Shown: positions 1 through 39,490 of the stretch, one piece after another
Numbering within the stretch: the first letter of the stretch is position 1
Layout: each line of letters begins with the position of its first letter
DNA from: Bacteroidales bacterium
Lineage (GTDB): Bacteria > Bacteroidota > Bacteroidia > Bacteroidales > UBA12077
Reading direction: 5' to 3'
Length of the DNA: 39,490 bases
Assembly (NCBI GenBank): GCA_027859205.1
Contig: JAQIBH010000037.1
Span: 1-39,490, forward strand
The notes under the pieces: generated by a model
What the model was told of the DNA's origin: nothing
What the model saw: only the letters and a program-made list of their open reading frames with translations
Database searches by the model: none
Translations under genes and position numbers: made by a program

Positions 1-983
1 TATATGCGCAGGATACCGATTCTGTTTTATTCACAAAAGATTTCTTTGACAATGATATTGCTTTAGATTTAACTCTGAGATTTGATATCAAGAAATTCAT
101 AAATGAGAAAATGGATGAAGAATATTTACCTGCAACTTTATCATATTTTAGTGAAGATTCTATTGAGATAAGCAAGGAGGTTAGAATAAAAACTAGGGGC
201 GTATCTCGTAAAATAATTTGTTATTTCCCTCCATTTTTTATAAATGTAAAAGGATCTAATTTTTCTGATGATGTTTTTCCAGGCATTAATAAAGTTAAGA
301 TAGTTCCACTTTGTAAGAACTCAAAATAGAATAGTAGATATATAATTCAATAATATTTAGCCAATAAAATATTTAAAATAATTACAGATTACAGTTTTAA
401 AGTACGACTTTTAAATATACAATATATAGATACAGGTAAGAAAATTAAATCACATACCAATATGGCTTTTATGATTGAGCCTAAAGAATTGCTAGCCGAA
501 CGATTAGAATCATATTACCTCGAAATGAATCGAGTTAATTATAGTCAAACAGATAGTATTATAACAACCACAATGAGTATGTTTCAGTATATGATTGGGA
601 ATGTTGACTTTTCTATAGTAGGAAGACATAATGTGAAGTTGCTAGTCACTAAAGATTACTTAAATCAAGAATTAATACCAATTCCATATGATTTTGATTA
701 CTCGGGATTAGTAAATGCTTTTTACGCTATTCCGGCAAAGAAAATAAATATAGAAGAAGTCACTGAGCGTTTTTACCGTGGTTTATGTAGAAGTGATTAT
801 TTATATAACGTAGTTCTTGATATTTTTCGCGAAAAAAAAGATGAGATATTTTCTTTCATAGAATCATGTGAGTATTTGGATAAAAAAGCACGAAATTATG
901 TATTAAGTTATCTTTCTGATTTTTATGATGAAATTGAATACAAAGATTTTATAAAAAGAAAAATAAGGCCTACATGTGGTTAA
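1..983 (+). pseudogene. CotH-like kinase-family protein, 5' truncated by window edge and broken by two nonsense codons
   Basis: The frame is open from base 3, so the gene begins before the window. It reads to TAG at 327-329 and meets TAA at 351-353. From 354 the same frame is open to the TAA at 981-983, with no stop in the 36 codons before the first downstream ATG (462). The peptide between the stops and that ATG (YLANKIFKIITDYSFKVRLL) looks like real protein joining the two halves. The N-terminal half has LRFDIKKFINEK and VRIKTRGVSRK; the C-terminal half has MIGNVDFSIVGRHNVKLL and IPYDFDYSGLV, the asparagine/aspartate pattern of CotH-type kinases. Each stop is one base from a sense codon (CAG, GAA). 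No frameshift is needed. The family call is from memory of the motif; loss of function is inferred. Confidence 0.72.
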
Positions 984-988
984 GTTTT

Positions 989-2146
989 TTATAGTTTTAT
1001 CAAAGTTCCATTTGTAGTTCCACGATAGAATTCATTATTCTTAAATATTAATATTTCACCATTATCGCCATATTTAATACTTGAATCAATACCAATGATT
1101 TTTCTGTTGTAATATGAAACAATATTTGGAATAGAAGTATGTCCAACAATAATGTGTTTGGTATTAAAATATTTTAATAATTCATTCACTTCTGGTTCAG
1201 TTAATTTGGGGTCAATTAAAAAACCTCTATACCATACAGGACCCTCTTTACCTCTTAACAATGATAATGTTGGATCTGCCAGAATATCTATTTTACTTTT
1301 ACCAATAATTTTGTTCGCAAAAAGATCATTAATTTGTGGCATAGTAAGTTGATTTGTTACAAGCTTAGGCGATACTCCGGCGTGTACAAAAAGCATATCA
1401 TTTATTTTTACTAAAACGGGTTTCTTCCTTAACCATTTACCCAAAAACGAATTTTCGGAGTATAATTGATCATAAGAGGTGGACATAAGTTCTGCCGATT
1501 TGGCGTATTTTTCATGAACGTAGCGTAAATCATTATTTAATACCATAAGTTCATGATTACCTAATATAACATGAACCATTCCTCCACTTTCTTTAGCTTG
1601 CTGTTCTAATTTGTATATTAACCACAGAATTTCAGTGACTTGTTCGCCTCGATCGAAAATATCACCTAATACAACCAAGTGTCCTTTCCCGAAGATCCAA
1701 TTGAAATCTTTATCAATAACTTGGTGATTTTTGAGTAATTTAATTAATAGATTGTATTGTCCATGAACATCACTCACTGCAATTAAATTTTCTACATCAC
1801 TATAATTTTGAGCATAATTAATGTTATCGGTATAATTATATTCCATCCAATTTGGATCAAAATCAAATCCAAATTTCCGTTTTATAACCTTAAAATTATC
1901 TTTGCGGATTACTTTTTCTTTTAAACGATTATTATGAATCCATTTTACTAATATTTCATCATCTTCATAAAATATATAAGGACCATCGGAGATATTTTTT
2001 TTGTTAAAAAAGGTTGATTCGAAATTTTCCGATAGCTCCGAATGAATAATATCATTTTTAGGATTTATAGGTTTAAATGATAAACTACTATAAATCAAAA
2101 GGAATCCTAATAAGGTATTAATAAATCTTGTAATTAAATATTTCAT
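989..2146 (-). CDS. Exported calcineurin-like metallophosphoesterase (PPP/Shewanella-like phosphatase type)
   Basis: A 385-residue protein whose N-terminus (MKYLITRF followed by LLGFLLIYSSLSF) is a signal peptide or anchor, so it probably acts in the periplasm or on the membrane. The binuclear-metal phosphatase motifs are in order: SDVHGQ, GDIFDRG, GNHE, then HAGV and VGHTS. This set fits the PPP-like serine/threonine phosphatase branch. The substrate cannot be read from sequence. An ATG at 2188 would add 14 residues (MFNLCSVYKLNCFQ); I chose 2146 because it places the basic n-region directly at the start, though neither ATG has a Shine-Dalgarno. It converges with the broken CotH-like gene, with five bases between stops. 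Confidence 0.85.
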   Translation of the reverse strand: MKYLITRFINTLLGFLLIYSSLSFKPINPKNDIIHSELSENFESTFFNKKNISDGPYIFYEDDEILVKWIHNNRLKEKVIRKDNFKVIKRKFGFDFDPNWMEYNYTDNINYAQNYSDVENLIAVSDVHGQYNLLIKLLKNHQVIDKDFNWIFGKGHLVVLGDIFDRGEQVTEILWLIYKLEQQAKESGGMVHVILGNHELMVLNNDLRYVHEKYAKSAELMSTSYDQLYSENSFLGKWLRKKPVLVKINDMLFVHAGVSPKLVTNQLTMPQINDLFANKIIGKSKIDILADPTLSLLRGKEGPVWYRGFLIDPKLTEPEVNELLKYFNTKHIIVGHTSIPNIVSYYNRKIIGIDSSIKYGDNGEILIFKNNEFYRGTTNGTLIKL

Positions 2147-2311
2147 TTGAAAGCAATTTAGTTTGTATACTGAACATAAATTGAACATCTAAAGTTCAAA
2201 AGAAAAAAATATTTATTCATTATGTTTAGTAATTCACTAATGGGTTTGCCTGTTAGGGTAATTTAAATCCTATGATTCTCATTATTAAAAGATCATGTTT
2301 AGAAATTGTAA

Positions 2312-3145
2312 TTATTTAAGTAATTTAATCCCTTTCTCGCTTAATTCTATTGTCTTTTGTTTATATAATGTTCCAATGGCTTTTTTAAAAGCTTTTTTAC
2401 TTAATCCTAATTTATTTTTAATTTCGTCGGGAGTATTTTTATCTGTAAGATTTAAAAAACCATCATTTTCTTTTAATGCAGAAAGAATAATATTGGAGTT
2501 TTCATCAATGCTTTTTGAATAGCCTGGTTGTTCTAAAACAATGTCTATCTTCCCATCTTCACGAACTTGCTTTACATAGCCTTTTAATTTATCTCCGGGT
2601 TTTATTTTCTTATGAATATCCGATTCAAAAATTAATCCTTTATATAAATTATTTACGATTGTATTCATTCCTAAGTCTGTCATTTCATAAAGCAAAAGGT
2701 CTACCTCGTCACCTTCTTTTACATCAATATCCTTAAAAAATACAAAATCCTTAATTTTGTTCGACCCTATCAATCGCTCTGTTTCGGTGTCTTCTAAGAG
2801 AAAAATTAAATACCATTTTCCTTCAACCATTTTTACTGTTTGTTCAGCAAAAGGAACCATTAAATCTTTTGGTAAACCCCAATCTATAAATGCACCATAG
2901 TCATTAACTTCTTTTACTTGTAAATAAGCAAATTCTTCAAATTGAATGTAGGGCTTTAATGTTGTTGCCACAATTCTATCTTCAGAGTCTTTATAAACAA
3001 AAACTTCTATCTCATCGTTAATTTTCAAATCATCTGTAACGTAAGCATTTGGTAAAAGTACTTCGTTTTCGTTTTCGTCTTCCAGATAACAACCATTATC
3101 AGTTGTTCTTGCTACCGTAAGTTTGTTTATTTTTCCAATTTCCAT
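2312..3145 (-). CDS. cvfB: CvfB-family S1 RNA-binding protein
   Basis: A 277-residue protein with the CvfB/YitL layout: tandem S1-like OB folds followed by a C-terminal winged helix. S1-like segments begin at residue 1 (GKINKLTVARTTDNGCYLED), near 75 (LQVKEVNDYGAFIDWGLPKD) and near 185 (GDKLKGYVKQVREDGKIDIVL). The end, GLSKKAFKKAIGTLYKQKTI, is the winged-helix part. CvfB of Staphylococcus binds RNA and affects virulence-gene expression; a role in RNA metabolism here is inferred. It is the last of several RNA-binding genes in a row. A TACATTTG box at 3153-3160 lies only 7 bases before the ATG, so the leader would be very short. Confidence 0.88.
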   Translation of the reverse strand: MEIGKINKLTVARTTDNGCYLEDENENEVLLPNAYVTDDLKINDEIEVFVYKDSEDRIVATTLKPYIQFEEFAYLQVKEVNDYGAFIDWGLPKDLMVPFAEQTVKMVEGKWYLIFLLEDTETERLIGSNKIKDFVFFKDIDVKEGDEVDLLLYEMTDLGMNTIVNNLYKGLIFESDIHKKIKPGDKLKGYVKQVREDGKIDIVLEQPGYSKSIDENSNIILSALKENDGFLNLTDKNTPDEIKNKLGLSKKAFKKAIGTLYKQKTIELSEKGIKLLK

Positions 3146-3152
3146 AGTAATG

Positions 3153-3160
3153 CAAATGTA
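3153..3160 (-). promoter_or_regulatory. -7 promoter box of the cvfB gene
   Basis: TACATTTG on the minus strand matches the Bacteroidota -7 consensus TAnnTTTG. It ends 7 bases before the ATG at 3145, so initiation 4-5 bases downstream would give a leader of only a few nucleotides. No clear -33 element was seen. Confidence 0.5.
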
Positions 3161-3195
3161 TAAAATACTTTGGCTTTAGTAATATTGTTAATAAT

Positions 3196-3228
3196 AAAAA
3201 AGGCCTGTCAATAATGACAGGCCTTTTC
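3196..3228 (-). terminator. Rho-independent terminator of the cold-shock gene
   Basis: Perfect 10-bp stem (AGGCCTGTCA at 3201-3210, TGACAGGCCT at 3215-3224) with a 4-base loop. On the minus strand it is followed by a run of T (the A run at 3196-3200 of the given strand). It lies 26 bases after the cold-shock stop codon. The TTTT on the other side could let it act both ways. Confidence 0.88.
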
Positions 3229-3253
3229 GTATCGTGTAATTGAAGAATAAATA

Positions 3254-3445
3254 TTATATTACTCTAACATTTACTGCGTTCAATCCTTTTTTTCCTTCTT
3301 GTAATTCAAACTCTACTGCGTCACCTTCGTTAATTTCGTCAATTAAACCAGAAACGTGTACAAAATGTTCTTTGTTTGTGTCGTCTTCTTTGATGAATCC
3401 AAAACCTTTAGATTCGTTGAAAAATTTTACTGTACCTTTGTTCAT
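3254..3445 (-). CDS. Cold-shock domain protein (CspA family)
   Basis: A 63-residue single cold-shock domain, the usual length of CspA-like RNA chaperones. RNP1 is KGFGFI (residues 13-18) and RNP2 is HFVHV (27-31); the ends GTVKFFN and VNVRVI are typical. Such proteins bind single-stranded RNA and DNA and melt secondary structure during cold shock or growth transitions. The gene has its own promoter box about 30 bases upstream and a strong terminator, so it is probably monocistronic. A DEAD-box helicase is divergently transcribed next to it. Paralogues cannot be told apart by sequence alone, so no gene number is given. Confidence 0.95.
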   Translation of the reverse strand: MNKGTVKFFNESKGFGFIKEDDTNKEHFVHVSGLIDEINEGDAVEFELQEGKKGLNAVNVRVI

Positions 3446-3475
3446 TGTTATTTTTTTAATAAATTATTTGAACCG

Positions 3476-3483
3476 CAAATGTA
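3476..3483 (-). promoter_or_regulatory. -7 promoter box of the cold-shock gene
   Basis: TACATTTG on the minus strand, matching TAnnTTTG, 30 bases before the ATG at 3445. The implied leader is about 25 nucleotides, too short for the long structured cold-shock leader of E. coli cspA. Confidence 0.6.
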
Positions 3484-3643
3484 ATATAATTTATTATTAT
3501 CCGGAAATATTTTAAGTTTTTTTGCTAAAAAAATGCCGCATTTCAATTTTTTATGCTGTTAGTAGAACTTTTCAATTGATTATTCAGGTCATGTTTAAAC
3601 ATATTTGCAAATGAGTTAACAATTTTTATCTCTAAAAATTAAG

Positions 3644-3651
3644 TATCTTTG
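3644..3651 (+). promoter_or_regulatory. -7 promoter box of the DEAD-box helicase gene
   Basis: TATCTTTG matches TAnnTTTG and lies 27 bases before the ATG at 3679. No convincing -33 element was seen. Confidence 0.55.
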
Positions 3652-3678
3652 CATGATTAAAAAAATAGATAAATATTA

Positions 3679-4884
3679 ATGAAGTTTACCGAGTTTAAAT
3701 TGAATGATAAATTGCTTGAGGCAATAACATATATGGGTTTTGATGACGCAACTCCAATCCAGGAGATGGCTATACCTGAAATAATTCAAGAGAATGATCT
3801 TATTGCATGTGCGCAAACAGGTACAGGAAAAACTGCAGCATTTATTTTGCCGATTTTGGATAAGATATCTGAATCAAAGGGAACATCAGTTAATACATTA
3901 ATAATTGTGCCAACTCGTGAATTGGCATTGCAAATTGATCAGCAGATTCAAGGGTTTTCATATTTTGTACCTGTTAGTTCTTGTGCTGTTTATGGAGGTG
4001 GAGATGGTAATGATTTTGAAGTAGAGAGAAAAGCTCTTTTAGGCAATGCTGAAATTATTGTTGCAACACCTGGTAAGTTAATTTCTCATTTGAAAATGGG
4101 TTATGTGAAATTCGATGAAATTAAGCATTTAATTCTTGATGAGGCAGACAAAATGCTTGACATGGGATTTTTTGAGGATATTCAAAAGATAATTTCTTTT
4201 ATACCAAAAGAACGGCAGACACTTATGTTTAGCGCCACAATGCCTCCCAAAATACGCACCTTAGCAAGTCAGATACTTAAAAATCCGAAAGAAATAAGTA
4301 TTGCGCTTTCAAAACCGGCCGAAGGTGTTTTACAAGCATCATATTTAGTTTTTGAAAATAAAAAAACAGCACTAATTAAACATCTAATTGCCGATAAAAC
4401 AGAGTACGATAGCATACTTATTTTTACATCAACAAAAAGCAAGGTTTTTGAAATTGTTCGAGGTATGAGAGGAAAGAATTATACCATTGAAGGAATATCT
4501 TCGGATTTAGAGCAGCAGGAGCGTGAAGAAGTACTTTCGCGTTTTCGCTCAAAAAGAACACGAGTTTTAATTGCCACCGATGTAATAAGCAGAGGTATTG
4601 ATATTAAAGATATTAGTTTGGTAATAAATTATGATGTGCCGGGAGATGCCGAAGATTATGTTCATCGTGTTGGACGAACTGCTCGGGCAAAAACCACCGG
4701 AGTTGCACTTACCTTAATTAATGAGGACGATATGTTTAAATTTAAGCGTATCGAAGAACTAATTGATCGTGAGATAATAAAAATACCTTCACCCCCAGAA
4801 ATAGGTGAAAGCCCGGTTTGGAATCCAAAACCAATACGTAAGTACAAAAAGCCAAGGTATAAAGGGAAAAGTAAAAGAAAATAA
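3679..4884 (+). CDS. DEAD-box ATP-dependent RNA helicase
   Basis: A 401-residue helicase with a nearly complete set of motifs: Q motif around GFDDATPIQ (Q28), Walker A AQTGTGKT (45-52), PTRELALQ, TPGK, DEAD in LILDEADKMLDMGF, SAT, ATDVISRGIDI and HRVGRTAR. The short basic tail (KYKKPRYKGKSKRK) is typical of RhlE-like cold-shock helicases, which unwind short RNA duplexes in ribosome assembly and mRNA decay. It is divergent from the cold-shock gene, and such pairs often act together at low temperature. It converges on the sigma-factor gene, with 76 bases between stops and no clear terminator. Confidence 0.95.
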   Translation: MKFTEFKLNDKLLEAITYMGFDDATPIQEMAIPEIIQENDLIACAQTGTGKTAAFILPILDKISESKGTSVNTLIIVPTRELALQIDQQIQGFSYFVPVSSCAVYGGGDGNDFEVERKALLGNAEIIVATPGKLISHLKMGYVKFDEIKHLILDEADKMLDMGFFEDIQKIISFIPKERQTLMFSATMPPKIRTLASQILKNPKEISIALSKPAEGVLQASYLVFENKKTALIKHLIADKTEYDSILIFTSTKSKVFEIVRGMRGKNYTIEGISSDLEQQEREEVLSRFRSKRTRVLIATDVISRGIDIKDISLVINYDVPGDAEDYVHRVGRTARAKTTGVALTLINEDDMFKFKRIEELIDREIIKIPSPPEIGESPVWNPKPIRKYKKPRYKGKSKRK

Positions 4885-4960
4885 TAAACTTTCTTATTCC
4901 GCTTAAGATTTGATTCCTTGGTAAAACTTGAAATAGCAATGAATATTTTACTTCACTTGC

Positions 4961-5830
4961 TTATAAGAACTCTAAAAGTGAGTAATTTCCTTTCAATATA
5001 GATTTTAATTTTTGCAAGCCTCTAGTTTTAATTTGTCGGATTCGTTCAGAGGACATATTATATTCTTCAGCTATATCATGTAAGGAATATACAGGAGTAT
5101 TAAATAATCCGTAAGACATTGTTAATACAGCAGATTCTCTACTTGAAAGTTTGCTTAAAGCTCTTTTAATATTAGTTACAAGAGATTCTTCTAGTGCGTC
5201 ATTATCAGGAGAAGGTACATTCCCAGTTTGAACAATGTCATATAGGCTAAAGTCACTATCTTCATTGTTTGACAGAGGCTTGTCAAATGAAATTTGTCTG
5301 TTTTTAATAACATTTGCTTGTTTTACTTCGTCATTAGTTAGATCGAGATAATCAGCAATTTCTTCATCATTTGGTTCTCTCTCAAATTCTTGTTCAAGAA
5401 AGGGGATAGCTCGTCTGATTTTATTAATCGATGAAAGCTTATTAAGAGGTAATCGTACAATTCGGGTTTGTTCCGAAATTGCTTGTATAATTGATTGACG
5501 AATCCACCAAACAGCATAAGAAATAAATTTAAAACCTCGTGTTTCGTCAAATTTCTTAGCTGCTTTTACTAATCCAACATTGCCTTCGTTAATTAAATCA
5601 GAGAATGATAAACCCTGATTTTGATATTGTTTGGCTACAGAAACTACAAATCGCAGATTGGCAACTACTAATTTCTCTAAAGCAATGGCATCGCCTGCTC
5701 TAATTCGCACTGTCAAATCAACTTCATCTTCCGCAGTTATTATCGAATATTTACTAATCTCCTGAAAATATCGATTTATCGATTCTTCAGATCTTTGAGT
5801 TATTTGTTTTGTTATTTTTAGTTGCCGCAT
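4961..5830 (-). CDS. Sigma-70 family RNA polymerase sigma factor, divergent RpoD-like paralogue
   Basis: A 289-residue sigma factor without region 1.1, the size of the Bacteroidota primary sigma. The start MRQLKITKQIT copies the usual RpoD start of this phylum. Region 2 is strongly conserved (LRFVVSVAKQYQNQGLSFSD, DETRGFKFISYAVWWIRQSI). Regions 3 and 4 are less so: region 4 reads SSRESAVLTMSYGLFNTPVY and SSERIRQIKTRGLQKLKSIL, and the end LLEFL replaces the LLKSYLG-type ending I remember for the primary factor. I therefore read it as a group-2-like paralogue; it could still be the primary factor if no other copy exists. Its place among cold-shock genes suggests a stress role (inference). Confidence 0.87.
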   Translation of the reverse strand: MRQLKITKQITQRSEESINRYFQEISKYSIITAEDEVDLTVRIRAGDAIALEKLVVANLRFVVSVAKQYQNQGLSFSDLINEGNVGLVKAAKKFDETRGFKFISYAVWWIRQSIIQAISEQTRIVRLPLNKLSSINKIRRAIPFLEQEFEREPNDEEIADYLDLTNDEVKQANVIKNRQISFDKPLSNNEDSDFSLYDIVQTGNVPSPDNDALEESLVTNIKRALSKLSSRESAVLTMSYGLFNTPVYSLHDIAEEYNMSSERIRQIKTRGLQKLKSILKGNYSLLEFL

Positions 5831-5964
5831 TAAAATTTGTTTATTTATCTTCCAAAGGCTCTGTTTGTAATAAAAATATGAATATCCATTTCATAAAATA
5901 CGATTAGATATTCAGTGTCTCCAATATTAAACGAGTTATTTCAGCTATTTAATATGAATAGCTA

Positions 5965-6216
5965 TTAATATTGCTTTTTTGGTTTTGCTTCATTTACAAC
6001 AATTTCTCTGTCTTCAAATGTTTTCCCATTTAAACCTTCAATAGCATTGTTTGCTTCATCATCATTGTCCATACTTACAAAACCAAAGCCTTTGCTTCTG
6101 CCATTGAATTTATCAATAATAATTTTAGAAGAACTTACTGTCCCATAATCTGCAAATATTCCTTCAAGATCATTCTCAGTAACTTTATAATCAAGATTTC
6201 CTATGTATATATTCAT
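5965..6216 (-). CDS. Small RRM-type RNA-binding protein
   Basis: An 83-residue protein made of one RNA-recognition motif. RNP2 is IYIGNL (residues 3-8) and RNP1 is KGFGFVSM (42-49); the end is a short basic tail (NEAKPKKQY). Single-RRM proteins of this size are common in Bacteroidota and cyanobacteria and are often cold-induced; the RNA target is unknown. The nearest exact -7 box is about 175 bases upstream, so the mRNA may have a long leader. It lies 134 bases upstream of the sigma gene on the same strand. Confidence 0.93.
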   Translation of the reverse strand: MNIYIGNLDYKVTENDLEGIFADYGTVSSSKIIIDKFNGRSKGFGFVSMDNDDEANNAIEGLNGKTFEDREIVVNEAKPKKQY

Positions 6217-6610
6217 TGTTTATTACGTTTAATTTATGTTTATAATATCGAGAGTATTAATTGCTTCATGAATTTAACTAACCGAGTACTTCAATTGTTT
6301 GAATATGATTTAAAAAGGAGAGTAGTAATGAAAAAACATTGAAAGGGGTTTAGTAAATAAAAGTCTACATACTCAATTTTGAATTTTTACAAACTTACGT
6401 TTTTATTTTCAGTGCTTTACTATTTATTTGAGATATTCTAATACAAAATAATTTGAAATTTTCAATCTTAGATATAAGATTGTTTTGACCGCATATTAAT
6501 TAATATATATTAAAAGACTTTTTTAATTAATTATTGAAATTATACCTTAATTCTGTTCTCACTATCACTTATTATAATATTTAGATATTTTTACAAAAAT
6601 CACTAATTAT
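6217..6610. other. Gene-free interval between the RRM and KAS III genes
   Basis: About 390 very AT-rich bases with no credible coding frame. It holds an exact TAnnTTTG box on the minus strand (6390-6397). A ribosome-site-like AAGGAG (6316-6321) followed by an ATG gives only a four-codon frame. No RNA gene or strong hairpin was recognised. Confidence 0.6.
6390..6397 (-). promoter_or_regulatory. Possible distal -7 box for the RRM gene
   Basis: TAAGTTTG on the minus strand matches TAnnTTTG, but it is about 174 bases from the RRM start and lacks a clear -33 element. If used, it gives a leader of roughly 165 nucleotides. A chance match is quite possible in DNA this AT-rich. Confidence 0.3.
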
Positions 6611-7693
6611 CTACATTTTATATGTAACAGCATTTATGTTCATCCCTGCACCAACTGATGATAAAACAATGGTGTCTCCTTTGTTTATTTCATGCGATTC
6701 CATTTTGCCTTTTAATATGAGATCGAGTAAAGTTGGTACGGTAGCAACTGATGAGTTGCCTAACCAATCAATTGTCATTGGCATAATTCCTTCAGGCATC
6801 TCAACTATGTCGTATAAACGATAAAGTCTTTTTAATATGGCTTCATCCATTTTGCCATTGGCTTGATGTATTAAGATTTTTTTAATTTCACTAAGTGGCG
6901 TATTACTCTTCTCAAGGCATGATTGAATAGCCTGTGGAACGGTTTCAAGAGCATATTGATACAGCTTTCGACCGTTCATTTTTATGAACAGATCATTCTT
7001 GTTTTCAATATCTTTATTATATGATTTACCCATAGTTAAATTATCAGAATACAGTAATGTATCGGATCGTGTTCTATGCGCAAGTATTCCAATGGGAGTG
7101 TTACTTTCTTTGCCTTCTAATACAGTTGCTCCAGCGCCATCGGCATATAACATACTGTCTCTGTCGTGTGGATCGCATATTCTGGACAATATATCTGCTC
7201 CAATAACTAAGATTTTTTTTGCATCTCCCGATTTAATGAAATAGTCGGCTTGAATTATACCTTGTAACCAACCCGGACAACCAAATGGGATATCATAAGC
7301 TACGGTAGTAGGATTTTTGATTCCTAACTTGAACTTAAGCCTTGAAGCTACGCTAGGCACAATATCTACTTGCTTATTGCCGTTTTTTAATTCGCCAAAA
7401 TTATGAGCAACAATTATATAATCTAGCTCTTCTTTATCAATATTCGCAGATTTAATTGCTTCTAGGGCAGCAAAGTAGGCTATATCCGAATTGGATAAAT
7501 CGTCAGTTACATATCGTCTTTCCGCTATAGTTGTAATTTCCAGGAATTTTTCAATTATCTCTTGATTAGATTTTTCAATTTTTGATCCATCCGACTCAAG
7601 AAATTCATGATTAAGAAAATCTTCATTTTTAATTCGTTTTGTAGGTATGTAACTACCTGTTCCTGTTATAATACTGTAGATTGAATTACTCAT
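6611..7693 (-). CDS. 3-oxoacyl-ACP synthase III (KAS III / FabH-like thiolase-fold enzyme)
   Basis: A 360-residue thiolase-fold condensing enzyme. The Cys-His-Asn triad is visible: C139 in FGCPGW, His in LIHQANGKMDEA (around 275) and Asn in WLGNSSVATVPTLLD (around 314). The C-terminal glycine-rich end VLSSVGAGMNINAVTYKM is typical. Canonical FabH primes fatty-acid synthesis from acetyl-CoA and malonyl-ACP. This protein is some 30-40 residues longer than usual, with an insert near residues 30-50, and no other fatty-acid synthesis genes are beside it, so it may serve a special lipid or secondary product. The exact substrate is not readable from sequence. Confidence 0.85.
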   Translation of the reverse strand: MSNSIYSIITGTGSYIPTKRIKNEDFLNHEFLESDGSKIEKSNQEIIEKFLEITTIAERRYVTDDLSNSDIAYFAALEAIKSANIDKEELDYIIVAHNFGELKNGNKQVDIVPSVASRLKFKLGIKNPTTVAYDIPFGCPGWLQGIIQADYFIKSGDAKKILVIGADILSRICDPHDRDSMLYADGAGATVLEGKESNTPIGILAHRTRSDTLLYSDNLTMGKSYNKDIENKNDLFIKMNGRKLYQYALETVPQAIQSCLEKSNTPLSEIKKILIHQANGKMDEAILKRLYRLYDIVEMPEGIMPMTIDWLGNSSVATVPTLLDLILKGKMESHEINKGDTIVLSSVGAGMNINAVTYKM

Positions 7694-8248
7694 TTTATTA
7701 TTTAATTTCTTTTGTTACAATTAGCTTCTTTATTCTAAATTTGCATTAAATGATTTATTAACTAATAGATAAAACTGTAAGCCCTTTATTTTTTTGAGGG
7801 CTCTAAAGTTAATTAATCTTTTGGTTTAGCAACTATTTACCCATTTATGTTTCAAATCCAGCTTATAAAATTTCTTTTCCAGGAATATCTGCCTGTTTAT
7901 ATCTTCCTTTTTACAGATGAGGTTTAAGCAATAATTTTGCAAGTTTATTTTAAACAGAATTTAACTCAAATTGTTTAGGAAATAATAGATACAGGTTTAA
8001 AAATTATTTGTAGGCGCAGATTTGTTCAGAAGGTTTTGGCCTGTCATCTTCTTTCTATTCCCATCGGAATGAACATCTCTCATCAGCCTGAAACATTCTT
8101 ACAACCGTAATTAGTATCGCTCTTAGATATTTTTAGTGTTTTGACTTTTATATTATTTGATTGCAAAAATAATTAGGGATGCTATATTGATACTGATAGA
8201 ATACTTTATAAGAATTTGACAAGAAGAATAGAATTTTAAAAAACAGAA
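7694..8248. other. Gene-free interval upstream of KAS III
   Basis: About 555 bases with no plausible reading frame of useful length on either strand. I see no tRNA-like fold, no tandem repeat and no exact TAnnTTTG box close to the KAS III start. It could be decayed coding DNA or hold an unrecognised RNA. Confidence 0.5.
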
Positions 8249-8249
8249 A

Positions 8250-8279
8250 TAAAAAAGACTGCCCTGTTAGAGCAGCCTT
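8250..8279 (-). terminator. Rho-independent terminator of the heme-uptake pair
   Basis: Arms 8255-8265 and 8269-8279 form an 11-bp stem that pairs fully in minus-strand RNA (two G-U pairs) but has A-C mismatches in plus-strand RNA, which fixes its direction. A U run follows (A run 8250-8256 on the given strand). It lies 25 bases after the HmuY-like stop codon. Confidence 0.8.
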
Positions 8280-8303
8280 AATCAAGTTTAAATATTTTTC
8301 TTT

Positions 8304-8903
8304 TTATTTTAAATTAGTCGAGCCATCTGGTTGGTATACATATTTAAATGTTATGTATCCGCTTCCTTCAGTACCATAATAATTTTGAACAATCATCTTA
8401 ACATAATTTCCTTCAGCTGTTTTTACCACAAAAACTTTGTTGCTAGGTTCTAATGTAGGAGGTTGTTCTTCTGTAAATGTACCCCATGTTTCAAGTACTG
8501 TATTAGCTGCTGATGATACATATGTCATAATAGCAAAATCAAAAGCCTGAATACTATCATCAACAGTATATCCTGTTTCAGGAGCTTCAAAATAAGTGTC
8601 AAAATCAACAACTCCAGCATCAAACGCACCACCGGCACCATTACCTGAAGAACCACTATTTGTGCTAAAATGATTTCGTTTTAGGCCAATATCCCAACTT
8701 GTTGAAGTTGCAGGATCTGTAACTTCCACTATATCGCCAGTGGTAAATGAAAAATATACCCAATCGTAATAACTTGTTGCTTCAACCATAACAGTTACTG
8801 ATTCTAGTGCAACAGGATCTACCGTTTCATCTTTTTCGCATGCACCAAATATTATTACAGTTGCAATAATCATAATGGCATTTTTAATTTTGAAATTTTT
8901 CAT
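8304..8903 (-). CDS. HmuY-family heme-binding lipoprotein
   Basis: A 199-residue lipoprotein with signal peptide and lipobox IFGAC (Cys22), so it should be anchored in the outer membrane. The HmuY pattern is clear: YYDWVYFSFTTGDIVEV, then SWDIGLKRNHF and a Gly/Ser-rich stretch ending GAGGAFDAG, with WGTF and the C-terminal YITFKYVYQPDGS strands. In Porphyromonas gingivalis HmuY takes heme from host proteins and hands it to the TonB receptor HmuR. Here the gene is 5 bases behind a HmuR-like receptor gene and ahead of a terminator. Heme ligands differ between HmuY homologues, so heme as ligand is by homology and context. Confidence 0.85.
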   Translation of the reverse strand: MKNFKIKNAIMIIATVIIFGACEKDETVDPVALESVTVMVEATSYYDWVYFSFTTGDIVEVTDPATSTSWDIGLKRNHFSTNSGSSGNGAGGAFDAGVVDFDTYFEAPETGYTVDDSIQAFDFAIMTYVSSAANTVLETWGTFTEEQPPTLEPSNKVFVVKTAEGNYVKMIVQNYYGTEGSGYITFKYVYQPDGSTNLK

Positions 8904-8908
8904 AGTTT

Positions 8909-11050
8909 TTATTTGTTAATATTTAGTTTATGAATGTCTAATCTTAGTCCGGCAAAATATCTTCTACCTGGATTTAAATTCATAATATTTTCAAGTTCGA
9001 GGGTATTGAAAATGTTATCAATACCTAAGGTTAAAAATATTCCTGAATATATTTTATGAGTTGTTGTTAACTTCCAAATTGTGTGTGCTTTAAATAGTTC
9101 AGAACTTACATCTCCAGTTATATCATCCATTTCTTGAAAAGGGACTTCACCGTAATAATTGGCTTTTAGATTTATTGAAAGTCGATATCTTTTTTTCGTT
9201 AAATTATGTTGAATCATAAATCCTGCATTGTTTTTACTAGTACCAAGCATTTGTGATCCACTGGTTTTGTCTTCTGAATCGGTAAAACTATATGAAGCAT
9301 TTAATAAAAATCCATACTTTAATCTTGCTCGTAAATTAAAATCAATTCCATTTACTTGCACAGTATTTATATTATCGTACACCCAAATTGTAGGATCGAT
9401 TAAATCCTGAACTTCGGTTATCATATTTTCAATATTGTTTTGATAAACAGAAACTGAAGCGTTTAAAAAGGATTTGGAATATTCAGCTGATAATGAAAAA
9501 TATTGAGCTGTTTCAGGAGTTAAATCTGGATTTCCATAAATTTCAATTACAGGTACAGGTGAAAAATTCATATACAATTCTTTAATACTTGGAGATCTGT
9601 AACCCATTGAATATCCTGCTCTTAATTTCATTGATGACAGCTTAAACATTGTTGATATCTGAGGTACAATATGAAAGCCGTATTCAGAATGTATATTTGT
9701 TCGAAGTCCTGCAATGGCAGTAAAAAAGCTACAAATATCAAATTCATTTTGAGCGTAAAATATTATATCGGAAATTCTATTTTCTTCACCTTCAATTCTG
9801 TTGGAAAAAAGCTTGTCTTCTATATATTCTAAACCTGTGCTGAGTGTGTTTTTTTCTAAAATTTTAAAAGTTCCTGTTAATCTTGCATTCGAAAAGGTGT
9901 TTTCATATGTGGCACTTTCTTTATTGTCAAAAAGCTCTTCAACATTCTTTGTAATGTAAGTGTCAGAATGCCACACAGCAGAAATTGAGTTTATGGTACT
10001 AATTCGGTAAGTTGATTTAAAATTATATGAATAATCGTAATCCTTTTTATGTATGGGTATTAGGTCAGAATCAAATCTTTCCCGTTCATAATATTTCCCG
10101 CTAGCTTCAAAATTAAGTTTCTCAGATACTTTGTATTCAAATTTTTGTTTTAAGGATTTACTTTTGAAAGGTTCCTGAGTCATCTCATTAATTGATTCCG
10201 GTGTTAAATCATAACCATCTGTGCTATTTAGATATAAATTAGTTTTTGAACTAAAATTTTTTAAAATGAATCCGACGCTTGCATCAGTATCAAATTCATT
10301 GAATTTCGAATATCGTGTACCTACTGTTGCTTCTATTGCTTGTGTAGGTTTTTTAGTTATAATGTTAACTACGCCACCAATTGCATTTGAACCATAAAGT
10401 ATACCAGAAGCACCTTTAATAATTTCAATTCTTTCAATATCGGCAGTTTTTAATCGGTTGTAATCTATATTTCCATTGGTTTCGCCGGAAATTTTTTCAC
10501 CATCCATAAGAAAAACGGTGTATTTTGCCTCAAGACCAGCTAATTGCATCGACATACCAGTCACAGAACTATGAAAATTTATATTTGGCAATGATAAACT
10601 AAGAGCATCCCGGATATTTATTGCTCCAGTACTTTCAATTTGAGATTTGCTAATAACGTTGGTAAGTATTGGAACATCTTTTAGTGATTTTTCAGTTCGT
10701 GTACCCGTTACAACAACGGTATTTATATCATAACTTGTTTCTTCCAGATAAAAATCTATTTCAAAGTCGCTATTTATGTTAATCAGTTTTTCCTCACTTA
10801 AATAGCCACTATAACTTGCTATTATTTTATAATTACCTTCTTTAATATTTTTAAGAATGAATTTACCATTAATATCTGTTGCTACACCTATAGTTGTTCC
10901 CTGCAATATAATATTAGCATATGGTAAGGGATTTTCAGTATTTTTTGCATAAACATGGCCTGTTAAGGTATTATTTGCCATGCATGTAGATATTGTAAAT
11001 CCAAGCAAGATAGTTAGATAGATCTTTAAATTTCTTTTTAGTTTATACAC
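8909..11050 (-). CDS. TonB-dependent outer-membrane receptor, HmuR-like (probable heme uptake)
   Basis: A 713-residue receptor. After a signal peptide (residues 1-25) comes a carboxypeptidase-regulatory-like domain (GHVYAKNTENPLPYANIILQ to about residue 108), then the plug (VVVTGTRTEKSLKDVPI, with IKGASGILYGSNAIGGVVNI) and a 22-strand-type barrel ending in the aromatic-rich pattern of outer-membrane proteins. Inside the barrel YRSPSIKELY and NPDLTPETAQ resemble the FRAP and NPNL boxes of heme receptors. It transports its ligand across the outer membrane with TonB energy. The HmuY-like lipoprotein follows after 5 bases, so they are surely co-transcribed. No exact -7 box was found in the 138 bases upstream. 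Confidence 0.9.
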   Translation of the reverse strand: MYKLKRNLKIYLTILLGFTISTCMANNTLTGHVYAKNTENPLPYANIILQGTTIGVATDINGKFILKNIKEGNYKIIASYSGYLSEEKLININSDFEIDFYLEETSYDINTVVVTGTRTEKSLKDVPILTNVISKSQIESTGAINIRDALSLSLPNINFHSSVTGMSMQLAGLEAKYTVFLMDGEKISGETNGNIDYNRLKTADIERIEIIKGASGILYGSNAIGGVVNIITKKPTQAIEATVGTRYSKFNEFDTDASVGFILKNFSSKTNLYLNSTDGYDLTPESINEMTQEPFKSKSLKQKFEYKVSEKLNFEASGKYYERERFDSDLIPIHKKDYDYSYNFKSTYRISTINSISAVWHSDTYITKNVEELFDNKESATYENTFSNARLTGTFKILEKNTLSTGLEYIEDKLFSNRIEGEENRISDIIFYAQNEFDICSFFTAIAGLRTNIHSEYGFHIVPQISTMFKLSSMKLRAGYSMGYRSPSIKELYMNFSPVPVIEIYGNPDLTPETAQYFSLSAEYSKSFLNASVSVYQNNIENMITEVQDLIDPTIWVYDNINTVQVNGIDFNLRARLKYGFLLNASYSFTDSEDKTSGSQMLGTSKNNAGFMIQHNLTKKRYRLSINLKANYYGEVPFQEMDDITGDVSSELFKAHTIWKLTTTHKIYSGIFLTLGIDNIFNTLELENIMNLNPGRRYFAGLRLDIHKLNINK

Positions 11051-11188
11051 GCCTTTTCCTGAGTTAATGAAAGGATAATATAAGCTTTCAAATCTGAAGA
11101 AATTCTGAAGAAAATAGAATTCTAAATATGTTATAAAACAGGTATAATTAGAGAAATTCTTGTGCAGAGGCGGTATTAAAAAATTAAG

Positions 11189-12178
11189 TTATGATAATGT
11201 CTCTTTCCAGCGAGTGTTTCTCCATTTGTTTTGCTGATCTTTAGTTAGAAAAGTCCAGGCCACAATTCTGCTGGTTTTATTTCCTTGTCCCATGGGAATG
11301 GTTACTGTTTCAAAAGATTCTGCTTTTTCAAGTGCTTTATATACATAAGTGAGGTTCGATTGTTTAGAAATTAGGCTAGAAAACCAAAAACAGGATGTTG
11401 CGAACTTTTTACTTTCGCGAATCATTTCACGAACGAATTTTTCTTCTCCTCCTTCGCACCACAATTCATTATTTTGACCACCAAAATTCAAAGTAGGCTT
11501 GTCAACTTTTTCTTGTGTTAAATTACTTTGTTTACGAATACTTCCTGCTTGAGCTTCTTTTAATGAAGTATGAAATGGAGGATTACAAATAGATAAATCA
11601 ATAAGTTCATCTTTTTTAATAATTCCGTAAAAAAAATCTTTTGGATTATTTTGAAATCTTAAATCTACCTTCCCTTTTAAAAAGGGATTTTTATCAATTA
11701 TTTTGTTTCCGTTATCAATGGCAATAGAATCAATATCGGAACCTACAAACGACCAGCCATATTCTTTGTTTCCAATAATTGGATAAACGCAATTTGCACC
11801 AACACCTATATCAAGGCATTTTATTTTTTCACCTGTCGGGATTTTACCATAATTGTTATTGCGAAGTAAATCTGAAATATGGTGAATATAATCGGCTCTT
11901 CCCGGAATAGGGGGACATAAATAATCTTTCGGGATATCCCAATCTGTGATGTCGTAATTTTGTTTAAGTAATGCTTTGTTCAATATTTTTACTGCAGTAG
12001 AATCTGAAAAATCAATGGATTCGTCATTATACATATTCAATTTTACAAAAGCTGTTAATTCTGGACAAACACTAACAAGTTGTTTAAAATCATAACGTTC
12101 ACGATGTTTGTTCCTAGGATGCAGACGTAATTTTACTTTCGGATGTTCTTTCTTTATATGTTTTGATTGTTTTTTCAT
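11189..12178 (-). CDS. rlmF: 23S rRNA (adenine(1618)-N(6))-methyltransferase RlmF
   Basis: A 329-residue SAM-dependent methyltransferase. The SAM-binding motif is DIGVGANC (123-130) and the catalytic N6-adenine motif is NPPF (199-202). The family signatures LHPRNKHRERYDF, DWDIPKDYLCPPIPGRADYI and WCEGGEEKFVREMI are all present. RlmF methylates A1618 of 23S rRNA. Its ATG overlaps the stop codon of the DUF1456 gene as ATGA (12175-12178), so translation is probably coupled. Confidence 0.94.
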   Translation of the reverse strand: MKKQSKHIKKEHPKVKLRLHPRNKHRERYDFKQLVSVCPELTAFVKLNMYNDESIDFSDSTAVKILNKALLKQNYDITDWDIPKDYLCPPIPGRADYIHHISDLLRNNNYGKIPTGEKIKCLDIGVGANCVYPIIGNKEYGWSFVGSDIDSIAIDNGNKIIDKNPFLKGKVDLRFQNNPKDFFYGIIKKDELIDLSICNPPFHTSLKEAQAGSIRKQSNLTQEKVDKPTLNFGGQNNELWCEGGEEKFVREMIRESKKFATSCFWFSSLISKQSNLTYVYKALEKAESFETVTIPMGQGNKTSRIVAWTFLTKDQQNKWRNTRWKETLS

Positions 12179-12642
12179 TTCTTTTCTTCTCGGTATTTTA
12201 AGAGTATTCCTTGAAGAAAATTACGTAAGAATTGGTCTTTGCAAGGTCGGTATTGGTTTTGCTTCGGATTACGGAAAAATGCACTTAATTCATTTTTACT
12301 TATTCGCAAATCAACCGTATTAAAAATTTCTAAAATATCATCGTCTTTAAGATTTAAGGCAATTTTCAATTTTCTAAAAACGATATTGTTATTTATTTTC
12401 TTTTCCGGTTTTGGTTGTTCTCCCTCTTTTTTCCCTCTTCTATCATTTATAAAACCATTAAGGAAAGTTGCCAGTTCAACATCTAAAATCCCTTGAAAGT
12501 AAGGATCGTCATCTTTTTTTAACCAATTACTTACTTGTGACCGTGTCACTTCAAGATCTGCTTTTCCAAAAATTTCAATCATTTTTGTATCACTTATGTC
12601 AAATGCGTAGCGTATGCGTCGAATTATGTCGTTGTTATCCAT
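12175..12642 (-). CDS. DUF1456 (YehS-like) family protein
   Basis: A 155-residue protein with two copies of the DUF1456 helical repeat: residues 1-67 (NDIIRRIRYAFDISDTKMIE... VSNWLKKDDDPYFQ) and 85-150 (NIVFRKLKIALNLKDDDILE... LSAFFRNPKQNQYR), joined by a charged linker (RRGKKEGEQPKPEKK). This duplicated structure is normal for the family, whose function is unknown. It overlaps rlmF by four bases, which hints at a link to ribosomes or nucleic acids. A near-consensus TAACTTTA at 12668-12675 may be its -7 box. Confidence 0.88.
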   Translation of the reverse strand: MDNNDIIRRIRYAFDISDTKMIEIFGKADLEVTRSQVSNWLKKDDDPYFQGILDVELATFLNGFINDRRGKKEGEQPKPEKKINNNIVFRKLKIALNLKDDDILEIFNTVDLRISKNELSAFFRNPKQNQYRPCKDQFLRNFLQGILLKYREEKK

Positions 12643-12883
12643 AGTTTATATGGTTAATTTTAGATGCTAAAGTTAGTAAAACCTTATTTAAAACTACTAG
12701 ACACTGCAATTTTTCACTTACAAAACTTTCATTAAATTTTCATTCAAGAAAAAACATTTTAATAATAAAATTCTTTGAACTTTAACTGGATTTAATTGTT
12801 TTATAATGATACTTCTTTTTTAAAAAGGTTGATTTGAGAAAACGATATGAATGGATTGCGGTAAAATACATTAAGGAAATATA

Positions 12884-13984
12884 ATGGAACAAAAAAGAAT
12901 AAGATTTTCGGCAAACAATAAGAATGAATTCATTATTGAATTAAGAGAAAAAGTAAAAGCTTACTTTAAAATGAAAGGTATTGAAGAGCAGGGTAACTTG
13001 AATTTAATATTCAAGACTATTTTTATGCTTTCTCTTTACTTTACTCCATATATTTTATTGCTTTCAGGCGTATTTAGTTCTTTTACAGGAGTTTTAATTT
13101 GTTGGATATTAATGGGCATTGGCCAGGCAGGTGTTGGTATGGGCGTAATGCACGATGCAAATCATCGCTCATTTTCAAAAAATCAAAAAATTAATAAATT
13201 GATGTCGAATACTTTATATTTATTAGGAGGTTCTCCATTAACCTGGCAACATCAGCATAATACTTTGCACCATGGTTTTACAAATATTGAAGGTCACGAT
13301 GAAGATATTAGTCCGGTTGGAGTGTTACGTTTTTCACCGCATAAACCATTGAAAAAAATTCATAGATATCAGCATTTTTATGCTTGGTTCTTTTATGGTT
13401 TAATGACAATATTGTGGGTTACAACAAAAGATTTCAAACAATTAATTAGGTATGATAAAAGTGGAGTTACATTAAGTAATAATAAATCATTTAAGCAAAT
13501 CATGGGAGACGTTATTATTTCGAAAGTAATTTATTATATAGTTTTAATGATGGTTCCTATGTTGATTTTACCTTTTGCATGGTACTGGATAGTAATGTTT
13601 TTTCTAGTAATGCATTTTACTAGTGGATTTATATTAACTATTATTTTTCAGACGGCACATGTAGTGCCCACTTCAAAATATCCCGTACCAGATGAGAATG
13701 GTACGATAGAAAATAATTGGGCGGTTCATCAATTGTATACTACATCTGATTATTCACCTAAAAACAGAGTGTTTTCATGGTTTATAGGCGGGCTAAATTA
13801 TCAGGTTGAGCATCATTTATTTCCTAATATTAGTCATGTTCATTACCGAAAATTATCAAAGTTAGTTAAAGAAATGGCGGATAAATATAATTTACCATAT
13901 CATGTTCAACCTGGATTTTTCAAAGCTTTAAGGGAACATACATTGATGTTGAAAAAGCTAGGAAGAGTATATGCTATTGAGTAA
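12884..13984 (+). CDS. Membrane fatty-acid desaturase (front-end type, no cytochrome b5 domain)
   Basis: A 366-residue integral membrane di-iron desaturase. The three histidine boxes are HDANH (90-94), HNTLHH (125-130) and QVEHH (around 308-312). The Q in the third box places it in the front-end/linoleoyl-CoA desaturase branch. Two hydrophobic pairs (about 43-90 and 205-260) fit four membrane spans. There is no fused cytochrome b5. It probably introduces a double bond into membrane acyl chains; regioselectivity is unknown. A desaturase fits cold adaptation, as do the cold-shock genes at 2-6 kb, though they are not linked. A half-site CGATATG lies at 12843-12849, without a convincing partner. 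Confidence 0.9.
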   Translation: MEQKRIRFSANNKNEFIIELREKVKAYFKMKGIEEQGNLNLIFKTIFMLSLYFTPYILLLSGVFSSFTGVLICWILMGIGQAGVGMGVMHDANHRSFSKNQKINKLMSNTLYLLGGSPLTWQHQHNTLHHGFTNIEGHDEDISPVGVLRFSPHKPLKKIHRYQHFYAWFFYGLMTILWVTTKDFKQLIRYDKSGVTLSNNKSFKQIMGDVIISKVIYYIVLMMVPMLILPFAWYWIVMFFLVMHFTSGFILTIIFQTAHVVPTSKYPVPDENGTIENNWAVHQLYTTSDYSPKNRVFSWFIGGLNYQVEHHLFPNISHVHYRKLSKLVKEMADKYNLPYHVQPGFFKALREHTLMLKKLGRVYAIE

Positions 13985-13994
13985 TGTATTTACT

Positions 13995-15035
13995 TTAAGG
14001 AATTATTTTAATTGCTGTTGATTTAAATGAAACCCAAGCTTTTGAGTTTTCCCGGAAATTAAATTTAACTAAAGATTCTTCTGAAATAACGACTGTTAAA
14101 TCAATACCAATATCAATAATAACTTCATGATTGCTTAAATATGGAATAATCTGTTTGATTTTTCCATGAAAATTATTTGTTGCGCTCGATTCGATTTTCT
14201 CATTTGATAAGATTATTTCTTCTCCTCGAATAATAATTTTACCCTTTTCGATTTGATCTTTATTCGAAACGTTAATTTCAAGTGTTCCATTGATGTTTGC
14301 GGTATTCGTTGGAGAAAATTGTGCATGAAAAAAGTTCTTAATCCCTGTAAAATTGGCAACAAAATCGTTGGCAGGCTTTTGAAATACTTCTTTTGTTAAT
14401 CCTTTTTGAATTATTTTGCCTTCGTGAATTACGGCTACTTTATTCGATAGTGCAATAGCTTCTTCGTAATCGTGGGTTACGTGTAAAATAGTAACTCCAC
14501 TTTGATTAATGTATCGAAGTAATTTTCGTAATCCGCCTTTTAATTGTACATCGAGCGATGCTAGTGGTTCATCCAAAAGTAAGCAATCGGGTTTTGAAAC
14601 CAGCATTCGAGCCAAAGCAACACGTTGTAATTCGCCTCCCGATAAATTTTGAGTATCTCTATTTAAAAGATGAGAAATATTTGTTAGTTCGGCATAAATA
14701 TTTATTAAATCCTCTTTTTCAATATTTGCGATCTTTTTACCCTTTATAGGATATGCAATATTTTGTTTTACATTTAAATGCGGAAATACAGAGAAATCCT
14801 GAAACACAATCCCTACTTTTCTTTTTTGTATTTTCTTATGCGTAATATCTTCATCGTTCAGAAAAACTTGGCCGGAACTAGGTTTAATTAAACCTGCAAT
14901 AATTTCAAGCAAGACAGTTTTTCCTACTCCTGATTTACCAAGTAAAACATAGTAGTCGCCTTTATCTAAATTAAGATTTATTTCTTTGAGCTGAAAATCG
15001 CCAAGTTTAACCGATATATCTTTTAGTTTAAGCAT
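13995..15035 (-). CDS. wtpC: Molybdate/tungstate ABC transporter ATP-binding protein
   Basis: A 346-residue ATPase from the ATG at 15035. The longer frame from 15125 would add a hydrophobic N-terminus that is only the shadow of the permease 3' end; MLKLKDISVKLG is the true fold start. Walker A is GKSGVGKT (33-40), Q-loop Q79, signature LSGGE (131-135), Walker B LLLDEP (152-157) and the switch VTHD. A C-terminal region (about 255-346) fits the TOBE oxyanion-binding domain of ModC/WtpC-type ATPases. It overlaps the permease gene by 8 bases and is the last gene of the operon. Mo or W specificity comes from wtpA. Confidence 0.9.
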   Translation of the reverse strand: MLKLKDISVKLGDFQLKEINLNLDKGDYYVLLGKSGVGKTVLLEIIAGLIKPSSGQVFLNDEDITHKKIQKRKVGIVFQDFSVFPHLNVKQNIAYPIKGKKIANIEKEDLINIYAELTNISHLLNRDTQNLSGGELQRVALARMLVSKPDCLLLDEPLASLDVQLKGGLRKLLRYINQSGVTILHVTHDYEEAIALSNKVAVIHEGKIIQKGLTKEVFQKPANDFVANFTGIKNFFHAQFSPTNTANINGTLEINVSNKDQIEKGKIIIRGEEIILSNEKIESSATNNFHGKIKQIIPYLSNHEVIIDIGIDLTVVISEESLVKFNFRENSKAWVSFKSTAIKIIP

Positions 15036-15816
15036 TCGCTGATTTCTTTTCTTTAGCAAGGGTTCGTAAAAGAATAAAAAATGCCAAACAAACAAGAATG
15101 AAAACAACAGAAACAGGACGAGCATATTTTAACCCAAACGACCCAAATCGTTCATATATTAATATAGGTGTAATCATTGGATGATATGCAACAATAATAA
15201 CAGCACCAAATTCGCTTAATCCACGAGCAAACATCATTATTAATCCCGATAGTATATTTTTCCAGGCAAGTGGCAACGAAATTGTAAAGAATACTCGAAT
15301 TGGAGATGCACCAAGATTTAAGGCTGTTTTTTCAAGTTTTACAGGAACGTTCTCGAAACCATCGCGAGCAGCATTTATTAAAAAGGGGATACTAACGAAA
15401 GCCATTGCTAAACCTATTCCTATTGGATGACCTACAAAATTAAGTCCAACCGACGAGGCAATTTGCCCCAATACCGAATCGCGAGAAATAAAACCTAAAA
15501 TAGCAATACCGGCTGCCGAATGCGGAATTACTATGGGTAAATCAACAATTCCATTTATAATATTCTTGAATCTAAAATTCATTCGAGAAAGAAAATAGGA
15601 TAGGGGAATTGCCCCAATAGCAAAAAATAATGTGGTAAGAAAAGACACTCGTAATGTTAGCCAAATACTGTCAAGAACTTCTGTGTCTTTTGTTGTTTCG
15701 AAAAGTTGTAATGGAGTTGTTGCCAAAAACATGCTAATAAGCGGACTAATAATAAAGAGTAATATTAGTCCGCCTAGTAAACTAAAAATTAAAGGTATAT
15801 TTTTGCTATTTGTCAT
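15028..15816 (-). CDS. wtpB: Molybdate/tungstate ABC transporter permease
   Basis: A 262-residue inner-membrane permease with about six hydrophobic segments. The cytoplasmic EAA loop that docks the ATPase is seen in EKTALNLGASPIRVFFTISL, and FARGLSEFGAVIIVAY is the signature stretch of ModB/WtpB/CysT permeases. The start codon follows the stop codon of the porin gene with no bases between, and its end overlaps wtpC by 8 bases, so the genes are translationally coupled. The call to Mo/W rather than sulfate rests on the WtpA-like binding protein in the same operon. Confidence 0.9.
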   Translation of the reverse strand: MTNSKNIPLIFSLLGGLILLFIISPLISMFLATTPLQLFETTKDTEVLDSIWLTLRVSFLTTLFFAIGAIPLSYFLSRMNFRFKNIINGIVDLPIVIPHSAAGIAILGFISRDSVLGQIASSVGLNFVGHPIGIGLAMAFVSIPFLINAARDGFENVPVKLEKTALNLGASPIRVFFTISLPLAWKNILSGLIMMFARGLSEFGAVIIVAYHPMITPILIYERFGSFGLKYARPVSVVFILVCLAFFILLRTLAKEKKSANA

Positions 15817-17061
15817 TTAATTTTTAAAGAATGTGGGTTTTACAGTAATCATTGTAAAAAAGTATTGTTGGATTCCTTCACCTTCGACACCTTTTATGTA
15901 TTCAAGTGTTTTTCCACCAAATAAAGTTGCATACCCAAACTGTAAATTAACAATGTCATTCATTTTCCAGCTTGCAATTAAATCAATCTCATTTGCTAAA
16001 AATTTATCTTGCTTTTCGCCTTCGTGAACATAATTATTAGCAAGAGCAAGATAATGATAATGAGCCGATAATTTCCATTTTTTTATTTTCGATAAATTTA
16101 TTTTCAAATATCCATCAAGCAAACCTGCACTTTTAGTTGTTCCTGGAGTACTGAAATAATCCATAATGCCATTATATGCATGTTTGGTACCATATAAAAT
16201 ATCAAAAGCATTATCGTCTAGATTTAGCGTATCAGTTAAATCGTTACCCGACATATATTCAAAACCAGCCGTAATATTTAACTTATCTGTGAAGTTATGT
16301 CCATAAATAATATTTGCAAAGTATGAATTTACATTTTGACCTTTTTTATTTTTTCCAAACTGATAAAAACCTCTTACTTCCATATTACTTGCCGATTTTT
16401 TATATTTTACCACACAACCTGTTGTCATTCTATAATAGTCGGTATTTGTTGTGCCTTCCTTTTGATAAGCATCTGTAATAGTTAAATTTGCAATTGATAA
16501 ATGTTCAAATTTCTTTTCAAGCCAGATTACATTTAAAAATTTATAATTACTGATAAGCTCTGAATAATCTGTACCGAAGTTGGATACTTTAGCCTGATTA
16601 AATGCTGTTAGCATCTTGAAATTTAACGATTCTTTATTGAAATCTAAAGTTATACCATCATGCGAAGAGCTTACTTGATTCCAGTTTGCTGCCGAAAATA
16701 ATCTTTTGTTATCGATATTAAATGACTGACGACCAGCAGTAACGTCCCAGTAGTCAGAGAGTTTGAGTTTGAAATAAGCTTCAAATAAACTTATTCCGGG
16801 ATCGTCGGCTTTAAGTTTTGATTCACCCCACACTCGATAATCCTGAATAGATAATCTAGAGCTTACGTTGTTGTACGTATGATTTAAATTTAATCGTGTA
16901 CGTTGAGTTACGAAATAAGCAGGATTTGAATCTTCTGTTTTTAAAGTGCTATAACCATCCCTAAATTCAAATCTTGGCCGATACTCAGCATCAATATTTA
17001 ATTGTGCTTTTGCTGTTATAATAATTATTATAAATGTGATGAATAATATACTTCGTTTCAT
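15817..17061 (-). CDS. Outer-membrane porin, alginate-export-like beta-barrel, in the wtp operon
   Basis: A 414-residue protein with a signal peptide (residues 1-20, ITAKAQ) and alternating beta-barrel sequence ending in an aromatic residue-rich strand. The start NIDAEYRPRFEFRDGY and TQRTRLNLNHTYNNVSSRLS, with DVTAGRQSFNIDNKRLFS, match the alginate_exp-type porin family. In pseudomonads the founding member exports alginate, but relatives act as general or specific diffusion porins. It lies between wtpA (58 bases upstream) and wtpB (abutting), so it is part of the transporter operon. I infer that it lets molybdate or tungstate cross the outer membrane; nothing in its sequence proves the ligand. 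Confidence 0.78.
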   Translation of the reverse strand: MKRSILFITFIIIIITAKAQLNIDAEYRPRFEFRDGYSTLKTEDSNPAYFVTQRTRLNLNHTYNNVSSRLSIQDYRVWGESKLKADDPGISLFEAYFKLKLSDYWDVTAGRQSFNIDNKRLFSAANWNQVSSSHDGITLDFNKESLNFKMLTAFNQAKVSNFGTDYSELISNYKFLNVIWLEKKFEHLSIANLTITDAYQKEGTTNTDYYRMTTGCVVKYKKSASNMEVRGFYQFGKNKKGQNVNSYFANIIYGHNFTDKLNITAGFEYMSGNDLTDTLNLDDNAFDILYGTKHAYNGIMDYFSTPGTTKSAGLLDGYLKINLSKIKKWKLSAHYHYLALANNYVHEGEKQDKFLANEIDLIASWKMNDIVNLQFGYATLFGGKTLEYIKGVEGEGIQQYFFTMITVKPTFFKN

Positions 17062-17119
17062 TTTTTAATTTTTTGTTTTATTTGATATAGATTTTTCCCA
17101 TATAATTTAGAGCTTGTCG

Positions 17120-18076
17120 CTATTTTTTGGCATACTGTTTAAGTTGTTCTGGGATTGCAGTGTATGTATCAGAATATGATGGAACCATAGACGGCTGCCC
17201 ATTTTCTGCCATGATTTTTGTTCCACCGTGTTTCGATAAAATAAAATCTACAAATTTTATGGCTAGTTCTTTATTTGGAGCATTATCAGTAATTGTAATT
17301 CCATAAACCATAGCTTGTCCCGATTTGGTAATTGTGGTTCCTGGTTCTTTACCGGTAATATCAACTTTTGCATTTTTATAAAATTCTTTTAATTCGGGAT
17401 TTCTCATGTTAATTGAATCAGGCAAAATAACATATTTTAATCCATGTTGTTGAGCGACTGATCGATATAAGAATAAATAATCGATAGTATTTGATTCTAA
17501 TAATGCCAATAAATCAACCTCTTTTGGGCGAATGTATTCTTGATCTTTAGCTATAATTTTATCGGCAAATCCTGCAATATTATAGTATTGTTCAGATAGC
17601 TTTGAAGTTAATACAGCGCGGTAACCACAGGGATCTGAATTAGGATCAGCTCTGCCATAAAGTACATCATCTCGCAATAAAATTTCATGCCAATTTTTAT
17701 CGTTGATTTCGTTCGAATATTTCGACTTATCATGATAAACAATGGCCATTTCATTGCTCGCAAATTTTATGTTCCAGCTTGCATAATCAGGAATTAATAA
17801 TTCATCAATTATTGAATAATCGGCCGAAACCATAATGTCACAATCCTTATTTAAATCAGTAATTTTTCTGGCACATGTAACACTACCTGCCGATTCCAAT
17901 AATATTTCTACATTTTGGTTTTCTTTTACAAATTCATCTTTCATTTGTTTGAAAGGAACAGAAAGACTTCCGGCATGGAAAATGATGAGTTGATTGTTTT
18001 CTGAATTTTTATTGTTGCAACCAACTATGATTATAGCTGCAAGTACAATGCTTAGTAATAATGTAATTCGTTTCAT
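17120..18076 (-). CDS. wtpA: Molybdate/tungstate-binding lipoprotein of ABC transporter
   Basis: A 318-residue substrate-binding protein. The ATG at 18076 is chosen because MKRITLLLSIVLAAIIIVGC is a complete lipoprotein signal with Cys20; a frame from 18139 would only add 21 residues upstream and would read through the promoter. The WtpA branch signatures are FHAGSLSVPF, ESAGSVTCARKI, DIMVSADYSII and DPNSDPCGYRA, close to what I recall of the archaeal tungstate/molybdate protein WtpA, including the acidic residue (in DPNSDPCGYR) that helps octahedral oxyanion coordination in that family. It binds molybdate or tungstate in the periplasm. It is the first gene of the operon, 30 bases behind a -7 box inside a palindromic site shared with modE. 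Confidence 0.92.
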   Translation of the reverse strand: MKRITLLLSIVLAAIIIVGCNNKNSENNQLIIFHAGSLSVPFKQMKDEFVKENQNVEILLESAGSVTCARKITDLNKDCDIMVSADYSIIDELLIPDYASWNIKFASNEMAIVYHDKSKYSNEINDKNWHEILLRDDVLYGRADPNSDPCGYRAVLTSKLSEQYYNIAGFADKIIAKDQEYIRPKEVDLLALLESNTIDYLFLYRSVAQQHGLKYVILPDSINMRNPELKEFYKNAKVDITGKEPGTTITKSGQAMVYGITITDNAPNKELAIKFVDFILSKHGGTKIMAENGQPSMVPSYSDTYTAIPEQLKQYAKK

Positions 18077-18098
18077 TTTTATTTTTACGTTTAAATTA

Positions 18099-18122
18099 GG
18101 ATATGCAAAAATAAACATATCG
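18099..18122 (-). promoter_or_regulatory. Palindromic operator overlapping the wtpA promoter (ModE-type site, copy 1)
   Basis: On the minus strand this reads CGATATG, ten bases containing the -7 box TATTTTTG (18106-18113), then CATATCC. GATATG and CATATC are perfect inverted arms. Twenty-two bases are identical to a site at the modE promoter (24894-24915). A repressor bound here would cover the -7 box. Binding by the ModE-like protein is inferred. Confidence 0.72.
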
Positions 18123-18293
18123 ATTAAAAATGAAAGCATTTTTGAAACTTTATTGAAAGAATATTTGGTTTGAAATTATATTTTGGGTGTATGATTTTAA
18201 TAAAAAAACTTTGCAAGTTCTTACACGCAAGGTTTTGGTTAAAATTCGAAATAAGTTAAAAAGGAAAATAGATTTAAATTATCATAAGGCTAG

Positions 18294-18362
18294 TTGTCAT
18301 TCTGAACGAAGTGAAGAATCTTTTTTATAAGAATAGATTCTTCGTTTTACTCAGAATGACAA
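18294..18362. repeat. TGTCATTC...GAATGACA palindromic repeat, copy 1
   Basis: Perfect 12-bp outer arms (TTGTCATTCTGA at 18294-18305, TCAGAATGACAA at 18351-18362) and inner arms with GAAGAATCT / AGATTCTTC form one long hairpin. It lies just behind the ALDH7 stop codon. It belongs to the same family as copies at 19980, 20081, 31636 and 36081. Confidence 0.88.
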
Positions 18363-18378
18363 TCTATTAAGGTTTTAT

Positions 18379-19941
18379 CTAGAAAGCAAATTTAATACCT
18401 TGTGCTAAGGGTAATTCTTTACCATAATTAATGGTATTTGTTTGTCTTCGCATGTATGCTTTCCATGAGTCTGAACCGGATTCTCGTCCACCTCCGGTAT
18501 CTTTCTCACCACCAAAAGCACCACCAATTTCAGCTCCCGAAGTGCCGCTGTTTATATTGGCAATACCACAATCAGAACCAACCTCACTTAAAAATTGCTC
18601 ACTTTCACGCATATTCAATGTAAATAATGATGATGATAATCCTTGGGGTACTTCATTGTTTAATTCGATAGCTTCGTCGAAAGTATTGTATTTAATTAAA
18701 TATACAATTGGAGCGAAAGTTTCTTCTTGTACTATTTTAAAATGATTTTCAGCTTCGGCAATTGCAGGTACAACATAATTACCAGAAACATAAACTTCAC
18801 GTTCTAAATTTTTTCCTCCAAAAAGAATTTTTCCTCCTTCTTTTTTTACTTCTTCAATCGCATAATTAAATGCCTCTACTGAATGTTTGTCAATAAGTGG
18901 ACCAACTAAAGTATTATTTTCTAATGGATTTCCTATTTTGCATCCAAGCTGTTTGTAAGCTTTAATCATTCTTTCTTTAACTTCTTCATACACTTTTTTG
19001 TGCACAATTACACGTCTTGTTGATGTACATCGTTGCCCTGCAGTTCCAACGGCTCCAAAAACAATCGATGGAATTGCCATATCTAAATCGGCAGAATCAG
19101 AAACAATTACAGCATTGTTACCACCTAATTCAAGAATGGTTTTTCCAAGACGTTGTCCTACAATTTGTCCCACATGTTTTCCTACAGCTGTTGATCCGGT
19201 TACGGAGAATAGAGGAATCCTTTTGTCTTCTACAAAGTTGTCTCCTAAAACTGAAGATTTTGCTATAATTAAATTAAAAACACCTTCTGGTACATCATTA
19301 TCCTTTAGAACTTTCTGAATAATATTTATAGTTGCAATTGCTGAAAGTGGTGTTTTTGAACTGGGTTTCCAAATTATAACATCGCCAGCTATTGCGGCCA
19401 ACATTGAATTCCACGCCCAGACGGCAACAGGAAAATTAAATGATGTTATTACTCCTACGATACCTATTGGGTGATACTGATCATACATTCTATGATTACT
19501 TCTCTCGGAGTGCATAGTAAATCCATTAAGTAAACGCGATTGCCCAACTGCAAAATCGCAGATATCAATCATTTCTTGTACTTCGCCTAAGCCTTCGGTG
19601 TAAATTTTACCCATTTCTAGCGTAACAAGTTTTGCTAAATCTTCTTTAGATTCACGAAGTGCTAATCCAATCTGGCGAACTATTTCGCCTCGTTTAGGAG
19701 CAGGAACTTCTCGCCAAACCTTAAAAGCTTTTTGTGCTTTTAGAATTACTTTTTCATAATCTTCGATAGTGGCATTTTTTATTTTAGCAATTTCCTGATT
19801 GTCAATTGGTGATTCAGAAACTGTAATTGCTCCTTGTAAGTCAAACCATTCTGTTCCAGTTGTCACACCTGAGTTTACATCTTTTATTCCTAATCGATCT
19901 AATAATTCTTGTATTTCGGGTTTTATTTCTGTTGTAATCAT
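18379..19941 (-). CDS. amaB: ALDH7 (antiquitin-like) aldehyde dehydrogenase, alpha-aminoadipic semialdehyde dehydrogenase
   Basis: A 520-residue NAD-dependent aldehyde dehydrogenase. Family signatures are the PIGIVGVITSFNFPVAVWAW and KPSSKTPLSA NAD-binding stretches, SVTGSTAVGK, the general base in LELGGNNAVIV and the nucleophile Cys in GTAGQRCTSTRR. GGEKDTGGGRESGSDSWKAY near the end is typical of ALDH7 and separates it from other branches. ALDH7 enzymes oxidise L-2-aminoadipate 6-semialdehyde, in equilibrium with piperideine-6-carboxylate, in lysine catabolism. A P5C dehydrogenase-like gene lies upstream on the same strand, 249 bases away with two repeats between, so co-transcription is uncertain. 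Confidence 0.88.
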   Translation of the reverse strand: MITTEIKPEIQELLDRLGIKDVNSGVTTGTEWFDLQGAITVSESPIDNQEIAKIKNATIEDYEKVILKAQKAFKVWREVPAPKRGEIVRQIGLALRESKEDLAKLVTLEMGKIYTEGLGEVQEMIDICDFAVGQSRLLNGFTMHSERSNHRMYDQYHPIGIVGVITSFNFPVAVWAWNSMLAAIAGDVIIWKPSSKTPLSAIATINIIQKVLKDNDVPEGVFNLIIAKSSVLGDNFVEDKRIPLFSVTGSTAVGKHVGQIVGQRLGKTILELGGNNAVIVSDSADLDMAIPSIVFGAVGTAGQRCTSTRRVIVHKKVYEEVKERMIKAYKQLGCKIGNPLENNTLVGPLIDKHSVEAFNYAIEEVKKEGGKILFGGKNLEREVYVSGNYVVPAIAEAENHFKIVQEETFAPIVYLIKYNTFDEAIELNNEVPQGLSSSLFTLNMRESEQFLSEVGSDCGIANINSGTSGAEIGGAFGGEKDTGGGRESGSDSWKAYMRRQTNTINYGKELPLAQGIKFAF

Positions 19942-19979
19942 TATTTCTGTTGTTTTTTTATTATCATTCTATTTCTTTT

Positions 19980-20053
19980 TGTCATTCCTGCGCAGGCAGG
20001 AATCTCTTATAAAATTAATTAAGAGAGATTCCGGATCTTCGCCCGGAATGACA
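19980..20053. repeat. TGTCATTC...GAATGACA palindromic repeat, copy 2
   Basis: Begins TGTCATTCCTGCGCAGGCAG and ends with CGGAATGACA. An inner hairpin (TCCTGCGCAGGCAGGA) sits in the left half and AGAGATT/AATCTCT arms pair across the centre. It lies between the two aldehyde dehydrogenase genes. Confidence 0.85.
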
Positions 20054-20080
20054 CCCTTTTTAAATTTTATTCTTTTTAAT

Positions 20081-20171
20081 TGTCATTCTGATCTTGACTG
20101 CCGACAGGCAGGCGCAGTGAAGAATCTGTTTATTATATTGAAATAGATTCTTCGTTTCACTCAGAATGACA
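20081..20171. repeat. TGTCATTC...GAATGACA palindromic repeat, copy 3, with an inserted small palindrome
   Basis: The ends TGTCATTCTGA and TCAGAATGACA match copy 1, and so do the inner AGTGAAGAATCT and AGATTCTTCGTTT parts. Between the left end and the inner arm it carries about 23 extra bases around CTGCCGACAGGCAG (from about 20098), a palindrome of its own that resembles the one at 35718. Confidence 0.85.
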
Positions 20172-20190
20172 TTAATCAAGTATTAATCTA

Positions 20191-21819
20191 TTATTCCTCC
20201 ATAAATGGATATTTATAACTTGTCGCAGGAACAAAACATTCCTTAATTGTACGTGGACTAACCCAACGCAGTAAGTTTAGTTTTGAACCGGCTTTGTCGT
20301 TTGTTCCAGATCCACGAGCACCTCCAAAAGGTTGTTGATTTACAACTGCACCAGTTGGTTTATCGTTAATATAGAAATTTCCGGCTGCATGTTCCAGCTT
20401 TTTCATAGCGTATTCTATCACATAACGATCTTTTGAGAATATTGATCCTGTTAATGCATATATGGATGTTCTATCAACTAAGTCAACCGTTTCTTCAAAT
20501 TTGGTATGATCATAAATGTAAATTGTTAGTATTGGACCAAAAAGCTCTTCTTCCATTGTTATATAATGAGGATCTTTAGTTACAATAATAGTAGGTTCAA
20601 TAAAATACCCCTTAGATTTATCATAATTCCCACCATGAATAATTTCAACATCTTTATCTTGTTTTGCACGATCAATAAAGCTTGATAGTTTATCAAACGA
20701 TGCCTCGTCGATTACTGCATTTACAAAATTTGAGAAATCTTCAACAACTCCCATTTTCATGGTATTCATATCACATTTAATTTCGCAAAGAATTTCGTCC
20801 CATAGATTGTTAGGAACGTATGCTCGTGAAACAGCTGAACATTTCTGCCCTTGATACTCAAATGCACCACGTGTAATGGCAGTTGCAACTTGATTGGCAT
20901 TTGCCGATTCATGAACTAAAACAAAGTTTTTACCTCCAGTTTCTCCTACGATACGGGGATATGATTTATATTTTGAAATATTATTGCCGATTTCTTTCCA
21001 GATATTTTGAAATACAGAAGTTGATCCTGTAAAGTGAATACCTGCAAAATCGGGATGTGAAAATATTACTTTCCCTGCAGCAGGACCTGAAACATAAATT
21101 AGATTAATAACTCCATCTGGCAGACCAGCTTCCAAAAAAATCTCCATAATAATACGGGCAGAATAGATTTGGGTGTTAGAGGGTTTCCAAACCACAGTAT
21201 TTCCCATCATTGCAGGTGCCGATGGTAAATTCCCTGCTATTGCAGTAAAATTGAAAGGAGTTAAAGCGAATACAAATCCTTCTAATGCACGCTGTTCGAA
21301 TCTATTCCAGTGCAATTCATCAGATTCCGGTTGATCATTAAAGATCTCTGTCATGTACTGAACATTAAATCTTAAAAAGTCGGCTAATTCACAAGCAGCA
21401 TCAATTTCAGCTTGATGAACGGATTTTGATTGCGCCATCATTGTCGCTGCATTAATTCTAGCTCGATATGGACCAGAAATCATTCCTGCGGCTTTAAGAA
21501 AAATAGATGCTCTTTGTTTCCACGACATATTAGACCATTTTTCACGTGCATTTAATGCAGCATCAATTGCATCTGTTACATGATTTTCATCTCCTCGGTG
21601 ATAATGACCTAATAAATGTTGGTGGTCATGTGGTGGATGTATTTCTATTTTTTTATCTGTATAAACCGTTTTTCCATCAATAATCATTGGAATATCAACG
21701 ACATTTGATCTGCACCATTCAATTGCTTTAACAATTTTATCTCTTTCGGGAGATCCTTTTACATATGTCAAAACCGGTTCGTTTTTTGCCGGTGGAGCGA
21801 AGTATAAACTCTTTTGCAT
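20191..21819 (-). CDS. pruA: L-glutamate gamma-semialdehyde (1-pyrroline-5-carboxylate) dehydrogenase
   Basis: A 542-residue enzyme of the ALDH4 type. Signatures are ALTPFNFTAIAGNLPSAPAM, VWKPSNTQIYSA, HFTGSTSVFQNIWK, the general base in IVGETGGKNFVLV and the nucleophile Cys in EYQGQKCSAVSRAYVP, with NFYINDKPTGAVVNQQPFGG near the end. It oxidises glutamate semialdehyde to glutamate, the second step of proline degradation; no proline dehydrogenase is fused or adjacent. The length fits the animal/Bacteroidota form. Its promoter box is embedded in a palindrome similar to the wtpA and modE sites. Confidence 0.92.
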   Translation of the reverse strand: MQKSLYFAPPAKNEPVLTYVKGSPERDKIVKAIEWCRSNVVDIPMIIDGKTVYTDKKIEIHPPHDHQHLLGHYHRGDENHVTDAIDAALNAREKWSNMSWKQRASIFLKAAGMISGPYRARINAATMMAQSKSVHQAEIDAACELADFLRFNVQYMTEIFNDQPESDELHWNRFEQRALEGFVFALTPFNFTAIAGNLPSAPAMMGNTVVWKPSNTQIYSARIIMEIFLEAGLPDGVINLIYVSGPAAGKVIFSHPDFAGIHFTGSTSVFQNIWKEIGNNISKYKSYPRIVGETGGKNFVLVHESANANQVATAITRGAFEYQGQKCSAVSRAYVPNNLWDEILCEIKCDMNTMKMGVVEDFSNFVNAVIDEASFDKLSSFIDRAKQDKDVEIIHGGNYDKSKGYFIEPTIIVTKDPHYITMEEELFGPILTIYIYDHTKFEETVDLVDRTSIYALTGSIFSKDRYVIEYAMKKLEHAAGNFYINDKPTGAVVNQQPFGGARGSGTNDKAGSKLNLLRWVSPRTIKECFVPATSYKYPFMEE

Positions 21820-21884
21820 TTTGATTATTTATTAATTGCCTGCATGTTGTCAGACTTGTTAAACATTATTTCATTTTCAAAAAA

Positions 21885-21908
21885 CGATATGCAAATATAT
21901 GCACATCG
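21885..21908 (-). promoter_or_regulatory. Palindromic site on the pruA promoter, related to the ModE-type operator
   Basis: On the minus strand the arms CGATGTGCA and TGCATATCG differ from a perfect 9-bp inverted repeat at one position, with a 6-base centre. The -7 box TATATTTG (plus-strand 21892-21899) lies inside. Over 24 bases it matches the wtpA site at 19 positions, including the whole right side TTTGCATATC. The leader to the ATG would be about 69 nucleotides. Confidence 0.55.
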
Positions 21909-22066
21909 AACCTATAAAAAATAAGATTTATATCATGTTTAGAATTATTCTAAATAGCATTTTTGTAAGTAAATAACAAAAAAGTAAACACTATGTTTAA
22001 TACATAAGATTATTTTGATCGAAAGATTATCTAATAGCTGATTCCAGTGATGATATAATAAACAAT

Positions 22067-24286
22067 TTATTTTTTGTTTTTCGACATTAACTGCTTTGGA
22101 ATATTAAGTTTATTTACAAATTCTTCATAACGTGGATCATCGTGTAATGGTTTCCATATTGGCATAACTGAAGCCCAAGGTACCCAAACGTGATGTGGTT
22201 CATAAGACAGCCATTTGAATGCTTCATCATTCTTACCTAATGCTCCATATAACACAGAAAGTCCTACAGCATTCCAACTGCTGACTCCAGAGGTTTCAAG
22301 GTTATTTAAAATTTTTTCTGCTTCATCACGGTGATTTGTTACTGCATAAGTATAGCCCAGTGGCCAACTAAACCATGGTGCTATCTGTGCTAGTTTCTCA
22401 TGTGCCTCAATTGCTTCATCTTCTTTACCCATGGCCAAATATGCCTCGCCAATTGCAAAAAGACCAAAAGGATTATCCTTCTGAATTTCGAATGATTTAT
22501 TTGCTTCCTTTATTGCATCTTCATACCTTCCATCATAACAATACAATGCTCCAAGAAGTGAAGTGTATAAAGGATTAAACGGGTCATACTTTTGGGCTAG
22601 TTTATGCTCTACAATTGCTTCTTCCATCCTTCCAAAAAGATAAAGAGCCCATGCATAATGATAATGAGCAATGTCTAAATTTGGATTTAACTCAATCGCT
22701 CGTCTAAAATATTTGTCTGCTTTTTCAAATTCCCATAATTGATATAAATATACTTCTGCCAATGCAGCATAAACTTCAGCCATTGAGGAATCAATCTTAA
22801 ATGCTTGAAATGCTGCAGCTTCAGCTTTTACAAGGGCATCCCCAGCATCGAGTGGTCCATGCGCAATTTCAAGATATCCTAGTGCCAGTCCTGCATATGC
22901 AAAAGGATCAGCCGGATCAATTCTAATAGCTTCATGAAGATATTCCAATCCTTTTTTAATTGTCTCTGGTTTAAGTTGGTTTACATTATACATTCCACGG
23001 AGATAAGCTTTATATGATTCTGGATTTACCTGCCTTGGTACTGGAAGTTTTTCTAAGTTTTCAGTAGTAAGCTTTAAATCAAGTTTTATGGCAATCTGTC
23101 CGGCAATATTGTTTTGTAATTTAAGAATATTACTCATATCACTTGAATATGTTCTGGCCCAAACTGCTCTTTCTTCAGGAAATGCCTGAATTAGTCTTAC
23201 TTGAAGTGTTATTGAGTCACCAGAGCCTACAACTGAAGCTTCCACCAGAAAGTCTACATTTACTTGCTGTGCAATTTCAGGAATTGACATTCGATCATTG
23301 CTTAATGCATTAACTGTTCGCCCACCTACAACACGAAGAGGCTTAACCTGACTTAATTTGCATAACTCAGTATTCAGAGCATCTTGCTGTCCCTTAACAA
23401 GATAATCTTGAGAAGAATTACCTGTAAGATTACTAAATGGTAATACAGCTATTGAAATTTCTGAATTTGACCTTTTCTTAGTATTATCTATGTTTGAAAT
23501 AGTAGCTTTTTGATTATTGATTATGATAGTATTATTAACTTTACCGGTACCTGAAACAAGAAAAAAATCGCCTGTTAAGGAAGTTGAAACCCAGGGTAAT
23601 TGATTACCACTGGAATTTTTATGCACAAAAGCCGTTACTTTTTGGAACATTTGAATAGCGGTTATGCCTGGTTCATTTACATATTCCAACATTCCCGAAG
23701 TAAACAATCCATTTTTCCCATGGCCATCAGATGCAGTACTTCCTGGAGAAGTGGCATATGCTATTACAGAACCTACTGGTGCAGTTATGCTTGCCAAGCC
23801 TCTTCCCCTGGCAGCTCTTGTCCAGCTTCGTTCGTATGGATTGTCGCGGCATGCATCAAGAATTATAATATTAATATTGTTTTTTGCATCCTCCATTTTA
23901 CCTAAAACTCTGTCGGCTCTAACACAATTATACTCAACATCTGATTCAGTATTTAATACTGCATCTACAGGAATTAGATAATTAAAACCTTTTGATTGTA
24001 CGCCATGGCCTGCATAGAAAAACAATCCTACGTCATAATTTACTAAGCTATTCCCGAAATCATCGATAGCTCTAGCCAATTCTTTTTGTCTAAGGTTTTC
24101 GTGCCTTATAACTTCAAACCCGATAGCCTCGAGCGCAATTTCCATGGATTTTGCATCATTTTCAGGATTACGTAGGGTGCTCATCGTGTAATTGCCATTT
24201 CCAATTACAAGTGCCAGGCGACGTTCTTGAGAATTTACAGAATAACAAAATAGAAGTGTGGCGAGTGCAACGATTATTTTTTTCAT
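22067..24286 (-). CDS. Secreted caspase-like (C14/metacaspase) protein with TolB-N-like and TPR domains
   Basis: A 739-residue protein. A signal peptide (1-20) is followed by a caspase fold (about 22-245) with the catalytic pair His94 in FFYAGHGV and Cys146 in IILDACRDNP; the start is RLALVIGNGNY. Residues about 278-400 (SIAVLPFSNLTGNSSQDYLV) resemble the TolB N-terminal/FlgO domain often found with adenylate-cyclase-type regulators. From about 430 to 700 there are seven or so TPR units (for example ALAEVYLYQLWEFEKADKYF). Prokaryotic caspase homologues cleave after basic or acidic residues; the target here is unknown. It stands alone between two promoter regions. The signal peptide suggests a periplasmic role. 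Confidence 0.85.
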   Translation of the reverse strand: MKKIIVALATLLFCYSVNSQERRLALVIGNGNYTMSTLRNPENDAKSMEIALEAIGFEVIRHENLRQKELARAIDDFGNSLVNYDVGLFFYAGHGVQSKGFNYLIPVDAVLNTESDVEYNCVRADRVLGKMEDAKNNINIIILDACRDNPYERSWTRAARGRGLASITAPVGSVIAYATSPGSTASDGHGKNGLFTSGMLEYVNEPGITAIQMFQKVTAFVHKNSSGNQLPWVSTSLTGDFFLVSGTGKVNNTIIINNQKATISNIDNTKKRSNSEISIAVLPFSNLTGNSSQDYLVKGQQDALNTELCKLSQVKPLRVVGGRTVNALSNDRMSIPEIAQQVNVDFLVEASVVGSGDSITLQVRLIQAFPEERAVWARTYSSDMSNILKLQNNIAGQIAIKLDLKLTTENLEKLPVPRQVNPESYKAYLRGMYNVNQLKPETIKKGLEYLHEAIRIDPADPFAYAGLALGYLEIAHGPLDAGDALVKAEAAAFQAFKIDSSMAEVYAALAEVYLYQLWEFEKADKYFRRAIELNPNLDIAHYHYAWALYLFGRMEEAIVEHKLAQKYDPFNPLYTSLLGALYCYDGRYEDAIKEANKSFEIQKDNPFGLFAIGEAYLAMGKEDEAIEAHEKLAQIAPWFSWPLGYTYAVTNHRDEAEKILNNLETSGVSSWNAVGLSVLYGALGKNDEAFKWLSYEPHHVWVPWASVMPIWKPLHDDPRYEEFVNKLNIPKQLMSKNKK

Positions 24287-24508
24287 TTCTTGTTTTTAAG
24301 ATTTTGAAAACTATTATCAAACTATGTATGCAATAAGAGCGTAGATCTTTTATATTTAAGATATATTAAAATACGTGTAAGTTAGTGAAAATTGAGGTGA
24401 AAGTCAATAGTTTACAGAATACTGCATCTGGTGTTTGTTTTGAAAATAAGCCTTTTAAAATGTTTTAAAACAAGATTTTTATCATACTTAGAATTGTACT
24501 ATTTTATT

Positions 24509-24516
24509 TATTTTTG
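24509..24516 (+). promoter_or_regulatory. -7 promoter box of ppnP
   Basis: TATTTTTG matches TAnnTTTG, 26 bases before the ATG at 24543. It lacks the CGATATG/CATAT flanks seen at modE, so it looks like an ordinary promoter. Confidence 0.6.
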
Positions 24517-24542
24517 TAAAAAAATAATTTAAAATTAAAGTT

Positions 24543-24824
24543 ATGTTTGAGACAAATGAATATTTCGACGGAAAAGTAAAATCAATTGCTTTTGAAGCAA
24601 GTGAAGGTGCTACAACAATTGGTGTTATGGCTGAAGGAGAATATGAATTCGGAACATCTACAATTGAGTATATGACTGTTACATCTGGTGTAATGACAGT
24701 TCAATTGCCTGGCGAAACTGAGTGGAAGGTTTACAAAGAATTCGAAACTTTTATCGTGGCAAAAGATGTAAAGTTTAAAGTTAAAGTTGCCGGTGACACT
24801 TCTTATCGTTGCCTTTATAAATAA
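24543..24824 (+). CDS. ppnP: Pyrimidine/purine nucleoside phosphorylase (PpnP/YaiE, DUF1255)
   Basis: A 93-residue small cupin of normal length for the family. Signatures are NEYFDGKVKSIAF, GVMAEGEYEFGTSTIEYMTV, LPGETEWKVYKEFETFIV and the end VAGDTSYRCLYK. PpnP splits a wide range of nucleosides with phosphate into base and ribose-1-phosphate. The gene has its own promoter box and a terminator right behind it, so it is monocistronic and separate from modE downstream. Confidence 0.93.
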   Translation: MFETNEYFDGKVKSIAFEASEGATTIGVMAEGEYEFGTSTIEYMTVTSGVMTVQLPGETEWKVYKEFETFIVAKDVKFKVKVAGDTSYRCLYK

Positions 24825-24851
24825 GTCTTTTTGTTAAAAGCAAATTATAAA

Positions 24852-24886
24852 ATACAATGGGATAAATTTTCTCATTGTATTTTTTA
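24852..24886 (+). terminator. Rho-independent terminator of ppnP
   Basis: Arms ATACAATGGG (24852-24861) and CTCATTGTAT (24871-24880) form a 10-bp stem with one G-U pair and a 9-base loop, followed by a T run (24881-24885). It ends eight bases before the modE operator and insulates the two genes. Confidence 0.82.
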
Positions 24887-24893
24887 TTTGAAG

Positions 24894-24917
24894 CGATATG
24901 TTTATTTTTGCATATAG
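24894..24917 (+). promoter_or_regulatory. Palindromic operator and -7 box of the modE-like gene (ModE-type site, copy 2)
   Basis: CGATATG, ten bases holding the -7 box TATTTTTG (24903-24910), then CATATAG. The stretch ATATGTTTATTTTTGCATAT plus two bases on its left is identical to the wtpA site on the opposite strand. The ATG of the regulator follows 25 bases after the box, so the protein probably controls its own gene. Confidence 0.72.
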
Positions 24918-24934
24918 AACTTAACGTTAAAATT

Positions 24935-25312
24935 ATGGCAGGACCAAAAGGATCAAAATATTATGATGTTTTTCTGAAGTTTAAAGTGCGATTGGAAAAC
25001 ACAGATAAGGAAGGGATTTTAGGTGACGGGAAGTTTGAGTTAATTAATTTTATTGATCAGTTAGGGTCGCTAAAGGCGGCGGCCGATAAAACAGGTATAA
25101 GTTATAGAAAAGCGTGGGGAAATGTAAAAGATGCAGAGGAAAAATTGGGGTTTTTGCTTGTCGAGAAGCATAGAGGAGGAAAGCATGGAGGAAACTCTTT
25201 ACTAACTCATGAAGGGAAAAAATTAATTGAAGCGTATAAGGAATTATTGGTTGAATTCGATGATGCGATTTATCAGATAACAAAAAAGTTTTTTAATAAA
25301 GTGAATGAATAG
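24935..25312 (+). CDS. modE: ModE-type winged-helix transcriptional regulator, DNA-binding domain only
   Basis: A 125-residue protein from the ATG at 24935. An upstream frame from 24875 would start inside the terminator and read through the promoter, so it is rejected. Residues 31-95 form the LysR-like winged helix of ModE: GSLKAAADKTGISYRKAWGN, then DAEEKLG and the wing RGGKHGGNSLLTHEG. A C-terminal helix (97-122) would allow dimers. The two TOBE (molybdate-binding) domains of E. coli ModE, about 130 further residues, are absent, as in many ModE homologues. Its own promoter and that of wtpA carry the same 22-bp palindromic site, which makes it the likely regulator of Mo/W uptake. Confidence 0.85.
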   Translation: MAGPKGSKYYDVFLKFKVRLENTDKEGILGDGKFELINFIDQLGSLKAAADKTGISYRKAWGNVKDAEEKLGFLLVEKHRGGKHGGNSLLTHEGKKLIEAYKELLVEFDDAIYQITKKFFNKVNE

Positions 25313-25512
25313 AAAATATATTTTAGAATGTCTTCCAAAAAAACATTCTCAATCGTCAATAAAATTGATCATAAAACATGATTGTTAATTGGTGCCGTTT
25401 CGTGCAATAATGTTCGAAAATGGACGTATTTTTATAAACAAATATCGACTAAGTTACTCATAATTAGCAAGCAACATTATATGGCATAATATATGAAATG
25501 ATCCACTTTAGA

Positions 25513-25542
25513 TTTCTAAAAACATGTTGAGGTTTTTAGAAA
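25513..25542 (+). promoter_or_regulatory. Leader hairpin with tiny ORF before the ABC permease gene
   Basis: Perfect 11-bp stem (TTTCTAAAAAC at 25513-25523, GTTTTTAGAAA at 25532-25542) with an 8-base loop, ending 20 bases before the start codon. An ATG in its loop opens an 11-codon frame (MLRFLEKNLKK, stop at 25557-25559) that ends three bases before the permease ATG. Whether it is translated is unknown. Confidence 0.4.
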
Positions 25543-25562
25543 AAAACTTAAAAAAGTAATTT

Positions 25563-27986
25563 ATGAATATCAAGATACTATTTCGAAAGATATATAAAAA
25601 TCGTAAATGGTTTGGATTAAATGTATTGGGTCTTTCAGTTGCATTTGCTTGTACTATAATGGTATATTCTTATGTGCGAAATGAACTGAGTTATGATAAA
25701 TTTCATTCAAAGGCAGATAGAATTTCTCGGCTTACAATTAATTCAAATACCGGCAAAAGTTCAATGATTGATGCAAGAATTTGGAGTGGTTGGTTACCTG
25801 ATTTGAAAGAAGTTATTCCTCAAATCCAAGATTATGTCAGATTATCATCATTTCGAAATGCAATAGTTACAATTGATGAGCACTCGTTTTATTCAAAAAA
25901 AGTTTTTAGTGTTGATAGTACATTTTTTAATGTTTTTGATTTCGAACTAATTAGCGGAGATGAAAAAACTTTGTTTAAACACCCGCAACAAGTCGTTGTT
26001 ACGCAAAGTATTGCTAAAAAATATTTTGGCACAACTAAGGTTATTGGTAAACAGATAAAATTATTGCATCAAAAAGAAGAAGTTGCCGATGATTACACCA
26101 TAAAAGGTGTAATTAAAGATTTTCCTGGTAATTCACATTTTAAGGCTGAGTTTATTTGTTCTTTTAATGTAAATAATCGTGATAATTGGTCATATTCTTA
26201 TTTGTTACTTTCTCCCAATATTAAACGTCAAGAGGTACAAGATTCTATTCAGTCTTATTGGGATAAGCGATTTGCTGAAAACGAATATAGCCCTATTGCA
26301 AATTTACAAGGACTTACCGATATTCATTTGCATAGTCATAAATCGAGGGAATTAGAACATAATGGTAATGTTAATAACATATATTTATTGATTAGCATTA
26401 CATTAATAATATTAATTATTGCCCTAATTAATTTCGCCAACCTAAACTATGTTCAGTTTTTATCAGAGAAAAAAAATTATATTGTAAAAACTGTATATGG
26501 TGCAAACCGTATTAAGCTTGCTAAAGAGTTTTTAAGTGAAATATTTGTATTAATCATTGCTGTATTAATTATTGGAAATATAATTGTTTATTATTTATCA
26601 AATATGTTTGGATTTAATTCAATCATTTTAAAGCTTATACCTCAGATTATCGCAATATCTTTTATTTTTTTATTTATAACAATTGTATTTTCCGTAATGC
26701 CTTTTATTTACCGAAAAACAAACACTTCATTGCTAGGTTCTCATACCTTCAAAAAGGGCTTGTTTAAAACTTTTTTAGTACTACAATTTACCTTATCCAT
26801 TATTGCAATCATTTCGACGCTATTTCTGCAAAAGCAGATAAATCATATAAATAAATTGCATCCCAATGCAAAAAATGACGATATAATAGTAATGCCAAAC
26901 AACCCAGAGCACGTTGTAGCTAAATATGAAACATTAAAAGAACAAGTATTAAAACATCCGGAAATACTTCAAGTGAGTGCTGTAATGGAAGAGCCTGCCG
27001 GTATAGTTGTCGATAATTTCCCGTACATTCTAGGTAATGATAATTCTGAAGATGTTAAAACCATTAACATTATGGCTATCGACTCTAATTTCTTTTCGTT
27101 TTTTGGTATCAAACCAATTGCTGGTACAATAAATTTAGGAACAACCACAACAATAGAGTGGGAGCAAAAAGCAATTCAAATGTGGCAAATGAACAATAAT
27201 AATCAAGAAATCCCGATAGAATTAAAAACTGGATTTACTCCGATTCGAGGGAAATATATTGTTAATAAAATGGCTTTACATCATATGGGGATTAAAAATC
27301 CACAAGATGCAATAGGTAAAAGTTTTCAGTTAGATTTTATGGGAGAAATGTTCCCAAAAGGTGAAATAATTGGAGTTGTTGACGATTTTCACTATACAAA
27401 CATGTATGTTGAAGAGAAACCATTAGTTATGGTTGCCCGGAAAATATTTAGTCATTGTTTTCTTTTTCGCATCGATGAAAATAACAAAAGTGGTGCAATT
27501 GATGCATTAAAAACTGAATGGGAAAAATTAAACCCCGACATACCATTTCAATACGAATTTGTAACTGAGAGTTATCGAAAAGTTTATCAGAGTGAATATG
27601 AGCAGTTTAGAGTTATAATGATATTTTCCCTAATTTCAATCCTACTTTCTGCCATGGGATTGTTTGCGATGGTTTCGTTTACTTTAAATATGAAGGTAAA
27701 AGAAATTGGTATTCGCAAAGTTAATGGTGCAAACATATCAGAGATTTTATTTAAACTTAACAAAGACTTTGTGAAATTAATAGCTTTAGCTTTTGTAGTT
27801 GCATCGCCAGTAGCCTACTTTTTAATGCAAAAATGGTTGCAAAACTTTGCATATAAAACAAACCTGAGTTGGTGGGTTTTTGTTTTAGCCGGTGTAATAG
27901 CATTATTAATTGCATTACTTACTGTTAGTTGGTTGACGTATAGCGCTGCACGAGAAAATCCGGTGAAGGCTTTGAGATATGAGTAA
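25563..27986 (+). CDS. ABC transporter permease of the MacB/FtsX family
   Basis: An 807-residue permease in the duplicated layout common in Bacteroidota: an N-terminal helix (GLNVLGLSVAFACTIMVYSY), a periplasmic MacB_PCD domain (about 45-235), three FtsX helices (about 270-390), a fourth helix and second periplasmic domain (about 400-670) and a second FtsX block. The end motif KEIGIRKVNGANISEILF and SAARENPVKALRYE are the standard finish. Such proteins do not form channels but use a partner ATPase for mechanotransmission or export of peptides, lipids or drugs. No ATPase gene is nearby, so the partner is encoded elsewhere. The 250 bases upstream hold regulatory-looking structure. Confidence 0.9.
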   Translation: MNIKILFRKIYKNRKWFGLNVLGLSVAFACTIMVYSYVRNELSYDKFHSKADRISRLTINSNTGKSSMIDARIWSGWLPDLKEVIPQIQDYVRLSSFRNAIVTIDEHSFYSKKVFSVDSTFFNVFDFELISGDEKTLFKHPQQVVVTQSIAKKYFGTTKVIGKQIKLLHQKEEVADDYTIKGVIKDFPGNSHFKAEFICSFNVNNRDNWSYSYLLLSPNIKRQEVQDSIQSYWDKRFAENEYSPIANLQGLTDIHLHSHKSRELEHNGNVNNIYLLISITLIILIIALINFANLNYVQFLSEKKNYIVKTVYGANRIKLAKEFLSEIFVLIIAVLIIGNIIVYYLSNMFGFNSIILKLIPQIIAISFIFLFITIVFSVMPFIYRKTNTSLLGSHTFKKGLFKTFLVLQFTLSIIAIISTLFLQKQINHINKLHPNAKNDDIIVMPNNPEHVVAKYETLKEQVLKHPEILQVSAVMEEPAGIVVDNFPYILGNDNSEDVKTINIMAIDSNFFSFFGIKPIAGTINLGTTTTIEWEQKAIQMWQMNNNNQEIPIELKTGFTPIRGKYIVNKMALHHMGIKNPQDAIGKSFQLDFMGEMFPKGEIIGVVDDFHYTNMYVEEKPLVMVARKIFSHCFLFRIDENNKSGAIDALKTEWEKLNPDIPFQYEFVTESYRKVYQSEYEQFRVIMIFSLISILLSAMGLFAMVSFTLNMKVKEIGIRKVNGANISEILFKLNKDFVKLIALAFVVASPVAYFLMQKWLQNFAYKTNLSWWVFVLAGVIALLIALLTVSWLTYSAARENPVKALRYE

Positions 27987-28027
27987 GTGTGAAAATTTGT
28001 GATTACAATAACAGTATTTAAAAGTGT

Positions 28028-28116
28028 TGGGCTAAAGCCCAGGATTAATAGGAATTTCATAACCCCTGCTTTAAAGCAGGGGTTAATTAGTACGCCATTT
28101 ATGGACTTTAGTCCTT
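28028..28116. repeat. Triple-hairpin intergenic element
   Basis: Three hairpins in a row: GGGCTAAAGCCC near 28029-28040, a perfect 24-bp palindrome at 28061-28084 (arms AACCCCTGCTTT / AAAGCAGGGGTT), and GGACTTTAGTCC at 28104-28115. Its G+C-rich arms stand out from the AT-rich surroundings. GGGCTAAAGCCC-type elements are, as I recall, common between genes in Bacteroidota. It may also stop transcription from the permease gene. Confidence 0.75.
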
Positions 28117-28278
28117 CAAAATAGAACTAAACAAAGCTGAATTAAACCTAATTTATAAAATTACAATATAAATTATCGGATATTTGCATATTAAAAAGCA
28201 ATAACAAAAGTAGTTTCCATATAAGTTAAATAAGCTTATAATTCTGTTAAAATAAAATTAAGAAATTTTAAATAAAAA

Positions 28279-29076
28279 ATGATTACCCAAAACACTGTTG
28301 AATTATATAAATCCTGGTTCGATAACTATGTAAATCAGTTTGTACGGCAATATCCAGAATTAGCCGAAAATATTGGGATTAAGGCTGATCATTCGAGAAA
28401 AGTAAGCAATGAGATCGTAGGAATTGCTGAGAATTTAAAATTGAATAAAGAAGAAGTTTTATTAGCTGAAACAATTGGACTTTTTCATGATGTAGGAAGA
28501 TTTATACAGTTTGTAAAATACGGAACCTTCTCTGATTCAAAATCACAGAACCATGCTGAACTCGGAGTTGAAGTATTAAAAGAAAATAATATTCTAAAAG
28601 ATTTATCCAAAGAATATCAACAAATCATTTACGAGTCAATTTTAAATCATAGTAGAGCAGAGATTATTCAAGATAAAAATGAAAAAATAATTTTCTTTTC
28701 GAAACTTATACGTGATGCTGATAAATTGGATATTTGGCGATTAATTACGGAATATTATGTGGTAAAGGAGCAAAAGGAAAATAAAACTCTGGAGCTTGAA
28801 TTACCTGATAAAGATGAAATAAGTGATATTGTTTTCGAGTCAATCATTGCAAAGAAAGTTGTAATGAAAGAATCAATGAAAACATTGAATGACTTTAAGC
28901 TTTTACAAATTTCATGGTTGTTCGATCTAAATTTTGATTATTCCATTGATCGTCTTTATAATAAAAAATATCTGGATAAAATTTTTGAAACCTTACCTGA
29001 AAACCTACAGATAAGCCAAGTAAAAGAAATTGTAAATAAATATTTTAGAAATCATAATGAATCATTTACATATTAA
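28279..29076 (+). CDS. HD-domain metal-dependent phosphohydrolase
   Basis: A 265-residue HD-superfamily protein. Metal-ligand motifs in order are KADHSRKV, LFHDVGRF, the additional HAELG and LNHSRAE histidines, and RDADKLD. The extra histidines suggest a binuclear or larger site, as in HD-GYP-like or nucleotide-hydrolysing relatives; the substrate is not known. It lies 48 bases ahead of moeA on the same strand. A second HD protein occurs later in the same cofactor island. A half of the palindromic site (ATATTTGCATAT at 28180-28191) lies about 90 bases upstream without its left arm. Confidence 0.85.
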   Translation: MITQNTVELYKSWFDNYVNQFVRQYPELAENIGIKADHSRKVSNEIVGIAENLKLNKEEVLLAETIGLFHDVGRFIQFVKYGTFSDSKSQNHAELGVEVLKENNILKDLSKEYQQIIYESILNHSRAEIIQDKNEKIIFFSKLIRDADKLDIWRLITEYYVVKEQKENKTLELELPDKDEISDIVFESIIAKKVVMKESMKTLNDFKLLQISWLFDLNFDYSIDRLYNKKYLDKIFETLPENLQISQVKEIVNKYFRNHNESFTY

Positions 29077-29101
29077 TACCTAAATATTTGAAGTTTAATT
29101 T

Positions 29102-29109
29102 TATTTTTG
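29102..29109 (+). promoter_or_regulatory. -7 promoter box of moeA
   Basis: TATTTTTG, 15 bases before the moeA ATG. Together with two bases on each side it matches the core of the wtpA/modE site (TTTATTTTTGCA), but the CGATATG and CATAT arms are missing, so it is probably a plain promoter. The leader would be about 11 nucleotides. Confidence 0.5.
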
Positions 29110-29124
29110 CACAAAATTTTAGAG

Positions 29125-30297
29125 ATGATTAGCATAGAAGAAGCATACGATATTGTATTACAAAATGCATATAAATTAGAAACTGAAAAAGTTCTATTTA
29201 CAGATTCATTAGGAAGAATTTTAGCTGAAGATGTAAAATCTGATATTGAGATGCCTCCATTTGATAAATCGGCAATGGATGGTTATGCATGCAGAAAGCA
29301 AGATGTTCATAATACACTAGAAATTATTGAAGTAATTCCGGCAGGTAAAATTCCCGAAAAAGAAATTGGTGCAAATCAATGTGCTAAAATAATGACTGGG
29401 GCGCCAATTCCAAAAGGAGCCGATTTTGTTGTTAAAGTGGAATCAACCGAAGAGTTTGAAAATAAGTTTGTAACAGTAATAAGCAAAGTTGGCAAACATA
29501 ATATTAGTTTCAGAGGCGAAGATGTAAAAGCTGGGCAACAGGTTTTGAATAAAGGCTTAGAAATAAAACCGGAACATATTGCTGTTTTTGCTTCCGTTGG
29601 ATACACTAATGTTTTGGTTGGGAAACAAGCCAAAGTTGGAATAATTTCAACAGGAGATGAATTGGTTGAACCTGATCAGAAACCTTCATTATCGCAAATA
29701 AGAAACAGTAATGCGTACCAGTTAATAGGGCAGGTTAAGGCCTGTGGTGCAATCGCTAATTATATAGGAATAGCAGAAGATACACCTGAAGATACATTCG
29801 ATAAAGTGAGTAAAGCTTTAACTGAAAACGATATTGTGTTATTGACCGGAGGTGTTTCAATGGGCTCTTTTGATTTTGTGCCAGAAGTTATGAAAAAAGC
29901 GGGAGTGGGAATATTGTTCGATTCAATTGCTGTTAAACCTGGAAAACCAACAACTTTTGGTATTGCTGGTAAAAAATTCTGTTACGGACTACCTGGAAAC
30001 CCGGTTTCTTCGTTTATGCAATTTGAGTTATTGGTTAAACCATTAATTTATAAATTAATGCATCGCACTACTAATCCTATTGAATTTCAGTTACCAATGG
30101 GAGTTAATTATAACAGAAGAACAACTGATCGTAAAGCTTATATTCCTGTTTATATTGAAAACAGTCAGGTTTTCCCTGTTGATTATCATGGTTCGGCTCA
30201 TTTGCATGCTTTAACATTGGCACATGGTTTTATTTCAATGGAGATAGGTAAAGAATTAATTAAAAAAGGAGAGTTTGTGCATGTTCGACAAATATAA
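29125..30297 (+). CDS. moeA: Molybdopterin molybdotransferase MoeA
   Basis: A 390-residue protein from the ATG at 29125; a TTG at 29107 would lie in the promoter box. Signatures are DIEMPPFDKSAMDGYA, MTGAPIPKGADFVV, FRGEDVKAGQQVL, IISTGDELVE, RNSNAYQL, LTGGVSMGSFDFVPEV and YGLPGNPVSSFMQFELLVKP, covering domains I-IV of MoeA. It inserts molybdate (or tungstate) into adenylylated molybdopterin. Its 3' end overlaps moaA by 17 bases. Confidence 0.96.
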   Translation: MISIEEAYDIVLQNAYKLETEKVLFTDSLGRILAEDVKSDIEMPPFDKSAMDGYACRKQDVHNTLEIIEVIPAGKIPEKEIGANQCAKIMTGAPIPKGADFVVKVESTEEFENKFVTVISKVGKHNISFRGEDVKAGQQVLNKGLEIKPEHIAVFASVGYTNVLVGKQAKVGIISTGDELVEPDQKPSLSQIRNSNAYQLIGQVKACGAIANYIGIAEDTPEDTFDKVSKALTENDIVLLTGGVSMGSFDFVPEVMKKAGVGILFDSIAVKPGKPTTFGIAGKKFCYGLPGNPVSSFMQFELLVKPLIYKLMHRTTNPIEFQLPMGVNYNRRTTDRKAYIPVYIENSQVFPVDYHGSAHLHALTLAHGFISMEIGKELIKKGEFVHVRQI

Positions 30298-31081
30298 TCG
30301 TAAAATAAACTATTTAAGAATATCTGTTACAGATCGTTGCAATTTGCGTTGTGTATATTGTATGCCCGAAGAAGGTGTTACAATACTGGATCATAAAGAA
30401 ATTTTAAATTTTAGTGAAATTGTTAGTGTAGCTAAAGCTGCTGTTGGTAAGGGCGTTGATAAAATCAGATTAACAGGAGGTGAACCATTGATTCGTAATT
30501 CAATTATTGATTTAGTTAAAATGATTGGTGACATAAAAGGAATTAAGGATTATGCAATGACTACTAACGGAATCTTTTTGGATAAATTTGCTCATGATCT
30601 GGCAAAAGCAGGTCTGCATAGAGTGAATATTAGTTTGGATACATTAAATCCCGAGAAGTATAAGCAATTAACTAGTGGTGGAAATATTCAGAAAGTATTT
30701 GATGGAATTCAAGCTGCAAAGAAAGCTGGCTTAGAGCCAATAAAAATTAACTGTGTTATAAAAGATAATAACCAAGAACCTGATGCTGTGGCAGTAACGA
30801 AATATTGTGAAGATAATAATTTACAGATTCGCTATATTAAAGAGATGGATTTGGAAAAAGGCGAGTTTTCAATTGTGCAAGGTGGCACTGGTGGCGATTG
30901 TGCTATTTGTAACAGATTGCGATTAACAGCCAATGGAATGATTAAACCTTGTTTATTTAGTGATTTAGAATTTAATGTTAGAAAATTAGGTGCTGAAAAA
31001 GCAATCGATGAAGCTATTGGAAATAAGCCATTAAGTGGTCATGTAAATCATACTGGCAAGTTTTATAATATTGGAGGATAA
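30281..31081 (+). CDS. moaA: GTP 3',8-cyclase MoaA, short form
   Basis: A 266-residue radical SAM enzyme that starts cofactor synthesis from GTP. The start ATG at 30281 has AAAGGAG at 30265-30271, one of the few clear ribosome sites here. Residues C20, C24 and C27 form the radical SAM cluster; LTGGEPLIR and MTTNGIFL follow. The second cluster motif is CAICNRLRLTANGMIKPCLF, and the chain ends in Gly-Gly, as MoaA requires. MoaA is usually about 320-340 residues; here the stretch between IRYIKEMD and the second cluster is only some 20 residues, so roughly 50-60 are missing. All catalytic motifs remain, so I read it as functional. Confidence 0.92.
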   Translation: MFDKYNRKINYLRISVTDRCNLRCVYCMPEEGVTILDHKEILNFSEIVSVAKAAVGKGVDKIRLTGGEPLIRNSIIDLVKMIGDIKGIKDYAMTTNGIFLDKFAHDLAKAGLHRVNISLDTLNPEKYKQLTSGGNIQKVFDGIQAAKKAGLEPIKINCVIKDNNQEPDAVAVTKYCEDNNLQIRYIKEMDLEKGEFSIVQGGTGGDCAICNRLRLTANGMIKPCLFSDLEFNVRKLGAEKAIDEAIGNKPLSGHVNHTGKFYNIGG

Positions 31082-31090
31082 TACTAGTAT

Positions 31091-31155
31091 AAAGTTTCAA
31101 GTTCCTAGTACTTAGTTTCATTAACTTTGAACTTAGTACTTAAAACTAAGAACTA
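31091..31155. repeat. Imperfect inverted/direct repeat between moaA and moaC
   Basis: Two copies of a TAGTACTTA core (31107-31115 and 31134-31142) are flanked by AGTTTC/GAACT-type arms, so the segment can fold on itself. A TAnnTTTG box (TAACTTTG, 31122-31129) lies in its centre and might drive moaC. Such AGTACTTAG elements look like a dispersed family, but only one is in the window. Confidence 0.5.
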
Positions 31156-31182
31156 TTTTAAATTTGATAAAATTTAAAAGTT

Positions 31183-31635
31183 ATGGGAAAATTAAGTCAT
31201 GTTGATGAAAAGGGAAAGGCCAATATGGTTGATGTTGGTGCTAAGGATGATCAGAAACGTGTAGCCAAAGCTACAGGACATATAACCCTAAATACCGAAA
31301 CAATTCAATTAATAAAGGATAACTCCATGAAAAAAGGAGATGTGCTTACGATTGCTGAAATTGCCGGTATACAAGGTGGTAAACGTACAAGTGAATTAAT
31401 TCCATTATGTCATCCTTTACAAATTACAAAGCTTGATGTAAAAGCTACAATTGATAAAACGGGAGTTCGAATAAATTCTGAAGCTCATTGCATTGGTAAA
31501 ACCGGAATTGAAATGGAAGCACTAACTGCTGTATCGGTAGCTCTGCTTACTGTTTATGATATGTGTAAAGCAATTGATAAGCAAATGAATGTGGATGAAG
31601 TTAAGCTTATTGAAAAAACTAAAACAAATTTATAG
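31183..31635 (+). CDS. moaC: Cyclic pyranopterin monophosphate synthase MoaC
   Basis: A 150-residue protein, near the usual 155-160. Signatures are SHVDEKGKANMVDVGAKDDQ, KKGDVLTIAEIAGIQGGKRT, LIPLCHPLQITKLDV, CIGKTGIEMEALTAVSVALL and TVYDMCKAID, with the active-site Lys-Gly-Asp and Met-Glu-Ala-Leu-Thr segments intact. It converts the MoaA product into cyclic pyranopterin monophosphate. It lies 101 bases after moaA, with a repeat between them. Confidence 0.96.
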   Translation: MGKLSHVDEKGKANMVDVGAKDDQKRVAKATGHITLNTETIQLIKDNSMKKGDVLTIAEIAGIQGGKRTSELIPLCHPLQITKLDVKATIDKTGVRINSEAHCIGKTGIEMEALTAVSVALLTVYDMCKAIDKQMNVDEVKLIEKTKTNL

Positions 31636-31710
31636 TGTCATTCCGGCCGAAGAGCCGGAATCTTTTTTAATTAAATTCCTGATCTCCAATTCGTTTTGTC
31701 AGAAATGACA
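31636..31710. repeat. TGTCATTC...GAATGACA palindromic repeat, copy 4, doubling as moaC terminator
   Basis: Starts with TGTCATTCCGG directly after the moaC stop and ends CAGAAATGACA, with one mismatch in the outer arms. The left inner hairpin (TTCCGGC 31641-31647, GCCGGAA 31654-31660) is followed by TCTTTTTT, a standard terminator form in the moaC direction. Confidence 0.8.
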
Positions 31711-31712
31711 GT

Positions 31713-32636
31713 TTATTTTAAACTTAGTATTGCTTTCCCCTTTCTTATACCATCAACTTTACAACTTATATTTTTCGAAATTGGGTTTGTAAGAATCACT
31801 TCGTTTGATGATCTAACTTTTGTTTCAATACCATAAATATCTTCAACAATTATTACATTTTCTACTTTTCCTAAAGGATTAGTCTCAAAAATTGTTTGCA
31901 GATATTTAAACGAATAAGTTTTACCTATTTCATAAAACGGATGCACAGGCTCTATTTTTAAATGACCATCAGTATTATATTTTGTGACCGTGCATTCTAC
32001 TTCTTGTCCTATTTTTAGACCATAATGTTCGTACAATTCTTTTTTCAATGAATATGAGCTATTATACTGATCTTTAAATATATAATATTCGATTTTTTCT
32101 TCTAGTTCTTTTATTTCATCTAAAATAAAGATATATTTTTTACCAATTTCCAATGATATAATTGATTCCTTAGATTCCGGAAGAGCTAAAAATAACTGCC
32201 CTTTCTTAATTCTAAGCACTTCACATTTTATTGTTTTTAACTTCTGATTCTGACTTATACTTTTGGGTAAAGAACATGCTATTTCAATATCAAATTGATC
32301 TTTCACCAATGCTGCTTTTTCCTTTTCTCCAACGGAATTTAACTGATCAATGATTTTAATAAATTCAAAATTGCAAATATCACCTTCTTTATATATCGGA
32401 TTTTCGGGTTCTAAATAAATTTTACCACTACAATTTATTTTGTCAATCTTACAATTGATTTCCTTCCCGATTTGAAGATCATAATGAGTGTAGCTAATTG
32501 CTTTTAGAAGATGCTTCCCTCCAAATCTGTTTTCAAGAATGAAAAACGATTCTTCAGTTCCCGGAATTTCAGTAAATCCAACAACTTTAAATTGATGATT
32601 TTCTCCTTCTTTAAATTTATATTGATTATCATGCAT
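31713..32636 (-). CDS. Unrecognised protein with internal duplication of OB/S1-like beta units
   Basis: A 307-residue protein I cannot name. A TTG at 32648 would start inside the promoter box; the ATG at 32636 is preferred. It is beta-rich, without signal peptide, membrane span or catalytic motif, so cytoplasmic. Residues 53-84 (LQIGKEINCKIDKINCSGKI, then YLEPENPIYKEG) match 206-238 (LKIGQEVECTVTKYNTDGHL, then KIEPVHPFYEIG), and the sections behind them also align (YKEGDICNFEFIKIID with YEIGKTYSFKYLQTIF; CEVLRIKKGQLFLAL with CKVDGIRKGKAILSL). The plan is therefore A-B-A-B, and each unit resembles an OB or S1 fold. It lies opposite to and between moaC and the MOSC genes. A nucleic-acid role is a guess from the fold. 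Confidence 0.65.
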   Translation of the reverse strand: MHDNQYKFKEGENHQFKVVGFTEIPGTEESFFILENRFGGKHLLKAISYTHYDLQIGKEINCKIDKINCSGKIYLEPENPIYKEGDICNFEFIKIIDQLNSVGEKEKAALVKDQFDIEIACSLPKSISQNQKLKTIKCEVLRIKKGQLFLALPESKESIISLEIGKKYIFILDEIKELEEKIEYYIFKDQYNSSYSLKKELYEHYGLKIGQEVECTVTKYNTDGHLKIEPVHPFYEIGKTYSFKYLQTIFETNPLGKVENVIIVEDIYGIETKVRSSNEVILTNPISKNISCKVDGIRKGKAILSLK

Positions 32637-32645
32637 AGTTAATTG

Positions 32646-32653
32646 CAAAAATA
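32646..32653 (-). promoter_or_regulatory. -7 box of the OB-repeat gene, nearly touching its start codon
   Basis: TATTTTTG on the minus strand ends nine bases before the ATG at 32636. Initiation 4-5 bases downstream would leave a leader of about five nucleotides. Confidence 0.5.
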
Positions 32654-32736
32654 CCTTTTTTAGAGTTTAAACTATAAATATATCCATGTAAAAAGCTTTG
32701 TTTTTATTACTTTTACAGTCCAAAAAATATAATTCA

Positions 32737-33183
32737 ATGAGCAATATAAAAGTACTTTCAGTAAATATTTCAGAAGAAAAAGGAGTAATTAAAAAACCTG
32801 TTGATAGTATTAGTATTACTGAAACTGGTATAGAGAACGATGCGCATGCAGGTGATTGGCATAGGCAGATAAGTTTATTGGCTAAAGAAAGCATTGATAA
32901 ATTTGAAGAAGTGCTTGGTAGGAAATTGAAGTTTGGCGAATTTGCAGAAAACATAACAACCGAAGGCATTACTCTTTATACAATGAAACCAGGCGATAAA
33001 CTTAATATAGCCGATGTGGAATTGGAAGTAACTCAGATAGGGAAAAAGTGTCATGGTGATGGCTGTGCTATTTTTAGCCAGGTTGGGAAATGTGTAATGC
33101 CTAAAGAAGGAATTTTTGCTAAAGTTATAAAAACAGGTAAAATATTGCCTGGAGATGGAATTATTTATACTTCACAAGAATAA
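32737..33183 (+). CDS. MOSC-domain protein
   Basis: A 148-residue stand-alone MOSC domain from the ATG at 32737; the longer frame from 32698 only adds upstream non-coding sequence (FLLLLQSKKYN). Signatures are GIENDAHAGDWHRQISLL, FGEFAENITTEGI, PGDKLNIADVELEVTQIGKK and MPKEGIFAKV. The conserved MOSC cysteine is present (C105, with C110 and C119 near). MOSC domains bind the molybdenum cofactor or carry sulfur to it. It is followed after 9 bases by a gene for a second MOSC domain fused to MogA. Confidence 0.9.
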   Translation: MSNIKVLSVNISEEKGVIKKPVDSISITETGIENDAHAGDWHRQISLLAKESIDKFEEVLGRKLKFGEFAENITTEGITLYTMKPGDKLNIADVELEVTQIGKKCHGDGCAIFSQVGKCVMPKEGIFAKVIKTGKILPGDGIIYTSQE

Positions 33184-33192
33184 TTAAATATT

Positions 33193-34110
33193 ATGATTGA
33201 AGGAAAGGTTATATCGGTTAGTTTGTCATCAGAGCGCGGTCCTAAAAAGCCAGAAAATAAACTGGAACTTAATTCAAAAGGTATTGTAGGAGATGTTCAC
33301 TCTGGTACCAGTCGACAGATTAGTATTATTGACATTTCACATATAATTCGATTTAGAGAATTGACCAACGCTCGTGATACTGAGTTCGGCGAATTTGCCG
33401 AGAATATTACTGCAGAAGGATTACACGATATTGATTTTCAGACATTCGATCAATTGCTTATTGGCGATTCAATTTTAGAAGTTACACAGGTAGGAAAACC
33501 TTTTTATGATCAGTTTAGGGAATTAGGTAATTACGTGATGCCTCGTGTTGGTGTATTTTGCCGTGTAAAAAAAGAAGGCATAATTAAACTTAACGATAAA
33601 ATAGAATATATCCCCAAAGTTTATAAAGCCTTAATCGTTACATTAAGCGATAGAGCAAGTGCAGGTGAATATGAAGATCGAAGTGGTCCAAAGATATTTG
33701 AATTATTAGATTCATATTTGAAAAAGTTGCACATAAAATATCAAATTGATAAAAAAATTATTCCTGATCATAGTGAAAAGCTGAGAGATGTAATGACAAA
33801 AGCGAGACAGGATAAATACGATATTATAATTACCACTGGAGGAACAGGAATCGGGCCACGAGATATTACCTTAGAAACTGTGCAACCAATGTTGGATAAA
33901 GAAATTCCAGGTGTAATGGAAATGATTCGAATGAAATATGGACAAGAAAAACCAAACGCGCTATTAAGCAGAGGAGTTGCTGGAGTAATGGGACAAAGCT
34001 TGGTTTATACCTTACCAGGCAGTGTAAAAGCTGTTCAAGAATACATGACAGAAATTTTAAAAACAATGCAACATTTAATATTTATGTTGCATGGAATTGA
34101 TTCACATTAA
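33193..34110 (+). CDS. MOSC domain fused to MogA/MoaB molybdopterin adenylyltransferase
   Basis: A 305-residue fusion. Residues 1-140 are a MOSC domain (GIVGDVHSGTSRQISII, FGEFAENITAEGL, GDSILEVTQVGKP), but the position of the conserved Cys reads KPFYDQF, without Cys. Residues 145-300 are a MogA/MoaB domain: LIVTLSDRASAGEYEDRSGP, IIITTGGTGIGPRDIT, PGVMEMIR, SRGVAGVMGQSLVYTLPGS. This half adenylylates molybdopterin before metal insertion by MoeA. The first half may be a structural or binding remnant. It is co-transcribed with the upstream MOSC gene. Confidence 0.92.
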   Translation: MIEGKVISVSLSSERGPKKPENKLELNSKGIVGDVHSGTSRQISIIDISHIIRFRELTNARDTEFGEFAENITAEGLHDIDFQTFDQLLIGDSILEVTQVGKPFYDQFRELGNYVMPRVGVFCRVKKEGIIKLNDKIEYIPKVYKALIVTLSDRASAGEYEDRSGPKIFELLDSYLKKLHIKYQIDKKIIPDHSEKLRDVMTKARQDKYDIIITTGGTGIGPRDITLETVQPMLDKEIPGVMEMIRMKYGQEKPNALLSRGVAGVMGQSLVYTLPGSVKAVQEYMTEILKTMQHLIFMLHGIDSH

Positions 34111-34111
34111 T

Positions 34112-34119
34112 TATATTTG
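34112..34119 (+). promoter_or_regulatory. Possible -7 box for the second HD-domain gene
   Basis: TATATTTG matches TAnnTTTG directly after the stop codon of the MOSC-MogA gene, 49 bases before the ATG at 34169. Confidence 0.4.
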
Positions 34120-34168
34120 AGCAATCTAATTTATTAACTAACTATACCCAAGTTAAAAAGTACATAAT

Positions 34169-34723
34169 ATGGATAGGAATAAAGCTGAAGGCTTGTTGAA
34201 GAAGTATGTGAGGAAAGATAAAATGCTTTATCATAGCTATGCTGCAGAAGCGGTTATGCGTGCATTAGCCGAAAGTTTAGGGCGCGATGTTGAAAAATGG
34301 GGCTTAGCAGGATTACTCCATGATATCGATACAGAAATTACAAATGCAGATCCTCTAAAACACGGTTTAGTGGCCGAAGATTTGTTACTTGATGAGGGAA
34401 TTGATGCGGATATTGTAGATGCAATTAAAATGCATAACGAAGAAGCAACAGGACTGGAGCGTACAGCCGAATTCCAACATGCCTTAGCTGCAGGAGAAAC
34501 TATAACAGGATTAATTTTTGCAGTTGCATTAGTATATCCCGATAAGAAGATTAAGGATGTAAAACCTAAATCTATAACTAAACGAATGAAGCAAAGTGCT
34601 TTTGCAGCTTCCGTTAGTCGGGAAAATATATTGGAATGTGAAAAGATAGGACTTTCATTAAATGATTTTACTGAAATTGCCCTTGGTGCAATGAAAGAAA
34701 TAGCAGATAAAATTAAATTTTAA
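34169..34723 (+). CDS. HD-domain (HDIG-type) hydrolase
   Basis: A 184-residue HD protein. Metal-ligand positions are YHSYAAEAVM, LAGLLHDIDTEI, HGLVAEDLL, IKMHNEEATG and HALAAGETITGL, the pattern of small HDIG proteins found widely in bacteria. The gene follows the MOSC-MogA gene on the same strand by 58 bases. Such hydrolases act on nucleotides or phosphoesters; no substrate can be named. Its fixed place in a molybdenum-cofactor cluster, with another HD protein in front of moeA, suggests a link to cofactor or nucleotide metabolism (inference). Confidence 0.87.
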   Translation: MDRNKAEGLLKKYVRKDKMLYHSYAAEAVMRALAESLGRDVEKWGLAGLLHDIDTEITNADPLKHGLVAEDLLLDEGIDADIVDAIKMHNEEATGLERTAEFQHALAAGETITGLIFAVALVYPDKKIKDVKPKSITKRMKQSAFAASVSRENILECEKIGLSLNDFTEIALGAMKEIADKIKF

Positions 34724-35044
34724 TCTTTTTTTATTTGTCTGTGCTTAAGAGAATTAGTCCTTCTGTTATTGAATTAGTACATTTAATTTTTTGATTATCA
34801 GCCATTTAATTATACATATAGGCTTATTTTAATTTAAACTTCTTATAAATAGCAAATTTTGAATTCAACCATTTAAAACGATACTCTTAGGTCTGGGCTT
34901 ATTAATATATTCTTTTTAGCATGTTCTAATTCCTGATTTGATTTTTTCATATATTTGAAACCTAATTTAACCATAGTCTTAAAACTTTCTTACTTTCATT
35001 TCGCATTAGCGAAAAATTAACAATGTTTAATTTAAACCTAGCTT
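34724..35044. other. Gene-free interval before mobA
   Basis: 321 AT-rich bases without a credible frame. It contains TATATTTG (34950-34957), a possible -7 box about 88 bases ahead of mobA, and a small perfect hairpin TTTCGC-ATTA-GCGAAA (34999-35014). Neither has strong support as a regulatory element. Confidence 0.5.
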
Positions 35045-35668
35045 ATGGAATTATTTAAGGAACAAAACAAAATGTCGGCTGTAATTCTTGCAGGCGGAGC
35101 AAACGCGCGATTTAATGGCAAAACGAAAGCTAATATTCAGATTAGTGGCGTTAGAATAATTGCACGTACAATAAAAATTCTTCATGAAATTTTTGAGGAA
35201 ATTATTATTGTAACAAACACTCCAGAGGATTTTAAGGGCTATCAGCATTTTACTATTGTGCCTGATGAAATAAAAAATGTGGGACCTCTGGGAGGTATAC
35301 ATGCTGCCATGCGTGTAGCAAAAAATGATTCTGTATTTGTTTTTGCCAGTGATATGCCTTGTATATCAAGTGGATTAATAAAAAAACATATTGAGTTTTA
35401 TTATAAAAGAGAATGTGATGCTGCAATTCCACGAATTAGAGAGGATAAAGAGCCTTTGCATTCAATTTATCACAGGAGAATTTTTGACAGATTGGATAAA
35501 TTCTTAAAAGCACCAAATAAATATTCTTTCGATAATTTTATAAAAGATTTAGATATTAGATATAACAACCTGGACGATATAGTAGAACACAGAAGGGCAT
35601 TTATAAATATTAATACACCACAAGATTTGTCGTGTATGGCACTATATGACGAAGTACACCATTATTAA
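35045..35668 (+). CDS. mobA: Molybdenum cofactor guanylyltransferase MobA-like protein
   Basis: A 207-residue nucleotidyltransferase of the MobA family. The GTP-binding loop is ILAGGANARFNGKTKA, with the PLGGIHAA segment and metal-binding aspartate in FASDMPC. MobA links GMP to molybdopterin to give the bis-MGD precursor used by DMSO-reductase-family enzymes. An ATG at 35075 (M11) sits just ahead of the first strand and has AAGGAA 12 bases before it, so that start is equally possible. A terminator follows 20 bases after the stop. The enzyme implies that bis-MGD enzymes are encoded elsewhere in the genome. Confidence 0.87.
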   Translation: MELFKEQNKMSAVILAGGANARFNGKTKANIQISGVRIIARTIKILHEIFEEIIIVTNTPEDFKGYQHFTIVPDEIKNVGPLGGIHAAMRVAKNDSVFVFASDMPCISSGLIKKHIEFYYKRECDAAIPRIREDKEPLHSIYHRRIFDRLDKFLKAPNKYSFDNFIKDLDIRYNNLDDIVEHRRAFININTPQDLSCMALYDEVHHY

Positions 35669-35688
35669 AATTTCAAAATAATAGAGTG

Positions 35689-35716
35689 AGCCAGAATCAA
35701 TTGATTCTGGCTTTTC
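35689..35716 (+). terminator. Rho-independent terminator of mobA
   Basis: Perfect 12-bp arms (AGCCAGAATCAA 35689-35700, TTGATTCTGGCT 35701-35712) followed by TTTT. This closes the cofactor island. Confidence 0.85.
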
Positions 35717-35717
35717 T

Positions 35718-35734
35718 TGCCTGTCGGCAGACAG
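35718..35734. repeat. Small CCTGTC-GGCA-GACAGG palindrome
   Basis: GCCTGTCGGCAGACAGG lies right behind the mobA terminator and two bases before the yidD stop. The same core, in reverse orientation, is found inside the palindromic repeat at 20081-20171, so it looks like a tiny dispersed element. Confidence 0.6.
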
Positions 35735-35736
35735 GT

Positions 35737-36000
35737 TTATTTTGGTTTATATTCTTTAATGGTAATTTTTGGAACAGGATCATAACCATGTGTTCCCCAT
35801 GGATGGCATTTGGATAATCTTCTTAATCCTAACCAACCACCTTTGAAAGGTCCATGTGTTTTAACAGCTTCAACAAAATATTCGGAACAAGTAGGTGTGT
35901 GCCTACAAGATGCTGGCGTAAATGGAGAAATGCCCCATTTGTAAATATATATTGGGATTAAGAATATGTATCCTATTATTTTGGAGATTACTTTTAACAT
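35737..36000 (-). CDS. yidD: Membrane protein insertion efficiency factor YidD
   Basis: An 87-residue protein with an N-terminal amphipathic/hydrophobic helix and the family core YKWGISPFTPASCRHTPTCS, EYFVEAVKTHGPFKGGWLGL and RRLSKCHPWGTHGYDPVP, with its conserved cysteines. YidD helps YidC insert proteins into the inner membrane. It is usually near rpmH-rnpA-yidC, which are absent here. The promoter box is 18 bases ahead of the ATG. Confidence 0.95.
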   Translation of the reverse strand: MLKVISKIIGYIFLIPIYIYKWGISPFTPASCRHTPTCSEYFVEAVKTHGPFKGGWLGLRRLSKCHPWGTHGYDPVPKITIKEYKPK

Positions 36001-36017
36001 TTAATAAATTTAGATTG

Positions 36018-36025
36018 CAAAGGTA
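36018..36025 (-). promoter_or_regulatory. -7 promoter box of yidD
   Basis: TACCTTTG on the minus strand matches TAnnTTTG and ends 17 bases before the ATG at 36000, giving a leader of about 12-13 nucleotides. Confidence 0.55.
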
Positions 36026-36080
36026 TTATAAATAAAGTAAAAAATTGTTTAGGAAGATCATCCCATAGTTTTAATTATTA

Positions 36081-36161
36081 TGTCATTCTCGCGAAAGCGG
36101 GAATCTATATTCTACATAACTTGAGATTCCTGATCTTCACTTCGTTTCGTCAGGAATGACA
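36081..36161. repeat. TGTCATTC...GAATGACA palindromic repeat, copy 5
   Basis: Starts TGTCATTCTCGCGAAAGCGG and ends CAGGAATGACA. An inner hairpin (TCTCGCGAAAGCGGGA) forms the left half, and GAATCT/GAGATTC arms pair across the centre. It lies between the yidD promoter and the stop of the cytochrome c biogenesis gene. Confidence 0.85.
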
Positions 36162-36181
36162 AAATATATCTGTGATTTAGC

Positions 36182-39100
36182 TTACGAATCCTTTATTTTA
36201 TATGCCTTTTCTTTTATTGTAGCTAAACCAATTAAAGCAAATATCAAAAGTATTATTACCCAGGCCCAAAATGGAAAAACAGGAGGATCGTCAGTTGCGT
36301 AGCTATGCAGACTTTTTCTAAAATAATAATTTAAACCAAAGAATGTCATTAAAACACTGCCAAAAGCTATTACGGAACTAATATTAAATATGAGTCGTGA
36401 TTTCATTTTTGGGATTAACCTAAAATGAAGAACTATAGTATAACATAAAATAATAATTAACGACCAGGTTTCTTTAGGGTCCCATCCCCAATAACGTCCC
36501 CATGATTCATTAGCCCATATTCCACCTAAGAATGTTCCTACAGTAGCTAAAAAAAGACCAATAAATAGTGATTTTTCATTTATATAGCTTAGTTCTTGAA
36601 TTACTAAAGTTATTATTTTGTTATTTTTTTGAGACTTAAAAAGAAACATATTCATATTTATAATTCCTAACAAGAATCCCAAGCCCAGGAATGCATATCC
36701 GATTGTTATAGTTGCAACATGGAAAATTAACCAATATGATTTTAATACCGGTTGTAAATTTGTTAAATGGGGATCATAGTAACTGTGTCCGGCTGTCATT
36801 AATATTAAGAATGCCAATATAGCCGTTCCTGAAAGTGTAATCTTCGAATGACTTGTAAAAGTAAATCCTGCAAGTAAAGCTCCCCATGCAACTAATAATA
36901 GAGTCTCATAACCATTACTCCAGGGTGCATGATTGGTTAAATACCATCTTAAACCCAGCCCAAAAGTATGATATGCAAAGGCAAGTGCTAAAAAAGAGAC
37001 CAGAATCTTAACAGCCAATTGTATTAATTTACTTTTCTTCCTATTGAAATTTTCAACAATTGAAAATATCATAAGGACGAATCCCAATAATCCATAAATA
37101 TATTTCAGTTTGATAAATATATTGGCCTTATTATAAAATGTTTCTATATTAATTTTAATCCTAGATGGAAGAATATTTTCTGGAACACTTTGCCTTTGTA
37201 TATTTTCAATATATCCCAAAATTTGATTTGGTCTTGAATAATTTCCTGTTTTCTGTGCTTCTATTGCTGTATTAACATACTCTTGCATTATATTTCTGTA
37301 GCTTAGGTTTGAGATTTGAAAATCAGCATTGAGCATCTCTAGTTTGCCAGTTAATGGTTTATTTGCTTCAGGATCACTCCAGTCTATCCATTTATTATTT
37401 GTTGAATTTTGTTCTGGGAATATTTTCAGTAATGAACCATTATATGTCCTTATGCAAATATTTACCCGCTCAGTTAACTTAATAATTTCTTTGTTGAATT
37501 TAGTTTGTTCTTTTGGTTTTTTATTGAAAGCAGTTTGCAGATAGTTTTCTAGCTTGTATCTGTTTTGCTCATTAAAAAAATCATTAAAAGAAGCGTATTT
37601 GTTACTAATTCCCAAAATATCTCTAATAGATTTATTACCAACATAAATTATATCTTGTTGCTTCCAGAATAGTGGATTATGAAGCATATCTAAAAAGACA
37701 TGCATTGCATCCATTCTTTCATTTTGTTGTAGAATGATCTTGTCTTTTTTAGAGATTTTGTGCATTACATCATAGGCCAACGAGTTTACGGGTGCAAAAC
37801 GTCCCTCGTATGATTGCACAAGTAGTTTCCCGAACTCCTCAGCATGGTTTGCTAATACGTGATTCTGGGTTTGGTTATTGGTTAATGCAAATCCACTTAA
37901 ACTAAAAGCAGTGAAAAGGATTATTAGTAATTCCTTTCTTTGTAATCTAATATTTTTAATTTTTTTGCTCAATACATTGAATCGTGATTTTTTTGATAGC
38001 ATTAATAGCAAAAATCCTATACCCAAGAGAAAATATCCTATGTAGGAGATAAGTGTTCCATAAAAATCATGATTTACAGAAAGAATTGTACCTTTTTCAT
38101 CTTCATCATATAATGTTTGAAAAAACCTATATCCATCATGATCTAGAACATTGTTTTTAGATATGGAATGGTTTTCCTTTAAATTTTTCCTTTTATCAAT
38201 TAAAACTACTTCGCTTAAATAAGATGAAGGGCTTTGTGAGCCCGAATACTTATTTAAAGTAAAATTATTGAGGTGTATTGAGAAAGGTATTTTTACAGGT
38301 TTTGGGCCATAAGTTATTTCAAATTCACAATCATTAATAAATGTGCTCGTTGCTTTTTGGACATATTTTTCATGATCATAAAACAATTCAACTTTTTTAC
38401 TGATTTTTCCCAATTCTATGTTTGCAAGAAGTACGTCAATTTTATTGTTATCGGGATCTCCTTTAACCCATTTTATTTTGGCATACTTATGATATTTTAC
38501 AAAAAGAAACATCTCTCCGTTAATACTATAAACATGGTTTTCTTTAAAATTGCCAATTGAGTCTTTTTTTATGATTTGAGCAGCCATTTCCGATTTTTTA
38601 TTCGTTCGAATAGGGTAGGGCGACTGAATAAAAAATGCATTGTTTTGTTCTTTAATATTTACAGAGTTTGTTATGGTATTATTATCATACGAAAAAGTAA
38701 TATTGCCTAATTTTTTATAGGCACCTTTTTTAATATAAACAGTTTCAATACCTTCTTTACGTGCAACCGATAATTCAATAATTTCTTTGTCTCCAATATG
38801 TGGAATCATAATTTCCTCTGCATTTCTTATATACTCTTCAAAGCTTACTTTAATGGTTTTATTATTATTGAATTCAAATTCCTGATACTTGGGATTCTTT
38901 CCTATTTGAGAAAAATAGACAGGTTTATTCGTACAAAAGGATGCGTTATTGTTTATTTCTTTAATTTGGAAATAAGGCTCTAAACTAAAAATTAGATTTG
39001 ATGATTCGTTCTCTCTAATGTGCATATCACCTTCAAATCCAAAATAGCGTGTAATACCGGCCCCGACTATCATTATGATAAAAGCAATATGAAGTATGAA

Positions 39101-39346
39101 TGAAGCTACTTTTTCTTTTCGGAATAGTTTATGTTTTTTGATATTTCCAAGTAAATTTAGACTCAGTAAAACTAAAATTGCTTCAAACCATTTGGTATTA
39201 TATATTAATACTCTGGACGTAAAAGTATCATAATGATTTTCAATAAAAGTTGCGATGCCGATAATGATTCCTAAAAGAAGTAAAAGTATAATAGTTGTTT
39301 TATTGGAAAACAGAATGGAGTTTATCTTGCGTTTTGGACTTCTCAT
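36182..39346 (-). CDS. ccsBA: Fused ResB-CcsA cytochrome c biogenesis protein (system II heme lyase)
   Basis: A 1054-residue membrane protein. The ResB/CcsB half has early helices (residues about 17-110, with TTIILLLLLGIIIGIATF), a large periplasmic domain and a further helix near 430-455. The CcsA half (from about 720) has eight or so helices and the heme-handling WWD motif GGIWANESWGRYWGWDPKET. It carries heme across the inner membrane and attaches it to CXXCH motifs of c-type cytochromes. Such fusions are usual in Bacteroidota and epsilonproteobacteria and often accompany nitrite or multiheme reductases; none is seen in the window. It implies c-type cytochromes in this organism. Confidence 0.93.
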   Translation of the reverse strand: MRSPKRKINSILFSNKTTIILLLLLGIIIGIATFIENHYDTFTSRVLIYNTKWFEAILVLLSLNLLGNIKKHKLFRKEKVASFILHIAFIIMIVGAGITRYFGFEGDMHIRENESSNLIFSLEPYFQIKEINNNASFCTNKPVYFSQIGKNPKYQEFEFNNNKTIKVSFEEYIRNAEEIMIPHIGDKEIIELSVARKEGIETVYIKKGAYKKLGNITFSYDNNTITNSVNIKEQNNAFFIQSPYPIRTNKKSEMAAQIIKKDSIGNFKENHVYSINGEMFLFVKYHKYAKIKWVKGDPDNNKIDVLLANIELGKISKKVELFYDHEKYVQKATSTFINDCEFEITYGPKPVKIPFSIHLNNFTLNKYSGSQSPSSYLSEVVLIDKRKNLKENHSISKNNVLDHDGYRFFQTLYDEDEKGTILSVNHDFYGTLISYIGYFLLGIGFLLLMLSKKSRFNVLSKKIKNIRLQRKELLIILFTAFSLSGFALTNNQTQNHVLANHAEEFGKLLVQSYEGRFAPVNSLAYDVMHKISKKDKIILQQNERMDAMHVFLDMLHNPLFWKQQDIIYVGNKSIRDILGISNKYASFNDFFNEQNRYKLENYLQTAFNKKPKEQTKFNKEIIKLTERVNICIRTYNGSLLKIFPEQNSTNNKWIDWSDPEANKPLTGKLEMLNADFQISNLSYRNIMQEYVNTAIEAQKTGNYSRPNQILGYIENIQRQSVPENILPSRIKINIETFYNKANIFIKLKYIYGLLGFVLMIFSIVENFNRKKSKLIQLAVKILVSFLALAFAYHTFGLGLRWYLTNHAPWSNGYETLLLVAWGALLAGFTFTSHSKITLSGTAILAFLILMTAGHSYYDPHLTNLQPVLKSYWLIFHVATITIGYAFLGLGFLLGIINMNMFLFKSQKNNKIITLVIQELSYINEKSLFIGLFLATVGTFLGGIWANESWGRYWGWDPKETWSLIIILCYTIVLHFRLIPKMKSRLIFNISSVIAFGSVLMTFFGLNYYFRKSLHSYATDDPPVFPFWAWVIILLIFALIGLATIKEKAYKIKDS

Positions 39347-39374
39347 TCAGTAAAAATAATAATTTGTACTCAAA

Positions 39375-39412
39375 TAAAAAGAGGGTGTCCAAGAATGGCA
39401 TCCTCTTTTTTT
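39375..39412. terminator. Hairpin terminator upstream of ccsBA
   Basis: GAGGGTGTC (39381-39389) and GGCATCCTC (39397-39405) form a stem flanked by an A run and a seven-base T run. It pairs fully, with two G-U pairs, in plus-strand RNA and less well in minus-strand RNA. No plus-strand gene ends nearby, so it may close a minus-strand gene that lies beyond the window. Confidence 0.6.
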
Positions 39413-39490
39413 ATTAATTAGTTTAGATTATGTTTTTTTTAAGTTAAAACTTAAGGAATAAATTTTCAGTCCAAAAAGCCTTAAAAACAA

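Follow-up and report, generated by a model that had tools for sequence, protein, structure and literature searches.

Why do a gene for a ModE-like DNA-binding protein and the first gene of a tungstate/molybdate uptake operon stand behind the same 22 bases? The question was raised by contig JAQIBH010000037.1 (GenBank assembly GCA_027859205.1) of a Bacteroidales bacterium (GTDB lineage Bacteroidota; Bacteroidia; Bacteroidales; UBA12077), of which positions 1 to 39,490 were analyzed as one stretch, here called the window. The element CGATATGTTTATTTTTGCATAT is present twice, at 24894-24915 (plus strand) and 18101-18122 (minus strand), identical over 22 bases and set in unlike flanks (gaag before and agaac after the site at modE; taat and cctaa at wtpA). 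Shuffled sequence is expected to hold 0.02 matches to CGATATG-N10-CATAT, against the 2 found in the window. The arms GATATG/CATATC are perfect at wtpA, and the modE site differs at the last base (CATATA). At both genes the −7 box TATTTTTG begins 9 bases into the site, and the start codon follows the box after 24 bases at modE (ATG 24935) and 29 bases at wtpA (ATG 18076). A preliminary description of the window had reported the two copies and their diverging flanks, the shape with a −7 box inside, start codons about 25 to 30 bases behind the box and perfect arms at wtpA, and all of this was recovered. Scanning the window with the full 24-letter palindrome CGATATG-N10-CATATCG yielded a third copy, upstream of an aldehyde dehydrogenase gene. 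Its −7 box (TATATTTG) is offset as in the other two. This wider operator of 24 bp has the 22-bp element as its core; the features concerned are as follows.

24894..24917, plus strand: modE operator CGATATGTTTATTTTTGCATATAG, 13/14 arm bases; kept at 18/19 genus modE loci
24903..24910, plus strand: −7 box TATTTTTG within the modE operator; fits TAnnTTTG
18099..18122, minus strand: wtpA operator CGATATGTTTATTTTTGCATATCC, 13/14 arm bases; kept in relatives
18106..18113, minus strand: −7 box TATTTTTG within the wtpA operator
21885..21908, minus strand: third operator CGATGTGCATATATTTGCATATCG, 13/14 arm bases, with −7 box TATATTTG inside (21899-21892); 15 other genus loci alike
24935..25312, plus strand: modE-like gene, 125 amino acids; DNA-binding winged helix only, without TOBE domain
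17120..18076, minus strand: wtpA, tungstate/molybdate-binding protein, 318 amino acids from ATG 18076; NCBIfam PRK04168, 384.6 bits, above the cut-off of 355
15817..17061, minus strand: outer-membrane beta-barrel (Alginate_exp family) inside the wtp operon; PF13372, 1.6e-17
15028..15816, minus strand: wtpB permease; NF040839, 275 bits (cut-off, 340); PF00528
13995..15125, minus strand: wtpC ATPase with TOBE domain; NF040840, 335.7 bits; PF00005, PF03459
20191..21819, minus strand: aldehyde dehydrogenase behind the third operator; PF00171, 2e-97

The minus-strand operon thus runs wtpA, beta-barrel gene, wtpB and wtpC; the true start of wtpC probably lies about 30 codons inside the open reading frame, where the NF040840 match begins (residue 31). 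The Alginate_exp-type beta-barrel gene sits between wtpA and wtpB, and frames resembling it come after wtpA in G015 (L130:1945-3183) and G040 (L160). The aldehyde dehydrogenase is presumably a 1-pyrroline-5-carboxylate dehydrogenase, its specificity judged from sequence. A caspase-like/TPR gene (22067-24286, minus strand) stands between it and ppnP (24543-24824); in relatives, aldehyde dehydrogenase and ppnP are divergent neighbors with the operator between them. The molybdenum cofactor genes of the window (29107-34110; moeA from 29107) carry no operator site. A Moco/Wco riboswitch in the leaders was rejected, the window having no Rfam match at gathering score.

The preliminary description had proposed looking for the motif at unrelated promoters, for its conservation at modE and wtpA and for its enrichment before Mo/W genes, and each search came out in its favor. 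Across 20 genus genomes, the core CGATATG-N10-CATAT gave 86 matches, compared with 3 for a reversed control pattern. A spacer scan from N6 to N14 in 19 genus genomes returned 160 matches, of which 84 had N10, the only enriched spacer; the other eight averaged fewer than 10 each. Both controls rule out a chance origin. Counts in 39 genomes outside the genus were near background (24 matches versus 16 for the control). In the organism's own genome, exactly five sites have at most one mismatch over the 14 arm letters, and all five precede modE, wtpA, aldehyde:ferredoxin oxidoreductase loci or the modE-linked aldehyde dehydrogenase; sites with two mismatches (5 further, against 3 for the control) were close to control. 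An exact-arm match at C189:1315 of the same genome was set aside as background, lying inside a 1286-residue reading frame with only 12/14 arm bases. The modE loci of the genus carry a site with at least 11/14 arm bases in 18 of 19 cases, and its wtp operons have the site too. CGATATG-N10-CATATCG is almost certainly a real operator.

Aldehyde:ferredoxin oxidoreductases (AORs) are tungsten-type enzymes. Besides the three sites in the window, the own genome has one at C113:6797, preceding a 717-residue AOR (PF02730, PF01314), and one at C7:3709, preceding an operon for a Tat-type iron-sulfur protein and a 606-residue AOR; two more of its AOR genes (C153, C160) have no close site (at most one mismatch) on their contigs. 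Among 70 distinct genus sites with context, a count that leaves out G013:C55:287816 and C63:214037, 66 precede modE, wtpA, AORs (three types, of 717, 599 and about 606 residues), aldehyde dehydrogenases (two) or lipoprotein/TonB-receptor genes linked to wtp or modE. A keyword script had labeled 59 of the 70; seven of the 11 that it classed as "other" turned out to belong to known targets (four at the 717-residue AOR, one at the Tat iron-sulfur gene and two at a 300-residue lipoprotein). Of the remaining four, three fall within reading frames and one precedes the gene of a 247-residue membrane protein. The neighbors opposite the 717-residue AOR gene are a DUF364/DUF4213 "heavy-metal chelation" gene and a ThiF-family gene (L095:2202-3590, minus strand), and the operator falls in the intergenic region that they share with it. 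Promoters of the 717-residue AOR also share a further conserved block behind the operator, ATTTAAGTCATTTTATACTTT (L095:4022-4045 and orthologues), possibly another regulatory element.

In the wtp operons of the genus, the site precedes either wtpA or, where the operon is longer, its first gene. In G007 and G015 it is followed by genes for two lipoproteins, for a TonB-dependent receptor (with PF00593 in G007) and for a 350-residue protein, and then by wtpA, wtpB and wtpC. These leading genes (L114:3281-8286 and L130:4307-9310, both minus strand) are candidates for an outer-membrane system that imports tungstate/molybdate. In G007, G011 and G017, a second lipoprotein gene shortly behind modE has its start codon covered by a perfect 24-bp palindrome and, where read, a TonB receptor after it; such overlaps were seen at L111:10279, L115, L125:5457, L133 and L152. 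The first codons (ATGAAA...GCATATCG) double as operator, and this position within the first signal-peptide codons may explain the conserved M-K-x-x-A-Y-R start.

We then consider what binds these sites. Pfam assigned only HTH_1 (PF00126) to the 125-residue protein, and the NCBIfam ModE repressor domain TIGR00637 matched it (1.2e-20, 73.4 bits) below the curated cut-off of 98.5. In a profile search against the PDB, ModE structures ranked first (2ijl, 1.4e-19; 1b9m, 2.9e-15; also 1o7l), and all top eight Foldseek matches of the predicted model (pLDDT, 81.8) were ModE, including the single-domain Agrobacterium protein 2ijl. A plasmid search with the protein gave remote ModE/LysR-type matches only. 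Of the features that define ModE, the N-terminal winged helix homologous to ModE is present; the C-terminal TOBE domains and a score above the TIGR00637 cut-off are absent. The protein qualifies as a stand-alone ModE DNA-binding domain (the HTH-only kind), and, judged by its sequence, the putative regulator consists of a ModE-type winged helix and lacks the usual metal-sensing half.

The published E. coli ModE consensus is ATCGNTATATA-N6-TATATANCGAT (PMC545781). It reduces to CGNTAT-N12-ATANCG with a CG-to-CG span of 24 bp, as in these Bacteroidales sites, and the reduced form fits the 79 sites that we aligned. The preliminary description had pointed to such a likeness in the arm, and it holds, the spacing being equal as well. 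The Bacteroidales system further resembles that of E. coli (1b9m, 1o7l) in its winged helix and in having operators before Mo/W uptake genes (wtpA and the longer wtp operons in the genus; also in G040 and G057). Unlike E. coli ModE, the protein has no TOBE domains; the inner arm base is G/C rather than part of a TATA run; and the targets are wtp, AOR and TonB-receptor genes, whereas the moa/moe genes of the window have no site. HTH-only ModE proteins are known from Desulfovibrio and D. psychrophila, with predicted operators before Mo uptake genes and a way of sensing molybdenum stated as unclear (PMC545781). These proteins and that of Agrobacterium (2ijl) share the stand-alone DNA-binding domain with ours, but the Desulfovibrio sites (CGGTCACG-N14-CGTGACCG) are far from the E. 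coli consensus (PMC545781), whereas the Bacteroidales sites keep the E. coli geometry. An HTH-only protein paired with E. coli-type sites suggests a protein that works like a ModE. TaoR, from a 2019 study as summarized in PMC11980592, regulates a tungsten-containing AOR and Mo/W transport and likewise ties both into one regulon; as summarized there, it has HTH-17 and PBP-like domains, and the 125-residue protein, a member of the ModE winged-helix group, lacks both.

A protein of this build might regulate its own gene constitutively, setting basal levels with no response to metal, a reading compatible with binding to the operator. It would suit both the missing TOBE domain and the lack of any stand-alone TOBE/Mop sensor in 19 genus genomes (4 without any TOBE match, some of them incomplete), where TOBE matches were confined to ABC ATPase-sized or cut-short frames. 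Yet the targets comprise metal uptake and a set of metal enzymes, for which a metal-blind switch would be of little use, and HTH-only ModE with operators at Mo genes is also predicted in Desulfovibrio (PMC545781); we regard metal blindness as unlikely. The nature of the targets leads us to expect a metal response, with tungstate or molybdate as the signal.

The distribution of sites and regulator bears on whether the ModE-like protein is the one that binds. Relatives of other families keep the arms around different centers. G040, whose ModE is 58% identical, has CGATATGTATTATTGAACATAACG at modE and CGATATGTTTGCAATTGCATATCT at wtpA; G048 has CGATAGGAATGCAATTGCATATCA ahead of a modE-wtpA pair; L189 (4572_117) and L190 carry CAATATG-N10-CATAACG at modE; G057 has sites at wtpA and AOR and G050 at AOR. 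Still more distant modE genes (G051, G029, G055, L191 and L192) have no such site, and within the genus the modE of G010 lacks a good site and those of G015 and G009 are weak. Five genomes of a sister genus in the same family gave 2 core matches (control, 1); wtpA was present, modE was not detectable and no wtpA was preceded by a site. The site thus tracks modE, in that the genus with modE has sites and the sister genus without it has none at wtpA, which supports the regulator link. Sites were also present where modE was not detected, in G019 (83% complete) and in G036 (another family, 99% complete), the latter with perfect sites. The two perfect 24-bp palindromes of G036 are at C10:1771 (L156) and C270:4755 (L175), one between AOR-like and aldehyde dehydrogenase-like frames and the other near a contig end.

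Those two genomes, together with the score below the TIGR00637 cut-off and a protein-operator pairing that is drawn from sequence, leave some room for a true operator bound by another transcription factor, with the modE-like gene merely one of its targets. The arms and 24-bp span, however, match the E. coli ModE consensus, and the site tracks modE across the genus and sister genus, lies before modE itself in additional families or lineages, and accompanies a protein whose closest solved relatives are ModE. We consider a different binding protein distinctly improbable.

Returning to the ModE-like protein, the way its predicted sites lie on the promoters may indicate how it acts. The 79 aligned sites show hardly any variation in the first CG, TATG and CATA and somewhat more in the last T, C and G; the center follows the promoter, reading TnTATnTTTG where a −7 box lies inside and unlike sequences elsewhere. 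TAnnTTTG is the −7 consensus published for Bacteroides (PMC7366714). Sites at wtpA, modE and aldehyde dehydrogenase contain the box. At lipoprotein-led wtp operons the box ends four bases before the site, so that the site would cover the transcript start; the third AOR operon resembles this placement, with a less clear −7 box. In 14/16 cases at the 717-residue AOR, 65 bases separate the start of the site from the start of the −7 box downstream, which would put the site center about 65 bp before the transcript start. That the copies share nothing but a Bacteroidota promoter (TATTTTTG common to both, AT-rich flanks the rest) would agree with the equal box offset in the window copies, that of aldehyde dehydrogenase included, but is ruled out as a full explanation and scarcely credible, because the arms are still there when the −7 box is in another place (some 65 bp downstream at the 717-residue AOR, outside the site at lipoprotein operons), relatives keep them around centers without any box, and the reversed pattern gave 3 matches against 86.

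An operator on the −7 box or transcript start at uptake genes suggests repression, and one at a fixed upstream distance from the 717-residue AOR suggests activation. Published ModE is a repressor of modABCD and an activator of moa (PMC11980592), and this dual role fits the two site positions found here. A dual sign of regulation is plausible, and we lean slightly toward it.

We propose that a dimer of the neighboring 125-residue ModE-type protein binds CGATATG-N10-CATATCG and would thereby control a tungsten/molybdenum regulon. The dimer would occupy the −7 box of modE, wtpA and aldehyde dehydrogenase and, in the longer wtp operons of relatives, the transcript start; promoters so covered would be shut when metal is plentiful. 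At the 717-residue AOR, a dimer at fixed upstream distance could help RNA polymerase and probably activates. Against the proposal count the TIGR00637 score under cut-off, the absent TOBE domains, some modE genes without a site, the site-free molybdenum cofactor genes of the window, and the sites of G019 and G036 without detected modE. On balance, the ModE-like protein very probably binds the operator and runs the regulon. The preliminary description had pictured an autoregulated Mo/W regulon with its repressor on the promoter; the regulon stands, with predicted sites at modE, wtpA and AOR, but it would extend beyond uptake and autoregulation, and the promoter is not covered at the 717-residue AOR, where the site lies upstream.

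In this uncultured Bacteroidales group, the ModE-like protein seems to govern tungstate/molybdate uptake and tungsten-type enzymes as well as its own gene. ModE regulons have been described mainly in proteobacteria with a full molybdate-sensing protein, and no description of one in Bacteroidota was found in the literature searched. A fuller picture, possible although on the doubtful side, is that a TOBE-less ModE represses wtp and TonB-dependent W/Mo import, activates the tungsten AOR and shuts metal-free aldehyde dehydrogenases when tungsten enzymes can work, with the metal state relayed by a partner. If true, TonB-dependent import of tungstate/molybdate and tungsten-dependent swapping of aldehyde-oxidizing enzymes would both be new to our knowledge. 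A ModE without sensor domains, with E. coli operator geometry and predicted sites at tungsten-type enzymes, offers a testable case of metal sensing without TOBE; the sites point out candidate genes for outer-membrane tungstate/molybdate import, and the motif can serve in searches for W/Mo genes of uncultured Bacteroidales.
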